From: Methylomonas koyamae
GTDB taxonomy: Bacteria > Pseudomonadota > Gammaproteobacteria > Methylococcales > Methylomonadaceae
DNA length: 64,000 nt
Reading direction: 5' to 3'
Assembly (NCBI RefSeq): GCF_019669905.1
Contig: NZ_AP019777.1
Location: 1,488,001-1,552,000, forward strand
Below, one piece after another: positions 1 through 64,000 of this stretch (position 1 is its first letter; every line of letters starts with the position of its first letter). Below the pieces are notes generated by a model. It was not told the DNA's origin, did not search any database, and worked only from the letters and a program-made list of their open reading frames with translations. The translations under genes were made by a program, and so were the position numbers.

Positions 1-819
1 GCCGACGCGAGATGGCGCAGAACCTGCTCAAGGCCAAGCGGGCCAGTGTACGACTGGTCTGTTTGGCCTTGGGCATCAGCCCAAGCGGTTATCGCTATCA
101 GTTAAAGCTCTCGACCGAAAACGCCGAAATTGCCGACTGGCTGCGACGCCTGACCGCCACGCACCGTACCTGGGGATTTGGATTATGTTTTTTATATTTG
201 CGCAACGTGAAAGGCTTTCGCTGGAATCGCAAGCGGGTCTATCGGATTTACCGGGAACTGGAGCTCAACCTGCGCATCAAGGCCAAGAAGCGTTTGGTAC
301 GGGAAACCCCACAACCCTTGACGGTCTCGGATCACATCCATGCCGTGTGGTCGATGGATTTCATGTATGATCAACTGGCTGACGGAAGGGCTTCAACGTC
401 ATTGATGACTTTAATCGGGAATGCTTAGGGATTGAAGTGGATTTCTCCTTACCGGGCCTGCGGGTCACCCGAACCTTGGATCGCATCATCGAGTACCCAT
501 AGGGCATAAATGGCGGGGAAAACCCAGTGTCATTCGCTGTGATAATGGACCGGAATACATCAGCGAAACGTTAAAATCTTGGGCTGAACGACACGGTGTT
601 CGGATCGACTATATCCAACCGGGGAACCCTCAACAGAATGCCTATGTGGAGCGCTATAACCGAACCGTGCGCTACGAATGGCTCGTCCAATACCTATTTG
701 AATCGATCGGGCAGGTTCAAGATTTTGCTGAACGCTGGTTATGGACCTACAATCATGAACGCCCTAACATGGCCATCGGCGGTATAACACCCAAACAAAA
801 ATTGGCTCTTGCCGCTTAA
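1..819 (+). pseudogene. IS3-family transposase OrfB, broken and 5'-truncated by the window edge
   Basis: The translated pieces give a recognisable IS3-family OrfB integrase core: an HTH_21-like part (CLALGISPSGYRYQ), then the rve core with the catalytic WSMDFMYD, VIDDFNRE and IRCDNGPEYIS blocks and a C-terminal YNHERP motif. One T is missing near 391 (GRAF becomes a frameshift), a TAG stop lies at 500-502, and a further frame change follows before the terminal stop at 817-819. It is therefore not functional. The element's 5' part lies outside the window. Confidence 0.9.
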
Positions 820-874
820 CCTCTACTTTTAGGATCAACTAAAAATGGGGGGATTACCGATTGAGCTAGCCGCA

Positions 875-1232
875 AGGTCCTGGCCGCAAAGCTCGTGATT
901 AAGCTGGAAGCGTGCCACGTCTTGAGCGTGTTGGGGTAAGCATTCACACTTTAGGCGGGCCGAACATCGTCAATACTGACGAGGGTGGTCAGTTTGCCGC
1001 CGAGGCGTTTGTCCATGCGCTGAAAAGCTTAAGCATGGGCGGTCGGTTTGTCTGGCGGGATAATGTCGTTGTCGAGCGGCTATGGCGATCGATAAAGCAC
1101 GAGCGGGTTTAGCGCGTCTCTACGATTCCATCGGTCAAGCCCGCACTTAAATCCTGGATTATTTCGAGTGGAGCAGCCAGGAGTGACCGCATTCCAGTTT
1201 GAAGCGGAAAGGCGCCACATCAGGATAATAGT
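875..1232 (+). pseudogene. IS3-family transposase OrfB remnant (C-terminal integrase part)
   Basis: The fragment reads VNTDEGGQFAAEAF, then WRDNVVVERLWRSIKHE and, after an in-frame stop at 1110-1112, RLYDSIGQART and ILDYFEW, then PHSSL. This is the C-terminal half of the DDE domain of an IS3-family OrfB that differs from the one just upstream. The catalytic Asp and Glu of the second half are visible, but the N-terminal half is absent and several stops interrupt the frame. It is a decayed relic between another IS remnant and the TPR gene. Confidence 0.85.
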
Positions 1233-1363
1233 GATGGGTTGCCAAGTCCGCGTTAAATGACTATCCTGCGGGCCTGAGGATATCTTGTATTTCCAGAACA
1301 GAAGGTATTGGTCCAAATTTTGTGCTGTTTTTTTGATAACCTTTACCCGGGAGTGATTTTTTC

Positions 1364-3010
1364 ATGCTGACAATCCTTCATAAATATGCATCCATGACCG
1401 GTGTCGTGGCCGCGTTATTATCATTTCAAGCTGGGTCTGCCTTTTTAGATAAGGAAATTGATATCCAGGATTCTCGAGGAAATTCTCAGGTTCCTACCTC
1501 TGACTTGGCGAGTTCGTTTGCTCGCAACACAAAAAATTCGCCCGCGGAATTTGACGCTGTACTTAAATTACTCAACGAAAAGAAATTCGACAAGGCAATA
1601 GAGGAAGCGGAAAAGCTCAAATCAAAATACCCTACACGCATGCTCCCCCGAAATTTATTGGGAATGGCTTACATGGGGAATGGGAATCATGAGCAGGCTC
1701 GTCAGCAATTCGAAGCGGTTCTGGAATCCTCACCAGGAGATCCTTCGGCTTCGGGGGCGCTAGCCGCTCTTGCGCTAAATAAAAACGATATTAGCCAAGC
1801 AAGGTCTTATTATGAACAGGTGATTAATAAGAATCCAAAACATCTCGACACAATGATTCTTCTGGCTGGCTTGGAAATCAAAGCTGGGGACAGAAATCGA
1901 GCTATACAATGGCTTACTAAAGCGGGGCAGCAGAAATCGAAGTCATTGCGATCAATAGTGGCGATTGCGAAGAGTTTGCTCCAACTGAGCGAGCCTGATC
2001 AGGCTTTGCAAGTACTTAATGATACTGATCCTTCTGCTGCTGACAATCCTGACATACTCATTCTGAAAGGTGTGACTAACGCTAGGCTTAATCGACTTGA
2101 AGCTACTGAACAGGCTTTTCGACGACTCATCCATTTGAATCCGGGGGTCGCGAACTCGCACTTTTTGTTAGCACAAGCTTATGCGGGCTTCAATAAATTG
2201 GATAAACTCAAAATCGAGCTAACTGAGACTCTTCGCATTGATCCAAGTCATCTTCAAGCAAATTCACTGATGGGGCGAGTCCTGTTAAATGAAGGAAGGC
2301 TTGAAGAAGCAAAGAAACTTCTCGCCGAAATGAAACGAACATTTCCTGATAACCCCGTGGTTTTGGCACACGAAGGATGGTTGCATGAAAATCAAAACGA
2401 TTTTGCCGGCGCAATAACCGCGTATTCGAATGCGATTAACATTGATTCCAACAGTCCTCAATTACTAAGTCGCTTAGCAATGGCTCAACTGAAGGCGAAA
2501 AAAGGAGAAGATAGCCTCAGAACGCTGAACGGTTGGCTCGAAAAGCATCCGCAAGATTTGTCCATTCTCGGCTTGAGGGCACAAGTCAATCACTTGTTAG
2601 GTAAATATGAGGCAGCAATTGAAGATTATAAAGTTATTGTTGAACGCTCACCGAACGACGCTCTGGCTTTAAATAATCTCGCATGGTTTCTAAGGGATAA
2701 AGCCCCCATTCAGGCGCGTGAATATTCGGCACGTGCCTTTGAGCTAGCTCCGACCAGTTCTGCGGTTTTAGACACTCGAGCCATGTTGCTAATGGATCAA
2801 GGAGATCTTCAACAGGCTTTAAAAATTAGTAAAAAGGCAGCGGAAATACAGCCTAATGATTTTAATATCCAATATCATCTAGCACTTATATCTGCGAGTG
2901 GAGGGCACAAACAAGATGCCTCATCCATTTTGAAAATGTTATTGGCAACCGAGGCTAAGTTTAGTGAAAGATTAGCTGCGGAAAAGCTTTACAAAGACTT
3001 GACAAATTAA
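1364..3010 (+). CDS. Exported tetratricopeptide-repeat protein (PEP-CTERM/PrsT-like)
   Basis: A protein of 548 residues. The N-terminus has a signal-peptide-like segment (residues about 10-27, ending SAFLDKE). The rest, from about residue 60, is a tandem array of roughly a dozen 34-residue TPR units with the typical A-x-Y/A-x-x-P spacing, for example around NAINIDSNSPQLL and IVERSPNDALALNNLAWFL. TPR arrays are protein-protein scaffolds. The pattern resembles the TPR lipoproteins of exosortase/EPS loci, but it is shorter and no lipobox Cys is visible. A TIGR03013-type sugar transferase lies 6 kb away, which fits that idea without proving it. Its flanks are IS debris, so the gene may be separated from its original operon. 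Confidence 0.75.
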   Translation: MLTILHKYASMTGVVAALLSFQAGSAFLDKEIDIQDSRGNSQVPTSDLASSFARNTKNSPAEFDAVLKLLNEKKFDKAIEEAEKLKSKYPTRMLPRNLLGMAYMGNGNHEQARQQFEAVLESSPGDPSASGALAALALNKNDISQARSYYEQVINKNPKHLDTMILLAGLEIKAGDRNRAIQWLTKAGQQKSKSLRSIVAIAKSLLQLSEPDQALQVLNDTDPSAADNPDILILKGVTNARLNRLEATEQAFRRLIHLNPGVANSHFLLAQAYAGFNKLDKLKIELTETLRIDPSHLQANSLMGRVLLNEGRLEEAKKLLAEMKRTFPDNPVVLAHEGWLHENQNDFAGAITAYSNAINIDSNSPQLLSRLAMAQLKAKKGEDSLRTLNGWLEKHPQDLSILGLRAQVNHLLGKYEAAIEDYKVIVERSPNDALALNNLAWFLRDKAPIQAREYSARAFELAPTSSAVLDTRAMLLMDQGDLQQALKISKKAAEIQPNDFNIQYHLALISASGGHKQDASSILKMLLATEAKFSERLAAEKLYKDLTN

Positions 3011-3206
3011 CCAAAATGAGAAATCCCCCGACTCTGCCGGGGAGATAGTAGGAGTTTGACATTTAGAGGAGTCTATCAGGAAACTCGAGAGCGTGAGCTT
3101 AAGCCACTCGAAATGGGAGTGCAAATATCACGTTGTATTTATTCCGAAGTGCCGTCGCCGAACGTTGTATAAGGAGTGTAATGGTCAACAAAAACCGGAC
3201 ACCTGT

Positions 3207-4108
3207 TCAGGCAGCGTCTCTCGAAAATTCCCGCTCGAATTCGATCGGCGATTGATAACCCAATGTTGAGTGTGATCGACGGCCATTGTAAAAAGCCAAA
3301 TAATCGATCACGCTCAGTTTCGCCGCCGCTTGGGTTTTGAATTTTTCGTAGTTGAGTTGTTCATGCTTCAAGCTACGAAAAAGCGTTCCGTCGGCGAATT
3401 ATCCCAGCAATTGCCTTTGCGACTCATGCTCTGCTCCATGCGCATCACCGCCAGATGTTGCCGGTATTCCCGGCTGGCATACTGGCTGCCACGATCCGAA
3501 TGATGCAATAAGCCAGGCGGCGGTTTACGGCGCCACTTGTGCCCTGTGGGTAGAAGGCCATTTGTAATGCCTTGATACAGAGCTCGGTCCGCATATGGTC
3601 GTCAATCGCCCAGCCCACCACTTGGCGGGAAAATAGATCGATCACGACCGCGACATACAGCCAGCCCTGTAACGTCCAGACATAGGTAATGTCCGTGGTC
3701 CACACTTGATTCGGCTGGGCGACCTTTAATTGGCGATCCAGCCGATTGGGCGATATGGCCTAATTGTGGTTGCTGTCCGTGGTCACTTTAAAGCGTTTGG
3801 GATAGCGGACCTTCAATTTTAAATCTCGCATGATCCGCCTCGTTTTAAAGCGGCCGACAGCAAAACCTTGCTTCTGCAATCGATCGGCTAAACGACGCGA
3901 ACCAAAGCACTGTTTGTTGTCGGTGAAAATCTGCCTCACGTTTTCGGCAAGCTTCTGGTCTTGTCGCTTGTTGTCGCCATCTTGAGGAGCCTTGAGCCAT
4001 GCATAATACGCACTGGTGCTCACCTGCATGACTCGACAGAGTACGGTCACTGGGTACGTCTTCTGTTGCGCCTGAATAAATCCGTACTTTACTCGGCTTC
4101 TTTCGCAA
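3207..4108 (-). pseudogene. IS3-family transposase OrfB with a stop and two frameshifts
   Basis: The pieces give the HTH_21 segment (VMQVSTSAYYAWL), the DDE core (WTTDITYVWT, VIDLFSRQVVGW, HHSDRGSQYAS, NCWDNSPTERFF) and the C-terminal LGYQSPIEFE. An in-frame TAG follows SNHN near 3760, a shift follows QMAF near 3545, and one base is missing in ERFFRSLK near 3380. The three independent lesions show the copy has been inactive for some time although its ends and target duplication are still clear. Confidence 0.88.
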
Positions 4109-4409
4109 AGAAGACGGCGGCCTTTTTTAGTATCTCGCGCTCCATCCGCAGTTGTTCGTTTTCCTTGCGTAATCGGATCAATTCGTCATGATCCGACAGA
4201 TTCTGGCAAGACTTTTTTGTCGCCGATTCGTTGGCCGAAGGCTTGCGTTCCGCTCGTACCCAGCGTCCCAGGGCGCTTTGCGATATGCCCAGATGATCGG
4301 CCGCTTGCTGTTGACTGTAGCCTTTTTCCAAAACCAGCTTCGTAGCATCTTGCTTGAACTCCAAGCTGTATTTGGGGCGATTGTGTTTTTTCTCGTTACT
4401 CATGGTCAC
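4089..4409 (-). CDS. IS3-family transposase OrfA
   Basis: A 106-residue protein with the classic IS3 OrfA design: an N-terminal helix-turn-helix (KYSLEFKQDATKLVLEKGYS, then QQAADHLGISQSALGRWV) followed by a leucine-zipper region (ELIRLRKENEQLRMEREILKKAAVFF). OrfA binds the terminal repeats and normally forms the OrfAB transposase by -1 frameshifting at the end of the zipper. Intact, but its partner orfB is mutated, so the element should not move on its own. Confidence 0.9.
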   Translation of the reverse strand: MTMSNEKKHNRPKYSLEFKQDATKLVLEKGYSQQQAADHLGISQSALGRWVRAERKPSANESATKKSCQNLSDHDELIRLRKENEQLRMEREILKKAAVFFAKEAE

Positions 4410-4834
4410 CTCTAGTAGCAGTATAAATTCTGCCTTTAGAAGTGTCCGGGGTTATTAGACCATTTCAGAGTTGCGCAAGCATTTGGGTGAGGTGTTTAGA
4501 AGGCTAGCAAGCCAGAAAGAAAGCCGAATATTGGAAGGGCATTTGATGCCGGATCATGTGCATGTGTTGATATCGATCCCGCCGAAATATGCGGTGTCGC
4601 AGGTGATTGGCTACATCAAAGGGAAGAGTGCGATTCACTTGGCCCGTATTTATGGTGAAAAGAAGCGTAACTTTGTCGGTCAACATTTCTGGGCGCGAGG
4701 ATATTTTGTTTCGACGGTGGGCCGGGACGAAACGAAGATACGGGAGTATATCCGCCATCAAGAACAGGAACACCAACGAATCGAACAAATGAACCTTTGG
4801 CAATGAGTCGCCGCCTATTGGCGGCTAAAGTTAA

Positions 4835-6047
4835 GGGAACCTCTAAAAATTGCGCCCGGCGAGTAAAATGAGTCGGAGCTAAAGACCTGGAGAGCAGAGA
4901 TGACGGTGGCACAAGACGACCTTTTCGGTTCCCTGTTTGAACATCGTGATCGTCGGATCGATCGGCTGGGTAATCCGTTGTTGGAATTGGACGCGCAAGT
5001 GGATTGGGAAGCGTTCCGTCCGTTGCTGGATCAAGTGCGTCACAAAGTCCGCAAATCGTCTGCCGGGCGTAAGCCTTGGGATGGGGTGTTGATGTTCAAA
5101 GCGTTGGTCATCGCCAGCCTCTACAATCTGAGCGACGAGCAACTGGAGTTTCAAATCGAAGACCGGCGTAGTTTCCAGCGTTTTATTGGTTTGTCGGATG
5201 CCAAGCACGCACCGGATCGCAACAGTTTCTGGCTGTTTCGCGAGTCGCTCAAGGCGTTGAAATTGACCGAAACCTTGTTCAATGAATTCAACCGGCAATT
5301 GGATCGCGCCGGCCTGATTGCCCGCAAGGGTCAGCTGATTGACGCCAGCTTCGTCAAGGCGCCGGTGCAGCGTAATACGCCGGACGAAAACGCTCGGATT
5401 AAAGCCGGCGAAACCGTCGAGGACTGGTCAGCCTCCAAACGCAGTCAGAAGGATACCGATGCGCGCTGGACCAAGAAAGGCGACAAGAGCTATTACGGGT
5501 ACAAGAACCACGTCAACGTTGATAATGCCCACAAGTTGGTGCGCAAATACACGGTCACCGATGCCAGCGTCCACGACTCGCAAGCCCTGAACGGCTTGCT
5601 CGATAGCGGCAATACCAGCCACGCGGTGTGGGCCGACAGTGCGTACCGATCCGAAGCCACGGAAGCCAGCCTTAAAGCGCAAGGTTACCGCAGCCGAATT
5701 CACCGTAAAGGGGTGCGCGGCAAACCGCTGACCGACCGGAAAAAACAGGGCAATCGTACGCGATCCCAAACCCGCTGTCGGGTCGAGCACGTGTTTGCCT
5801 GGATGGCGCAATGGGGCGGTAAGGCGATCCGTTGCATTGGCCTAGCCCGCGCCGAAGTGCGTATTGGCTTCATGAATCTGGTGTACAACATGCGACGTTT
5901 TTGCGCTATTCGCAGGGTAGCTGCGTCTTGATGCCGCCCAGCGGAGCTGAAAAGGCTTCGAGTTGAAGGTAGTCCGCTTGGAAATGTCCGCTTTCGAGCG
6001 CGTTTTACGCCCCGAATCTGATTAATCGTGGATTTTTAGAGGCTCCC
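4835..6047 (+). mobile_element. IS5-family insertion sequence, 1213 bp
   Basis: The terminal inverted repeats are GGGAACCTCTAAAAAT (left) and, read inwards, GGGAGCCTCTAAAAAT (right). They are flanked by a 4-bp TTAA target duplication at 4831-4834 and 6048-6051. The element carries one complete transposase gene and sits in the 3' flank of the IS200-like element. Its terminal sequence and target site resemble those of the MITE at 8991. Confidence 0.93.
4900..5931 (+). CDS. IS5-family DDE transposase
   Basis: An intact protein of 343 residues. The N-terminal part matches the DUF772-type transposase domain (KPWDGVLMFKALVIASLYNLSD), followed by a DDE core: first Asp in GQLIDASFVKAPVQRN, second in HAVWADSAYRS, and the Glu region in RSQTRCRVEHVFAWM, ending RIGFMNLVYNMRRF. 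This arrangement is typical of the IS5 group. The GAGAG-rich stretch 8-13 bases before the ATG can serve as ribosome binding site. With good inverted repeats and a fresh TTAA duplication, this copy is potentially active. Confidence 0.93.
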   Translation: MTVAQDDLFGSLFEHRDRRIDRLGNPLLELDAQVDWEAFRPLLDQVRHKVRKSSAGRKPWDGVLMFKALVIASLYNLSDEQLEFQIEDRRSFQRFIGLSDAKHAPDRNSFWLFRESLKALKLTETLFNEFNRQLDRAGLIARKGQLIDASFVKAPVQRNTPDENARIKAGETVEDWSASKRSQKDTDARWTKKGDKSYYGYKNHVNVDNAHKLVRKYTVTDASVHDSQALNGLLDSGNTSHAVWADSAYRSEATEASLKAQGYRSRIHRKGVRGKPLTDRKKQGNRTRSQTRCRVEHVFAWMAQWGGKAIRCIGLARAEVRIGFMNLVYNMRRFCAIRRVAAS

Positions 6048-6127
6048 TTAAAGGACCGCGTTAGCGGACCCTATTTACCGCTTTGAGCGGTTCGCAACAT
6101 AAAGCCCTCGGCTTTGCCGGGGGATAT

Positions 6128-6529
6128 TTACTATGCTGCTCCAATAAAGCTTTAGTACGTTGTTGAATAATACAAATCGGTGTAAAAATTTCCGAAAATA
6201 AGGCTGCTTTCCGATAAATAGCACTCGGCGACAACGAACAATCAACGAATTACGCGTAAACTTTTTGTAGGAACCGTGATTTTTACTACCCAAAGAGGAA
6301 AAAATTTTCAAATTTCAAAAGCCTGTTAAGCTGCAATTCGTAATCAACGGGTAACAGGTGGGAATTGAGTTGCTCGCGGTTATAATGCCCACTTCAATGT
6401 ATTAAGCGCAGCCTGTCCTGGCTTCAGATCAGGCTCGATAAGTCTGGTGATTTTATGATGGTCAACTTCCTGATTGCCCGAGCCTCGGCTACATTTCACG
6501 GAAATATTGTCGGTTGAATAGGGCTTAAC
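6128..6529. other. Gene-free stretch downstream of the nested IS region
   Basis: About 400 bases of relatively AT-rich sequence without a credible ORF; the only long frame (minus strand, 6075-6311) begins inside the IS hairpin and has no family features. No promoter, repeat or RNA gene is recognised. Confidence 0.5.
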
Positions 6530-7609
6530 TTAATTTAAAGAGCGGTAATCTTTTAAATTCGAGATATTTCTAGGTGTTTTAATGCTTTTTTTTATAGCTT
6601 TTCCAATTCTAAAGCCAATAAGCAAGTCCTCAGAGAAATTAATATCGAATAAGTTTCTCAAATTGGTTTCCGCTTGTAATATTTGTTTCTGGCGTTTCTC
6701 GGGTAAAATGTTGAGCGGCTCTCGTTTGCTGCGATAAAAAAGCAAAGGTAAGCCTATGATTGGCTGGAAGTCCAAGCCCTGTCTGGTGGCTTCTAACCAA
6801 ACTAGCTGCATGGCTCTACCAGCATGGATAAAGCCTGTTCTGTCGGAATTTTTGACACATAGCATGCCTATGATGGGGACGTCGTGCAAATTGTACCAGC
6901 ACTTTAGACCAACCACCTTTGATAATCCGAAATAATTGGCGAATACAACGAATCTCCAAAAGCGCATTAAGGGAAACATTAGTTTTTCTATCCAATGCAA
7001 ACCTAATGCATCCACTGGCATACCGTCACTGTGTTCAGCAATCTGTTTTTGGTTCCAGCGTATTTGTTTGAACAAAAACTCGTGAATTTCCTGGCACTCG
7101 AAAACCAAACTATCATTTATCATGAAAGCTATTGCCAGCTTTTTAATAATATTTGAAGATGTCGCAAAATGACTACAAACTTCCGGTACCGTTTTTATTG
7201 AATCCGCCAATAAATTTAAATCGTAAATCGTAGATTTGGCTGGTTGATATTTGAATCTGTTAGTTGAGCGGCTAAATATCGCTTCGTATAGCGGATCAAT
7301 AACCTGTTCTTGATCGGCGAAATAAATATTAGCAACCTGATGAGGATTGGTCGGGTTTGGGAATAATTCAACGTTAGCTGATAAGCCTAAATATCGAGCT
7401 GCAATAGTAATGTTTTCTATTACAGCTCCATGAGAGATATAAGATGCAACTTGTTGATAATTATAATATGAATAATCTTTGTCGGGAAGATTATATAGAG
7501 TCAGTCCCGAATAATCGTTTGCAACACTAAGACGCCAAGGTTGAGTATTATCCCCAGATGGCGCCAATATAGCGGCTTCCAATAGTTTTTCTATTTTTAT
7601 TTTTTCCAT
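6530..7609 (-). CDS. Nitroreductase-like flavoprotein paired with a ThiF-like gene
   Basis: 359 residues from the ATG at 7609; an upstream TTG at 7642 would add 11 residues that look unlike a protein start. The N-terminus (IEKLLEAAILAPSGDNTQPWRL) is the FMN-phosphate-binding signature of the nitroreductase fold, and the C-terminal FIHAGRAMQLVWLEATRQGLDFQPI is the matching second FMN/dimer segment. Such proteins use NAD(P)H and FMN to reduce varied substrates; this large divergent subgroup has no assigned reaction. It lies 36 bases downstream of the ThiF-like gene on the same strand (only 3 bases from the TTG), so the two are probably co-transcribed and may act in one pathway. AT-rich codon use sets the pair apart from the GC-rich genes that follow, suggesting acquisition by transfer. 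Confidence 0.8.
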   Translation of the reverse strand: MEKIKIEKLLEAAILAPSGDNTQPWRLSVANDYSGLTLYNLPDKDYSYYNYQQVASYISHGAVIENITIAARYLGLSANVELFPNPTNPHQVANIYFADQEQVIDPLYEAIFSRSTNRFKYQPAKSTIYDLNLLADSIKTVPEVCSHFATSSNIIKKLAIAFMINDSLVFECQEIHEFLFKQIRWNQKQIAEHSDGMPVDALGLHWIEKLMFPLMRFWRFVVFANYFGLSKVVGLKCWYNLHDVPIIGMLCVKNSDRTGFIHAGRAMQLVWLEATRQGLDFQPIIGLPLLFYRSKREPLNILPEKRQKQILQAETNLRNLFDINFSEDLLIGFRIGKAIKKSIKTPRNISNLKDYRSLN

Positions 7610-7645
7610 TATGATTATCTGCCAATAAGCAATGTAGAACAAATA

Positions 7646-8515
7646 TTATTCTCGATTCATCTTAATAAATTTTTGCTTAGCTATCATGATACCCAATCTC
7701 TGAATGGGATTGCCATTTCCTCCTGGACGCCAAGTAGTGACTAACCTGTTGCAGTAAGCGTCGAAATGAAGCCCTTTGGGGGCCGCCAGAATTTTTCCTC
7801 GACCCAATAATATTTTCAAGGCTTGAGTTGCCACAACGCCTGCGCATAATTCACATGCCATTGGTGTAGATGGGCCTCGATGGTTTAACAAGTCTACCGC
7901 GCTCTGGTCCATCAAGTAGCCCCTTTGCAACATAGCCGGGGACAATCCTAATAAGAAATGAAGTATTTTATCGGTCGAGGACTTTCCGTTAAGTTTAAAA
8001 TATTGCTCAAACGTCATTTTACCAGGCATAAAGTTAAGCAGCGCGACCCCCATCCCAAGCGGCGCTGCAGTAACAGCAGGAATTTTATGTTCGGCACAGT
8101 AGGCAAACACCATTTCTCTGGCCTCAAAAGCAAAAAAATCGAGCGAATCGACATATAAATCTACTCCACTAAAGAAATCGGCAAGATTGCTGGAGGTCAC
8201 TCCATCCGGAAATTTCTGGATGTGTAGTTCAGGATTAATATCGAGTGCCATCGCTGCCATTATGTCTGTCTTTGGCTGATCCAAGTGTGAGATAGTGGCG
8301 CCTGCCTGACGGTTGAAATTGGCAAGTTCAAATTTGTCGAAATCCGCAATGTGGAATTCGCCAATCCCTAGCCGGGTCAGCGTTAACAAATGACTTCCTC
8401 CAACGCCGCCCAGTCCGGCAATAGCAATTTTTTTGCTGCGAAGTTTTGCCTGTTCATCTGTTGTGATCCAGCCGATATTACGGGAAAAAGCCTGTTCGAA
8501 ATTGAATGCTGTCAT
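7646..8515 (-). CDS. ThiF/MoeB/HesA-family E1-like adenylyltransferase
   Basis: 289 residues. The nucleotide-binding loop AGLGGVGGSHLL (residues 33-44), the acidic strand end IADFDKFELANFNRQ with the adenylation Arg (69), and a DSLDFF segment (123-128) are hallmarks of the E1-like superfamily, which adenylates the C-terminus of a ubiquitin-like or sulfur-carrier protein or a small acid. There is one CELC pair (221-224) but no clear second CXXC, so the zinc site of MoeB is incomplete. No ThiS/MoaD-like partner is adjacent; the only neighbour is the nitroreductase-like gene. The pathway is unknown. Confidence 0.85.
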   Translation of the reverse strand: MTAFNFEQAFSRNIGWITTDEQAKLRSKKIAIAGLGGVGGSHLLTLTRLGIGEFHIADFDKFELANFNRQAGATISHLDQPKTDIMAAMALDINPELHIQKFPDGVTSSNLADFFSGVDLYVDSLDFFAFEAREMVFAYCAEHKIPAVTAAPLGMGVALLNFMPGKMTFEQYFKLNGKSSTDKILHFLLGLSPAMLQRGYLMDQSAVDLLNHRGPSTPMACELCAGVVATQALKILLGRGKILAAPKGLHFDAYCNRLVTTWRPGGNGNPIQRLGIMIAKQKFIKMNRE

Positions 8516-8990
8516 TCCTGCGCTCCTGATCGAGGTCAGCGGTTGTGCTAAGTAGCTTGCTAAGCTGTCAGTCGGATTTTTTATTGCTATTTTATTATTC
8601 TAATAGTCTCTCTGGATTTGGCTTGCAAGGTATAGATATTGATATGCGTCGTCATGGGGGGCAACTTAGCATTTTGATCTACCAGATCGTTTGCTACGAC
8701 TATTGTTACGCAGTAATCTCAGGCCAAATTCTAGTTGAGAAGAAATCTGACAAACTCCGCTTGGCTCATCGACATCAATACGCATGCCCGTCGGTTCAGA
8801 GAACCTGGATATCTTTGTTTGTTGCTTAGCACCATAGCTGTCATCCTACTTCAAATATCCAAAATTATATTTTTGCTGTTCTTTAAGTAAGAAATGTCAC
8901 TTTTTATAAAATTAAAACACATTTAATATCAATTTTTTAAAATTTAACGCATTATGATATTGAATTCTAAAAGTCCAGTATTGTATTTAA
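8516..8990. other. Gene-free AT-rich stretch upstream of the ThiF-like gene
   Basis: No supported gene. A 94-codon plus-strand frame (8545-8829) is rich in rare composition (FLLLFYYSNS) and lacks any ribosome binding site or family signature. The stretch must hold the promoter of the ThiF/nitroreductase pair, but no clear -35/-10 pair is singled out. Confidence 0.45.
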
Positions 8991-9089
8991 GGAGCCTCTG
9001 ATTAATTCAGTTTTTCAAGAAAAACAGAATCGCAACTCATTGATTTGATTGAGATCGAAATACGCGATAGCGAATTAATCAGAGGCCCC
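8991..9089. mobile_element. 99-bp MITE with TTAA target duplication
   Basis: The left end GGAGCCTCTGATTAATTC and the right end read inwards, GGGGCCTCTGATTAATTC, are near-perfect inverted repeats of 18 bp. The unit is flanked by TTAA on both sides (8987-8990 and 9090-9093) and codes for nothing. The terminal GG(G)RCCTCT and the TTAA target are shared with the intact IS5-family element at 4835-6047, which suggests mobilisation by that or a close transposase. Confidence 0.85.
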
Positions 9090-9213
9090 TTAAGCAATGA
9101 TTTGTTAGGCGACGATATAACTTTTGTATCTACAAGATCACGGAGTTATCGAAAGTAAATAAAAATCCGTTGACTGATCCATGTAAGTCGCGATCAGTTG
9201 GTTTTTTGAGGGG

Positions 9214-10602
9214 CTATCTGGCCCCCTTTCCCCACAAAATCACTTCAACCGTACTCAACATTATCGTCAAATCCAGAAAAAGACTGTAGTTCTTCACGTA
9301 GTACAGATCATATTGCAGCTTTTGCCGAGTGTCGAATTCGCTGGCGCCGTAGGGATAACAAAGCTGGGCCCAGCCGGTGATGCCGGGCTTTACCCGGTGC
9401 CGTTCCTTGTAATATGGGATGGTTTCTTCGAAACCTTTTACAAATTCTGGCCTTTCCGGGCGTGGGCCGACGAAGCTCATATCGCCTTTCAGCACATTCA
9501 ACAGTTGCGGTAACTCGTCGATTCGGTATTTTCTGATGAACTTGCCGACTTTGGTGACGCGGTCGTCGCTTTGGCTGGCCCATTGCGCGCCGTTTTTCTC
9601 GGCATCCACACGCATGCTGCGGAACTTGATGACGTCGAACGGGGAGTCGCGGTAACCGACGCGCTTTTGCCGGTAAAACACCGGCGCGCCGAAACCGCTT
9701 TCGATATAGATGGCCAGTGCGGTCAGCAGCATTAGCCACCAGCTAACGGCGAGCAATAACAGGCTGGCAATAATATCAAAACTGCGTTTGACGATGGGGC
9801 GCATACCGTTATTGACAAAACCGTCGGAAAACATCAGCCAACTTGGGCTAAGGGCGGCAAGAAACACCAAGCGTTGTTCCCGTTCGTAGAAAGTTTGCAA
9901 GTCCATTATTTGCACCCCCGACATTTTGATGTCCAACAGTTCTTCTACGGGCAGCTTTTTGCGCCTGTCGTCGACTGCGATGACGATTTCGTCGACATTC
10001 GCCGCTTCAACGATGTCGCTTAGTCTGATTTTGTCGTTTAGCGCGATGGCGTGCGGCACGGCGACCGGCTCGTCCTCTAGCGTTATGTAACCGACGATTT
10101 CGAAGCCTTTGTAAACGTAACTGGAATTCACGACGCTTAACTCGCCGGCCCGTTCCCCGCAGCCGATGACCAGCACTCTGCGTTTTAGGTTTTCCAGGTT
10201 TACAAAGCGGTAGAACAGATAGCGGGTGAGCAGCAAGCCGGCAAACGAAAATAAGATCGCCGAAATCAATACGCTGCGGGCCAGCATCAGTTCCGGGATG
10301 ATGTAGTAAGTAAAAGCCAGGATAAAAACGGCGACGGCAAAGCTGACGCTAATCCGTTGCAGTATGTTGTATTCCTCCTTATCCAGCGTTTTGCGGTAAA
10401 GGCCTAATGCGGAACAACTTCCTGTCATTACCATCGCAAACACGATTGCCGCAGAAGCTAATTCGGATTGCGAATACCACGAGGCGGTGTAAAGAAAACG
10501 AACCGCAGCGCCGATGTACATCGCCGAGTAGAACACCAAAGCTTCAGCGAACAGCAGCCATAGGTATGCAGTCGATATGTAATGCCGAAATATTCTGATC
10601 AT
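9214..10602 (-). CDS. Exopolysaccharide undecaprenyl-phosphate sugar transferase (EpsB/WcaJ type, PEP-CTERM associated)
   Basis: 462 residues. Four to five hydrophobic segments in the first 125 residues are followed by a Rossmann-like domain (RRVLVIGCGERAGEL), then another membrane helix and the bacterial sugar-transferase domain (KRSFDIIASLLLL, FDVIKFRSMR, RKYRIDELPQLLNVLKGDMS and VGPRPERPEF). The family transfers a hexose-1-phosphate to undecaprenyl phosphate, starting a capsule or exopolysaccharide repeat unit at the inner membrane. The full-length domain order matches the PEP-CTERM-associated subgroup (TIGR03013), here without the rest of an EPS cluster. A serine protease gene 30 bases upstream (by its stop) probably shares its transcript. 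Confidence 0.88.
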   Translation of the reverse strand: MIRIFRHYISTAYLWLLFAEALVFYSAMYIGAAVRFLYTASWYSQSELASAAIVFAMVMTGSCSALGLYRKTLDKEEYNILQRISVSFAVAVFILAFTYYIIPELMLARSVLISAILFSFAGLLLTRYLFYRFVNLENLKRRVLVIGCGERAGELSVVNSSYVYKGFEIVGYITLEDEPVAVPHAIALNDKIRLSDIVEAANVDEIVIAVDDRRKKLPVEELLDIKMSGVQIMDLQTFYEREQRLVFLAALSPSWLMFSDGFVNNGMRPIVKRSFDIIASLLLLAVSWWLMLLTALAIYIESGFGAPVFYRQKRVGYRDSPFDVIKFRSMRVDAEKNGAQWASQSDDRVTKVGKFIRKYRIDELPQLLNVLKGDMSFVGPRPERPEFVKGFEETIPYYKERHRVKPGITGWAQLCYPYGASEFDTRQKLQYDLYYVKNYSLFLDLTIMLSTVEVILWGKGAR

Positions 10603-10632
10603 GGTTCGAGCTTTCGCGCTTTCAGGGAAATG

Positions 10633-11412
10633 TTATTGGGCCGCGTTTTGGTTCAACAGTGTCTTGATGTGTTCGGAAGGAATTGCGTAAGTAATGCCGC
10701 TGGGATTGGAAATCGCGTTTTCTTTGCTGCCCTGGACGAACACTTTGTTAATGATGCCGACGACCTTACCCGACTTTATGTCATATAGCGGGCTTCCGCT
10801 ATTGCCCGGATAGGCAGTCGCGTCCAATTGAAACACGTCGAAGGGGGTTTGCAAGCGCTTTAACATATTGACATTCAATTGGTTGCTGGCAATGGCCGGG
10901 ATGGCATTCGGGGATATTGCGGCGATAATGCTGCGGTGCGTCACCGGGTAAAGGCCCAAGATCATGCCGATCGGATAGCCGGTGAAGGCATATTGTTCGC
11001 CCTCGCGGACACGCTGCGAATCGCCGATTTCCAGTGCCGGCAGTGATCGGCCCTCTACGCTAAGCAACGCCAGATCGTGGTCCTCGTCGGTCGCGCGAAG
11101 CTCGGCGATTTGCATTTGTTCTTTTTGATCTTCCCGGTAAAACACCGCGAAGCGTTCCAAATGACCGTCGTCCAGCTTTTTGGCGGTGACATGGGCATTC
11201 GTGATTACTTTTTTGCCATCGCCCACTGCAAAACCGGTCCCAAGAAACACGCCACGCGGGTTACGGCTGGGCATATAGGTGCCGATCGCCACGATACCGG
11301 GTTTTATCCGACCCAATATTTCCGGTAGGTTAAATTCGCTTGCGTAGCCGCCGTTGGGAATTAGTAAGAATGCCAGCAAAGGGATCGGGAAATACGGTAT
11401 GCAGTTTTTCAT
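10633..11412 (-). CDS. Secreted trypsin-like serine protease
   Basis: 259 residues from the ATG at 11412, which gives a clean signal peptide (MKNCIPYFPIPLLAFLLIP, cleaved near GGYASE); an ATG at 11442 would add ten residues before it. The catalytic triad is visible: His in VITNAHVTAKK, Asp in DEDHDLALLSV and Ser in AYPGNSGSPLYD. No PDZ domain follows, so it is a short Trypsin_2/DegP-like protease rather than full DegP. Substrate unknown; it is expected in the periplasm or envelope. It precedes the EPS sugar transferase in what looks like one operon. Confidence 0.85.
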   Translation of the reverse strand: MKNCIPYFPIPLLAFLLIPNGGYASEFNLPEILGRIKPGIVAIGTYMPSRNPRGVFLGTGFAVGDGKKVITNAHVTAKKLDDGHLERFAVFYREDQKEQMQIAELRATDEDHDLALLSVEGRSLPALEIGDSQRVREGEQYAFTGYPIGMILGLYPVTHRSIIAAISPNAIPAIASNQLNVNMLKRLQTPFDVFQLDATAYPGNSGSPLYDIKSGKVVGIINKVFVQGSKENAISNPSGITYAIPSEHIKTLLNQNAAQ

Positions 11413-11660
11413 GGTCAATGGATACTTAGCCCCGCGGGACATGTTTTCACTAGAGTGTAGCGCAACTTACTGGGATTGGCATTGCGCTTGGACTGTATTC
11501 GTTTTAGCTTGCGGCCAAGGCCTTGCTGCCAGACGGTTAAACTGTTCGTTCGCGGCTGGCGGTTGAACTTGTCGCCAATTTACCGGTCTATGCAAGCGGA
11601 GATAGTAATCCGTTTCCGGTGGTTCGACGCTAAATGCGGGAATCGCTTTCCATGCAACGA

Positions 11661-12410
11661 TTAACGACGAGCTGCCGGATTTTTTGCTTCGATGTTTTCT
11701 TCAATAAAACTGCCGTTTTTCCAGCACAACAACCCCGCCGATTCCGGGCGCCAATCCGCCAGCACGTAACGTTTAGCCGGCAAACCGTCCAACATAAATT
11801 CGTGGAAGCCCGGCCGATGCGTATGGCCGTGAACCAGTATCCGGCAGTCATATTCGCGCATGGCGGCGATGACGGTGTCCTGGTTGACATCCATGATGTC
11901 GTAGGATTTCTCACGTTTGTGAAAGTAACTGCGCAAACGGTACCAGCGGGCGGCTATAAGCCTTAGCCAAACCGGTTTGCGCAATACTGCGTCCTGCCAT
12001 TCTCGGCTACGCGATTTGATTCGGAATGCCTGATAAGCTATGTCGTCACTGCACAATAAATCGCCGTGGGTCAATAACACCCGTTGGCCGTCCAGCTCGA
12101 TCACGGCGAAATCCCCCAGCAGCGAAACACCGGTGTCGGTGCAAAAGGCATTGCCTAATAGAAAATCCCGGTTGCCTTGCTGGATAAAGACTTTGACGCC
12201 GGAAGCAGTAAGCTGTTTTAGCTCGCGTTTGATGTCTCGGGCGGGCCGGGTGTTATCGTCGTCGCCTATCCAGGCGTCGAATAAGTCGCCCAATATATAT
12301 AAGGCTTGCGCTTTGCTGGCCCGCTGCCGCAGAAAATGAAAAAAGCGCCGGAGAATTTCAGGTTTTTCCAGCGCCAGATGCAGGTCGGATATGAACAGTA
12401 TATCTTTCAC
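11661..12410 (-). CDS. lpxH: UDP-2,3-diacylglucosamine pyrophosphatase LpxH
   Basis: 249 residues, the usual family length. It hydrolyses UDP-2,3-diacylglucosamine to lipid X in lipid A synthesis at the inner membrane. The metallophosphoesterase motifs are in order: SDLHL (8-12), GDLFDAWIG (41-49), GNRDFL (79-84), THGDLLC (114-120) and VHGHTHRPG (about 193-201). It is encoded 39 bases downstream of the cyclophilin gene on the same strand, an arrangement also common in other gammaproteobacteria, where lpxH follows ppiB. Confidence 0.93.
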   Translation of the reverse strand: MKDILFISDLHLALEKPEILRRFFHFLRQRASKAQALYILGDLFDAWIGDDDNTRPARDIKRELKQLTASGVKVFIQQGNRDFLLGNAFCTDTGVSLLGDFAVIELDGQRVLLTHGDLLCSDDIAYQAFRIKSRSREWQDAVLRKPVWLRLIAARWYRLRSYFHKREKSYDIMDVNQDTVIAAMREYDCRILVHGHTHRPGFHEFMLDGLPAKRYVLADWRPESAGLLCWKNGSFIEENIEAKNPAARR

Positions 12411-12449
12411 GAAGAATGCCGCACCGACCCAGACGGAGCGGCGAGTTCC

Positions 12450-13031
12450 TTATTCGACAATTTCGGCTTTCTCGATCACGATATCGGTCTTAGGTACATC
12501 TTGGTGCATGCCGCGATTGCCGGTCGCCTGTTTAGCCATCGCGTCGACCACGTCCATACCTTCGACGACTTCGCCGAACACGGCATAGCCCCAACCGCTC
12601 GGTGTCGGGCTGGTGTGGTCCAGGAAGGAGTTGTCTTTGTAATTGATGAAAAATTGCGCGGTGGCGGAATGCGGATCGCTGGTGCGCGCCATTGCCAGCG
12701 TGCCGCGCTTGTTTTTCAAGCCGTTGTCGGCCTCGTTTTTGATCGGGGAATTGGTTGTTTTCTGGTTAAACGAAGTGTCGAAACCGCCGCCTTGGGCCAT
12801 GAAACCAGGAATCACCCGATGGAAAATCGTGCCGTCGTAAAAACCTTGTTTAACGTAGGCAACAAAGTTAGCGGCGGATGCCGGGGCTTTTTCGTCCTCC
12901 AACTGGATGGCAATAGTGCCGAGAGAAGTGGTTAATTTGACTTTGGTATGTGTGTTGGACATTTTATTTTCTGTTGCAAATGAAAGAGTTGAGATTGAAA
13001 ACAGCATCAAGTAAACCAGAGTTGCGCGCAT
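12450..13031 (-). CDS. Peptidyl-prolyl cis-trans isomerase, cyclophilin type (PpiA/PpiB-like)
   Basis: 193 residues from the ATG at 13031, which gives a signal peptide ([19 protein letters not shown]). A further ATG ([10 protein letters not shown]) would give a cytosolic form of about 170 residues. The cyclophilin core is complete: [15 protein letters not shown] with the catalytic Arg, and [15 protein letters not shown]. It speeds proline isomerisation during folding. The upstream longer frame runs into the region divergent from cysS, and its first 38 residues are not credible. The next gene on this strand is lpxH; on the other side cysS reads away, so a shared promoter region of about 110 bases separates them. 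Confidence 0.9.
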
Positions 13032-13143
13032 GACCGCTCCCAAAATTAGCTGCAAGCCTTGAATTCTATGTGTTTTTATCTTGAAAGAGAAGTTCGAATC
13101 TTGGTAGATTGCCCGGTGTTTTGCCGCCTTTACGCCTCCGTAC

Positions 13144-14517
13144 ATGTTAAAAATCTACAATACTCTAACCCGTAGCAAACAAGAATTCGTGCCGAAACAG
13201 CCTGGCAAAGTCGGCATGTACGTTTGCGGAATGACCGTTTACGATTATTGCCATATCGGCCACGCCAGGGTCATGGTTGTGTTCGATACCGTGGCGCGTT
13301 ACCTGCGGCATTCCGGTTACCAATTGATCTACGTCCGCAATATCACCGATATCGACGACAAAATTATTCAGCGCGCCAACCAGAACGGCGAGGAGTTCAC
13401 CGAACTCACCGCGCGCTTCATCGATGCGATGCACGAAGACGAACGGGCGCTGGCGGTATTGCCGCCCGACCGCGAGCCCAGGGCGACGCAGTCGATTTCT
13501 GACATCATCGGCATGATCGAAGCGCTGATCGCAAAGGATTACGCTTACATCGGCGCGAACGGCGACGTGTTTTATGCCGTCGCTAAGTTTGCCGGATACG
13601 GCAAGTTATCCGGGAAAAACATCGAAGATCTGAACGCCGGCGAGCGTGTCGATATCGACAATGCCAAACGCGATCCGCTGGATTTCGTGCTGTGGAAAAG
13701 GGCTAAGCCCGGCGAACCGGCATGGGATTCGCCCTGGGGCGCCGGTCGCCCCGGCTGGCATATCGAATGCTCGGCGATGTCGACCTGCTGCCTGGGCAAC
13801 CATTTCGACATTCACGGCGGCGGCATGGATCTGCAATTTCCACATCATGAAAACGAAATCGCCCAATCCGAGGGCGCCACCGGGGAAATCTTTGTCAACT
13901 ACTGGATGCACAACGGTTTCGTCAGGGTCAACGAGGAGAAAATGTCCAAATCGTTGGGCAATTTTTTCACGGTGCGCGAAGTGTTGAAACAGTATCGTCC
14001 GGAAGTGGTCCGTTTTTTTATTTTGTCCAGCCATTACCGCAGTCCGTTGAATTATTCCGACGAGCATCTGGACGAAGCCGGTACGGCATTGACCAGGTTG
14101 TATACCGCGCTCAGAGGTATCGATGTGGTCGATATCGATGTCGACGCCGATTTCAAACAACGTTTTGAGCAGGCGATGGACGACGACTTCAATACCCCGG
14201 TCGCACTGGCGGTGTTGTTCGACTTGGCGCGGGAATTGAACAAAGCCGAGGACAAAACCCTATTGGCAGCTACTTTAAAGCGGTTGGCGGCGATCTTGGG
14301 TCTGTTACAAGACGATCCGGAACAATTCCTGAAGGGTGGGGCCGGGCAGGGCGGTTTGGACGCTGCGGAGATTGAACGCCTGATCGAAGCTCGCAAAGCC
14401 GCAAAAGCCGAAAAAAACTGGGCGCAGGCCGATGCTATTCGCGACCAATTGAAATCTCAGGGCATATTGTTGGAAGACATAGCCGGCGGCAAAACCACTT
14501 GGCGCCGGGAAGCTTGA
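13144..14517 (+). CDS. cysS: Cysteinyl-tRNA synthetase
   Basis: 457 residues, full length. It charges tRNA-Cys in the cytoplasm. Visible motifs: the zinc-ligand Cys in [10 protein letters not shown] (residues 25-34), the HIGH motif HIGHA (37-41), the [17 protein letters not shown] block and KMSKS in [12 protein letters not shown]. The gene is divergent from the cyclophilin gene and is followed after only 8 bases by fchA, so the two are likely co-transcribed. Confidence 0.96.
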
Positions 14518-14525
14518 GGAAACAC

Positions 14526-15155
14526 ATGAGCGAAATTAAAGACAAATCCATAGAAATATTTCTCGACGAGTTGGCTAGCAAGCAAGCCACGCCGGGCGGC
14601 GGTAGCGCGGCGGCGGTGATGGGGGCGCAAGCAGCGGCTTTGGTTAGCATGGTGTGCAATCTGACGATAGGTAAACCCAAATATGCCGCTGTGGAATTGG
14701 AATTGAGAGATTTGCTCGGCGAAGCCGAAGTGTTGCGGCAAACGCTGCTCGGGATGGTCAAAGCCGATGTCGACGTATTCGATAAGTTGATGGCGTGTTA
14801 CGGACTACCGAAAACCAGCGAGCAGGAAAAGGCCTACCGTAGCGAGCAAATCCAAACGGTGCTGAAAGAAGCGACATTGGTGCCGTTGGCTTGCGCTAAA
14901 GCTTGTGCGCAGGCCATCGAGCTGAGCCGCATTGCCGCCGAAAAAGGCAATCTCGGCGTGATCAGCGATGCGGGCGTAGCGGTGATGGCCGCCTACGCCG
15001 GGCTGAAGAGTGCGGCATTGAACGTGCAAATCAATGCGGGCGGCTTGAAAGACCGAGTTTTTGCCGAAGCGCAATTGGCCGAGCTCGCCGGCTTGCTGTC
15101 GGTCGGCGAGCAAGCGACAGCAAAAATTTACCAAATCGTCAAAGACAAACTTTAA
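14526..15155 (+). CDS. fchA: Methenyltetrahydrofolate cyclohydrolase (FTCD_C family)
   Basis: 209 residues, the size of the stand-alone cyclohydrolase FchA of methylotrophs. It interconverts 5,10-methenyl- and 10-formyl-tetrahydrofolate. The family N-terminus is clear (FLDELASKQATPGGGSAAAVMGA), and the second signature (EKGNLGVISDAGVAVMAA) is the conserved substrate-pocket segment. The ATG at 14526 has a GAGGA Shine-Dalgarno eight bases upstream, better than the upstream ATG in the cysS 3' end. Its presence fits a folate-based C1 assimilation route, but the formiminotransferase domain of histidine degradation is absent. It converges on nifA. Confidence 0.9.
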   Translation: MSEIKDKSIEIFLDELASKQATPGGGSAAAVMGAQAAALVSMVCNLTIGKPKYAAVELELRDLLGEAEVLRQTLLGMVKADVDVFDKLMACYGLPKTSEQEKAYRSEQIQTVLKEATLVPLACAKACAQAIELSRIAAEKGNLGVISDAGVAVMAAYAGLKSAALNVQINAGGLKDRVFAEAQLAELAGLLSVGEQATAKIYQIVKDKL

Positions 15156-15161
15156 GCTGCG

Positions 15162-15184
15162 GTCCGGAAGTCGAATGCCCGGAC
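15162..15184. terminator. Hairpin between convergent fchA and nifA
   Basis: GTCCGG (15162-15167) pairs with CCGGAC (15179-15184) across an 11-base loop, in the 45 bases between the two converging stop codons. There is no long T-run, so termination strength is uncertain. Confidence 0.45.
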
Positions 15185-15200
15185 GTTAAGCCAAGATGTT

Positions 15201-16727
15201 CTAAATCTGTTTAACGTTAATGTTCAAAGTTTGGATCCGGTAAGCGATTTGCCGCGGCGTCATGTCCAACAGGCGGGCGGCCTTGGCTTGCACCCAGCCG
15301 CTTTGTTCCAGCGCGGCGATGACCCGTTCCCGCTCGTCCATGCTCTCGTCGTGCAGGTCGATATGCTTGATCGATTGCGGCGTGCGACTGATGCCGATTT
15401 CGTTTTCCAGGCCGGTGCTGGCGATCACGTCGCGGTCGATGATGCCGTCGGCGCTCATGATCGCGGCGCGTTCCAGCCGGTTTTCCAGTTCGCGCACGTT
15501 GCCCGGCCAGTCGTGTTTCATCAGGATGCGGATTGCGCTTTCCTTAATTTCCAGCGGTCGGCCGCCCTGTTGTTTGGAAATCCGGTTCAATAAAAAGGCC
15601 GACAGTTCCGGAATATCTTCAATTCGCTCCCGCAACGGCGGCATATTGATCGGCATGACGTTGAGCCGATAATACAAATCCTCGCGGAAATTGCCGTCGG
15701 CCACTTCCTGCTCCAGATTGCGGTTGGTCGCAGCGATGATGCGGACGTTGACTTTCAGCGTGCGCACACCGCCGACCCGTTCGAATTCGCCTTCCTGCAG
15801 CACCCGCAGCAACTTGGCTTGGAACGATGCCGAGATTTCGCCGATTTCGTCCAGAAACAGCGTACCGCCGTCGGCCAATTCGAACCGGCCCTTGCGCTGG
15901 CCGATCGCGCCGCTAAACGCGCCTTTTTCGTGGCCGAACAATTCCGATTCCAGCAAGGTATCCGGCAGCGCCGCGCAGTTCAGTTTCAAAAACGGGCCGT
16001 TGGCGCAAGCCGAATTGAAATGGATCGAGCTGGCGACGACTTCCTTACCGGTGCCGGATTCGCCGCGGATCAACACCGTGGTGTGCCATTTCGCTACCTG
16101 GCGAATGATGTCGAACACTTTTAGCATCGGTTCGGAGTGGCCGATGATGTTTTCGAAGCGATAGTTTTTGACCAGGGTTTGCTTCAAATAATCGCGTTCG
16201 TTTACCAGTTCGTTTTGCTTGCGCTCCATGACCCGCAGCATGTTGACGCTGTGCGCGATCAGATTGGCGACCATTTCCATGAAACGGGCGCGTTCCCCCA
16301 GAAAGCTGGCGTCGCAGGGTTGCGCCGCCAAGATGCCGACTACTTCGCCTTGTTCCACCGCCAGCGGCGAGCCGATGAACGGTAGGTCGGGGTCGTAAAC
16401 GCCCAGGCGGCTCAAAAAACGAGGCTCGTCGGCGATGCGTTCGACCACAATCGTGCTGCCTTCGTCGAGAATCGCCCCGACCAGGCCTTCGCCGGGCTGG
16501 TAACGTACCGAGCGGTCGATGCCTTCGCCGTAAATCTCGCAGATGCCCATGCTGTCGTCTTCGATGTCGCGTAGGGTGATCATGCCGAAGCGCAGGCCGC
16601 TGCGTTTATGCAAAATCTCCAGAATGCCTTTCAGTTTGCTGCGTAACTCGTGGGTGCTGTTCAGCAACTGGCTGACCATGTAGAGCGTGTCCAGCTCCGA
16701 CTCGACCAGTAATAATCGTTCACTCAT
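15201..16727 (-). CDS. nifA: Nif-specific sigma-54 activator NifA
   Basis: 508 residues: GAF domain (about 20-165), AAA+ domain with Walker A GESGTGKE (222-229), GAFSGA loop (269-274) and Walker B FLDEIG (291-296), and a C-terminal Fis-type HTH (WVQAKAARLLDMTPRQIAYRIQ). It activates sigma-54 transcription of nitrogen-fixation genes by binding TGT-N10-ACA enhancers. The interdomain linker lacks the Cys pair of oxygen-sensing NifA proteins, consistent with control by NifL, whose gene overlaps its start by 8 bases (ATGAGTGA). Unusual: the sigma-54 contact loop reads GAFSGA instead of GAFTGA. The genes it would control, nifHDK, are outside the window, but candidate sites lie upstream of rnfA. Confidence 0.95.
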   Translation of the reverse strand: MSERLLLVESELDTLYMVSQLLNSTHELRSKLKGILEILHKRSGLRFGMITLRDIEDDSMGICEIYGEGIDRSVRYQPGEGLVGAILDEGSTIVVERIADEPRFLSRLGVYDPDLPFIGSPLAVEQGEVVGILAAQPCDASFLGERARFMEMVANLIAHSVNMLRVMERKQNELVNERDYLKQTLVKNYRFENIIGHSEPMLKVFDIIRQVAKWHTTVLIRGESGTGKEVVASSIHFNSACANGPFLKLNCAALPDTLLESELFGHEKGAFSGAIGQRKGRFELADGGTLFLDEIGEISASFQAKLLRVLQEGEFERVGGVRTLKVNVRIIAATNRNLEQEVADGNFREDLYYRLNVMPINMPPLRERIEDIPELSAFLLNRISKQQGGRPLEIKESAIRILMKHDWPGNVRELENRLERAAIMSADGIIDRDVIASTGLENEIGISRTPQSIKHIDLHDESMDERERVIAALEQSGWVQAKAARLLDMTPRQIAYRIQTLNINVKQI

Positions 16728-18351
16728 GGATGCTCACCATGGCCGAATTTTTTTGACAGGGAAAACTGAGTTTGAAACTGCAGCCGTGTTGGTAATCCGG
16801 GTCGATCTCGATCATGCCGCTATGCTGGTTGACGATTTCCTTGACCATCACCAAGCCCATGCCGGCCTGCGCACCCTTCAGATTCTGCGAGGTGGTGAAG
16901 AACGGTTCGAACACCTTGCTGCGCTGGTGAGCCGGAATCCCCGGTCCGCTGTCGGCGATACTGACGTTGACCCAGTCGCGGTCGGCCGCGGTCGTGATTT
17001 TGATCAGCCGCTCGCGGCTGCCGGCGCGGTTCATCGCATCGACTGCGTTATCGATCAGTTGTTTGAACAGCATCCGCAGTTTGTTCTCCGAGCCCAATAC
17101 GCTAGGCAATACCGGATTCGGCAGCCAATCGACCACGACGCCGTTGGCTAGGAATTTATTGCTATGCAGCAGCATGACTTCGTGCAACAGTTGATTCAGA
17201 TTGACCGGCACCACGGCCGCTTCCGGAATTTCCGGCACGCAGCGCTGCAGCGTTTCCAGGGTTTCTTCGCCCATCTTCTGCACTTGTCCGAGCAAATCGC
17301 GTAGCGGGCGGTTGCTGGCGTCGTTGCGTTGGCCCATGATTTGGATCGCCGCATTGATCTGATTCAAGGGTTGGCGGATTTGGTGCATCGCTCCCAACAA
17401 GGTCTCGCGAATACTGCGGATATGTTCTTCTTCGGCCAGTATGGTTCTGAGCGACTGCACCTGCAGTTTTTCCTGCTGCCGCCTGAGCGTCGTGATGTCG
17501 TTGATTGTCAACAGTAAGTAATCTTTGGACTGGCGGGCGAAAAAACTGTCGGCGCAGACGTCGTTTTCGATGAACCAGTTGCCGGAGCAGGAGAACCAGC
17601 GGGCTCCGCGCAGGCCGCTGCCTTCGATGCGGATTTCCCGGTTGGCGAAACCGTGTTGGCGGTTGACGTTGCTGCCCCACAAATCGCCCATTTCCTGTTC
17701 CAAAGCCTCCAAAAAAAACAGTGCCGGTTCGTCCTTGTCCAGTTCGCTGATCAGCATTTTGTACATTTGGTTGTCCAGCACCACCCGTTTGTCGCTATCC
17801 AGTACCGCCATCGCCACCGGCGACGCGTTCAGCACCGATTCGATCAATTGTTTCTGGTTATTGACCTGTTGCTCGGCATAGTGGGCCTGAGTGACGTCGC
17901 GGTGCATGCCGATGTAATGGCTGATCGCGCCTCTTTCGTCCAACATCGGCGCAATCGTCAAATCGGCCAAATAACGCTGGCCCAGTTTTTGCCGGTTGAC
18001 CAACTGGCCGTGCCAGACCTGTTTGCGGGAAATGGTATGCCACAAGTCGTAATAGATTTGCCGGGGCGTGGACTTGTCGGATAGCTGCGATTCGTTCTTG
18101 CCGAGAATTTCCGCTGCGTTATAGCCGGTTACTTCGGTAAACGCGTCATTGATATAAAGAATATTGGCTTTCTTGTCGGTAATCGAAATCGCCACCGGCG
18201 CCTGCTCGACGGCTTTGACGAACAACGAAAACGGTAGCGTTTTGCTCGGCTTGTTAGCGGCCGCCGGCGCCGGACCGTTTCCGGCCGTCAGCAGCTCGGC
18301 GGTTTCGCTACCGATCTGGCTTTGCAGAAAGTCTGGAGTCGATTTGCTCAT
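16720..18351 (-). CDS. nifL: Redox- and nitrogen-responsive anti-activator NifL
   Basis: 543 residues from the ATG at 18351; an ATG at 18408 lies upstream of the predicted sigma-54 start site and is rejected. An N-terminal PAS domain (AVEQAPVAISITDKKANILYIN onward, with the YIGMHRDVT end) is the FAD-binding redox sensor of the family. A second PAS (ASPVAMAVLDSDKRVV), a DHp-like helix (LLGAMHQIRQPLNQI) and a GHKL ATPase domain (LIDNAVDAM, IADSGPGIP, GMGLVMVKEIV) follow. NifL inhibits NifA when oxidised or when nitrogen-replete, with PII (GlnK) input. Two glnK genes lie 40 kb away. Confidence 0.94.
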   Translation of the reverse strand: MSKSTPDFLQSQIGSETAELLTAGNGPAPAAANKPSKTLPFSLFVKAVEQAPVAISITDKKANILYINDAFTEVTGYNAAEILGKNESQLSDKSTPRQIYYDLWHTISRKQVWHGQLVNRQKLGQRYLADLTIAPMLDERGAISHYIGMHRDVTQAHYAEQQVNNQKQLIESVLNASPVAMAVLDSDKRVVLDNQMYKMLISELDKDEPALFFLEALEQEMGDLWGSNVNRQHGFANREIRIEGSGLRGARWFSCSGNWFIENDVCADSFFARQSKDYLLLTINDITTLRRQQEKLQVQSLRTILAEEEHIRSIRETLLGAMHQIRQPLNQINAAIQIMGQRNDASNRPLRDLLGQVQKMGEETLETLQRCVPEIPEAAVVPVNLNQLLHEVMLLHSNKFLANGVVVDWLPNPVLPSVLGSENKLRMLFKQLIDNAVDAMNRAGSRERLIKITTAADRDWVNVSIADSGPGIPAHQRSKVFEPFFTTSQNLKGAQAGMGLVMVKEIVNQHSGMIEIDPDYQHGCSFKLSFPCQKNSAMVSIHE

Positions 18352-18391
18352 GCGCACGGGTCTCGGCTGTTTTATGAATACACAAAATGTA

Positions 18392-18407
18392 TGCAATTTG
18401 AGCGCCA
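18392..18407 (-). promoter_or_regulatory. Sigma-54 promoter of nifLA
   Basis: Read on the minus strand the site is TGGCGCTCAAATTGCA: GG and GC are in the required -24/-12 register (consensus TGGCAC-N5-TTGCW, one mismatch). The predicted start near 18381 leaves a leader of about 30 bases before the NifL ATG at 18351. Confidence 0.8.
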
Positions 18408-18449
18408 AATAAGAATTTGCCCGGCGCCGCCGACTAAATCCCGACGATT

Positions 18450-18465
18450 TGTGCGGTTTGCGACA
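18450..18465. promoter_or_regulatory. NifA upstream activator site (distal to rnfA)
   Basis: TGT-GCGGTTTGCG-ACA matches the NifA consensus TGT-N10-ACA exactly. It lies about 125 bases upstream of the rnfA -24 element and about 45 bases from the nifL -24 element. Confidence 0.7.
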
Positions 18466-18490
18466 ATTTTAAACCCGGTTGTTTCGCCTC

Positions 18491-18506
18491 TGTGTTTTTT
18501 GGCACA
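18491..18506. promoter_or_regulatory. NifA upstream activator site (proximal to rnfA)
   Basis: TGT-GTTTTTTGGC-ACA is a second exact TGT-N10-ACA site, 41 bases (about four helical turns) from the first and about 70-80 bases upstream of the rnfA -24 element. Confidence 0.7.
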
Positions 18507-18572
18507 GAGTTTTTCGGAGCCGTTTTTGGCGGTTTTGCACTAAAACGGTGAGCTGGCGGGCGTTTGCAGCGT

Positions 18573-18588
18573 TGGCACAAATGATGCT
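18573..18588 (+). promoter_or_regulatory. Sigma-54 promoter of the rnf operon
   Basis: TGGCACAAATGATGCT has a perfect -24 box and a -12 TGCT with correct GG-N10-GC spacing. The predicted start near 18599 is about 20 bases before the rnfA ATG. Confidence 0.85.
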
Positions 18589-18619
18589 GCAGAGTAAACA
18601 AAACACCAGGTTCGAAGCG

Positions 18620-19201
18620 ATGAGCGAATACTTACTTTTGATATTGGGTACGGCATTGGTCAACAACGTCGTGCTGGTCAAGTTTCTTGGGTTGTGCCCG
18701 TTCATGGGCGTTTCCAACAAACTCGACACGGCCTTGGGCATGGGCTTGGCGACGACTTTCGTGTTAACGCTGGCGTCCGCCGCCAGTTGGGTGTTAGAGC
18801 ACCGGCTGTTAATACCGTTCGATATCGGTTTTTTGCGGGTGCTGGGATTTATTTTGGTGATCGCAGCCGTGGTGCAATTCACCGAAATGGTGATTCATAA
18901 AACCAGTCCGGTCATGTACCAGGTGCTGGGGATTTTCTTACCGCTGATTACGACCAATTGCGCGGTATTGGGTGTGGCCTTGTTGAACATCCAAGAGAAA
19001 TACGATTTCGTGCAAAGCCTGCTGTTCGGCTTTGGTTCGGCAATGGGTTTTACCCTGGTGATGGTGCTCTTCGCCGGTCTGCGTGAACGCTTGGCGCTCA
19101 TGGCAGTACCGGCGCTTTTTTCGGGGACGCCTATCGCTTTTATCACTGCCGGCGTTCTGTCGCTGGCATTCATGGGGTTTGCGGGTCTTTATACTAAATA
19201 A
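18620..19201 (+). CDS. rnfA: Rnf electron transport complex subunit A
   Basis: 193 residues, full length, six predicted membrane helices. RnfA and RnfE form the antiparallel membrane core, which in known Rnf complexes holds a buried [2Fe-2S] cluster at conserved Cys. Signature segments: [23 protein letters not shown] near the N-terminus and [16 protein letters not shown]. The start at 18620 (MSEYLLL) is chosen by family alignment and because the predicted sigma-54 start site lies just upstream. It is the first gene of the operon; the complex reduces ferredoxin or flavodoxin using NADH and ion-motive force, the likely electron source for nitrogenase. Confidence 0.95.
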
Positions 19202-19211
19202 GAGGCGCATT

Positions 19212-19745
19212 ATGTACGTATTGTCCGCCATCGTTGTGTTGACTGCGCTGGGGTTATTACTGGGGCTGGCGCTGGGGATTGCCGGGAAGTATTTGAAAGT
19301 CGAGGCCGATCCGCTGATCGAAAAGGTGGAGGCGCTGATGCCCGGATCGCAATGCGGCCAATGCGGTTTTCCCGGCTGCCGCCCGGCTGCCGAAGCGGTC
19401 GTCTCCGGTAGCGCGCCGCTGACGTTATGCCCGCCGGGCGGCACCTCGTTGGTGGAACAGTTAGCCAAATTATTGGGCGTGGAAGTCGATTTGAGCCAGA
19501 CCCAGGATCAGGAACCGATGGTGGCTCGGGTCAGCGAGGAAACCTGCACCGGCTGCACCCGCTGCTTCAAAGTCTGCCCGACCGATGCAATCGTCGGCGC
19601 GCCCAAACAAATCCATGCCGTCGTCGCCGATGCTTGTATCGGTTGTAAAAAATGCGTCGAAGTCTGCCCCACCGAATGCTTGCAGATGCATCCGATAGAG
19701 GTAACCCTGCGCAATTGGCGCTGGCCTAAGCCGCTGGCGGCCTGA
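19212..19745 (+). CDS. rnfB: Rnf electron transport complex subunit B (Fe-S protein)
   Basis: 177 residues. One N-terminal membrane helix, then the Fe-S domain with CGQCGFPGC (about residues 47-55, the 4Fe-4S site of the RnfB/CODH type), followed by two ferredoxin motifs CTGCTRCFKVCP and CIGCKKCVEVCP. It is the soluble-facing electron outlet or inlet to ferredoxin. The ATG at 19212 lies 10 bases after the rnfA stop and gives the family start MYVLSAIVVL; the frame's upstream extension overlaps rnfA and is rejected. Confidence 0.95.
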   Translation: MYVLSAIVVLTALGLLLGLALGIAGKYLKVEADPLIEKVEALMPGSQCGQCGFPGCRPAAEAVVSGSAPLTLCPPGGTSLVEQLAKLLGVEVDLSQTQDQEPMVARVSEETCTGCTRCFKVCPTDAIVGAPKQIHAVVADACIGCKKCVEVCPTECLQMHPIEVTLRNWRWPKPLAA

Positions 19746-19756
19746 CGGAGATGCCC

Positions 19757-21286
19757 ATGTTCGCATTGTTCGAAAATCCCCGCCTGCGCGGCGGCATTCA
19801 CGCCGAAGAACACAAAACCGAGACCTCGGCACTGCCGATTGCGACCGATTTTCCGTTACCGAAGAAACTGTATATCCCGGTGCAACAGCACGTCGGCAAG
19901 CCGGCCGAGCCGTTGGTCATGGTCGGCGAAAAGGTGTTGAAAGGCCAGTTGCTGGCCTATAGCCAGGGCACGATTTCGGCGCCGGTGCATGCGCCAACCT
20001 CCGGTACTATCGTCGACGTCAAGGATTTTCCGGCGCCGCATCCGTCGGCCTTGCCGATCCGCACCGTGGTATTGGAAAGCGACGGTCTGGAGCAATGGGC
20101 CGAATTGAATGTTGCGGACGACCCGTTTCAACTCGATCCGGAAGAAATCTGCCTGCGGGTCGGCGCGGCCGGCGTGGTCGGACTGGGCGGCGCGGTGTTT
20201 CCGTCGGCGGTGAAGCTGAATCTGGGGCGGAAGAACAAGATACATACCTTGCTGATCAACGCCGGCGAATGCGAGCCCTACCTGACCTGCGACGACCGTT
20301 TGATGCAGGAGCGGGCGGCGGAGATCGTCGCCGGCATCCGCTTGATGTTGCGCGGCATGGATGCGCCGAAAGCGTTAGTCGGCATCGAAGACAACAAGCC
20401 GGAAGCTTTTGCGGCGATGCGTGAGGCCAGCCGGGCGTTTTCCAATATCGTCGTTTCGCAGGTACCGACCCGCTATCCGATGGGTTGGGATCGGCAAATG
20501 CTGCGTTATCTGACCGGCCAGGAGATTCCGGCCGACGGCAGGGCCACCGACATCGGCGTTGTGGTGCATAACGTCGCCACTGCTTATGCGGTCTATAACG
20601 CCGTCTGCCTGGGTCAGCCTTTGATCAGCCGGGTGGTGACGGTGTCCGGTGCGGCGTTGGCCAAGCCGCAGAACGTCGAAGTGCCGATCGGCACCTTGAT
20701 GTCGGAAGTATTGGTCTACTGCGGGCTGGACAAAGCCAAACTGGCGCGGCTGGTGATGGGCGGGCCGATGATGGGCGACGCGTTGCCTATCGCCGAAGTG
20801 CCGGTAGTAAAAGCCTGCAACGGCATATTGGCGCTGTCTCACGCCGATATCGAAGAACCGGAAGTGCAGCCCTGTATTCGCTGCTCGAGTTGCGTGACGG
20901 CCTGTCCGGTCGGGCTGTTGCCGTTGGAAATGGCCAGCCGGATCAAGGTCAACCAACTCGATGCCGCGGTGGATTTGGGCCTGAAGGATTGCATCAGTTG
21001 CGGCAGTTGTTCCTACGTCTGCCCGTCGAACATCCCGTTGGTGCATTACTTCAAATTCGCGTCCGGCGAACTGGTCAAGCGCCAACAAGCCGAACATAAA
21101 GCCGAGCAAACCAAACGCCTGATCGAAGACCGCAATAACCGGATGGAACGCATGCGCCTGGAAGCAGAAGCCGAAGCCCAGCGCGCCGCCGAGGCCCGCG
21201 CCGCGCGGCTGGCCGCCCAGCAGCAGGCCAAAGCCGACGGCACCGATAAAACTACGCAGAGCGTTGCCGCCGAGGAGACCGCATGA
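19757..21286 (+). CDS. rnfC: Rnf electron transport complex subunit C
   Basis: About 509 residues. It carries the NADH/FMN-binding SLBB-type region (GAAGVVGLGGAVFPSAVKL and INAGECEPYLTCDD) and two 4Fe-4S motifs, CIRCSSCVTACP and CISCGSCSYVCP. The C-terminal 80 residues are a charged, Ala-rich helical tail. RnfC is the peripheral NADH dehydrogenase module. The second of two close ATGs (19757) is preferred because GGAG lies 7 bases before it; the other is 19751. Its stop overlaps the rnfD start by four bases (ATGA). Confidence 0.95.
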   Translation: MFALFENPRLRGGIHAEEHKTETSALPIATDFPLPKKLYIPVQQHVGKPAEPLVMVGEKVLKGQLLAYSQGTISAPVHAPTSGTIVDVKDFPAPHPSALPIRTVVLESDGLEQWAELNVADDPFQLDPEEICLRVGAAGVVGLGGAVFPSAVKLNLGRKNKIHTLLINAGECEPYLTCDDRLMQERAAEIVAGIRLMLRGMDAPKALVGIEDNKPEAFAAMREASRAFSNIVVSQVPTRYPMGWDRQMLRYLTGQEIPADGRATDIGVVVHNVATAYAVYNAVCLGQPLISRVVTVSGAALAKPQNVEVPIGTLMSEVLVYCGLDKAKLARLVMGGPMMGDALPIAEVPVVKACNGILALSHADIEEPEVQPCIRCSSCVTACPVGLLPLEMASRIKVNQLDAAVDLGLKDCISCGSCSYVCPSNIPLVHYFKFASGELVKRQQAEHKAEQTKRLIEDRNNRMERMRLEAEAEAQRAAEARAARLAAQQQAKADGTDKTTQSVAAEETA

Positions 21287-22344
21287 GCAGCAAACCGATC
21301 AGCGGGCCGCATACTGCGGCCAGCCGCCGCGTGGATCAGATCATGTGGCTGGTGATTAAGGCCATGGCGCCGGCTATCGCCTGCGGCCTATTTTTGTTCG
21401 GTTGGCCGGCCTTGTACTTGCTGGCAACCACAGTTGCGGCGGCAGTATTGTTCGAAGCACTCAGTTTGAAATTGAAAGGCGTCGCGGCAATGCCGTTTGT
21501 GCGCGACGGCTCGGCCATCGTCACCGGTTTGCTGGTGGCGATGACGTTGCCGCCGTGGGCGCCGTGGTGGATAGGCGTGGTCGGCGCGGCGATCGCGATT
21601 GTGTTGGGCAAGCATGTTTACGGCGGGTTGGGGCAGAACCTGTTCAATCCGGCCATGTTGGCGCGGGTGGCTTTGCTGATTTCGTTTCCGATCGAGATGA
21701 CGACTTGGGCCAACGTGTCGCCGCTGTTTACCGGACCCGGCGTGATCGATAGTCTGGCCATCACCTTCGGCGGCTTGCAAAATGCCGACGCGGTGACCGG
21801 CGCCACCACCTTGGGTTACGTCAAAACCGAATTTTCCCAAGGCCGTATGCTGCCCGGCAGTTTGCTGGATTACTCCGGTTTTCTGGCTTTTTTAGGCTGG
21901 GAGCGCGGCAGCCTGGGCGAGACCTCTTCGCTGCTAATCCTGGCCGGCGGTATCTGGTTGATACGCCAGGGTGTCATCAAATGGCATATTCCGGTATCGC
22001 TGTTGCTGACCATTTTCTTGCTGTCGAGCCTGTTTCACTTGCTGGACGCCACGCACTATCTGGGACCATGGGTGCATTTGAATTCCGGCGCGGTGATGCT
22101 GGTGGCCTTCTTTATTGCCACCGATTACGTCACATCGCCGAATACGCCGCAAGGGCAAATTATTTTCGGTGCCGGCTGCGGCCTGTTGATTTACGTGATC
22201 CGCACCTGGGGCGGCTATCCGGAAGGCACCGGCTTTGCGATCTTGCTGATGAATGCGGTGACGCCGCTGATCGACCATTACATCCGTCCGCGCATCTACG
22301 GCCGTTACCGTAACGGCAAGCCGCTAGACATTTCCAACCCCTGA
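21283..22344 (+). CDS. rnfD: Rnf electron transport complex subunit D
   Basis: 353 residues with about ten membrane helices. The covalent FMN attachment motif is visible as DAVTGATTLGYVK (Thr about residue 172), and the family blocks GLGQNLFNPAMLARV and FFIATDYVTSPNTPQGQIIFG are present. Part of the ion-translocating membrane core. Translationally coupled to rnfC by a 4-base overlap and followed by rnfG after 8 bases. Confidence 0.95.
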   Translation: MSSKPISGPHTAASRRVDQIMWLVIKAMAPAIACGLFLFGWPALYLLATTVAAAVLFEALSLKLKGVAAMPFVRDGSAIVTGLLVAMTLPPWAPWWIGVVGAAIAIVLGKHVYGGLGQNLFNPAMLARVALLISFPIEMTTWANVSPLFTGPGVIDSLAITFGGLQNADAVTGATTLGYVKTEFSQGRMLPGSLLDYSGFLAFLGWERGSLGETSSLLILAGGIWLIRQGVIKWHIPVSLLLTIFLLSSLFHLLDATHYLGPWVHLNSGAVMLVAFFIATDYVTSPNTPQGQIIFGAGCGLLIYVIRTWGGYPEGTGFAILLMNAVTPLIDHYIRPRIYGRYRNGKPLDISNP

Positions 22345-22352
22345 GGCCGGCC

Positions 22353-23096
22353 ATGAGTTCCGAACCCGTTAAACCGCAAGCCAAGCCGAAAGCCGGCGAA
22401 TTACTGGAGTTGGCGTTGCTGCGCTGGGCTAGGTTTCGCCTGCAGCTGGCGCAGTGGCTGCAACCCGAGAATCTGCAGCAATTGCGGCCGCAAGTAAAAT
22501 TTCAGGCTGGCGTGTTGGCCGGATTTGCGTTGTTGGCTGCGATATTGTTGGGTGTGGCCGACTTGGCCACCCGCGGCGTGATCGAGTTGCGGCTGCGCGA
22601 GGATCTGCAAGCCAATCTGGCGCAGGTGGTTCCGGCGGAACTGCACGACAACGATCTGCTGCAGGATAGCGTGCTGCTGGATGCCAAGGACAACAATTTG
22701 GGAAGCGAGCAAATCGAAGTGTATTTGGCGAAAAAGGCCGGAATCGTCAATGCCGTCAGTTTTAAATTCGTTGCGCCGGACGGTTATGCCGGGCCTATCA
22801 GTTTGGTCATGGGCGTCGACCGCGACGGCGAAATCCTCGGCGTGCGCGTCATCTCTCACGTCGAAACGCCGGGCCTGGGCGACAAGATCGAAGTGACCAA
22901 ATCGAAATGGGTGCTGGGGTTCAACGGCAAGTCGCTGGATAACTTGAGCGTCGAGCAATGGGCTGTGAAAAAAGACGGCGGCGTGTTCGACCAATTCAGC
23001 GGCGCGACGATCACGCCGCGCAAAGTGGTGCAGGCGATCAAGCGCGGTCTGGACTTTTATAAGTTGCACCGGGTGGCCTTGCTGGGTGCCGATTAG
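22353..23096 (+). CDS. rnfG: Rnf electron transport complex subunit G
   Basis: 247 residues. One membrane helix (about 52-70, FQAGVLAGFALLAAILLGVADLA split by motif) precedes the periplasmic FMN-binding domain, with the covalent FMN motif FSGATITPRKVVQAI near residue 215 and HVETPGLGDKI in the middle. The cytoplasmic N-terminal extension of about 48 residues before the helix is longer than in the E. coli RsxG protein and is rich in Gln, Leu and Arg. It lies in the usual D-G-E order. Confidence 0.93.
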   Translation: MSSEPVKPQAKPKAGELLELALLRWARFRLQLAQWLQPENLQQLRPQVKFQAGVLAGFALLAAILLGVADLATRGVIELRLREDLQANLAQVVPAELHDNDLLQDSVLLDAKDNNLGSEQIEVYLAKKAGIVNAVSFKFVAPDGYAGPISLVMGVDRDGEILGVRVISHVETPGLGDKIEVTKSKWVLGFNGKSLDNLSVEQWAVKKDGGVFDQFSGATITPRKVVQAIKRGLDFYKLHRVALLGAD

Positions 23097-23186
23097 CTTG
23101 CAATGGTTCCTGTCTGCAATGTGGGGTAGCCCCGATGCCGATTGCACCCGCAGCGGCAACAGTTTTTATTTGGGAGCGTAGCTGTC

Positions 23187-23909
23187 ATGAATCTGTCGAT
23201 TCTATTCTCTGAACAATATCGAAAAATCGCCCGCGACGGGTTGTGGGACAACAATGTGGTGCTGACCCAGAATTTGGCTTTATGTCCGCTATTGGCTGTG
23301 ACCGGCACTGCCACTAACGGTTTGGGCATGGGCTTGGCGACGATGGCGGTGATGGTGGCGTCCAACGCTGCGGTCTCGGTCAGCCGGCATTTGATTCCGG
23401 CGGAGATTCGGATTCCGATTTTTGTGCTATTGATCGCGGCCTTGGTAACGCTGGTCGATATTTTTCTGAATGCCTGGATGCACGAATTGCATAAAGTGTT
23501 GGGTTTGTTCATCCCGTTGATCGTAACCAACTGCGTGATTCTCGGCCGCGCCGAAGCATTCGCCTCCAAGCAGCCGGTAATGCCGTCGATGTGGGACGGG
23601 CTGATGATGGGCGTCGGCTTTACCGGGGCGATGGTGGTGTTGGGCGCAATGCGCGAAATCAGTTCGGCCGGCACCCTGTTTGCCAATGCCTCGGTTTTGC
23701 TCGGCGAGGGTTTCCGCTTTCTAGAGACGGTATTGATACCGGAATATAAAGGTTTTTTACTGATGGCATTGCCGCCCGGCGGATTCATCATGCTGGGGTT
23801 CATGGTAGCGCTGAAGCGGTTGTTGGACCGCCGAATCGCGGCCAGGCCGGCGCCGCTAATCCAACCGGCGGCGGAGATAGCGGACGAGGACGCGGTCGCG
23901 GCGGAATAG
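23187..23909 (+). CDS. rnfE: Rnf electron transport complex subunit E
   Basis: 240 residues, six membrane helices, paralogous to RnfA. Family segments include LWDNNVVLTQNLALCPLLAVT and LFIPLIVTNCVILGRAEAFA, each with the conserved membrane Cys. The ATG at 23187 is preceded by GGGAG at a suitable distance; the frame upstream runs into the rnfG tail. The C-terminus (after about 215) is a charged extension. The 90-base gap after rnfG is the largest inside the operon. Confidence 0.95.
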   Translation: MNLSILFSEQYRKIARDGLWDNNVVLTQNLALCPLLAVTGTATNGLGMGLATMAVMVASNAAVSVSRHLIPAEIRIPIFVLLIAALVTLVDIFLNAWMHELHKVLGLFIPLIVTNCVILGRAEAFASKQPVMPSMWDGLMMGVGFTGAMVVLGAMREISSAGTLFANASVLLGEGFRFLETVLIPEYKGFLLMALPPGGFIMLGFMVALKRLLDRRIAARPAPLIQPAAEIADEDAVAAE

Positions 23910-23921
23910 GAGGAATCGAAC

Positions 23922-24185
23922 ATGAACGTCGGGGTATGTTACGCACAGGCCGATCGGCAAATTTGGTTACGTCTGGAAGTGCCCGAAGGCAGCACCATCG
24001 CCGATGCTATCGAGTTGTCGGGCGTGCTGAAGCAAATTCCGGAGATCGATCTGGAAACGCAAAAAGTCGGTATTTTCGGTAAACTAGCCAAGCTGGATGC
24101 GCCGGTCAAGGAGGGCGACCGGGTAGAAATCTACCGTAAAATTACCGCCGATCCTACGCAGGTTCAACGGCGGCGGGTGGCGTAA
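23922..24185 (+). CDS. rnfH: RnfH family protein (ubiquitin-like fold)
   Basis: 87 residues with the RnfH signature: VCYAQADRQIWLRLEVPEGS at the start, then GIFGKLAKLDAPVKEGDRVEIYR at the end. The family has a beta-grasp fold and is often the last gene of rnf operons in diazotrophs; its exact role is not settled. AGGAGG lies 6 bases before the ATG, and the gene ends three bases before bfd. Confidence 0.92.
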   Translation: MNVGVCYAQADRQIWLRLEVPEGSTIADAIELSGVLKQIPEIDLETQKVGIFGKLAKLDAPVKEGDRVEIYRKITADPTQVQRRRVA

Positions 24186-24187
24186 CG

Positions 24188-24385
24188 ATGTATGTCTGCG
24201 TTTGTAAAGCGGTGACCGATAGCCAGTTGGACGCGGCGATTGCCAGAGGGCTGTGTTCGCGCAAGCAGTTATTCCATTGTTTCGGCGTCGGCGGCGACTG
24301 CGGCAAATGCAACAAGGATATCGCCAGGATCTTGACCGATAAATCTGCCGGACGCTTGCGCCAAGCGGCTAACGATCGGCAGTGA
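24188..24385 (+). CDS. bfd: Bacterioferritin-associated ferredoxin
   Basis: 65 residues with the four [2Fe-2S] Cys in the Bfd pattern: CVC at residues 4-6 and CGKC at 38-41, plus the KAVTDSQLDAAIARG helix. Bfd reduces the ferric core of bacterioferritin to release iron. It follows rnfH directly and precedes bfr, so iron storage and release are wired to the electron-transfer operon, plausibly to feed Fe-S and nitrogenase assembly. Confidence 0.93.
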   Translation: MYVCVCKAVTDSQLDAAIARGLCSRKQLFHCFGVGGDCGKCNKDIARILTDKSAGRLRQAANDRQ

Positions 24386-24413
24386 CCAAACACCATAACC
24401 CAGGAGAATAGAC

Positions 24414-24878
24414 ATGCAAGGGGACAAAAAAGTTATCGAGTACCTGAACAAGGTATTGGAAAACGAACTCACCGCGATCAACCAATACTTTTTGCATGCC
24501 CGGATGTTCAAAAACTGGGGTTTGCAAAAACTCAACGAAAAGGAATACCACGAGTCGATCGACGAAATGAAACACGCCGACAAATTGATCGAGCGGGTTT
24601 TGTTTCTGGAGGGCCTGCCCAATCTGCAAAGCCTGGGCCGGTTGATGATCGGCGAGAATCCGCGGGAGATGCTGGAGTGCGACCTGAAGCTGGAGCAGTT
24701 GGCGTTGCCGCTGTTGAAAGAAGCGATCGCTTATTGTGAATCGGTCAACGATTATATTTCTCGCGAAGTGTTGGAACATATCCTGGAAAGCGAGGAAGAG
24801 CATATCGATTGGCTGGAAACCCAGTTGGATTTGATCGAAAAAATCGGCTTGCAGAACTATTTGCAATCGCAAATGTAA
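24414..24878 (+). CDS. bfr: Bacterioferritin
   Basis: 154 residues, full length. Ferroxidase ligands are visible (Glu in [33 protein letters not shown], and [11 protein letters not shown]). The axial haem ligand Met is in [19 protein letters not shown] (about residue 52). It stores iron as a ferric mineral in a 24-subunit shell. AGGAGA precedes the ATG by 7 bases. Its position as the last gene of the rnf/bfd run suggests co-regulation with nitrogen fixation, although an internal promoter cannot be excluded. Confidence 0.95.
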
Positions 24879-24893
24879 TTTCCGTTATTCCCA

Positions 24894-24938
24894 TGGATCG
24901 GCCTGGGCCGTCTTGCTTTAGTCGGCGCGGCCGATCCA
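24894..24938. terminator. Inverted repeat after bfr
   Basis: TGGATCGGCC (24894-24903) and GGCCGATCCA (24929-24938) form a perfect 10-bp stem with a 25-base loop, 15 bases after the bfr stop. It lacks a T-run, so it may be an RNA-end stabiliser or operator rather than a classic terminator. Confidence 0.45.
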
Positions 24939-25123
24939 TTCCGGTTAAACCTCGTCGCACGCCTTGCTCTAAAATCCCGTTACCGCCGTTTGCCATGCCG
25001 CTTTGCCGAAATATCCGGCAGGGCAGGCGAATATTTTCCGCGCGTTGCCAACAGTTGGCGCTAATAGGTTATCCTTATTCCGGTTAGCCGCGGCGCCTTA
25101 AGTCCGGTCGAATCGAGGATGTC

Positions 25124-26500
25124 GTGGCGTATCGCATCCCGGCCGTTGGCCTATCGCCGCTAATGGTTGCCGATTTTTCAATCCCTATCGCCGGAATGGA
25201 GCGTATGCCGCAGAGTGCCTTTACCCTGGAATCCTTGCTGGAAACTCACGACTTGCCGCTGGTCATTGTCGATGCCGAATTGAATGTGGTTGCGGTCAAT
25301 CGTGCTTGGGAAACCGGTTTTGGCGCTTCCCGGCAGAGCAGGGTGGGTAAGCCTTGCTGCCCAGACAACCGCGATTGCCGCCACCGGAAAATGTTCAGGA
25401 CCTTGGAGTCGTACGCCGGGGTGTATCCGGATTACAGCGACCCGGACGCGGCGTCTTCTTTGAATGTGCGCGGTTTTCCGCTGCTGGATGCCGACGCCAC
25501 TTTGTATTTGGGCGAAGTGCAGACGCCGTTGCACAAATGCCCGTCCGCCGATTCCGCGGCGATGATGGTCGGCAAGTCGGCGGTATTCAACGAATTTAGA
25601 ACCCGCTTGTGCCAAGCCGCAGAAACTCAAGCGGCAGTGATGCTGCTCGGCGAAACCGGTACCGGTAAGGAACTGGCCGCCGAGTTTGTGCACCGGAATT
25701 CGAAGCATGCGCATGGCGAATTCGTCATTGTCGACTGCACCATCTTGGGCGAAGACCTGTTCGAAAGCGAATTGTTCGGCCACGAAAAAGGCGCGTTCAC
25801 CGGAGCCACCGCGGCGAAAAAGGGCCTGTTCGAATTGGCAGATAACGGCACCTTGTTTTTCGACGAGATCGGCGACTTGCCGTTGTCGCAACAGCCCAAA
25901 CTGTTGCGCGCGCTGGAAAGCGGCCAATTTCGCCGGGTGGGCGGCACCGCGATGCAAAAAGCCAAAGTCAGGGTGGTTTGCGCTACGCATCGGAATTTGG
26001 CGGAAATGGTCAAGAACGGCCAGTTTCGCGAGGATTTGTTCTACCGGCTTTCGGTATTCCCGGTGGAGGCGCCGCCGTTACGCCAGCGCAAGCAGGATTT
26101 GCCGATATTGATCGACCATTTTCTGGGGCAACTCGCTGCCGGAGGCGCCGGTTATAGCCTAACGCAACCGGCGTTGGTGAAACTGATCCAATACGATTGG
26201 CCGGGGAACATTCGCGAGTTGCGCAATTGTCTGCAATTGGCCGCCGGCCTGTGCAAGGAGCGCCAGATTCAGGATAGCGACATTCACTTTATGCAGCGCC
26301 CGGTAGGGAACGGCGAAACCGGCGGCGTCGTCGGCTGGCAGCGGGAAACGGCGCCATTGGCCGGCCTTGCCCAATACGAGGCCGAATTTATCGGCAGTTT
26401 GATGAAAAAATATCAGGGCAACCGTAAACTGATTGCCGCCGAAATGAATATCAGCGAAAGAACGCTGTACCGTAAACTTAACCGGCTGCATTTGAGCTAG
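25124..26500 (+). CDS. Sigma-54-dependent transcriptional activator with a Cys-containing sensor domain
   Basis: 458 residues. The N-terminal domain is PAS-like ([24 protein letters not shown]) and carries a Cys group: C78, C79 and C85 ([16 protein letters not shown]) plus C139. The AAA+ domain has [14 protein letters not shown] and FFDEIGDLP, and a Fis-type HTH ends the protein ([23 protein letters not shown]). The GTG at 25124 has GAGGA upstream; ATGs at 25163 and 25196 are alternatives. It lies 245 bases after bfr and 14 before an HDOD gene. The Cys group could hold metal or Fe-S or be a redox switch, but that is inference. Target genes unknown; similar regulators occur near rnf/nif loci. 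Confidence 0.85.
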
Positions 26501-26513
26501 GCCTCGGGATACG

Positions 26514-27443
26514 ATGATGGAATCCAATTTAATCAACTGGACGCTAGACAACATCGGCAACCAGCAACGCAACGGTTTCACGCCGCCGCGCGACATGCGG
26601 GAAACGATTGCCCAAATCAAGGCCTTGCCGCCGCTGCCGGGCAGCGCAATGCGCATCTTGAATCTGATCGGCGACCCGCACGCCGACGTCGCCAAGTTGG
26701 CGGAAATCATAGAGCTCGACCCGCTGTTGACCGCGCAGATCATCCGCTGGGCCAGTTCTTCGTTATACGGTTACCGTGGTAAGATCACCACCGTGCATGA
26801 CGCGATCAGCCGGGTGCTGGGCTTTAATTTCGTCTTGGACTTGGCGTTGGGTCTGGCGGTGTTGGCGCCGTTGAAATCGCCGAAGGAAGGGCAAATCGGT
26901 ACCCGGATGTTTTGGACCCACGCACTGGCCAGCACCCGTTTGATGGCGCAATTGGCGGCAGCGATGCCCGAGTCGGTGCGGCCGAATGGGCAAGAATTAT
27001 TTTTGGCCGGTTTGATGCACAATATCGGTTTCCCGTTGCTGGGTCACCGTTTTCCCGACGAATTCAATTATCTGAGCGGTCTGATCAATGCAAATCCGAA
27101 TCTGGCGATCTTTAATCTGGAAAATTTCGCCTTCGGATTGAACCATACCGAAATCGGCGCCTGGTTAATGAATGTCTGGTCGATGCCGCGTGCGATCACC
27201 GATATTGTCTACCACCACCACAATCCTTGCTATCGCGGCGAACATCATCTATTGAACTTGTTGACATTTTACAGCGATTGCCTGTTGGGCAAACTCGGTA
27301 TAGGCGATGCGGCGAATCAGTCTTGTCCCGACGAAGTGCCGGCGCTGCTGGGTCTGGACGAAGCGGTTTGCCAACAGATTCTCGATAGCCAAAACGACGA
27401 GATCAGTTACATTCTGGCCACTGCGGAACAACTTACGGATTAA
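26514..27443 (+). CDS. HDOD domain signalling protein
   Basis: 309 residues. The HDOD core is clear: IKALPPLPGSAMRILNLIGDP, AKLAEIIELDPLLTAQIIRWA, TVHDAISRVLGFNFVLDLALG and FLAGLMHNIGFPLLGH. HDOD proteins lack the catalytic HD residues and act as signalling adaptors, often in nucleotide second-messenger or motility pathways. No receiver or EAL domain is attached. It lies 14 bases downstream of the sigma-54 activator gene, so the two are probably co-transcribed. Function unknown beyond the domain. Confidence 0.88.
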   Translation: MMESNLINWTLDNIGNQQRNGFTPPRDMRETIAQIKALPPLPGSAMRILNLIGDPHADVAKLAEIIELDPLLTAQIIRWASSSLYGYRGKITTVHDAISRVLGFNFVLDLALGLAVLAPLKSPKEGQIGTRMFWTHALASTRLMAQLAAAMPESVRPNGQELFLAGLMHNIGFPLLGHRFPDEFNYLSGLINANPNLAIFNLENFAFGLNHTEIGAWLMNVWSMPRAITDIVYHHHNPCYRGEHHLLNLLTFYSDCLLGKLGIGDAANQSCPDEVPALLGLDEAVCQQILDSQNDEISYILATAEQLTD

Positions 27444-27670
27444 CTCTAGTCGGCCGGCATGGTTGCTTGAAGACGTTTATTCGCAGAACCCTCAAAAGAC
27501 TTATTGCTGGCGTCAGTTTGCGAGTAGCGCTTTTCACTTTGCAGTGCGTTGCCTTGCTTAACCTTGCGCTCAAAACAAAGCCTGCCGCACTGTAATCTCG
27601 CCGAACCTGGCTCAAGTTGAATATTCAGCTTTGGCCCAGCGCGGTCTCATCGAGTTATCGCCGCTTGCAC

Positions 27671-28603
27671 TCAGAATGAATAACCGAAGCCGGCTTTCAC
27701 GGTAAGGTAATTGGTCTCGCTGTCGGGTTCGTAGTAAGTCTTATTCGGTCCGGTCATTTCCGAGCGGCCGTACTCGAATCCGATGTATTCCGCACTAGCA
27801 TTGATATGGCAGCTTTGGTAGAAGGAATAATCGAATCCCATACCGACTTTATAAAACACGGAGTCGCCCAGATGCAGCGTTCCAGGGCCGCCGTCCTGGC
27901 CGATACCAGTTACGAAAAGGGCCGGTGTACCCGAAGAAGCCATCGTTGAAGAAAAGGTGCTGCCGACCATTGCTGTCGTCGTGAACACCAGATTTTTGAT
28001 CGGCGAATACTGCAGCATCGAGCCGAAGGCGTAATAGTAGTTGTTGTAACTTTCTTTCGAGGTCGTGTTGCCAGGGAAGAATGCCGCGATAATTGGAATC
28101 TCGGAATCGATACGCCTGTTCCAATTGTGGTGGCCTATTTCCACGAAAGGAGTCGCCATCAGCGAATTGCCTAATTCAAAGCCTTTGCCGAAGCGGCCGT
28201 AAAAATCGACGAATTTAGCGCTGTTTTTTTGCCTGACGCTGCCGTAGGCATCTGCGGTCGGTCCCAGAATGCCCGGCAGAAACTGATTGCTCGATCCGAT
28301 ATAGTTGGTTTCGCCGTGCAACTGGCTGAATTGGAATGCGAAATAGGCATTCTCGACAATTAAGTTTTTCATGACGGATAACGAAATCCCGAAACCTGGA
28401 ACGTATCCGCGTTCGGTATCGGCGATAACGCCTTCCTTCGAGATTTCGGTGTAGTCGACATCGGTCGTCACGAACTGGGCGCCAATCTGGCTGTTGGATG
28501 CAACGATGTCCGCCAAGTCCGCCTTTGCCGTCGGCACGGTTAAGTAACAGGCTCCTGCCAGTAGCAAATGGGTACTTTTCAAAATCGAATTTGCAGGATT
28601 CAT
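27671..28603 (-). CDS. Outer membrane beta-barrel protein of unknown function
   Basis: 310 residues from the ATG at 28603, which gives a signal peptide (LLLAGACYLTVPTAKA). Alternating aromatic/hydrophobic strands run to a C-terminal Phe (VKAGFGYSF), the usual outer-membrane insertion signal. The strands around FVDFYGRFGKGFELG and YYYAFGSMLQYSPIKNLVF are typical of an eight- to twelve-strand barrel. No family was recognised. It is convergent with the HDOD gene across 227 gene-free bases. Confidence 0.7.
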   Translation of the reverse strand: MNPANSILKSTHLLLAGACYLTVPTAKADLADIVASNSQIGAQFVTTDVDYTEISKEGVIADTERGYVPGFGISLSVMKNLIVENAYFAFQFSQLHGETNYIGSSNQFLPGILGPTADAYGSVRQKNSAKFVDFYGRFGKGFELGNSLMATPFVEIGHHNWNRRIDSEIPIIAAFFPGNTTSKESYNNYYYAFGSMLQYSPIKNLVFTTTAMVGSTFSSTMASSGTPALFVTGIGQDGGPGTLHLGDSVFYKVGMGFDYSFYQSCHINASAEYIGFEYGRSEMTGPNKTYYEPDSETNYLTVKAGFGYSF

Positions 28604-29010
28604 GATTGGGCTGCCTAAACTCATATGACGTGCGGAGGATTATAGCCGGTAATCGGGCGATATATTGATTGTTAGTGTTTACGCTGAGTGGATTTTGGTG
28701 GCGTGCAGCCGTGCAATACCCTACTTTATTGGCGTAACCAGGCTTGGTTTATCCAAATCGTTCCGAACGCGGCTCGTTCCGTCCGGCATAGATTGTTCGA
28801 ATGTTGTTACAGTGGCGTAAACTGCCGTCTCCTAGGTGCTTGCCGGCGTTCGCCGCAGCAAGAGTTTGGGGCTTGCTAGTGTTGGTGGGAGAGGAAAAAC
28901 AATCTGTCCGAGAACATGAAATCCGCGCAATCGTTGGTCCGCCTATGGGCGGCTTCGGTTACGCACATCGAATGCGCTCGAAATTCGAACTCTCGGACAG
29001 ATTTTTAGGC
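28604..29010. repeat. Gene-free stretch with a 13-bp inverted repeat
   Basis: No credible ORF. AATCTGTCCGAGA (28901-28913) and TCTCGGACAGATT (28991-29003) are perfect inverted copies separated by 77 bases, the right copy ending 8 bases before the mltD stop codon. The rest shows nothing recognisable. Confidence 0.5.
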
Positions 29011-30606
29011 TTAGGTTGAAGAATGGCTGGTTTCGACCAGGATTTTCAGTTTCGATCCGGGCTTTATGTCGGCTTTATTGCGCGGCACGTTGTTCCATTT
29101 GCGCAGTTCGGTGACGTTGACGTTAAACTTTTTCGAAATTTGGCCCAGGGTATCGCCCGGTTTGACGGTGTAACTGATTTGCTTGATGGCTGGAGCCGTC
29201 GATACCACCGTGATGCTGCCGCTGGTCTTTTTCAGCGTCAGTTTTTGGCCGGGTTTTAACGCGGCTTTCTTCGGCAATTTATTCCAGCTCACGATGTCGT
29301 CCTGATCGATGGCGAAATGCTGAGCCAAGCCGGACAAGGTGTCGCCTTTCTTAACCGTATAGACCTGCTTGCCGGCTTGGATTGGCGCGGCGGCTTGGAG
29401 AGCCGGTGCCGACGCGGCTAGGCTGGTCGCTTCGCCTTTTTGCGATTGGTTGGACGCCGGAATCAGCAAGATTTTGCCTTGCGCCACCGATTCGTCTTCC
29501 AGGTGGTTGACGCTGGCAATTTCTTCGACCGTGGTGTGGTGTTTGCTAGCGATGCTTTTCAGCGTCTCTTTTTTGCCTACGGTGTGGTGTTCCCAGCGGA
29601 TGCGTTCTTCGTGCGGGAGTTCTGCCAGCTTTTCCTTGAATTTATCGGCTTTGTCGACCGGAATCAGCAAGTGTTGGGCGCCGTTCGGATCGGTGCTCCA
29701 CCGGTTGTAGCCCGGATTCAGCTTTAAAAAATCGTCCAACGGGGTTTGCGCCAATTCCGCGGCTTTACCCAGGTCGATCTGGGATTTGACGTCGACCAGC
29801 TCGAAATAAGGTTGGTTGGCGAATTGGTGCAAGTTGACGTTGTATTTCTCCGGATTGGCGAAGATTTTTGCGATCGCCAACAGCCGCGGTACGTAAGCGG
29901 AGGTTTCGCTGTTCAGATCCAGCGACCAGAAATCGGTAGGTTGGCCGCGTTCAACATTCCGGTCCACGGCATTCTTGATGTTGCCTTTACCGGCGTTGTA
30001 AGACGCCAAAGCCAGCAGCCAGTCGTTGTTGAAGGTTTCGCTGAGCTCTTTTAAAAACGTCGTGGCGGCCTGGGTGGACTCGACCACGTCGCGGCGGCCG
30101 TCGTACCAGCTATTTTGTTTCAGGCCGTAAAGCTTGCCGGTCGGCGGAATAAACTGCCATAAGCCGGATGCTTGTGCCGGCGACATCGCATCCGGGCGGA
30201 ACGCGCTTTCCACGGCCGGTAGCAACGCCAATTCGCCCGGGATATTCTTGGCTTCGATTTCGTTCAGGATGAAATACAGATAGGGCTCCGCCCGCTGTTG
30301 TACCCGCGACAGGTAATCCGGATTTCGCAGGTACCAGTTCAACTCGCGGTCGATGCGGGGATGGTCGATCTCCGGCAACGCATACAGCGACAGCATTCTG
30401 TCCCACAGCGTGTTATGTTCCTTGGCAGCCTCTTGTTTTTTAGATGAGCCTGTACCTTTGCCATTACGGGTAAATACGGAAAACTTGCTCGTCGAAGACT
30501 GGGTCAGATGATCTTTTTGAGCTTGTTGACTACAGCCGGTAACCAGCAAAATGGGTAGTAGATAAGACAGATGACGGGCTGATTTTTTAGAAATTGAGCG
30601 GGGCAT
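29011..30606 (-). CDS. mltD: Membrane-bound lytic murein transglycosylase D
   Basis: 531 residues. A lipoprotein signal with lipobox LLVTGC (Cys about residue 25) anchors it in the outer membrane. The SLT domain has the catalytic Glu in LLPAVESAF and the family blocks SGLWQFIPPTGKLYGL and ALASYNAGKGN. Three LysM modules follow (near VGKKETLKSIASKHH, YTVKKGDTLSGLAQHF and YTVKPGDTLGQISKKF) for peptidoglycan binding. It cleaves glycan strands, making anhydromuropeptides. As in enterobacteria, it sits next to a yafS-like gene and rnhA, here divergently transcribed. Confidence 0.94.
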   Translation of the reverse strand: MPRSISKKSARHLSYLLPILLVTGCSQQAQKDHLTQSSTSKFSVFTRNGKGTGSSKKQEAAKEHNTLWDRMLSLYALPEIDHPRIDRELNWYLRNPDYLSRVQQRAEPYLYFILNEIEAKNIPGELALLPAVESAFRPDAMSPAQASGLWQFIPPTGKLYGLKQNSWYDGRRDVVESTQAATTFLKELSETFNNDWLLALASYNAGKGNIKNAVDRNVERGQPTDFWSLDLNSETSAYVPRLLAIAKIFANPEKYNVNLHQFANQPYFELVDVKSQIDLGKAAELAQTPLDDFLKLNPGYNRWSTDPNGAQHLLIPVDKADKFKEKLAELPHEERIRWEHHTVGKKETLKSIASKHHTTVEEIASVNHLEDESVAQGKILLIPASNQSQKGEATSLAASAPALQAAAPIQAGKQVYTVKKGDTLSGLAQHFAIDQDDIVSWNKLPKKAALKPGQKLTLKKTSGSITVVSTAPAIKQISYTVKPGDTLGQISKKFNVNVTELRKWNNVPRNKADIKPGSKLKILVETSHSST

Positions 30607-30692
30607 TGTCTGAACTCGCTAAAATAAAAAAATTAGATCCTAGCATGGCTTTCCGAAATAGCCAAAAAAACATAGCCTTATCGGTTGAATAG

Positions 30693-31409
30693 ATGAAAAG
30701 ACAATTCTTGTTTGCGTTGTACCAAACCCCGCGGGGTAAGCTGTTGCAAACCATGGAGGCCAGTTACCTGAAGCGTTCGATTACCGTCAGTTGCAAACAA
30801 AACCAATTGCAAATCGGCGGCTTGGGGTGGGAGAACGAGTTTGTCGATTTTTCGCTGTACCGCAATTACTTGATTCTGGACGGCAAGGCATTGGGCGACG
30901 GCGGCGCTCTTAAAGTCGCCGCCAAAGCTTTTAACTTGCCAATCCAGACCGAATCGATGGATTTGGTGATATTGCCGCATATCCTCGAGTTCGATGCGCG
31001 CCGGTTCCAGACCCTGCGCGAAGTGAACCGGGTGCTGAAGCCCGGCGGCGAACTGGTAGTACTGAATTTCAGTCCGTTCAGTCTGGCGGTGCGTTTCCAG
31101 TTTTTGTGGGATAGAAAATTGGCCGATTCCTGGCGCGCCCACTTTATAAGCAAGGCGCGGATGCTGGATTGGTTAAAATTGATGAATTTCGAGCTGTTGA
31201 CGGCCGCCGAGTTCGGCCTGGATAGTTACACCATTTCCCATGGCAAGTTCCAGCTCGGCTTCGCTTCGGTGTTTGCGATGGCCTATGGCATCAGGGCGGT
31301 GAAAAGGCAATATACTCTGATCCCATTGGCCGCGGAAAAACGGCGGAAAATCAAATTAGCGGCTGCGACGGCGGGCTTGGAGTCGCGTTCACACGAGGAT
31401 CGAGAGTAG
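30693..31409 (+). CDS. YafS-like class I SAM-dependent methyltransferase
   Basis: 238 residues. The second half of a class I methyltransferase fold is clear: LPIQTESMDLVILPHILEF, then REVNRVLKPGGELVVLNFSPFS. The usual glycine-rich SAM motif I (GxGxG) is not obvious in FVDFSLYRNYLILDGKALGD, so activity is uncertain. The setting (divergent from mltD, followed directly by rnhA) matches yafS of enterobacteria, whose substrate is unknown. The stop overlaps or abuts the rnhA start (TAGATG). Confidence 0.8.
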   Translation: MKRQFLFALYQTPRGKLLQTMEASYLKRSITVSCKQNQLQIGGLGWENEFVDFSLYRNYLILDGKALGDGGALKVAAKAFNLPIQTESMDLVILPHILEFDARRFQTLREVNRVLKPGGELVVLNFSPFSLAVRFQFLWDRKLADSWRAHFISKARMLDWLKLMNFELLTAAEFGLDSYTISHGKFQLGFASVFAMAYGIRAVKRQYTLIPLAAEKRRKIKLAAATAGLESRSHEDRE

Positions 31410-31853
31410 ATGGCGGAAACGGTCGATATATACACGGACGGCGCTTGCAAGGGTAACCCCGGCCCGGGTGGCTGGGGAGTGTGCATGCACTACAAGGCGC
31501 ACCGGAAAGAGTTGTTCGGCGGCGAAGCCGAAACCACCAATAACCGGATGGAGTTGATGGCGGCGATTCAGGCCCTGGAAACGTTAAACAAACCCTGCAG
31601 CGTCAGGTTGTATACCGATTCCAAATACGTGTTGCAGGGTATCACCGAGTGGATGCCCAACTGGAAAAAACGCGCCTGGAAAACCGCAGCCAACCAACCG
31701 GTGAAAAACGTCGAGTTATGGCGGCGGCTAGATGCGGCGATTCAACGTCACCGCATCGACTGGGTCTGGGTCAAGGGCCATGCCGGGATACCCGGCAACG
31801 AACGCGCCGACCAATTGGCAAACCAGGGTATCGCCCAGTTGCCGGGTTACTAA
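31410..31853 (+). CDS. rnhA: Ribonuclease HI
   Basis: 147 residues, full length. It cuts the RNA strand of RNA-DNA hybrids. The active-site acids are visible: Asp in [17 protein letters not shown], Glu in [13 protein letters not shown], Asp in [12 protein letters not shown] and the C-terminal Asp in [11 protein letters not shown], with the catalytic His in [11 protein letters not shown]. It starts directly after the yafS-like stop, indicating translational coupling. Confidence 0.96.
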
Positions 31854-31873
31854 AACACTAAAACGGGGGATAT

Positions 31874-32146
31874 ATGATAGGTTCGGTAGCGGCGGCATTG
31901 ATTGCGATATGGTTTTACAACACGGCAGCGCGTTCCGGGCGGCCGGCGATTTCCTGGGCCGTGTCCGGTGTCGTGGTGTATTTTTTGGCAGCGGTGTTGT
32001 GGACGCTGATCGTGACGCCCGCGATCAAGGATACCGCCAGCCATACCCAAAACGGCGTGCTGGTCTTCATCGTGCAATACGCTTACATCGGCTTCGGTGC
32101 GGCGGTGGCAGTCAGCATCAATGCTTGGTTGAATAAAGCGGCTTGA
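31874..32146 (+). CDS. Small membrane protein of unknown function
   Basis: 90 residues with three hydrophobic segments (about 2-16, 26-47 and 65-83) and short loops. GGGGGAT precedes the ATG at good distance. Not recognised as a known family. It lies between rnhA and the GIY-YIG gene on the same strand with short gaps, so it is likely part of one transcript. Confidence 0.65.
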   Translation: MIGSVAAALIAIWFYNTAARSGRPAISWAVSGVVVYFLAAVLWTLIVTPAIKDTASHTQNGVLVFIVQYAYIGFGAAVAVSINAWLNKAA

Positions 32147-32159
32147 CCCGGCGCAGGCG

Positions 32160-32411
32160 ATGGCGGATTGGTCGGTTTACATCATCGAGTGTTGTGACGG
32201 TAGCCTATATACCGGCATTACGACCGATGTCGAACGCCGTTTTCGCCAGCATCGGGCCGGCACCGGGGCCAAATATTTCAGAGCCAAACAACCTGTCCGC
32301 ATCGTCTACACGGAAACCGAGCACGATAGGGCGACCGCGAGTCGGCGCGAGGCTGAAATCAAACGCATGGGGCGGGCCGAAAAGCTGGCAATACTGCAAT
32401 CGGCCCGCTAA
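32160..32411 (+). CDS. GIY-YIG nuclease-superfamily protein (YhbQ/UPF0213-like)
   Basis: 83 residues. The GIY-YIG core appears as WSVYIIECCDGSLYTGITTDVERRFRQH split over the motif, with the conserved Arg, and the KYFRAKQPVRIVY strand, ending in REAEIKRMGRAEKL. Small stand-alone members of this group are putative DNA-structure nucleases. The ATG at 32160 lies 13 bases after the preceding stop. Confidence 0.85.
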   Translation: MADWSVYIIECCDGSLYTGITTDVERRFRQHRAGTGAKYFRAKQPVRIVYTETEHDRATASRREAEIKRMGRAEKLAILQSAR

Positions 32412-32486
32412 GCGCACCAGTTTGCGGCAAACTCGCAATCCTGCGCCGGGTACGTCCTTGTTCCCCGAAATTCCGCCGGCCCGTTA

Positions 32487-34664
32487 TCAAAAATTGACTT
32501 TAAAACCGGCCTGGACCAAACGCGGCGAGCCGGGCAGGATGCCGCGGGTTCTATCCACGATGTAGGTCTCGTCCAGCAGGTTTTTCAGCGAGACGAAGAA
32601 ATCGGTATTGATCGGTTTGGCATGGTAAGTCGTGGCCACGTTCAACACCACGTAATCGTCGATTTTGCCGATTTGACCGTTACCGTTGATGGGAGCCGTA
32701 CCGGTGTTGGCAAAATCGCTGAATTGCTGGCCGACGTAAACCGTCTCCAAATGCAGGTCGAAGCCGCTGGCATGGGCGTAACCGATGGTCGTGGTCAGAT
32801 TGTGTTCCGGCGAGTAGGGCAGGCGGTTGCCGACAAAGTTGCCGTTAGCCATTGCGATGGCCGTGGCGTTGTTGCAGTCGGTGCCGGTGGCCAAACAGCG
32901 GAACGCGGAGGTCATCTCGGCAGTGCCGACCCAGGTGTAAGCCGCCTGCAGATAGACGTTATGGTCGCTGTCGAACAAGGCGCCGAAATCCTGGCGGGCG
33001 GACAACTCGGCGCCTTGGTACAAAGCCTGTCCGGCCGCCAGCGGCGTCGAGCCGCCGGCGATGCTACCTACCGCATTTTGCTGCAGGAAGTCGGCGTGGA
33101 ATAAGGTGGCATCCAATTTGGCACCTTTATAAGGTTTGGTCCTGACCCCCAATTCGTAATTCCAGCTTTTTTCCGGTCCTACGTCCACTACGGTGCCGAC
33201 ATTGCTCAGCGTATCCTCGGCGCGCGGCGGGGCAAAGCCGCCGTGAAAGCCGAAAAAGGTGGTGATCTTGTCGTTCGGCGAGTGCGATATGCCGAACGCC
33301 GGCAAGATTTCGGTCATAGTGGTATCGCCGGCAGCGTTAGTGAGTTTATTCAAGCGGCGAAAATCGACGTGTTCAATGCGAACGCCGGGCGTCAAACTCC
33401 AATCGCCGAGTATGAACCGGTTTTGGGCAAAGCCCGAGTAGGCATCGGTTTCACGCTCATTGCGTTCGGCGATCGATGTTAACGTGCCCGTCAAAAATTG
33501 CTTATTTTCCTGGGTCCGCTGCTGTTCTTCGAAATGGGCGCGGAAGCCCATGTCGAGTTCGCTGTCGATGCCCAACGTCTTATGGTTGACATGCAGGCGC
33601 GGTTCGACGCCGTAGCTGTAGTAATCGCGCAGCCGGCCCTGAATCGAGTTGCAACTGTTCGGATCGACCTCTACCCCGGCGAGTCTGGTGTTATTGAAAC
33701 CGCATTGGTTGTCGGTGGTGGTGCTGGCTTGGCGCCACCAATCTCGGTGGAAATGCGACCAGTAGACGTTGGTGGTCAACGTGGCGTTGTTATTGATGCT
33801 GTACTGGTGGGTGACCGAAGTGCCCCAGCGGTCGGTTTTCATCGAGTCATTTTTAAACGGGTTGTAGCGAATTCCGAAGTTGCGCATTTCGGCGTCGGTG
33901 ATGCCCGAATAAGTCAATTGCGAATCTTCCTGGAAATAGTTGGCGCGGATGGTCAGCGCGTTGTTGGTGTTGATGTCGTAGACGCCTTTGATGTTGAAGT
34001 CGTTGATATCCGAATGGGTATTATCGCGGGCGCCGCGGCTTTCTTTATGGGTGATATCGAACAGGCCGCCGAAATCGCCGACCGTACCGCCGTAGTTGAA
34101 ATGGCCGTCGTAAAAGTCGCGGGTACCGCCGGTGAAGCTCAAGTAGCCGCCGGGCTTGCTGGGCGGATTCGGCGTCAGATAATTGATGGTGCCGCTAATG
34201 GTTTGCGGGCCGTACAAAATTTGCGAGGGGCCTTTCAGGACTTCGATGCTGGCGAAGCGCTCGATTGGCGGATGGTAATAACTGGCGTTGTCGCCATAAG
34301 GGGCGTACGACAGGGGGATGCCGTCTTCCAGCAACAAGGTCTTGGTGGATCGGGTCGGGTTGATGCCGCGGATGCCGATGTTGGGCCGCATACCGAAACC
34401 TTCCTCGTCACGGGCGTTGACGCCGGGGATTTTGCGCAACGCTTCGTTGACGTTAAACACATGGCTTTCGAATAACTCTTCCTGGGTCAGTACGTTGACG
34501 GTGCCGGGAATTTTTTGCAGGGTTTCGGCGGATTCGACGATTTCGACCACCGGCATTTCCAGCTCCGCATCTTCGGCGCCGGCAGCCGCGAGCAATATCG
34601 GGGAATGGCCGAGAATCATGGCGATTTGGCCGGGTATCAATAAGCGTGAATGGATTTTCGACAT
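32487..34664 (-). CDS. TonB-dependent receptor (FecA/iron-siderophore type)
   Basis: 725 residues. A signal peptide is followed by a TonB box-like stretch and the plug domain (IPGTVNVLTQEELFESH, LRKIPGVNARDEEGFGMRPN, GIRGINPTRSTKTLLLEDGIP, VLKGPSQILYGPQTISGTINY). A 22-strand barrel then runs to a terminal aromatic residue (LVQAGFKVNF). It imports a bulky ligand, most likely an iron chelate such as dicitrate, across the outer membrane using TonB energy. A Fur-like site about 90 bases upstream supports iron control. It stands alone, with no permease or sigma/anti-sigma pair nearby. Confidence 0.9.
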   Translation of the reverse strand: MSKIHSRLLIPGQIAMILGHSPILLAAAGAEDAELEMPVVEIVESAETLQKIPGTVNVLTQEELFESHVFNVNEALRKIPGVNARDEEGFGMRPNIGIRGINPTRSTKTLLLEDGIPLSYAPYGDNASYYHPPIERFASIEVLKGPSQILYGPQTISGTINYLTPNPPSKPGGYLSFTGGTRDFYDGHFNYGGTVGDFGGLFDITHKESRGARDNTHSDINDFNIKGVYDINTNNALTIRANYFQEDSQLTYSGITDAEMRNFGIRYNPFKNDSMKTDRWGTSVTHQYSINNNATLTTNVYWSHFHRDWWRQASTTTDNQCGFNNTRLAGVEVDPNSCNSIQGRLRDYYSYGVEPRLHVNHKTLGIDSELDMGFRAHFEEQQRTQENKQFLTGTLTSIAERNERETDAYSGFAQNRFILGDWSLTPGVRIEHVDFRRLNKLTNAAGDTTMTEILPAFGISHSPNDKITTFFGFHGGFAPPRAEDTLSNVGTVVDVGPEKSWNYELGVRTKPYKGAKLDATLFHADFLQQNAVGSIAGGSTPLAAGQALYQGAELSARQDFGALFDSDHNVYLQAAYTWVGTAEMTSAFRCLATGTDCNNATAIAMANGNFVGNRLPYSPEHNLTTTIGYAHASGFDLHLETVYVGQQFSDFANTGTAPINGNGQIGKIDDYVVLNVATTYHAKPINTDFFVSLKNLLDETYIVDRTRGILPGSPRLVQAGFKVNF

Positions 34665-34752
34665 GGCATGAGTCCGGGTTGGAAATTTCTTTAAATTAAG
34701 TAGGGGCTTTACAAAAATTAACCGAAGTATACGGTCGCTAACACTAAAGGTA

Positions 34753-34771
34753 AATGATAATGCATATTGTT
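34753..34771 (-). promoter_or_regulatory. Fur box-like site upstream of the TonB receptor
   Basis: AATGATAATGCATATTGTT resembles the 19-bp Fur consensus (GATAATGATAATCATTATC): the first ATGATAATG is exact and the second half is partly conserved. It sits about 90 bases before the receptor start on the minus strand. Confidence 0.6.
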
Positions 34772-34886
34772 TGCTATTTGCTTTTGCTGGCGCCGTGCCG
34801 CTTCGGGCCGGTCAGTGTGGGAATTTTTGCGGTTTTTGGGCGTGGCCTGTACCATGCCCGGTCATTTATTAAGTTTGGGGAAACCG

Positions 34887-35381
34887 ATGAATAAACATCT
34901 ACAACAAGTCAGAGCTTTTCACGACAGCTTCGGCATTGCCCAACCGGAAGAGGGCGATAGCGGCCATGTGTCGGACATGGATATCGTTCTGCGCCAGGCC
35001 TTGCTGCTGGATTGCGCCAGCGAAACCTTTAAAGCGATAGCCGCCGGCGATCTGGAAAAGATACTGGCCGGATTAGTGGATTTGGCGTTCAACGCGTTGG
35101 CGGCGATTGCGACCCGCGGCGACGATGTGGTGGCGGTTGCGGCGAACTGGCGCCAGGACGGTTCGGTGCTGTCGGTGGTCAGGGTTTTATCCGATAAGGT
35201 CAACCAATGCGCATCGGGCGAAACCGTGCACTATTCAGGTCTTTACGCGATCTGCGCCCATCTGGCGCAACGTTTCGTCAACGCCGATTTCGACCAGGCC
35301 TTTCAAATCTTGCAACGCCACTTGTTGAGCGGCCAGGGCGATGCGGTACGGATCGATTTAAGCCCGGCCTTGTTCGAATAA
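34887..35381 (+). CDS. MazG-like / phosphoribosyl-ATP pyrophosphohydrolase-like NTP pyrophosphohydrolase
   Basis: 164 residues from the ATG at 34887, which follows TTGGGGAAA. The start (LQQVRAFHDSFGIAQPEE) and a helix with acidic pairs (LVDLAFNALAAIATRGDDV) resemble the all-alpha NTP pyrophosphatase superfamily, which cleaves house-cleaning nucleotides to monophosphates. The characteristic EExxE is not cleanly preserved, so the assignment rests on overall similarity. The next gene starts 10 bases downstream. Confidence 0.6.
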   Translation: MNKHLQQVRAFHDSFGIAQPEEGDSGHVSDMDIVLRQALLLDCASETFKAIAAGDLEKILAGLVDLAFNALAAIATRGDDVVAVAANWRQDGSVLSVVRVLSDKVNQCASGETVHYSGLYAICAHLAQRFVNADFDQAFQILQRHLLSGQGDAVRIDLSPALFE

Positions 35382-35391
35382 GCGAGCAGCG

Positions 35392-36270
35392 ATGCCAGAG
35401 CAACGTTACAAATTGGGTTTCGCCGGCATCGGTCTGATGGGCCGGCCGCTGGTGTTGCGCCTATTGGCTGCCGGATGCGAGGTAAAGGTATGGAATCGCG
35501 ACCCGGCTAAACTGCAGCCGGTCGCCGAGGCTGGCGCCGTGGTTTGCGCATCCGCCGCCGAATTGGTGCGCGAGTCGGACGTCGTGATTTTGTGTCTGGC
35601 GGATACTGCCGCGGTTGATCAAGTCGTCACTGAGCAAGTGATCGGCAACGGCGCCACCGGCAAATTGCTGATCGATTTATCCAGTATCGATCCCGCGGCC
35701 ACTCGCCGCTTGGCCGCCGAATTAAAAGCCTATTGCGGCATGGCTTGGGTCGATGCGCCGGTCTCAGGCGGCACCGCCGGAGCCGAGCAAGGCAGTTTGG
35801 CCATCATGGCCGGCGGCGACAGTGCCGATGTTGCCATTGCCCGCGAAGTGTTGCGGCCGTTGTACAGCCGCTTGACGCACATGGGGCCGGTCGGTAGCGG
35901 CCAGATCACCAAGATTTGCAATCAAATGATCGTCAGTTGCAATGTGCTGGTCATTGCCGAGATGATGGCATTGGCCAAAGCGGCCGGCGTCGACGCCGGT
36001 AAGATTCCGGAAGCGTTGGCCGGCGGTTTCGCCGATTCCAAACCCTTGCAAATCGTCGGGCCGGAAATGGCTGACGAACGCTTCGAACCGGTGAAGTGGC
36101 GGGTCAAAACCTTGCTGAAGGATTTGAATATGGCCGTCGAGCTTGCCGCCAAGCAGGGTAACGCGGTGCCGATGTCCGGTTTGGCGGCGCAATTGATGCA
36201 GTTGCACGGCGGCCGCGGGTTTCTGGAGCAGGATCCTTCGACTTTGGTCAAGCAATATCTTAAATCCTGA
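35392..36270 (+). CDS. Tartronate semialdehyde reductase-type NAD(P)-dependent dehydrogenase (3-hydroxyisobutyrate dehydrogenase family)
   Basis: 292 residues. The Rossmann loop GFAGIGLMGRPLVLRLL (residues 9-25), the substrate-binding VDAPVSGGTAGAEQG and the catalytic Lys in GQITKICNQMIV are typical of the beta-hydroxyacid dehydrogenases (GarR/GlxR, MmsB). It overlaps the next gene, a hydroxypyruvate isomerase-type enzyme, by one base (TGATG). That pairing recalls the glyoxylate pathway operon (glyoxylate to tartronate semialdehyde to glycerate), but gcl is not in the window. Confidence 0.88.
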   Translation: MPEQRYKLGFAGIGLMGRPLVLRLLAAGCEVKVWNRDPAKLQPVAEAGAVVCASAAELVRESDVVILCLADTAAVDQVVTEQVIGNGATGKLLIDLSSIDPAATRRLAAELKAYCGMAWVDAPVSGGTAGAEQGSLAIMAGGDSADVAIAREVLRPLYSRLTHMGPVGSGQITKICNQMIVSCNVLVIAEMMALAKAAGVDAGKIPEALAGGFADSKPLQIVGPEMADERFEPVKWRVKTLLKDLNMAVELAAKQGNAVPMSGLAAQLMQLHGGRGFLEQDPSTLVKQYLKS

Positions 36271-37067
36271 TGTTGCAATTCTCCGCCAATCTCAGTCTGC
36301 TCTATAACGAATATCCGCTGCTGCAACGGTTCGCTGCTGCCAAGGCTGGCGGTTTCGATGCGGTGGAGATCCAGTTTCCGTATCGCCAGTCTGCTGCCGA
36401 ATTGCGGCAATTATTGGATGGCAACGGTCTGCGGCTGGTGTTGTTCAATGTCGATGCCGATACCCTTTTGCAAGGCGGCGAGGGGCTTGCTGCGGTGCCG
36501 GAAAAGCGGCAGAATTTTCGGCGCGCGGTGGACCAGGCTCTGCGTTATGCTGAGCTGTTGCAACCTTGCGCGATAAACGTGTTGCCCGGCCGTTGCTTAA
36601 ACGCCGATCGTCTGGCGGAATACCGCGCAACGTTTCTGGAAAACCTGGATTACGCGGCCCGAGCGTTTGCCGGCCAAGGTATCGTTACGGTTTTCGAAGC
36701 CGTGAACAGTTTCGACATGCCGGGATTTATACTCGATAGCAGCGCACAGATGCTGCAAGTGCTGCATGACTTGAACCATCCGCACTTACGGTTGCAATAC
36801 GATATTTACCACATGAGCCGGATGGGCGAGGATTGCGCCGAATTTTTGCGTTGCCATATCGACCGGATCGGCCATATCCAGTTCGCCGATTGTCCGGGGC
36901 GGGCGCAACCCGGCAGCGGCAGCGTCGATTTTCCGGTTTTGTTCCAAATTATCCGCGATTCGGCTTATTCCGGCTGGACCGGCGCCGAATACCGTCCCGG
37001 CGCAGCGACCGCCGATAGCCTGGCTTGGCTGAAAAGCTACGCGGCAAGCGGAAGCGGCACGGTATAA
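36270..37067 (+). CDS. Hydroxypyruvate isomerase-family protein (Hyi/OtnI, TIM barrel)
   Basis: 265 residues. The AP-endonuclease-2-like TIM barrel shows the metal and catalytic positions: Glu in GFDAVEIQFPY, Glu in IVTVFEAVNSFDMPGF, Asp/His in LQYDIYHMSRMGED, His in IGHIQFADCPGR, and a terminal Glu in GWTGAEYRP. It isomerises hydroxypyruvate with tartronate semialdehyde, or the four-carbon analogues. Translationally coupled to the upstream dehydrogenase, so the two enzymes probably form one short pathway. Confidence 0.88.
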   Translation: MLQFSANLSLLYNEYPLLQRFAAAKAGGFDAVEIQFPYRQSAAELRQLLDGNGLRLVLFNVDADTLLQGGEGLAAVPEKRQNFRRAVDQALRYAELLQPCAINVLPGRCLNADRLAEYRATFLENLDYAARAFAGQGIVTVFEAVNSFDMPGFILDSSAQMLQVLHDLNHPHLRLQYDIYHMSRMGEDCAEFLRCHIDRIGHIQFADCPGRAQPGSGSVDFPVLFQIIRDSAYSGWTGAEYRPGAATADSLAWLKSYAASGSGTV

Positions 37068-37098
37068 TCGCGCATCCTGTTTTTTGATCGACCTGCGT

Positions 37099-37473
37099 AT
37101 GTCCAAGCATAACTTCACGATTCACCATGCCAGCCTCATCGTTTCCGACACCGAGCAGTCGTTGCAATTTTATCGGGACGTGCTCGACATGCAGCCCATA
37201 GAACGGCCGCCACTGCCGTTTCCGGGCGCCTGGCTGGCGATCGGCGACCAGCAGATACATTTGCTGGAGCTGGAAAACCCCGACCCGACCAGCGGCCGGC
37301 CGGCGCACGGTGGCCGCGACCGCCATGTGGCGATGCATATCGATTCGGTTGACGTGTTACGCAACGATTTGGATGCGGCCGGCGTCGCCTATACCCTGAG
37401 CATTTCCGGGCGGCGGGCTTTATTTTGCCGAGATCGCGACGGCAATGCGCTGGAGTTCATCGAGCGGGTTTGA
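37099..37473 (+). CDS. Glyoxalase/VOC superfamily protein
   Basis: 124 residues from the ATG at 37099 (the TTG at 37084 would add five). The paired beta-alpha-beta-beta-beta modules are visible: FTIHHASLIVSDTEQSLQFYRDVL, then LAIGDQQIHLLELENP, HVAMHIDSVDVLRNDL and LFCRDRDGNALEFIE, with His, His and Glu as likely metal ligands. It belongs with glyoxalase I, extradiol dioxygenases and fosfomycin resistance proteins; substrate unknown. It follows the hyi-type gene after 31 bases. Confidence 0.85.
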   Translation: MSKHNFTIHHASLIVSDTEQSLQFYRDVLDMQPIERPPLPFPGAWLAIGDQQIHLLELENPDPTSGRPAHGGRDRHVAMHIDSVDVLRNDLDAAGVAYTLSISGRRALFCRDRDGNALEFIERV

Positions 37474-37477
37474 GCGT

Positions 37478-38011
37478 ATGCGATCCGGGCGTATTCTGTA
37501 CGGCGGTTTGGCGATAGCCAGTTTGGCGATGCTGTTATTCGTTGCCGGTTTTTTTTGTTTTCGGCTTGGCTTGGCTTTGCTGGCCGGTCTTTTTTACGCG
37601 GTAGCCGGCAAGTTTCTGTTATTGGCCTTCGTCGGTCTGGGTTTATTTGGCCTGTTTGCCCTGGCAAAAGCGCTGTATCGGCAGTTGTGCGGCTATTTCC
37701 GGCGCGACGTTACGGAAATGCGTTGCTGGTTTGCGCTGCGTAACCAAGTTCGAGACGCCGGTTTGCGTGCCGCCGCGGAGGCACGGCAATTGCATTACCG
37801 CATGCAACTCCAACGCGGCCGGCTCGCGGCTGCAAACCACCGCAAGCATCTGCAGCAATTGTGCCAGGCAATCGATGGCGAATTGGCATCGGTCCGCAAT
37901 CGTCTGCCCGCCGCGACTTATAAATCCCTACGTAAATCGCTGCGGCGGCATTACAAACAGGCGGATGCGGCCGCCATGCTGGCTTTGCGCAACCAATTGC
38001 CATGTCTGTGA
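37478..38011 (+). CDS. Membrane protein with a basic helical tail, unknown function
   Basis: 177 residues from the ATG at 37478, five bases after the VOC stop. Two hydrophobic segments (about 8-30 and 32-60) are followed by a strongly basic, coiled-coil-like tail (MQLQRGRLAAANHRKHLQ, then KSLRKSLRRHYKQADAAA). No family is recognised. Its last 10 bases overlap the next gene, which also encodes a coiled-coil protein, so the two may form a complex. Confidence 0.65.
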   Translation: MRSGRILYGGLAIASLAMLLFVAGFFCFRLGLALLAGLFYAVAGKFLLLAFVGLGLFGLFALAKALYRQLCGYFRRDVTEMRCWFALRNQVRDAGLRAAAEARQLHYRMQLQRGRLAAANHRKHLQQLCQAIDGELASVRNRLPAATYKSLRKSLRRHYKQADAAAMLALRNQLPCL

Positions 38012-38553
38012 TACGGCGCTGGTTAGCGGAAGCCTTGGGATTTTATCGGCGTAGCGCCGACGATCAGCTGCATTGGCGCTTGTCCAGGCAGGGCGACCTG
38101 GCGCAACTGCGCCGGGAGCAGGCCTTGGCCGAGCAGGCGCTGGTGGCGGAACTGAAACAACGCAGCCAGCAGTTGGCCCACGAACTGGCCTTGAACAAGG
38201 CGCGCAACAATAACGAATTGGCGATGCTGAAGACCCGATGCCGGCAGGACTTGCAGGATTACCAGCAATATCTGCAATCGCTCGATAAACTGAAAGACTC
38301 GCTTCGCCGCAGCTATGCGCATTTGCCGGAGGCGGTTGCGTTTACCATCCACCACCACGCCAAGCAGTTGTTGAATCGGATGTGGGAAGCCGACGAGCCG
38401 CAGCAGAAATTGAAAATAGAAATGCAATTGCTGCAATTCATGGCGGCCGTGCACGAAGACAGCCGGGCGTCGTTGCAGTCGGATGCGGTGGAAGGCCTGC
38501 CGCAACGGGCGTTGGCCTGTATCGACGCCGATTTTGAAAATCAAATCGGCTGA
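38002..38553 (+). CDS. Soluble coiled-coil protein of unknown function
   Basis: 183 residues. A long heptad-rich region (about 30-105, LRREQALAEQALVAELKQ onward, with KLKDSLRRSYAH) is followed by a helical C-terminus. No membrane segment, no known family. The ATG at 38002 lies inside the 3' end of the previous gene, indicating translational coupling. Its 3' end overlaps the trkA stop on the other strand by 13 bases. Confidence 0.65.
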   Translation: MSVIRRWLAEALGFYRRSADDQLHWRLSRQGDLAQLRREQALAEQALVAELKQRSQQLAHELALNKARNNNELAMLKTRCRQDLQDYQQYLQSLDKLKDSLRRSYAHLPEAVAFTIHHHAKQLLNRMWEADEPQQKLKIEMQLLQFMAAVHEDSRASLQSDAVEGLPQRALACIDADFENQIG

Positions 38554-39896
38554 AAGTACTCCTCGATATCCTTAATCAGCTTCTTGTTCAGCGCGAACAT
38601 CACCACGTGATCGCCTTCGGCGAACACCGTGTCGTGGTGCACCGGAATTACTTCCTTTTCTCGAATCAATGCGCCGAGAATCACGCCGTCGGGCAAGTTG
38701 ACCTGGTCCACCCTAAGGCCGACCACAGAAGACGAGTTCTTGCTGCGGTGGGCAATGGCTTCGATGGCTTCGGCGCTGCCGCCGCAAACCGAGCTGACGC
38801 CGACCACGTCGCCTTTGCGGACGTGTTTCAGAATGCCGCCCAGCGTTTCCAGCTTGGGTTGAATCGCCAGATCGATATCGCTGCCGTCCAACAGCTTTAA
38901 ATAAGAGTTGTTATTGACCAGACAGATCGACTTTTTTGCGCCCAGTTTTTTGGCCAGGCCGGCGGAAATCAGGTTGATGCCGTCGTTATTGGTAATGGCG
39001 CAGAACAAATCGATGTTTTCGATCATTTCTTCCTGCAGCAACGATTCGTCGGTACAGTCGCCGTGCAAAATCAAGGTATGGCGCAGATCGTTGGCGATTT
39101 CCCGAGCCCGGTTGATGTCCTTCTCGATGATTTTGACGTGGTAATTGTGCTGCAAAGCAATGCCCAGGCGTTTGCCGACGTGGCCGCCGCCGGCCAACAT
39201 GATGGTCTTGATCGGCGATTCCAGTTTGTGCAGGTCGATCAAGGTTTTCAGGACTTTTTCGCGCGGGCAGACGAAAAACACCTCGTCCCCGGTGGCAATG
39301 ACTGCCTCGCCATTGACTGGAATCGCCTTGCCGTCGCGGAAGATCGCTGCAACCCGGATCATGCTGTCGGCCAATTTCTCCTTGACGGCTTGAATGCGTT
39401 TGCCGGTCAGGAAGCCGGTCGGCACGACCCGGATCGAAAATAGCCGGACCAAACCGTCGGCGAATTCCGATACGTGCAGGGCGCCGGGATATTTGATCAG
39501 GTTGTGGATGGATTCGGTGACGACTTGTTCCGGGCTGATGACGATATCGATGCCGCCCGGTTCGAATAATTGCGGATGGTTCAGGAAGTCGATTGCCCGT
39601 ACCCTGGCGATGGTTTTCGGTTTGCTGTACAGCGTGTTGATTACCTGGCAGGCCAGCATGTTGGTTTCGTCGCGGTCGGTGACAGCAATCACCATGTCGG
39701 CGTCGCGGATGCCGGCCTGTTCCAAAATGCTGGGATGGGCGGCGTTGCCTTCGATGGTGGCGATATCGAGGCGGCCTTTCAACTCCGTCAACAGGTTGGG
39801 GTTTTTGTCGATGACGACAATATCGTTCTCTTCGCTGGCCAATGCGCCGGCAACCGATGAGCCGGTTACGCCGGCACCTAGTATCACTATTTTCAT
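38541..39896 (-). CDS. trkA: Trk potassium uptake system NAD-binding component TrkA
   Basis: 451 residues from MKIVILGAG (ATG at 39896). Two tandem RCK units: the first Rossmann loop ILGAGVTGSSVAGAL with VIDKNP, the second IMLAGGGHVGKRLGIAL with IIEKDINRAREIA, each followed by a TrkA_C domain (FPDGLVR-type and LPDGVILGALIREKEVIPV). TrkA is the cytoplasmic gating ring of the TrkH/TrkG potassium channel. The trkH gene is not adjacent. It converges with the coiled-coil gene and is divergent from secA. Confidence 0.93.
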   Translation of the reverse strand: MKIVILGAGVTGSSVAGALASEENDIVVIDKNPNLLTELKGRLDIATIEGNAAHPSILEQAGIRDADMVIAVTDRDETNMLACQVINTLYSKPKTIARVRAIDFLNHPQLFEPGGIDIVISPEQVVTESIHNLIKYPGALHVSEFADGLVRLFSIRVVPTGFLTGKRIQAVKEKLADSMIRVAAIFRDGKAIPVNGEAVIATGDEVFFVCPREKVLKTLIDLHKLESPIKTIMLAGGGHVGKRLGIALQHNYHVKIIEKDINRAREIANDLRHTLILHGDCTDESLLQEEMIENIDLFCAITNNDGINLISAGLAKKLGAKKSICLVNNNSYLKLLDGSDIDLAIQPKLETLGGILKHVRKGDVVGVSSVCGGSAEAIEAIAHRSKNSSSVVGLRVDQVNLPDGVILGALIREKEVIPVHHDTVFAEGDHVVMFALNKKLIKDIEEYFQPI

Positions 39897-40187
39897 AAAA
39901 CTCAACGCCGGAAATATGGGCTTGTAGGATATTTTCCGCGAGAACGAACGCCTGTTGGGTTAAAGGCCGCGGATTATACGCCGATCGCTGGGCATGTCCA
40001 CGGCAAAACCGAGGCCTGGTGTCCGTTCGACTCGCTGCCGGCGTCGCGGCCGAGCGCTCAAGCGCAATAGCGGACAAACGCATCCATCGCGGCGGCCGGT
40101 CCACTGCGTTAGCCTTGTTTTCTGGTCATCGCCGCCGCATAACGTTTATAATCGCAAACTTTGGTTCACTCTCACACTGGAAGTATC

Positions 40188-42932
40188 ATGCTGGGTAAGC
40201 TGGTTAAAATGGTAGTTGGCAGCCGCAACGACAGGCTGGTCAAGAAGAAACGCAAGCTGGTCAAGAAAGTCAATGCGCTGGCCGCCGAGTACGAAAAATT
40301 ATCCGACGCCGCTTTGCAAGGCAAAACTCAGGAGTTCCGCGACCGCCTGGCCCAGGGCGAAAAACTCGACGATTTGTTACCGGAAGCGTTCGCCGCGGTC
40401 CGCGAAGCTTCCACCCGCGTGTTCGGCATGCGCCATTTCGACGTGCAGTTGATCGGCGGTATGGTGTTGCACAGCGGCAAGATCGCCGAGATGAAAACCG
40501 GTGAGGGTAAAACCCTGATGGCGACCTTGGCGGCGTACTTGAACGCATTGCCCGGCAAAGGCGTTCACGTGGTCACGGTCAACGATTACCTGGCGCGGCG
40601 CGACGCCGAATGGATGGGCCGGCTATACGGATTTCTGGGCTTGACCACTGGCGTCATCGTCAGCGATTTGACTCACGAACAGCGTAAATCGGCATATGCC
40701 GCCGACATCACCTACGGCACCAATAACGAATTCGGTTTCGACTATCTGCGCGACAACATGGCGTTCAGTCTGGAACAGAAAGTCCAGCGCGAGCTGCATT
40801 TTGCCATCGTCGACGAGGTGGACTCTATCCTGATCGACGAGGCCAGAACGCCGTTGATTATCTCCGGCCAAGCCGAGGGCAGTACCGACATTTACTTGAC
40901 CACCAACAGCATCATCCCGTACCTGACCAAACAGGAAAAGGCCGAAGATCCGGAGCAGCAGGACAAAATGCCGGGCGATTACGCGGTCGATGAAAAGCAG
41001 CGGCAAATCCATTTGACCGAAGCCGGTTACGAAAATGTCGAACGCTTGCTCCACGAGCAAGGCTTGATTCCGGAAGGCTCCACCTTGTACGACCCGGTCA
41101 ACATCCGCTTGATGCACTACCTGAACGCATCGTTGCGGGCGCATGTGCTGTTTCAGCGCGATGTCGATTACGTGGTCAAAGACGGCCAAGTCATCATCGT
41201 CGACGAATTCACCGGCCGGATGATGATGGGCCGGCGCTGGTCCGAGGGCTTGCACCAGGCGATGGAGGCCAAGGAAGGGGTGCCGATTCAAAACGAGAAC
41301 CAGACCCTGGCTTCGATTACCTTCCAGAACTATTTTCGCCTGTACCACAAGCTGTCCGGCATGACCGGTACCGCCGATACCGAAGCGTTCGAGTTGAACA
41401 AAATCTACGGCTTGGAAGTAGTCGTGATTCCGACCCATCGGCCGATGATCCGCAAGGATATGGGCGACTTGGTCTACCTGTCGGCTCGCGAGAAATACAA
41501 AGCCGTAATCGAAGATATCAAGGATTGTACCAAACGCGGCCAACCGGTCTTGGTCGGTACCACGTCGATCGAAAATTCCGAACGGATTTCGGCGATGCTG
41601 CGCGAGCAGGGTATCAAGCACGAAGTTCTGAACGCGAAACAACACGAGCGCGAAGCTCACATCATCGAAATGGCCGGGTTGCCCGGTGCAGTGACAATTG
41701 CGACCAACATGGCCGGCCGCGGTACCGACATCGTCTTGGGCGGCAATTTGAATGCCGAGCTCGAAGCGTTGGGGCCGGATGCCAGCGAAGCCGACAAGGA
41801 ACGCGTGCGCGGCGCCTGGCTGGATCGGCACGAGCAAGTCCTGGCCAGCGGCGGTCTGCACGTGATCGGTTCCGAACGCCACGAATCGCGGCGGATCGAC
41901 AACCAGTTGCGCGGCCGTTCCGGCCGGCAGGGCGATCCCGGTTCCACCCGGTTTTATTTGTCGCTGGAAGACGATTTGATGCGGATTTTCGCCTCGGAAC
42001 GGGTAGCGTCTCTGATGCAAAAGTTGGGCATGGAAGAGGGCGAGGCCATCGAGCATCCCTGGGTGACGCGTTCAATCGAAAGCGCGCAGCGCAAGGTCGA
42101 GAACCGCAACTTCGATATCCGTAAGGAAATTCTGGCCTACGACGACGTTGCCAATGACCAACGGAAAGTCATTTACGCCCAACGCAACGAGTTGATGGCG
42201 GCGGAAGATATCAGCGACATCATCACCGCGATTCGCGCCGACGTGTTGAACGACGCGATCACGCAATTCATCCCGCCGAAAACGATGGAAGAACAGTGGG
42301 ACGTGCGCGGCCTGGAAGCTCATCTGCAGCAGGAATTCCATTTGCAATTCCCTCTGGCTGAGTGGCTGGATGCCGACCGCAGCTTGAACGAGCAGAAATT
42401 GCGCCAGTTGATCGTCGATAAGGCCGCCGAGGAAAGCCTGCGCCGCGAACAAACCGTCGGCACCCAAGTCATGCGCCATTTCGAGAAATCGGTGATGTTG
42501 CAAGTGCTGGACAACGCTTGGAAAGAACACTTGGCGGCCATGGACCAATTGCGCCAAGGCATCCATTTCCGCGGTTATGCGCAAAAGGATCCGAAGCAGG
42601 AGTACAAGCGCGAATCTTTCCAAATGTTCAACAGCTTGCTGGACCATATCAAGCACGAAGTCGTGACGATTTTGGCTCGGGTGCAAATTGCGCGGGAAGA
42701 GGACGTACAGGCTATCGACGAGCAGCGCCAGACACCGCAGGAAATGCATTTCGAACACGCCGAGGCGCAATCGGTATTCGAAGACACTTCGGAGGCGCAA
42801 GTCGAGGCGGAGCCGGAAACCGGTTCGGCGGAACAACCTTTCGTGCGCCATGGCGCCAAGGTCGGCCGTAACGACCCCTGTCCCTGCGGATCGGGCAAAA
42901 AGTACAAGCAGTGCCATGGTAAGCTCGATTGA
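40188..42932 (+). CDS. secA: Preprotein translocase ATPase SecA
   Basis: 914 residues from ATG 40188 ([15 protein letters not shown]). Walker A is in [12 protein letters not shown], Walker B/DEAD-like in [20 protein letters not shown], and [10 protein letters not shown] with [15 protein letters not shown] mark the second RecA fold. The C-terminal zinc motif [18 protein letters not shown] binds SecB. It drives preproteins through SecYEG. An upstream in-frame start adds nine residues unlike the family and was rejected. It lies 291 gene-free bases from trkA, which should hold its promoter. Confidence 0.97.
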
Positions 42933-43060
42933 TCGTGGTTGCGGTGCCGCTTAAGTGGCGGCGCCGCTCAGAATCGGTGCCCGGAGTTTAGAAGTCGGCT
43001 CGCCGTTGCCAATCCCGCGGCACCAGGCTTAATCGTCCACTAGTTCCAAAGGTAATCACT

Positions 43061-45562
43061 ATGCCGCATAGAGTTTTTCATAAAAGCAGTCCCGCCGCCG
43101 ATATCACCAAACTGCCGAAACTCGGCATGGAAAAGAAGCATTTAATCGCCGATTTCAAGCATTACTACAGCCACCGGCTCGGTCGCGACGAAAATTGCCG
43201 CTCGCCCCATTACGCCTACGAGGCGCTATCGCTGGCCATCAGCGACCGCTTGGTGGAACGTTGGAAAAAGACCTACAACGTTTACCGCGATTCGGATTGT
43301 AAAAAAGCCTTTTACTTATCGATGGAATTTCTGATCGGCCGATCCCTGAGCAACGCGATGTTGAATCTGGGCGTCGATACCGTCGTCAAACAGGCTTTGT
43401 ACGATTTGGGTCTGGAGATGGAAGAACTGGTGGAAAGCGAGCCGGATGCCGGTTTGGGCAACGGCGGTTTGGGCCGGTTGGCAGCCTGTTTTATCGATAG
43501 TTGCGCCACCTTGCAATTGCCGGTTACCGGCTACGGATTGCGCTACGAATACGGCATGTTTTCCCAGCAAATCGTCAACGGCGAGCAGGTCGAGCGCCCC
43601 GACCACTGGTTAAGGATGGGCAACGTCTGGGAAATCGAGCGTCCGGAATACATGCACCGGATCAAATTCGGCGGCCGCACCCAAAGTCATATCGACGAAA
43701 AAGGCCATAAGCGTACCAGTTGGATCGAAACCCACGACGTGTTGGCCATGCCTTACGATACGCCGGTGCCGGGTTACAAAAACGGCACGGTCAATACCTT
43801 GCGGCTATGGAAAGCCATCGCGACCGAAGAATTCAATCTGCAGGAATTCAATGCCGGCGACTATGCCGAGGCCGTCGCCGAAAAAAATACCGCGGAAAAC
43901 ATCACGATGGTGTTGTATCCGAACGATGCCAACGAGAACGGCAAGGCCTTGCGCTTGCAACAACAGTATTTGTTGGCTTCCGCTAGTCTGCAGGACGTGA
44001 TTGCCAACTGGGTCGGCCGGCACGGCAACAATTTTGCCAAATTCGCCGAGAAAAATTGTTTTCAGCTCAACGACACCCATCCCAGCATCGCCGTCGCCGA
44101 ATTAATGCGTTTATTGATGGATATTCACGGCCTGTCCTGGAAAGAGGCCTGGAACATCACGCGCAGTACCATGGCCTATACCAACCACACGCTGTTGCCG
44201 GAAGCGTTGGAAAAATGGTCGGTCCGGCTGATGCAAACCCTGTTGCCGCGCTTGATGGAGATCATCTTCGACATCAACGCCCATTTCATGGCCGAGGTTT
44301 CGGCGCGCTGGCCGGGAGACGGTCCGCGGATGGCGCGGATGTCGATTATTGAAGAGGGGCCGGAAAAACAAGTGCGGATGGCCTTCCTTGCTATCGTCGG
44401 CAGTTTTTCGGTCAACGGTGTCGCCGAACTGCATTCCAAATTGTTGAAGGAAGGCCTGTTCAAGGATTTTTACGAATTATGGCCGAATAAATTCAACAAC
44501 AAAACCAATGGCGTAACGCCACGGCGTTGGCTGGCCGGCTGCAATCCGGAACTGGCGGAATTGATCACCGAAACCATAGGCGACGCCTGGGTCACCGATT
44601 TGTCGCAATTGGCCAAATTACGGCCCTATGCGGAGGATGCCGCATTTCGCCAGAAATGGTACGAACTGAACCGCGCCAGCAAACAACGGCTGGTCGATTA
44701 CAAGAAAGAAGAGCACGACATCGAAATCAACGTCGACGCATTGTTCGACGTGCAGGTCAAACGCATCCACGAGTACAAACGCCAGATTCTGAACGTGTTG
44801 CACGTGATTCATCTGTACGACCGGATCAAACGCGGCGATAGCGCGAACTGGGTCGACCGTTGCGTGCTGATCGGCGGCAAGGCGGCACCCGGCTATGTGA
44901 TGGCCAAGAAAATCATCAAATTGATCAACAACGTGGCCAACGTGATCAACGACGACCCCGATGTCGGCGACAAACTGAAACTGGTGTTCATGCCGAATTA
45001 CTGCGTCTCGGCCATGGAAAAAATTTGCCCCGGCGCCGATCTGTCCGAGCAGATTTCGACGGCCGGCAAAGAAGCCTCAGGGACCGGTAACATGAAGTTC
45101 ATGATGAACGGCGCCTTGACGATAGGTACGCTGGACGGTGCCAACATCGAGATTCGCGAAGAAGTCGGCGCCGAGAATTTCTTCCTGTTCGGTCTGACCG
45201 AAGCGGAAGTGGAAGCCTTGCGCCCGCATTACGATCCGCAATCCTATATTAATCAGGATACCGATTTGCAGGGCGTGATGCGCTTGCTGGAATGCGGCCA
45301 TTTCAACCAGTTCGAGCCGGGCATCTTCGACGACATTATCGGTTCGATCAAAAGTCCGCACGACCCATGGATGACGATCGCCGATTTCCGCAGCTATATC
45401 GATGCTCAGCGCCGGGTGGATTTGGCCTACCGCGACCAGGAACGCTGGACCAAAATGAGCATTATCAACACTGCCGCCAGCGGCAAGTTTTCCACCGACC
45501 GTACCATCAGCGAATACAACCGGGATATCTGGAAGCTGGCACCGGTCAAGGTGGAAAACTGA
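43061..45562 (+). CDS. glgP: Glycogen/maltodextrin phosphorylase
   Basis: 833 residues, full length. It releases glucose-1-phosphate from glycogen. Family landmarks: EPDAGLGNGGLGRLAACF (about residues 127-144), FQLNDTHPSIAVAEL, TNGVTPRRWL and the pyridoxal phosphate site in EASGTGNMKFMMNGALT, where Lys binds the cofactor. GDGPRMARM also matches. It lies 128 bases after secA and is followed after 7 bases by trmL. Confidence 0.96.
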   Translation: MPHRVFHKSSPAADITKLPKLGMEKKHLIADFKHYYSHRLGRDENCRSPHYAYEALSLAISDRLVERWKKTYNVYRDSDCKKAFYLSMEFLIGRSLSNAMLNLGVDTVVKQALYDLGLEMEELVESEPDAGLGNGGLGRLAACFIDSCATLQLPVTGYGLRYEYGMFSQQIVNGEQVERPDHWLRMGNVWEIERPEYMHRIKFGGRTQSHIDEKGHKRTSWIETHDVLAMPYDTPVPGYKNGTVNTLRLWKAIATEEFNLQEFNAGDYAEAVAEKNTAENITMVLYPNDANENGKALRLQQQYLLASASLQDVIANWVGRHGNNFAKFAEKNCFQLNDTHPSIAVAELMRLLMDIHGLSWKEAWNITRSTMAYTNHTLLPEALEKWSVRLMQTLLPRLMEIIFDINAHFMAEVSARWPGDGPRMARMSIIEEGPEKQVRMAFLAIVGSFSVNGVAELHSKLLKEGLFKDFYELWPNKFNNKTNGVTPRRWLAGCNPELAELITETIGDAWVTDLSQLAKLRPYAEDAAFRQKWYELNRASKQRLVDYKKEEHDIEINVDALFDVQVKRIHEYKRQILNVLHVIHLYDRIKRGDSANWVDRCVLIGGKAAPGYVMAKKIIKLINNVANVINDDPDVGDKLKLVFMPNYCVSAMEKICPGADLSEQISTAGKEASGTGNMKFMMNGALTIGTLDGANIEIREEVGAENFFLFGLTEAEVEALRPHYDPQSYINQDTDLQGVMRLLECGHFNQFEPGIFDDIIGSIKSPHDPWMTIADFRSYIDAQRRVDLAYRDQERWTKMSIINTAASGKFSTDRTISEYNRDIWKLAPVKVEN

Positions 45563-45569
45563 CGGCGCA

Positions 45570-46052
45570 ATGCTGGATATCGTCCTGTTCGAGCCGGAAA
45601 TTCCGGCCAATACCGGCAATATCATCCGGCTTTGTGCCAACACCGGCGCCCATCTGCATTTAATCCAGCCGCTGGGTTTCGATTTGGACGACAAGCGTTT
45701 GCGCCGGGCCGGCCTGGATTACCACGAGTGGGTGAATATCCGCCAATATGCGTCCTTGGCGGATTATGTGCAAAAAGCCAAGCCCAACCGCTTGTTCGCG
45801 TTAACGACCAAAGGGTCGGTCGTCTATAGCGAGGTGAGCTTCCAGCCGGGCGATGCCTTGTTGTTCGGTCCCGAGACCCGCGGCTTGCCGGCCGCGTTTC
45901 TCGGCGACCACCCGGCACAGCTCCAACTCTACCTACCCATGCGCAAGGAAAGCCGTAGCCTGAATCTGTCCAATACGGTTGCGGTTGTGCTTTATGAAGC
46001 GATGAAGCAACTGCGATTTCCGGATGTTGTGATCAAACCGCGTCTGGTTTGA
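45570..46052 (+). CDS. trmL: tRNA (cytidine/uridine-34-2'-O)-methyltransferase TrmL
   Basis: 160 residues, the usual size for this SPOUT methyltransferase. It methylates the wobble base of tRNA-Leu isoacceptors. The trefoil-knot motifs are in place: FEPEIPANTGNIIRLCANTG at the start, LLFGPETRGLPAAFL in the middle and LPMRKESRSLNLSNTVAVVLYE at the end. The ATG lies 7 bases after the glgP stop. Confidence 0.95.
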   Translation: MLDIVLFEPEIPANTGNIIRLCANTGAHLHLIQPLGFDLDDKRLRRAGLDYHEWVNIRQYASLADYVQKAKPNRLFALTTKGSVVYSEVSFQPGDALLFGPETRGLPAAFLGDHPAQLQLYLPMRKESRSLNLSNTVAVVLYEAMKQLRFPDVVIKPRLV

Positions 46053-46238
46053 GCGTCGGCCCACGGCGTAACGGTCATCCGCTATTTTTTGGATCGGTAT
46101 GTCTGCGGGCGGAGTGCGGCGGAGCCAGTAGTGGAGCACCTTGCTTGCTAGGCGGCGGCATTGCCGGCCCGGTTACGAAGCGCTTTATGCCTGATGCGCG
46201 GCCTCGCCGGAGCGCTGAGCCGGCATCCCGTTCGATCC

Positions 46239-46622
46239 CTACTCTTTACCGTTTTTATTTTTGCGATAAGTTTGCGCCGCGTAATTCTTGGCTTGGTCTT
46301 TAGAATTTTCCGAAAAGAAATTTTTGTAAAAACCGCCGTTTCGGTCGGCGATTGCCCGGCAAACATCTTTGAACAAGCCGGTGTTGTCGATCACCGCTCG
46401 CGGGCTCAGGCCGTGCTGATTGGTCAGATAATAGGAAACGCCCATCAGATAGGCCTTTTCCCGGCCGTTGAGTTTAATCAGAAGCTTTTTTTGTTTGTCG
46501 TAAACATAATACGACGTCAACGCCAGCAGGCTCAGGCCCAGAAATTTGGTCCACAACAGGATGTAGGATTTATCTTCGAAAAGTGTTTGGCCCTTGTGCA
46601 GTATGGCTTCGGTTCTGGTCAT
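46239..46622 (-). CDS. Small membrane-anchored protein of unknown function
   Basis: 127 residues. One hydrophobic segment near residues 21-42 (LLWTKFLGLSLLALTSYYV) and a hydrophilic C-terminus with Lys/Asn repeats (YAAQTYRKNKNGKE). GAGGA lies upstream of the ATG. No family recognised. It is convergent with trmL; upstream, 255 bases away, lies the candidate sigma-54 RNA on the opposite strand. Confidence 0.6.
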   Translation of the reverse strand: MTRTEAILHKGQTLFEDKSYILLWTKFLGLSLLALTSYYVYDKQKKLLIKLNGREKAYLMGVSYYLTNQHGLSPRAVIDNTGLFKDVCRAIADRNGGFYKNFFSENSKDQAKNYAAQTYRKNKNGKE

Positions 46623-46772
46623 GATTGTCCTCGTCAGAAATATCCGCCCATATTAATTTAACCGGCTGGCGCTGTCCAAATCGCCGTGCGGCCTCAGGCG
46701 GAAGCAAAATCGGCACTACCAAATTTATATGCGATATGCGGGAATAGCCACTTCGCTCGCAACGAAGATTGG

Positions 46773-46814
46773 TTTTGGTGCAAGGGCCGGCCGATTCTGC
46801 CTGTTTGTGGTGCA
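46773..46814. promoter_or_regulatory. Two NtrC half-site-like motifs
   Basis: TTTTGGTGCA (46773-46782) and TGTGGTGCA (46806-46814) each match one arm of the NtrC palindrome (TGCACCA-N3-TGGTGCA). Their equivalent bases are 32 apart (three helical turns) and they lie about 65-100 bases upstream of the sigma-54 promoter at 46877. No complete palindrome is present, so binding is tentative. Confidence 0.4.
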
Positions 46815-46876
46815 TTGGGCGTGCGGGATTCGTCGGATAAGCGTTGAAAGTGGCTTGGAATGGCTTGTTCTTGTTT

Positions 46877-46892
46877 TGGCACTAACTTTGCT
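46877..46892 (+). promoter_or_regulatory. Consensus sigma-54 promoter without a downstream gene
   Basis: TGGCACTAACTTTGCT is a full match to TGGCAC-N5-TTGCW with correct -24/-12 spacing. Downstream on this strand there is no ordinary gene but an intrinsic terminator ending near 46980. The predicted start is near 46903. Confidence 0.8.
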
Positions 46893-46902
46893 TTGTTGAA
46901 AG

Positions 46903-46979
46903 TGTGTGTTGTTACTCCTACCTGTTCTCATGTGTGGACGCTACGCCCTAATTGGACATCCAAGCAGGGCGTTTTTTTT
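46903..46979 (+). ncRNA. Candidate sigma-54-dependent small RNA of about 75 nt
   Basis: Bounded by the sigma-54 promoter at 46877-46892 and the terminator hairpin at 46943-46979. The body is a pyrimidine-rich unstructured stretch (GTTACTCCTACCTGTTCTC) before the hairpin, the usual build of a trans-acting RNA with a free 5' seed. It contains a 33-codon frame (46930-47031) starting MCGRYAL with no ribosome binding site, so a coding relic is the alternative. Nothing here was recognised as a named RNA. Confidence 0.5.
46943..46979 (+). terminator. Strong intrinsic terminator
   Basis: ACGCCCT (46943-46949) pairs with AGGGCGT (46966-46972), enclosing an inner TTGGA/TCCAA stem, followed by a run of eight T (46972-46979). 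On the minus strand no T-run follows, so it serves a plus-strand transcript and not yjdM. Confidence 0.85.
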
Positions 46980-47001
46980 GCGTCCGGCAAAAGCCCCCGG
47001 A

Positions 47002-47340
47002 TTAAGCCTTTTTAACGAATTCAGACTTTAATTTCATCGCGCCGATACCGTCGATTTTGCAATCGATGTCATGGTCGCCTTCGACCAAACGGATGTTTTT
47101 AACGCGGGTGCCGACTTTGACGACCAAAGACGAACCTTTGACTTTCAAATCCTTGATCACGGTAATGGTGTCGCCGTCTTGCAGGACGTTACCGTTGGCG
47201 TCTTTGACCACTTTCAGGTCGTCGTTATTTTCGACTGCGTCTTGCGACCATTCGTGGGCGCACAGCGAACAAACGAAATTGCTGCCGTCGTGGTAGGTAT
47301 ATTCGGAGCCGCATTGCGGGCAATTGGGTAGTTCGTTCAT
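47002..47340 (-). CDS. yjdM: Zinc-ribbon protein YjdM (PhnA family)
   Basis: 112 residues. An N-terminal zinc ribbon ([12 protein letters not shown], then [10 protein letters not shown]) is followed by the PhnA/YjdM beta-barrel domain ([20 protein letters not shown], then [21 protein letters not shown]). Despite the old name, a role in alkylphosphonate use is not established; function unknown. Monocistronic, with its 3' end next to the plus-strand terminator. Confidence 0.92.
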
Positions 47341-47500
47341 TGTTTTGGCCGATTCGTGTCAGGTAAAAAGCTGAGTGGCAGCTTGGATTGATAAAAACAG
47401 ACCGGACGGATGGGCTAATCAGCAATCCGCCGGGCTTGGTTTGGGGTTTTGGATTAATTCCGTGGCCTTCGGTCGGTGCGGCGGCCGCGGCCGGGGGGTA

Positions 47501-48541
47501 TCAACGATAGCGGACCTGCGGCTTGCCGCTGCCTGCGGCAATCTCGCCGATCGTAAAAGCGGTTTCGCCTTGCTGTTGCAGAATTTGTAGCGTGGCTGCT
47601 TCGTCGCTGGCGGCAATGCAAACGATCATGCCGATACCGCAGTTAAACGTCACCAGCATGTCTTCCTGGGCAACGTTGCCTTGTTGTTGCAACCATTGGA
47701 ATATTTCCGGTAATTGCCAGCTGTTCAGGTCGATATCGGCGTGCAATCCCTGCGGCAATACGCGCGGCAGGTTCTCGGTGATGCCGCCGCCGGTGATGTG
47801 CGCCATGGCATGTACCGGCACCGTTTTCAGCAATTCCAGCAGTGGTTTGACGTAAATCCGGGTCGGAGTCAGGAGCGTTTCGCCGAGCGGTTTGCCGTTT
47901 ACGGTGTCGGTCCAGGCCAATCCGCTACGCGCCACGATTTTGCGGATCAAGGAGTAGCCGTTCGAATGCGGCCCGGAGGAGGCGAGGGCTATCAGTTTGT
48001 CGCCGGCTTTGACTTGGCTGCCGTCGATGATTCGTTCTTTTTCGACGATGCCGACGCAAAAGCCGGCCAAATCGTAATCGCCGTCGGCGTACATGCCAGG
48101 CATTTCCGCGGTTTCGCCGCCGACCAACGCGGCGCCGGCTTGTTCGCAGCCCTTGCCGATGCCTTCGATGACGCTGGCCGCGGTATCGACCGCCAATTTG
48201 CCGGTTGCGAAATAATCCAAGAAGAACAGCGGCTCCGCACCTTGCACGACGATGTCGTTGACGCACATGGCAACCAAGTCGATGCCGACGCTGTTGTGGA
48301 TGTCCAAATCCAGGGCCAGTTTCAATTTGGTGCCGACACCGTCGGTGCCGGAGACCAACACCGGTTGTTGGTAACGGTCCAGAGGCAATTCGAATAGCGA
48401 ACCGAAGCCGCCGAGGCCGGCCATCACGCCTGCGTTACGGGTTCTGGCGGCGATGGGTTTGATGCGTTCCACCAAAGCGTTGCCCGCTTCGATATCGACG
48501 CCGGCGCTCTTGTAATTCAGGCGGTCTTGTTGTTCGCTCAA
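47501..48541 (-). CDS. purM: Phosphoribosylformylglycinamidine cyclo-ligase (AIR synthetase)
   Basis: 346 residues, full length. It closes the imidazole ring in purine synthesis using ATP. Family segments: [19 protein letters not shown] at the start, [48 protein letters not shown] and [16 protein letters not shown]. It is divergent from a DUF2066 gene, a common gammaproteobacterial arrangement. Confidence 0.96.
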
Positions 48542-48600
48542 TGTTGGCCTCTTGTTAAAGTTCAGGTTGAAACGACCGATATTGTACTATATTCCGATTA

Positions 48601-49446
48601 ATGCTGAGTCAGGGTAGGCGAGTGAGCAAGGTTTTTACGAAGCGTAAATCCGCGCGTTTATGCGTGTTGGTATTGGGTTTGCTGGGCGCAGTGATTACTG
48701 CCGATGCCGTCGAGGTGAAAGGCCTTTACGAAATCGAACTGGTTGCCCGCAGCCAGTCTGCCGAGGATCGGCTGCAAGCCATCAAGCAGGCCATGTATGC
48801 GGTTTTGAGCCGGGTGCTGGTGGCGGAAGACATTTCTAAAATTCCGGCGGTGCAGCAAGCGTTGGCCAGCGCGCAAAACTACGTCAAACAATCGCAATTT
48901 TCGTTGATCTCCGCCGACGAACAGCCGGACAACGAGGCGCGTTTGATTCGGGTGCAATTCGACGAAGACCAATTGATGCAGGTCATGCGCGATAGCCATG
49001 TCGGGATTTGGAGCGAGATTAGGCCGGAAACCTTGGTCTGGCTGGTCGTCGACGAGGACGGCGTGCGCCAGTTTTATAACGCCGATGCCATGCCGGAAGT
49101 GGAAAGCGCGCTGGCCTTCGCTGCTAAAATCAAGGGTATTCCGATGATTTACCCGATGCTGGATCTGGAAGAGCAGCAAAAGATTTCGGTCAGCGAAGTT
49201 CTGAGCGCCGATTCGCGTAATTTGTTAGCCGTCTCGGCGCGTTACGAAGTGACTTCGGTGATGGCCGGTCGCATCGCCAAAAAAGGCGGTTGCTGGCAAG
49301 GCGAATGGGCGTTTTATTTCGACGGCAAGATCAAGCAATGGAACAGCGAATGTTTGCCGTTGAAAGCGGCAGCAGTGGCCGGTGCCGAAGGGGCCTACCA
49401 AGTATTGTCCAATTATTACGGCGTCAAGCCGTCAGCCAACCAATAA
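48601..49446 (+). CDS. DUF2066 domain-containing exported protein
   Basis: 281 residues with an N-terminal hydrophobic signal (about 20-36, LCVLVLGLLGAVITADA). The remainder matches the DUF2066 pattern found next to purM in many gammaproteobacteria: VKGLYEIELVARSQSAEDRLQAI split over the motif, then LRPETLVWLVVDEDG-like and the late GGCWQGEWAFYFDGK. Function unknown; expected in the periplasm. An alternative GTG start at 48622 would shorten it slightly. It converges on a small membrane protein gene. Confidence 0.85.
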   Translation: MLSQGRRVSKVFTKRKSARLCVLVLGLLGAVITADAVEVKGLYEIELVARSQSAEDRLQAIKQAMYAVLSRVLVAEDISKIPAVQQALASAQNYVKQSQFSLISADEQPDNEARLIRVQFDEDQLMQVMRDSHVGIWSEIRPETLVWLVVDEDGVRQFYNADAMPEVESALAFAAKIKGIPMIYPMLDLEEQQKISVSEVLSADSRNLLAVSARYEVTSVMAGRIAKKGGCWQGEWAFYFDGKIKQWNSECLPLKAAAVAGAEGAYQVLSNYYGVKPSANQ

Positions 49447-49932
49447 GCTGTACAGGCCGTAAGCACCGCCGTAACTGGTCAAAAAATAGAAGAGAGCTAC
49501 GACCAGGCCGGCCGCGTTGTTGACGCGCAATACGTCTTTGAAAATCCTGCCGACAATAATCAAATCCCACAGCAGGAACAGGGCGAGCGTCATGTAGCTG
49601 GGCGTGTCTTCGGCTACGGTCGCCCAAAACAAGATCGGTGCCAGGAACAGCGCCACCACGTTCTCGCAGAACAATACCGCTGACGACACTTGGATGAAAG
49701 CGTTGATGGTCCCGTTGAGCAGCAAGACCAGCGCAATGAAAGCCAAGGTTAGCGAGGTCTCCAGCAGGACCTCGAGGATGGAATCGATATCGTCAACCAT
49801 GTTGAACTGGATGAAGAACACGATCGTGAAATAAAAAATCAGATTGTGTTTGAAGAAACGGGTTGACCGCGGCAGGTTCAATACCGAGACATTGAGCCAG
49901 CACAGCGGAAAATACTGTCTGATGATGTCCAT
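49432..49932 (-). CDS. Small polytopic membrane protein next to a dynamin-like GTPase gene
   Basis: 166 residues with four to five hydrophobic segments (about 28-44, 58-75, 85-105, 113-128 and 143-163). No family recognised. It begins 24 bases downstream of the degenerate GTPase gene on the same strand, so the pair is probably co-transcribed and may work at the inner membrane together. Its stop overlaps the 3' end of the DUF2066 gene by 15 bases on the opposite strand. Confidence 0.65.
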   Translation of the reverse strand: MDIIRQYFPLCWLNVSVLNLPRSTRFFKHNLIFYFTIVFFIQFNMVDDIDSILEVLLETSLTLAFIALVLLLNGTINAFIQVSSAVLFCENVVALFLAPILFWATVAEDTPSYMTLALFLLWDLIIVGRIFKDVLRVNNAAGLVVALFYFLTSYGGAYGLYSLLVG

Positions 49933-49956
49933 GGGAGCGATACCTCGGCTTGTGGT

Positions 49957-51321
49957 TTATTCTTCCGTCTCGGGATAAGGATAGGCGTCGTAAGGGCCTC
50001 GGTAGTCCGCTTGCTGGACGTGGCTGAATTGGTCGTTCAAAGCCTGCACCAAATCTTTGCTTTGCTCCATCAGGCCGAGCAGGCGTTTCCCGTTTTTCTT
50101 GTTTCTACCGACCGGCTCGGTGATAGGCAGCAGGGTTCGCCAGAATCCCAGACTTTTTTCGAATAAACCCACCAGGTTTTCGGTCAGGTTGAGTTGGGCC
50201 TGGCGTTTCAGCAGTTGTTTGATGACGAATTTGGCATTGACCCGGCTAACGATCATGTGCAACGGCGTCATGATGGCGATCAATGCCAGCACCATGATTG
50301 GCCCGATGATGGGGTCGAACAGCAGATCGAGTATACCGACCGCGATTTCGGCAAACAGCAGTAACATGATGATGAAGCTCAGCACGATCAGCGTCGACGC
50401 ATTGGAGCGTTCTTTCCAGGTATTCAGCGCATCTTCCACTTCCGGCATGATCACCTGGTCGATGGCGAGTATGCTGCTTTCCAGCGAGTCCAGGATTCGG
50501 TATGAGCGAGCGTTATTGAGATTGCCGAAGCGCTGGTCGAAGGGTGCGGTGTCGCCGGCTTGAGACAGTACCGCGAACTGGCCGGTATGGATGCCGAGTC
50601 CGGCCAGACGGCGCTGCCAGGATGCGGCGATTTCCTGGCTTTTGGCCGGATCGATAGTGATTTCGGAATGGTCGACAACGAACAGGAATTTGTTCGAATC
50701 CTGATGGGCAACGATGGTGCTCAGCGTGTCTTTGATCAATTCGGCGTCGGCCTCAAACAAATCGGTAAACACCAATACCAGATCGGAAATGCCGATCACG
50801 TATTTGCGCAACAGTGCCGACGTCGGCGATTCCTGATTCGGATTCAACACCGGGGTGTCTATGACCAGTTTGTTTTTCAATTTGGCGCTATTGGCGGTCA
50901 CCAACTCCAGATAGGCGTTGGTTTTGCCGCCTTCGCCGGGTACGGTTTGTTCGAGTACGCGGCTGATCTGGTAGAACGGCAGGCGGTGGTCGGCGTCCAG
51001 AGCGGTTCCCGGCAGGGTGGCGGTCGTCGCTTGCGGGGTATATTGCAATACCGTGAATTTGTGGCGCGAGGTGTTCAGTTGCACACCCAGATAACGGTTG
51101 ATGAATTCGGACTTAGCGGGAGAATAGCCGCCCAGCGTGCTGACGATAGGCCACCAACTGGTTTTGCGGGCGGTGGTTTCGTCGTGGTCGATCAAGCCCA
51201 GTTCGAATTCGATTTCATCCAACTCCTGAAAGATTTTTGCGGTTTTCTGCAAAATCGGATCGTTGCCCGCGAATTGCCGTTCGAGATTGGTCAGGTGCTT
51301 GCTTACCGTTTTATCCGCCAT
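49957..51321 (-). CDS. Membrane-associated protein with a degenerate dynamin-like GTPase domain
   Basis: 454 residues. Residues 64-79 (GGYSPAKSEFINRYLG) align with the dynamin/EHD P-loop GxxSSGKSEFINALLG, but the Gly before Lys is Ala. The later VIDTPVLNP resembles the DxxG switch (DTPG) with Gly lost, and FLFVVDHSEI occupies the G4 region. Two strong membrane helices at about 318-360 (TLIVLSFIIMLLLFAEIAVG and then IMVLALIAIMTPLHM) are followed by a helical C-terminus. Nucleotide binding is therefore uncertain. Paired with a small membrane protein; function unknown, possibly membrane remodelling. Confidence 0.7.
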   Translation of the reverse strand: MADKTVSKHLTNLERQFAGNDPILQKTAKIFQELDEIEFELGLIDHDETTARKTSWWPIVSTLGGYSPAKSEFINRYLGVQLNTSRHKFTVLQYTPQATTATLPGTALDADHRLPFYQISRVLEQTVPGEGGKTNAYLELVTANSAKLKNKLVIDTPVLNPNQESPTSALLRKYVIGISDLVLVFTDLFEADAELIKDTLSTIVAHQDSNKFLFVVDHSEITIDPAKSQEIAASWQRRLAGLGIHTGQFAVLSQAGDTAPFDQRFGNLNNARSYRILDSLESSILAIDQVIMPEVEDALNTWKERSNASTLIVLSFIIMLLLFAEIAVGILDLLFDPIIGPIMVLALIAIMTPLHMIVSRVNAKFVIKQLLKRQAQLNLTENLVGLFEKSLGFWRTLLPITEPVGRNKKNGKRLLGLMEQSKDLVQALNDQFSHVQQADYRGPYDAYPYPETEE

Positions 51322-51469
51322 GGTATGTGAACCTTATGCTGCTGGTTGTGGGGTGTTCATCAGACGGCGGGAGTATACACCGATGGCCTTAATCGGAGAA
51401 AAAAACCTGCCGGAAGCCGCCGGCAAGTCTGGGGCAAGGGATGGATGAAGTGCGGCCCCGTGCCGCGGC

Positions 51470-52891
51470 TTATTCCTTGATATCGAGCTCCTTGATTTTG
51501 CGGGTCAGCGTGTTGCGGCCGTAGCCCAATAGCAAGGCGGCCTCGTGTTTACGGCCATGGGTATGGTTCAACGCGGCTTCGATCAATAGGGTTTCGACCG
51601 ACGGAATCGCGTGTTTGGCGATGTCGACTTTGCCGGACGTTAGCTGCTGCTTGATCCAGGTCTTGAATTGGCTTTCCCAATCGCCGCTGCCGGATTCGCT
51701 AGTAGCCGTTTCGGCGTGGCTGTGGCTCAACTCGGGAGGCAGGTCTTCGATATGGATTTCGCGCCCGGATGCCATTACCGTCAGCCAACGGCAAATGTTT
51801 TCCAACTGGCGCACGTTGCCCGGCCAGCGCAAGGTGCTGAGGAAGGCCTCGGTATCGGGTTTTAACACCTTGATTTCGGTGTTCAATTCTTTCGCGCTTT
51901 GGTACAGGTAATGCCGCATCAGCAAACCGATGTCCTGCCGCCGCTCGCGCAACGGCGGAATATGGATGCGGATCACGTTCAAGCGGTGAAATAAATCTTC
52001 CCTGAACCGGCCTTGGGCGACCAGCGCCTCCAAATCCTGGTGAGTGGCGGCAATGATGCGGACGTTGACCTTGACCGAAGTATGCGCGCCGACCGGATAA
52101 AATTCATTGTCCGCCAGCACCCGCAATAATCGGGTTTGCAATTCGGCCGGCATGTCGCCGATTTCGTCCAGAAACAGCGTGCCGTTGTTGGCTTGTTCGA
52201 AGCGGCCGATGCGGCGGGCTTGGGCGCCGGTAAACGCGCCTTTTTCATGGCCGAACAGTTCGGACTCCATCAAATCTTTCGGAATCGCCGCCATGTTCAA
52301 TGCAATGAAAGGCTGGTCGGCGCGCGGGCTATGCCGGTGCAGAGCTTTCGCCACCAGTTCCTTGCCGGTGCCGGATTCGCCGTTGATCAGGACGGTAATG
52401 TGGGAACGGGCCAGGCGGCCGATGGCGCGAAACACTTCTTGCATCGCCGGTGCTTCGCCGATGATTTCCGGCGTCTCCTGCACCCGGTCCTGTTCCTGGG
52501 CGCTATCGCTGTGGCGTTGCCGGCTGTGGGCGCAGGCGCGCTGTACCGTTTCGACGACTTCGGTGACATCGAACGGTTTGGGCAGGTATTCGAAAGCGCC
52601 GCCGTGAAATGCCGAAACTGCGCTCTCCAAGTCCGAGTGCGCGGTCATAACGATGACCGGCAGCTCGGGATAACTGTTTTGTATGTTGCGCAGCAATTCG
52701 AAACCGTCCATGCCCGGCATGCGGATGTCGGTAATTAGCACGTGCGGCAAACCCTGGGGCAGCGATTTTAACAATTCGCCGGCATTGGAGAAGCTCTGGG
52801 TACTGGCTCCGGCTTTCTGCAGGGCTTTTTCAAGTACCCAGCGGATGGATTTGTCATCATCGACAATCCAGACCTTGTCAGGAATTTGCAT
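51470..52891 (-). CDS. ntrC: Nitrogen regulation response regulator NtrC
   Basis: 473 residues. Receiver domain with the phospho-acceptor Asp in LITDIRMPGMDGFELL (about residue 55), AAA+ domain with GESGTGKE, GAFTGA and FLDEIGDMP, and a C-terminal Fis-type HTH (HEAALLLGYGRNTLTRKIKEL). Phosphorylated by NtrB under nitrogen limitation, it activates sigma-54 promoters through TGCACCA-type sites such as those noted near ntrB and glnK. Its start overlaps the ntrB 3' end by 14 bases. Confidence 0.96.
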   Translation of the reverse strand: MQIPDKVWIVDDDKSIRWVLEKALQKAGASTQSFSNAGELLKSLPQGLPHVLITDIRMPGMDGFELLRNIQNSYPELPVIVMTAHSDLESAVSAFHGGAFEYLPKPFDVTEVVETVQRACAHSRQRHSDSAQEQDRVQETPEIIGEAPAMQEVFRAIGRLARSHITVLINGESGTGKELVAKALHRHSPRADQPFIALNMAAIPKDLMESELFGHEKGAFTGAQARRIGRFEQANNGTLFLDEIGDMPAELQTRLLRVLADNEFYPVGAHTSVKVNVRIIAATHQDLEALVAQGRFREDLFHRLNVIRIHIPPLRERRQDIGLLMRHYLYQSAKELNTEIKVLKPDTEAFLSTLRWPGNVRQLENICRWLTVMASGREIHIEDLPPELSHSHAETATSESGSGDWESQFKTWIKQQLTSGKVDIAKHAIPSVETLLIEAALNHTHGRKHEAALLLGYGRNTLTRKIKELDIKE

Positions 52892-53933
52892 GATTTTTCT
52901 CCAAAGGTAGGTAGATGGAAAACACGGTGTGGCCGGGTTCGCTTTCGCATTCGATCAGGCCGTTATGCTGGTTGATCAAGGATTGCGCGATCGACAGGCC
53001 CAGCCCGGTTCCTTCGGCGCGGCCGGTGATCATCGGGTAAAAAATTTGTCCCATCAGCTCGGGTTTGATGCCGGGGCCATTGTCGATGATGTCTATTTTT
53101 ACCGTCAGCCGGTAACGTTTGCGGCCTATCGTCATATGCCGTTGCACCCGTGTTTTGATCGTAATCCGGCCGTCGTTCTGCAAGGCCTGCACCGCATTGC
53201 GGACGATGTTCAACAACGCCTGAATCAATTGGTTTTTGTCGGCGAAAATCTCCGGAATACTCGGATCGTAGTTGGTTTGCAGTACGATGCCTTTGGTCGA
53301 TTCCGCCGCCACCAGATGGCGGACGCGTTCCAGCACTTCGTGAATATTCAGCAAGCTTTTATTGGCCGGCTTGTTCGGGCCCAGCATTTTGTCCATCAGA
53401 TCCTGCAAACGGTCGGACTCGGCGATGATGATTTGGGTGTATTCCTTCAGTTCCGGGTCTTGCAATTCCAAATCCAGCAATTGCGCCGCACCGCGGAGGC
53501 CGCCGAGCGGATTCTTGATTTCATGGGCCAAACCGCGCACCAGCATCCGGCTGGTGTTTTGCTGGGCCAGCAATTGCTCTTCCTTGGTAATACGCAAATG
53601 CCGGTCCACCTGTTGCAGCTCTATCAATATCTCGCTGAGTTCACCCTCTTCCAGCAACGGCGTTGCGCTCAGATTCACGGTAATCGACTGGTTGAGCCGC
53701 TCTAGGATCAGTTCTCTATCGACCAGAGGCTCCAGCATATACAAGCGCGGCAGTAATTCATTAAATAGACTGTTGTGTGCGGTTTTGAATAATTTGTGCG
53801 CGGTATGGCCAAGCAAATGCTTGGCGCTGTCCGCCAACAGCATCTCGCCCGCCGGGTTAATGTAGATCAGCCGCAAATCCTTATCGAATAGCAGGATTGC
53901 TTCGTTTAAGTGGTCGAGTATTTTTTTGTGCAC
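52878..53933 (-). CDS. ntrB: Nitrogen regulation sensor kinase/phosphatase NtrB
   Basis: 351 residues, full length. An N-terminal PAS domain (LNEAILLFDKDLRLIYINPAGE), a phospho-acceptor His in RGLAHEIKNPLGGLRGAAQ (about residue 137), and a GHKL ATPase domain with NIVRNAVQAL, DNGPGI and GTGLGLSIAQSL. Soluble, controlled by PII (GlnK). It overlaps ntrC, with a predicted sigma-54 promoter about 37 bases before its start. Confidence 0.96.
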   Translation of the reverse strand: MHKKILDHLNEAILLFDKDLRLIYINPAGEMLLADSAKHLLGHTAHKLFKTAHNSLFNELLPRLYMLEPLVDRELILERLNQSITVNLSATPLLEEGELSEILIELQQVDRHLRITKEEQLLAQQNTSRMLVRGLAHEIKNPLGGLRGAAQLLDLELQDPELKEYTQIIIAESDRLQDLMDKMLGPNKPANKSLLNIHEVLERVRHLVAAESTKGIVLQTNYDPSIPEIFADKNQLIQALLNIVRNAVQALQNDGRITIKTRVQRHMTIGRKRYRLTVKIDIIDNGPGIKPELMGQIFYPMITGRAEGTGLGLSIAQSLINQHNGLIECESEPGHTVFSIYLPLEKNHANS

Positions 53934-53969
53934 TGGAAACGGATATCCTTAAAAGTCCTGACCAATTAA

Positions 53970-53985
53970 AGCAATATGTACGCCA
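53970..53985 (-). promoter_or_regulatory. Sigma-54 promoter of ntrBC
   Basis: On the minus strand the site reads TGGCGTACATATTGCT, with GG and GC in the -24/-12 register and two mismatches to TGGCAC in the -24 box. Predicted start near 53959, about 26 bases before the ntrB ATG. Confidence 0.75.
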
Positions 53986-54068
53986 ACGCTCTGAATCTTA
54001 AGCCTGGCGCGCCTTTTCAGGTAAAGTGCTCGATGAGCCTGCTATTTTAGTGCATATGCTGGAGCAAT

Positions 54069-54085
54069 AGCACCATAATGGTGCG
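54069..54085. promoter_or_regulatory. NtrC binding palindrome upstream of ntrBC
   Basis: AGCACCA-TAA-TGGTGCG is a near-perfect copy of TGCACCA-N3-TGGTGCA (one mismatch per arm, symmetric core GCACCATAATGGTGC). It lies about 85 bases upstream of the ntrB -24 element, an enhancer distance. Confidence 0.8.
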
Positions 54086-54310
54086 CTCAGCTGGTGCTTG
54101 CCGATTCGTCTAGCACCGGCTCGTCGGTGCGGCGGAAATTTTTTTGGGCAGATACTGGACCGCTCAGGGTTCGGCAAACATCAGCTCGATGCAGGTTTAG
54201 GCCGAGCGCCGATTGGCCTTGTCGGTCTTGTTCTTAGGGCTGCGTGCGATAGGGTTAATCGAGGTGCGGCAGGAGCGGCATCCTCCATTAGATTGTTCGT
54301 TTGTTTGGAA

Positions 54311-55087
54311 TCAGGGCAGGTAGTCGATGGTCAGTGGCGCGTGGTCGCTGAAACGCTGTTGCTTGTAGATTTGCGCGGCCGTCGCTTTGCCGCCGATTCC
54401 CGGTGTGGCGATTTGGTAATCGATGCGCCATCCCACATTCTTGGCCCAAGCCTGGCCGCGGTTGCTCCACCAAGTGTAACAGTCGTCGGTGGCCTCGGGA
54501 TGCAAATAACGGTAAGTGTCCACCCAGCCCAATTCGTCCAGCACCCGCGTCATCCAGGCCCGTTCTTCCGGCAAAAAGCCGGAATTCTTTTGATTGCCGC
54601 GCCAGTTTTTCAGATCGGCCGGCCGATGCGCAATATTCCAGTCGCCGCAAACCACAACCTCGCGGCCGCTGCCGATTAGCTCTGCCAAATGCGGGAAAAA
54701 TCGCTCCATCACGCTGAATTTGATCGCCTGGCGTTCTTCGCCGCTGGACCCGGACGGCAGGTACAGCGAGACGATAGACAAGTTGCCGACCCGGATCTCC
54801 AAATAACGGCCTTCGCTGTCGATATCGGCGTATCCCAGGCCTTCGATAACGGCATCGGCCGGCGTTTTGCTATAAATGCCGACGCCGCTGTAGCCTTTTT
54901 TCTCGGCGTAATGGAAGTAGCCGTGCAGGCCGTCCGGATTCAGCATCTGGGCAGTTAGGTCGGCGGCTTGAGCTTTCAGTTCCTGCAGGCAAACGAAATC
55001 GGCATTCTGGTTGCTAAGCCATTGGTAAAAACCTTTATTAGCTGCGGAACGGATGCCGTTCAGGTTGGCGGAAATAATGCGGAGCAT
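54311..55087 (-). CDS. xthA: Exodeoxyribonuclease III (ExoIII/XthA-type AP endonuclease)
   Basis: 258 residues. The exonuclease-endonuclease-phosphatase fold is clear: ISANLNGIRSAANKGFYQWL, FVCLQELKAQ with the metal Glu, GDWNIAHRPADLKNW with the Asp/Asn pair, WRIDYQIATP, and the catalytic His in SDHAPLTIDY. It nicks DNA at abasic sites and degrades 3' ends. It sits between glnA and ntrB without a functional link to nitrogen control. It starts about 35 bases beyond the glnA terminator. Confidence 0.94.
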   Translation of the reverse strand: MLRIISANLNGIRSAANKGFYQWLSNQNADFVCLQELKAQAADLTAQMLNPDGLHGYFHYAEKKGYSGVGIYSKTPADAVIEGLGYADIDSEGRYLEIRVGNLSIVSLYLPSGSSGEERQAIKFSVMERFFPHLAELIGSGREVVVCGDWNIAHRPADLKNWRGNQKNSGFLPEERAWMTRVLDELGWVDTYRYLHPEATDDCYTWWSNRGQAWAKNVGWRIDYQIATPGIGGKATAAQIYKQQRFSDHAPLTIDYLP

Positions 55088-55123
55088 GGCAGTTTGGGGA
55101 TGGGGGCGGCGAGAGGCATAAAA

Positions 55124-55154
55124 AACCCCGCGAAGCCTTGAAGCTTGCGGGGTT
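55124..55154 (-). terminator. Intrinsic terminator of glnA
   Basis: On the minus strand AACCCCGC (stem), a 15-base loop that itself folds (AAGCTTCAAGGCTT), then GCGGGGTT followed by TTTT. It lies about 40 bases after the glnA stop. Confidence 0.85.
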
Positions 55155-55192
55155 CTGGGAAGGTGCGGGACTGTGTGGAACAGCCCTACAAC

Positions 55193-56602
55193 TTACAGGC
55201 TGTAGTACATGTCCAACTCAACCGGGTGAGTGCTCATGCGCAGGCGGGTAACATCCTGTTTTTTCAGCTCGATGTAGCCGTCGATCACGTCGTCGGTGAA
55301 TACACCGCCGCGGGTCAAGAACTCGCGGTCTTTGTCCAGTGCATCCAGCGCTTCGTCCAGAGAGAACGCGACTTGTGGGATGGCTTTTTCTTCTTCCGGT
55401 GGCAGATCGTACAAATCTTTGTCCATCGCATCGCCCGGATGGATTTTGTTTTGGATGCCGTCCAAGCCCGCCATCAGCATTGCGGAGAATGCCAGATATG
55501 GGTTAGCGGTTGAGTCCGGGAAACGCACTTCGATACGGCGGCCTTTCGGATTGTTGACGTAAGGAATGCGGATGGAGGCAGAGCGGTTACGCGCTGAGTA
55601 TGCCAGCATCACAGGCGCTTCGAAGCCGGGAACCAGACGTTTGTAGCTGTTGGTTGAGGCGTTGGTGATTGCGTTCAGGGCTTTGGCGTGTTTGATGATG
55701 CCGCCGATGTAGTACAGCGCGGTTTCTGACAGGCCGCCGTACAGATTGCCGGTGAACAGGTTGACGCCGCCTTTAGCCAGAGATTGGTGGACGTGCATGC
55801 CGCTGCCGTTGTCGCCTACCAGCGGTTTAGGCATGAAAGTCGCGGTTTTACCGTAAGCATGGGCGATGTTGGCGATGACGTATTTCAGTTCCAATACTTC
55901 GTCGGCTTTTTTAACCAAAGTGTTGAATTTAGAACCGATTTCGCATTGGCCGGCGGTCGCCACTTCGTGGTGGTGAACTTCGACGGTTTGACCCATTTCT
56001 TCCAGAACCAAGCACATCGCGGAGCGCATGTCCTGGAAGGAATCGACTGGCGGGACGGGGAAGTAACCGCCTTTAATGCCTGGACGGTGGCCGATGTTGC
56101 CGTTTTCGTAGACTTTTTCCGAGTTCCAGCCGGCTTCTTCGGAGTCGATTTGGTATGAGCAGCCGCCCATGCCGGCGCTCCAGCGCACGTCGTCGAAAAT
56201 GAAGAATTCGTTTTCCGGTCCGAACAACGCGGTGTCGGCGATACCGGTGGATTGCATGTAAGCTTCGGCGCGTTTGGCGATAGAGCGCGGGTCGCGAACA
56301 TAGCCTTGCATGTCTTTCGGTTCGATGATGTCGCAGCGCAAGATCAGGGTTTTATCGTCGAAAAACGGATCGATTTTGGCGGTGCTGGGGTCCGGCATCA
56401 GAATCATGTCGGATTCGTTAATGTGTTTCCAACCGGCGATCGACGAACCGTCGAACATGTTGCCTTCTTCGAAGGTGTCTTCGTCGATGGTATGCGCAGG
56501 GAAGGTGACGTGTTGTTCCTTGCCGCGGGTATCGCAGAAGCGGAAATCGACGAATTTGACGTCGTTTTCTTGGATGAGTTTAAGAACGTGATCTACTGAC
56601 AT
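55193..56602 (-). CDS. glnA: Glutamine synthetase, type I
   Basis: 469 residues, the GSI-beta size. It makes glutamine from glutamate, ammonia and ATP. Family segments: [19 protein letters not shown] at the start, [28 protein letters not shown] HVHQS, and the adenylylation loop [14 protein letters not shown] with the target Tyr near residue 398, so it is expected to be controlled by GlnE. It is separated from the porin gene by a strong terminator. No well-spaced sigma-54 promoter was found in its 150-base leader. Confidence 0.97.
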
Positions 56603-56698
56603 CGGCCAAAATCTCCTAGTGGATGGTTATTGTTTTAGGGTTAAAAACACCGGCAGTTACGATAGCATCAATTGCTAGCAAGGGCCAGAAAAATCAAA

Positions 56699-56729
56699 GC
56701 TTCCAGGGTGCCTAACCCACCCTGGAAGC
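56699..56729 (-). terminator. Intrinsic terminator of the porin gene
   Basis: GCTTCCAGGGTG and CACCCTGGAAGC form a perfect 12-bp stem with a 7-base loop, followed on the minus strand by a T-rich stretch (TTTGATTTTT). It lies about 24 bases after the porin stop and insulates glnA. Confidence 0.88.
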
Positions 56730-56752
56730 GCGTTAAAACCCGCCTGTCCGGC

Positions 56753-58096
56753 TTAGAAAGTCACGACCACGTCTGCGGTAAACAGGAACTGGCTTTGGCG
56801 GGTGCCGTTGTCGAACGCTCTGGCGCCATCAGTGATGTCGTAGCGAACGTTCGGACGCAAGTTCAACCACTTGGCAGGTTTATAGCTGACGCCGGCGGTA
56901 ATGCCGTAGTAGCTGGAGGTCAGGTCGTTGTCGGCCGTGTAGGCGCTCCATGCTGCGGTATCGCAGGCATAGTTGCCGTTGATGGTGCCTTGTTCCGCGG
57001 TTTGCGCGGCAAAGCAGCGGCCGGGGCCGCCGACTCTCAGGCCGTTGTGGTCTCTGAACCACTCGGCACGCAGGCCGGCCGAGAATTTATCCGTCACATC
57101 GTAAATCAGGTATTGGTTCAGGCCGTACCACTCGCCGGTTACTCCCGCGGTCGGCGCGTTTTCGGCGAAACCGTGGTCGTGTTGCATGATGAAATGCAAT
57201 TTATCGGTAAAGTTGTGTTTGCCGACCACGCTGTACATGGCCCAGGACGAATTATTGCCTTCCGCAGTCTTGCCGGCGGTGGACGTCACTGCCAAAGAGG
57301 TTCCGGCATCGTCGCTGGTCCAGGTCACGCCACCCAGGAACGACCAGTTGCCGAGTTGGCGGTCCCAGTTACCGTCCCAGCCGCCGCTATTGCTGCCGGT
57401 GACTGCGCCGGCCGAGACGCTCCAATTCGGGTTGAAGGCGTAGCTTGCCAATACCCCGGTGTGGGTGAACGGCTCGCCGTATTGCATGGTGTACGGTTTG
57501 GTAATGAAGAAGTTGTCCGGTGCGGTGACGACTTCGTAGCCGATGATGGTGTAGAAGTGGCCGATTTTGACGTCGATGCCGTTACCGATAGGCAGGTTGA
57601 GTTCGGCGTAAGCCTGCGGCAGAGCCAAGCCGTAGAAGCGTTCGCCATGCCCGCTCAGATTCAGGTCCCAACTGCCTCTGTCGATATCCGCCCACGACGT
57701 GCCGTAGGCTTGGGTGAAAATTGCATCGGTACCGTACATGATGTCGAAACGTCCGCCGATATCGAAGGCGTCGCCGCTGACGTTGACGGCTTTTTGCAGA
57801 TAAAGGTAAAGCTGATTCAGTTGCAATTCGCCGGTACGGTCGTTGAAGGTGACGGGGCCGTTGAAGCCGTCGCCGTTACTGTTCATGTTTGCAGAAACGC
57901 TGGAATTCAACCATCCGCCCAACTTCAGATTGTGGTCCTGCATGAATTTGGTTTCGTTGGGGTCGATGCCAGCCGCGCCCAACAAGCCTGAAGCCTGGCT
58001 CCAGGTCTCGGCGACGGCGCTGCCGCAGCACAGCGCGATGACCGCCGCCAACGAGCCGCGAGTGCCAAGCGTGAGTGATGGAAAGACTTTTTTCAT
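56753..58096 (-). CDS. Outer membrane porin (BBP2/OmpL-like), probably nitrogen-regulated
   Basis: 447 residues. The signal peptide (LAAVIALCCGSAVAE) precedes a beta-barrel with many alternating strands, ending in Phe (FTADVVVTF). The early KLGGWLNSSVSANMNS and RFDIMYGTDAIFTQAYGTSW segments are typical of the putative beta-barrel porin-2 family (PF07642). Substrate unknown. A sigma-54-like promoter about 40 bases upstream and NtrC-type sites shared with glnK suggest induction on nitrogen limitation, so uptake of a nitrogen compound is a reasonable guess. AAGAGG precedes the ATG. Confidence 0.85.
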   Translation of the reverse strand: MKKVFPSLTLGTRGSLAAVIALCCGSAVAETWSQASGLLGAAGIDPNETKFMQDHNLKLGGWLNSSVSANMNSNGDGFNGPVTFNDRTGELQLNQLYLYLQKAVNVSGDAFDIGGRFDIMYGTDAIFTQAYGTSWADIDRGSWDLNLSGHGERFYGLALPQAYAELNLPIGNGIDVKIGHFYTIIGYEVVTAPDNFFITKPYTMQYGEPFTHTGVLASYAFNPNWSVSAGAVTGSNSGGWDGNWDRQLGNWSFLGGVTWTSDDAGTSLAVTSTAGKTAEGNNSSWAMYSVVGKHNFTDKLHFIMQHDHGFAENAPTAGVTGEWYGLNQYLIYDVTDKFSAGLRAEWFRDHNGLRVGGPGRCFAAQTAEQGTINGNYACDTAAWSAYTADNDLTSSYYGITAGVSYKPAKWLNLRPNVRYDITDGARAFDNGTRQSQFLFTADVVVTF

Positions 58097-58134
58097 AGGT
58101 TTACCTCTTGGTGTGTGACTACTGCATAAAAGTT

Positions 58135-58150
58135 AGCATTTTTGGGGCCA
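58135..58150 (-). promoter_or_regulatory. Sigma-54-like promoter of the porin gene
   Basis: On the minus strand TGGCCCCAAAAATGCT has GG-N10-GC spacing; one mismatch in the -24 box. Predicted start near 58124, about 28 bases before the ATG. Confidence 0.6.
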
Positions 58151-58429
58151 ATTTTATTTTTGGCACAAATCAATAAGATACGTGCGGCATATCCGATTTT
58201 TTTGATCCTAAACGGTGCGATTTTGCCTTGTCGATCCATTTTGGTGCAGTTCCCGTTCGTGCAGGCAAATCAATCAGATGAGACCACTTAGCAACGATGT
58301 TTGACTTGGAGTATCAAGATCTGATTCGCAGTGGTGCGCCGCCTCAGCGAATGCACCATTGAGGTGCGAATCTATCTCGTTTCCGAAGCGTAATCCTTAC
58401 AACCGCTTATAAATCATGGGTATAAATAG
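58151..58429. promoter_or_regulatory. Shared NtrC control region between porin and glnK
   Basis: Gene-free. Two NtrC-like sites stand out: CGATCCA-TTT-TGGTGCA (58232-58248, right arm perfect) and TGCACCA-TTG-AGGTGCG (58352-58368, left arm perfect). Extra GGTGCG half-sites lie at 58214 and 58332. The sites are at enhancer distance from both flanking sigma-54 promoters. Confidence 0.65.
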
Positions 58430-58831
<402 letters not shown>

Positions 58832-58853
58832 CATCAAGATGGGGAAACAAACA

Positions 58854-60257
58854 ATGAGATATTTATCAAGCATGGCGCTACTGGCGCTGTTCGGGCTTTC
58901 TGGTGCAGCGTGGGCTCAAGAAGTGGCGGCGCCCGCGGTACAGGCCACCGTCAATAAAGGCGATACCGCCTGGATGATAGTGGCGACCGTATTGGTTGCG
59001 TTAATGGTGATACCGGGACTGGCCTTGTTCTACGGCGGTATGGTGCGGGCGAAAAACATGCTGTCGATCTTGATGCAAGTATTCGTGATTTTCTCGTTGA
59101 CGGCGATACTGTGGGCGACCTACGGCTACAGCGTCGCCTTCACCGAGGGCAACGCTTTCTTCGGCGGCTTCAGTAAGGCTTTTCTCAGCGGCATTACGCC
59201 GGATTCGATGGCGGGAACTTTCAGCAAAGGCATTTACGTTCCCGAATACATCTATATCGCCTTTCAGCTGACTTTCTCGGCAATCACTCCGGCACTGATC
59301 ATCGGTGCGTTTGCCGAGCGGGTTAAGTTCTCCGCGGTATTGCTGTTCACCGTGTTGTGGTTCAGTTTCTGCTATCTGCCGATGGCGCACATGGTCTGGT
59401 TCTGGGCCGGTCCGGATGCTTACACCGATGCCGCCGCCGCCGAAACCGCCGGTGCCACCGCCGGCTTCCTGTTCCAAAAAGGCGCGTTGGATTTTGCCGG
59501 CGGCACCGTGGTGCACATTAACGCCGGTATCGCCGGCCTGGTCGGTTGCTTGATGATCGGTAAACGCATCGGCTACGGCAAAGAATTCATCGCACCGCAC
59601 AGCGTTACGATGAACATGATCGGCGCTTCTTTGCTGTGGATCGGCTGGTTCGGTTTCAATGCCGGTTCCAACTTGGAAGCCAACGGCCTGGCGGCGATGG
59701 TATTTTTGAACACCTTGTTGGCCGCCGCCGCCGCGACGCTGGCCTGGATGGCTGCGGAATGGCTGGTGCGCGGTAAACCGAGCATGCTGGGCGCGACTTC
59801 CGGTGCGATCGCCGGTCTGGTGGCGATTACCCCCGCCTGCGGTTGGGCCGGGCCGATGGGTTCGATTGCGTTGGGCCTGGTGGTCGGCGCCGTATGCTTC
59901 TGGTCGGTTACCTATCTGAAACATGCGTTGAACTACGACGATTCTTTGGACGCGTTCGGCGTTCACGGTATCGGCGGCATTATCGGTGCGCTGGGTACTG
60001 CCGTCGTGGCTAGCCCGGCCCTGGGCGGTGCCGGCGTGTGGGATTACGTCACCAACGCTACCGCTCCGGACTACAGCATACTGACCCAACTCGGTAGCCA
60101 AGCCTGGGGTGTCGGTGTGGCCATCGTTTGGTCCGGCGTCGTATCGTTCATTGCTTTCAAAATTGCCGACGTGGCACTGGGTCTGCGCGTCAGCGAAGCG
60201 ACCGAACGCGAAGGTCTGGACGTCACCGAACACGGCGAGACCGCTTACCACGTGTAA
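58854..60257 (+). CDS. amtB: Ammonium transporter AmtB (first copy)
   Basis: 467 residues from ATG 58854, which follows GGGGAA and gives a signal peptide (LLALFGLSGAAWA). Eleven membrane helices follow. The pore His pair is visible in GGTVVHINAGIAGL and DAFGVHGIGGIIG; the phenylalanine gate lies in FQLTFSAITPALI. It conducts ammonium into the cell and is blocked by GlnK. The C-terminal tail (EATEREGLDVTEHGETAYHV) is the GlnK-binding segment. Confidence 0.95.
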   Translation: MRYLSSMALLALFGLSGAAWAQEVAAPAVQATVNKGDTAWMIVATVLVALMVIPGLALFYGGMVRAKNMLSILMQVFVIFSLTAILWATYGYSVAFTEGNAFFGGFSKAFLSGITPDSMAGTFSKGIYVPEYIYIAFQLTFSAITPALIIGAFAERVKFSAVLLFTVLWFSFCYLPMAHMVWFWAGPDAYTDAAAAETAGATAGFLFQKGALDFAGGTVVHINAGIAGLVGCLMIGKRIGYGKEFIAPHSVTMNMIGASLLWIGWFGFNAGSNLEANGLAAMVFLNTLLAAAAATLAWMAAEWLVRGKPSMLGATSGAIAGLVAITPACGWAGPMGSIALGLVVGAVCFWSVTYLKHALNYDDSLDAFGVHGIGGIIGALGTAVVASPALGGAGVWDYVTNATAPDYSILTQLGSQAWGVGVAIVWSGVVSFIAFKIADVALGLRVSEATEREGLDVTEHGETAYHV

Positions 60258-60264
60258 CGCATAG

Positions 60265-60777
<513 letters not shown>

Positions 60778-60816
60778 TCGACCGATAACACAATAAGATC
60801 GGGCGTAAGATCGGCA

Positions 60817-60861
60817 AAAATCGCCCTGGTCTGCGGGTAAAACGCAGACCAGGGCGATTTT
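60817..60861 (+). terminator. 19-bp perfect hairpin between glnK and amtB (second pair)
   Basis: The arms 60817-60835 (AAAATCGCCCTGGTCTGCG) and 60843-60861 are perfect complements with a 7-base loop, ending in TTTTGTTGTTT. It should strongly attenuate transcription from glnK into amtB, and because the stem starts AAAA it can work on both strands. Confidence 0.85.
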
Positions 60862-60909
60862 GTTGTTTATAGCCCGTCAAAAAACAACACAACCATTTCG
60901 TGATAGACC

Positions 60910-62202
60910 ATGACAACAATTATAAGAGCGTTGACGCTCATCGCCTTCACCTGGGCCATACCCGTTTCGGCTTCCGCCGATGAGTTAAACCAAGCCAATA
61001 CCGCTTGGGTGCTAACTTCGACCGCATTGGTATTATTCATGACCATTCCCGGCCTGTCGCTGTTTTACGGCGGTCTGGTCAGGAGTAAAAACGTGCTGTC
61101 GGTATTGATGCAATGTTTTTCGATCACCTGTTTGGTATCCCTGCTTTGGCTGGCCGGCGTCTACAGCTTTGTCTTCGCCGACGGCAGCGACTGGCAACCG
61201 TGGTTGGGCGGCGCGTCCAAGCTATTTCTGCCGGACATGGGGATCGGCAACTTGACCGGCGACATTCCGGAAACCGTGTTTTTCATGTTCCAGATGACGT
61301 TCGCGATTATCACGCCGGCCTTGATCGTCGGCGCCTTTGCCGAGCGGATGAAATTTTCGGCCATGCTCTGGTTTAGCGGATTGTGGCTGGTATTCGTTTA
61401 CATGCCGATCTGCCACTGGATCTGGGGTAACGGCTGGTTGGCGGCGCTGGGTGCCAAGGATTTTGCCGGCGGTATCGTGATCCACGTCAACGCCGGCGTT
61501 GCCTCGTTGGTGGCCGCGTTGGTGCTGGGCCGGCGCAAAGGCTTCCCGAGCGTGGCGATGCCGCCGCACAACATGACGATGGTCGTGACCGGCGCCGGCA
61601 TGCTCTGGTTCGGCTGGTTCGGCTTCAACGGCGGCAGCGCCCTGAAAGCGGACGGCTCGGCCGGTATGGCCATCGCGGTAACCCATATCGCCGCTGCGGC
61701 CGGCTCGTTGACCTGGATGGCCATCGAATGGCTGCGTTTCGGCAAGCCCAGCGTGCTGGGTATCGTCACCGGCATGGTGGCCGGATTGGGCACCATCACG
61801 CCGGCCTCCGGTTTCGTCGGCCCGATCGGCGGATTGGCGATCGGTGTGGTGGCTGGCGGGGTTTGCTTTTATGCCACCCAATTCGTCAAACGCCGTCTGA
61901 AAATCGACGATTCGTTGGACGTGTTTCCGGTCCACGGCGTCGGCGGCTGCGTCGGTTCTATTTTGACCGGGGTATTCGCGGCCGAGAGTTTCGGCGGTCT
62001 GGGTTTGAACGGCGTCAGCATCGGCCACCAGGTGGCGGTCCAAGCCCTGGCGGTATTGGTAACCGCGGCCTGGAGCGCCGTTTTCAGTTACGGCCTGTTG
62101 AAAACGCTGGATCTGCTGATCGGCTTGCGCGTTACGGAAGACGAGGAACAGCAAGGCCTGGATATCGTGCTGCACGAGGAGACCGGCTACCACAATCTGT
62201 AA
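60910..62202 (+). CDS. amtB: Ammonium transporter AmtB (second copy)
   Basis: 430 residues. A signal peptide (LIAFTWAIPVSASA) and eleven membrane helices. The pore His are in GGIVIHVNAGVASL and DVFPVHGVGGCVG; the Phe gate region is FFMFQMTFAIITPALI; the tail is GLRVTEDEEQQGLDIVLHEET. Shorter and divergent from the first copy, so the two pairs probably arose by an old duplication or separate acquisition. It lies 133 bases after glnK, with a strong hairpin between them. Confidence 0.95.
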   Translation: MTTIIRALTLIAFTWAIPVSASADELNQANTAWVLTSTALVLFMTIPGLSLFYGGLVRSKNVLSVLMQCFSITCLVSLLWLAGVYSFVFADGSDWQPWLGGASKLFLPDMGIGNLTGDIPETVFFMFQMTFAIITPALIVGAFAERMKFSAMLWFSGLWLVFVYMPICHWIWGNGWLAALGAKDFAGGIVIHVNAGVASLVAALVLGRRKGFPSVAMPPHNMTMVVTGAGMLWFGWFGFNGGSALKADGSAGMAIAVTHIAAAAGSLTWMAIEWLRFGKPSVLGIVTGMVAGLGTITPASGFVGPIGGLAIGVVAGGVCFYATQFVKRRLKIDDSLDVFPVHGVGGCVGSILTGVFAAESFGGLGLNGVSIGHQVAVQALAVLVTAAWSAVFSYGLLKTLDLLIGLRVTEDEEQQGLDIVLHEETGYHNL

Positions 62203-62292
62203 ACTGCGGCATTGCGGGTTAAAATAGCCGGCTGATTCAAACCAGCGGGGTGTGCAAACATCCCGCTACCGACATTTTAAGCCGAGACCACC

Positions 62293-63057
62293 ATGCCAAT
62301 CACACTCCAAGCCTTGGAACCCATCATTCGCGCCGCCGGCAGCGTGGCGATGAATTATTTCAACGATCTGCCCAATCTGGCCGTCAATAAAAAAAGCGCG
62401 CGCGATCTAGTCACCGACGCCGACGTTGCCGTCGAAAACTATCTGAAACAAGCGTTGACCGAACGATGCCCGGAATACGGTTTTTGGGGCGAGGAGAGCG
62501 GCCAGACCGCCAACCAAAGCAGCCGTTGGATCGTCGACCCGATCGACGGTACCCATTCTTTTTCCAAAGGCCAATATTATTGGGGCATCAGCGTGGCGCT
62601 GGAAATCGACGGCGAACTGGTCATGGGCGTGGTCTACGGCCCGGCCTTGGACGATTACTATTGCGCCGAGAAAGGCAAGGGCGCCTGGAAAAACGGCCAA
62701 TCGATCCGCGTCTCCGACGAAACCGACCTCGGTGCCAGCATGGTCTCGACCGGCTTTGCCTGTTTGCGCCAATATTTAACCGACAACAACCTGGCCCGTT
62801 TCGCCCGCATCGCTCAAGCCACCACCGGCCAACGCCGCTTGGGCTCGGCGGCATTGGACTTGTGCACCGTCGCCGACGGCCAAGTCGATGCATTTTGGGA
62901 GCAGGAACTGAATTTGTACGACGTTGCCGGCGGCGCTTTGGTGGTGATGGAAGCCGGCGGCACGCTGACCGATTTCGCCGGCAATCCCGGCGTCTTCCCC
63001 AAACAAATCCTGGCCACCAACGGCAAATTGCTGGATCAGATCTTGCCGTTGATGTGA
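62293..63057 (+). CDS. Inositol monophosphatase-family phosphatase (histidinol-phosphatase/SuhB-like)
   Basis: 254 residues. Metal-binding motifs are in order: GEESG (about 75-79), WIVDPIDGTHSF (87-98) and ELNLYDVAGGALVVMEAGG near residue 215. The family removes phosphate from inositol-1-phosphate, histidinol phosphate or similar. The wording of the second motif (THSFSKGQYYWGISVAL) resembles the HisN-like subgroup, but substrate cannot be fixed from the sequence. Separate from the nitrogen genes upstream by about 90 bases. Confidence 0.88.
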   Translation: MPITLQALEPIIRAAGSVAMNYFNDLPNLAVNKKSARDLVTDADVAVENYLKQALTERCPEYGFWGEESGQTANQSSRWIVDPIDGTHSFSKGQYYWGISVALEIDGELVMGVVYGPALDDYYCAEKGKGAWKNGQSIRVSDETDLGASMVSTGFACLRQYLTDNNLARFARIAQATTGQRRLGSAALDLCTVADGQVDAFWEQELNLYDVAGGALVVMEAGGTLTDFAGNPGVFPKQILATNGKLLDQILPLM

Positions 63058-63116
63058 GCCGGCGCGGTGGCGGCGCGCCGACCGTTGCGTCGGTTTATCG
63101 GCGATAACCGGTCCGA

Positions 63117-63665
63117 TCAAGTTTCGTCCCGGTCCGAACCGCTTTCGGTTTGCGCCAGAAATCGCTCGCAAGCCATCAGCATTTCTTGCTGAGCAGTCTC
63201 TAAGCCGAAATCCCGGTAGCGTTGCTGCTCCGGCCACTCGGCCAGTGCGGCACTGAGAAAAGCGTGCGGCGACCAGGGTTGTTGTTTCAGAATCGCCAGA
63301 TCGCTGCGTAACAGGCGGTCGTCGCCGGCAGTGAGGCCTTCCGGGAAGAAGAAGGCCAACACGGCATCGTCGTCGTTCAACCAAGCTTGCAACGCCAGCC
63401 ATGATTGTCGATCCTGGCGCTCCAGCGGTATCCCGCGCTCGTCGAACAAACCCAGGCTGCGCGGTAACGGCTCGCCGGGGATCAAACCGCGGCGGCGGAC
63501 CAAGTCCGGGTTCTCGGCTTGTTCGGTAAACCAGTCGTGGGCGGCGTAACGGTGGCTGAACAATTCAAACGCCGAAATAAAAGTGATTTCGATATCTTCA
63601 GGAACGTCCGTAACTTTCAATTTTTCATCGCAACGCTGTAATAGGATTCTCAAATGCGAAGGCAT
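63117..63665 (-). CDS. Hypothetical protein of about 182 residues
   Basis: The frame is open further upstream to 63974, but the first 103 residues are Arg/Ser/His-rich and unlike a protein start, so the ATG at 63665 (MPSHLRILLQRCDEK) is preferred. The rest is acidic and helical (FGLETAQQEMLMACERFLAQ) with no family signature. Expected soluble. It converges on the inositol-monophosphatase gene. Confidence 0.6.
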   Translation of the reverse strand: MPSHLRILLQRCDEKLKVTDVPEDIEITFISAFELFSHRYAAHDWFTEQAENPDLVRRRGLIPGEPLPRSLGLFDERGIPLERQDRQSWLALQAWLNDDDAVLAFFFPEGLTAGDDRLLRSDLAILKQQPWSPHAFLSAALAEWPEQQRYRDFGLETAQQEMLMACERFLAQTESGSDRDET

Positions 63666-64000
63666 TACGGAATGTGTTATTAGTTGCTCAGGCAAGCGCG
63701 AGAAAAAGGTTGGCTGCGAACCACCAGCTATCCGCGACCGTAGCATCGATCTGAAATGTGAATGTCGCGAATGTGAGTGTTCGAGGCGCCGTAACCACCT
63801 AATTAGAATCCACGCTGCTGTCGATTCGGATCGGAATTGAGAGAATAACTCTGATCTTTCCGCCTTAAGTTTTGGCAATGGTGAGCATTCACTGACTAAT
63901 AGCACTTGATATAGGCCCAACGATAACCGGCTCCGAATCGGTAAGTTATCAGTCGGGTTTATGGTGGATTGCACCGATGGCTGAGTAAACTCGGTTTCCC
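63666..64000. other. Window end, no supported gene
   Basis: About 335 bases with only the doubtful upstream extension of the preceding frame. No promoter motif or repeat was recognised; it probably holds the start region of the hypothetical gene. Confidence 0.4.

Follow-up and report, generated by a model that had tools for sequence, protein, structure and literature searches.

A conserved cassette in Methylomonas koyamae predicts a 77-nt small RNA with a sigma-54 promoter and a probable place in the nitrogen regulon

A stretch of 64,000 nucleotides of the Methylomonas koyamae genome (the window) contains at positions 46776-46979 a compact cassette, which comprises a pair of NtrC-type half-sites, a sigma-54 -24/-12 promoter, a predicted RNA of 77 nt and a terminator with T8 (Table 1). 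We read positions 46903-46979 as a stand-alone, trans-acting small RNA (sRNA), which is activated by NtrC and sigma-54 at low nitrogen and pairs via its 5' end at mRNA starts; a probability of about 0.7 was assigned to this reading. The predicted sRNA family is judged real and new, and its probable kind, an sRNA under NtrC and sigma-54, is already known.

Table 1. Features of the sRNA cassette and the genes of its likely activator system (positions in the window).
Feature	Position	Strand	Basis
Distal NtrC-type half-site TGGTGCA	46776..46782	+	Sequence; TGGTGC core identical in 15/15 genomes
Proximal NtrC-type half-site TGGTGCA, 32 bp from distal	46808..46814	+	Sequence; TGGTGC core identical in 15/15 genomes
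Sigma-54 -24/-12 promoter TGGCACTAACTTTGCT	46877..46892	+	Sequence; TGGCAY-N5-TTGC in 15/15 genomes
Predicted small RNA, 77 nt	46903..46979	+	Sequence, alignment, covariance models R1 and R2
Near-invariant sRNA 5' part	46905..46940	+	BLAST core (query 66-101), 97-100% identity in distant genus members
Intrinsic terminator (interrupted stem, T8)	46943..46979	+	Sequence; stem pairing in alignment
ntrC, likely activator gene	51470..52891	-	NCBIfam TIGR01818, 736 bits (cut-off 558.6)
ntrB-like sensor kinase gene (name inferred)	52878..53933	-	Pfam HisKA, HATPase_c, PAS; overlaps ntrC start

The orphan sigma-54 promoter and the undescribed sRNA of about 75 nt, which a sequence-only reading of the window had claimed, are well supported, with the RNA now predicted at 77 nt and without an Rfam family; the -24/-12 site, the half-site pair and the compound hairpin with T8 were all confirmed in the sequence. 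The promoter reads TGGCAC-TAACT-TTGCT, and the +1 of the RNA is a prediction, set 12 nt after the -12 C. The terminator arms are located at 46943-46949/46966-46972 (outer) and 46952-46955/46960-46963 (inner), with T8 at 46972-46979; the interrupted stem is absent from the list of a simple terminator scan. Both flanking genes, at 46239-46622 (unknown) and 47002-47340 (yjdM/phnA), are on the minus strand. Because the T-run is 3' of the hairpin on the plus strand only, the terminator was taken as part of the plus-strand transcript and not of phnA. The exact promoter string occurs five times in the 5.1-Mb genome, compared to once for its reversed control, and two of the four other genomic copies sit before nifH and an nrtA-like gene. 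In a search against Rfam 15, no covariance model matched at its gathering score in the whole window, and the best hit to the sRNA interval was a 15-bit snoRNA match below its gathering score. The window RNA alone folds modestly better than shuffled sequences (z = -1.96; 8 of 200 shuffles were as good); it is conservation, not folding energy, that places the cassette beyond chance.

Using BLAST with positions 46840-47001, the cassette was found in 15 of 101 genomes, including the one analysed here, all of them Methylomonas; this form is termed type A. In the 15-row alignment, both TGGTGC cores had a pairwise identity of 1.00, and mean pairwise identity was 0.92 for the -24/-12 element; within the sRNA, it was 0.94 over the leading 39 nt (46903-46941) and 0.70 over the terminator. 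Inter-site sequence, spacers and flanks reached only 0.38-0.58. In 14 genomes, 31-32 bp separate the half-sites; in G030, the spacing is 20 bp, about one helical turn shorter. All 15 genomes have a promoter correctly spaced from the RNA and a T-run of 7-8 at the terminator. Pairing in the terminator stem holds for 99.2% of cells (12 distinct sequences); covariation support is modest, since one of ten stem pairs has changed on both sides and four never vary. The exact 25-mer of the sRNA is present on seven contigs of named genomes, six from Methylomonas (M. koyamae SM2, M. methanica R-45363, M. methanica NCIMB 11130, M. fluvii EbB, Methylomonas sp. LW13 and Methylomonas sp. WSC-7) and one from an uncultured MAG.

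A covariance search in relatives, as proposed in the sequence-only reading, returned copies within the genus and no reliable homologue outside it. Over 237 family genomes, model R1 found the 15 type A copies and a diverged form, type C, in G001 and G002, where TGTGTTGTTCCTCCT is located at the 5' end and sigma-54 promoters are present; the G001 copy has a single GCACC upstream. Model R2, which covers types A and C and was run on the 37 genus genomes, added G033 (E = 4.6e-4) with a sigma-54 site, two GGTGC and a shortened 5' motif, bringing type C, each with a sigma-54 promoter, to three genomes beyond the 15; for 18 of the 37, R2 gave no credible sRNA copy. A doubtful type C-like copy in G026 (L185, G026:C2:90986-91064; R2 E = 0.03) adjoins a narK-like gene and shows TGGCCTCATAATTGCT and a GGTGC upstream. 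Nine weak matches in other genera (E = 0.002-0.09) were discarded as homologues, none having a sigma-54 site in the stretch examined. On a contig from another genus (G103), whose many small genes look phage-like by eye, TTGTTACTTCCATCTTGTTCTC, near the sRNA 5' part, is found with a terminator and without a sigma-54 site (L095, 1501-1569).

The case named beforehand as evidence against the sRNA, that close relatives have lost the promoter and the hairpin, was looked for in G011, G020 and G035, the nearest relatives on a protein tree of RR-X, an AtoC-like response regulator that scores below the NCBIfam cut-off for both AtoC and NtrC; all elements are kept in these genomes. On the same tree (32 genomes, midpoint root), type A is distributed over two clades with sRNA-free genomes among them, and the type A sRNA is either ancient with losses or was transferred.

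The 15 type A cassettes occupy three gene neighbourhoods. Five adjoin phnA, as in the genome analysed here, and ten are found next to other genes: nine converge on the RR-X gene, and the locus of G030 has a separate, third neighbourhood. In G017, the upstream neighbours resemble those of the RR-X group and the downstream neighbours are those of the phnA group. Because the sites, promoter, RNA and terminator remain constant while the neighbours change, the cassette behaves as an independent gene. In the neighbourhoods read, no close same-strand gene was found downstream of the sRNA.

Within the window, the sRNA is located about 4.5 kb from ntrC. The two GGTGC half-sites upstream of it are identical in 15 of 15 genomes and common to nitrogen promoters; a full dyad was not seen. 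In promoter tables resting on loose consensus patterns, as do those for the type C copies, the other RR-X loci and the porin loci, the glnK, ntrB and BBP2 porin promoters of the window have GGTGC/GCACC sites together with sigma-54-like boxes, and glnA has a single GCACC without such a box. The tandem pattern TGGTGC-N20-45-TGGTGC-N40-70-TGGYAY-N5-TTGC was matched in 27 of the 101 genomes and the reversed pattern in none; the 27 matches are 14 type A sRNAs, two nirB leaders, ten genes of a CP-ATP-grasp type and one nirB-like gene. Since the half-sites match those of nitrogen-regulon promoters, NtrC is the simplest activator reading, and it likely activates the sRNA. Concerning the co-regulation with nitrogen genes claimed earlier, sites common to the glnK, ntrBC, nirB, CP-ATP-grasp-type and porin promoters uphold it in part; at the sRNA itself, half-sites and no full dyads were seen.

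Two further genes with such promoters were recorded. The CP-ATP-grasp-type loci stem from ten genus genomes (L055, L058, L060, L061, L065, L068-L071 and L073); their ten products have a common N-terminal pattern, and the one tested is a circularly permuted ATP-grasp (PF14403). The gene is likely part of a nitrogen-regulon operon. The BBP2-family porin gene (PF07642) is located between glnA and glnK at 56753-58096 on the minus strand, and in its promoter a pair of GCACC sites accompanies a sigma-54-like box, TGGCCCCAAAAATGCT. Thirty porin loci were fetched and 28 examined (three were without a start found and one without upstream sequence; the start in G030 and G033 is probably wrong). A sigma-54-like site was present in 23 of the 28, and 22 of these had at least two GGTGC/GCACC. 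Because this promoter layout recurs in 22 of 28 loci, the porin looks like a member of the nitrogen regulon.

The main rival to NtrC is RR-X, which would activate the sRNA in its place and form with it a CbrB-CrcZ-like pair answering another signal. It retains this rank because it is adjacent to the sRNA in nine genomes and within 2 kb of it in the type C genomes G001 and G002; furthermore, 35 of the 37 genus genomes have an RR-X match, and the copy in the genome analysed here is 75% identical. However, this copy is unlinked to the sRNA, no cassette was found at 21 other RR-X loci scanned, and the half-sites of the sRNA match nitrogen-gene promoters. The C-terminal helix region also differs, reading TTRETLRYRV in RR-X and YGRNTLTRKI in NtrC. 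We consider activation by RR-X unlikely.

The sRNA might instead be a cis-acting NasT/ANTAR attenuator leader which lost its gene, or a decoy titrating NasT. Within this genome, the leaders of nirB and nrtA resemble it in promoter type, size and terminator, having a sigma-54 promoter, GGTGC-type sites, a short RNA and a GC-rich terminator, and model R1 ranked nirB leaders second in G000 (E = 0.01) and G030 (E = 3e-4). These leaders act in cis, with genes downstream and a hexaloop hairpin of ANTAR type, neither of which the sRNA has. ANTAR proteins are described as needing hexaloop hairpins with A1 and G4 (PMC3369931). In a scan with a chance background of 10% of window 85-mers, A1/G4 hexaloop hairpins were found in four of four nirB leaders (one each in three, two in the fourth) and in the nrtA leader (three), as against none of five type A and none of two type C copies; with 0 of 7 sRNA copies positive, the decoy was dismissed, and the reading as a gene-less attenuator leader or decoy is very improbable. 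Since nirB leaders are missing from the matches of model R2 at E 0.1, common descent of sRNA and nirB leader is only suggested. The remaining proposal, a tiny hydrophobic peptide with a GTG start (VLLLLxVL...) encoded at the locus, is hardly credible. No stop interrupts its frame ahead of the terminator in 14 of the 15 type A copies, nor in the type C copies of G001 and G002, and several changes between types A and C are at third positions, as read by eye; within type A, however, third positions are near-invariant, the GTG is too near the +1 to leave room for a Shine-Dalgarno sequence, and the frame is broken in G033. Because 16 of 18 homologues have no stop before the RNA end, no complete conserved ORF exists among them, and a peptide gene was rejected. 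The same applies to the window ORF at 46930 (MCGRY-like start by eye), whose downstream ATG start is lost in G020 and G035 (ATG to AAG).

At the nirB leader (L111, ~7780; G000:C1:2293771) and the nrtA-like leader (L112, ~8425; G000:C1:2458409), ANTAR-type hairpins overlap the terminator behind a sigma-54-type promoter, and in G002 an ANTAR protein gene adjoins nirB. The sequences suggest that nitrate/nitrite assimilation may be controlled by NtrC plus NasT-type antitermination.

For the NtrC-activated, trans-acting sRNA, we infer the following course of events. When nitrogen is short, phosphorylated NtrC would bind both TGGTGCA sites and activate sigma-54 RNA polymerase at 46877-46892; the sRNA transcript would end at the terminator (46943-46979). 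Its unstructured, near-invariant 5' end (UGUGUUGUUACUCCU) would then base-pair at the translation-start regions of target mRNAs, probably assisted by Hfq, and the targets would most likely be repressed. An hfq gene is present in the genome (102.9 bits), and the sRNA has a U-rich tail and a CUCCU inside its conserved part, which could meet Shine-Dalgarno sequences. Fold predictions for types A and C leave most of the 5' end unpaired. The sRNA likely acts by base-pairing, with UGUGUUGUUACUCCU at 46905-46919 as its likely seed.

That the pyrimidine-rich 5' part pairs with ribosome binding sites had been proposed in the sequence-only reading. No other part of the RNA is as conserved, but searches for long sites and duplex energies give the proposal no support. 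With up to two mismatches, AGGAGTAACAACACA had 27 sites in six genomes, six of which are the sRNA itself, versus 19 for the reversed control, i.e., no excess; the 21 non-self sites included no convincing target kept across clades. When a 20-mer was searched with up to three mismatches in 37 genomes, the genome analysed here gave the sRNA itself only. Across the window, duplex energy gives nitrogen genes no advantage, five nitrogen-related entries ranking 11, 28, 33, 45 and 50 among the 58 window genes; the porin, ranked 45 of 58, was rejected as a target in G000.

Short perfect matches were counted in 220 start regions: eight matches of 8 nt, where shuffles averaged 3.9 (as many or more in 11 of 200), and five of 9 nt, nifH counted twice, where they averaged 1.2 (as many or more in 2 of 200). 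Among 140 genes of the genome analysed here, a 9-nt match was found in four, namely amtB2, nirB, an IS256 transposase and the gene at 14526; nifH was tested apart from this set. In 11 nitrogen genes, three (amtB2, nifH, nirB) match the conserved 5' part perfectly over 9 nt, a count that none of 1000 dinucleotide-shuffled sRNAs equalled; this is no clean probability, because the gene set, chosen post hoc, and the length of 9 were settled after the 220-region scan. For the nifH and amtB2 leaders, duplex energies were no better than those of shuffles (156/500 and 360/500 as low, respectively), and G030, G033 and G002 lack the nirB match. Near the porin start, 8 of the 17 sRNA-bearing genomes read have a 10-nt match, all of them from one clade, and no target is conserved across both type A clades. 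Every named target (amtB2, nifH, nirB, porin) is a lead only.

At 60440-62202 on the plus strand of the window, a second ammonium transporter gene (60910-62202, TIGR00836) comes after a second glnK-like ORF; its 5' region holds AACAACACA, complementary to sRNA nt 3-11. The IS256-family transposase (L112, 10180-11406) has the ribosome site GAGGAGTAAC, a perfect 9-nt match to GUUACUCCU of the sRNA, which may be due to chance.

A further-reaching reading, which we regard as possible and rather doubtful, combines a built-in brake on nitrogen scavenging in methanotrophs with an origin of the sRNA. NtrC would turn on ammonium transport, nitrite reduction and the porin, with nitrogenase downstream (nifH is also present in this genome), and at the same time the sRNA, whose near-invariant 5' end (UGUGUUGUUACUC) would pair at the starts of amtB2, nifH and nirB, and of the porin in the sister clade; this would be an incoherent feed-forward loop on nitrogen-scavenging genes. 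The sRNA would descend from a nirB leader, which may have lost its ANTAR hairpin and its gene.

Small RNAs controlled by NtrC and sigma-54 are known in a few bacteria. The sigma-54 sRNA gene beside the gene of an NtrC-family regulator, as seen in nine of the 15 genomes, resembles CrcZ and CbrB of Pseudomonas; CrcZ exceeds the present sRNA in length and has A-rich Hfq/Crc decoy motifs, whereas none were seen in the 77-nt RNA. NrsZ of Pseudomonas aeruginosa, which depends on NtrBC and RpoN, is similar in its RpoN promoter, probably under NtrC here, and in having ntrBC nearby in this genome. NrsZ is described as an RNA of about 226 nt, which is processed and located in the ntrC-PA5126 intergenic region (PMC8395346); the shorter sRNA found here, at its distance from ntrC and with other neighbours in 10 of 15 genomes, is set apart from it by this description. 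NfeR1/alpha-r14 of Sinorhizobium meliloti is likewise linked to nitrogen, with an anti-Shine-Dalgarno-like pyrimidine motif and a tie to NtrBC. NfeR1 is reported to have three CCUCCUCCC motifs in hairpins and to be repressed by NtrC (PMC10746234), in contrast to the one CUCCU, the mostly unpaired 5' end and the activator-type promoter of the present sRNA. For methanotrophs, sRNAs of other kinds are reported from Methylosinus sporium 5 (PMC12403871), and in the part of the open-access literature covered, no NtrC/sigma-54-controlled sRNA was found for Methylomonas or another methanotroph. Seemingly in one regulon with glnK, ntrBC, nirB and the porin, a conserved sRNA would give methanotrophs a further, post-transcriptional level of nitrogen control.
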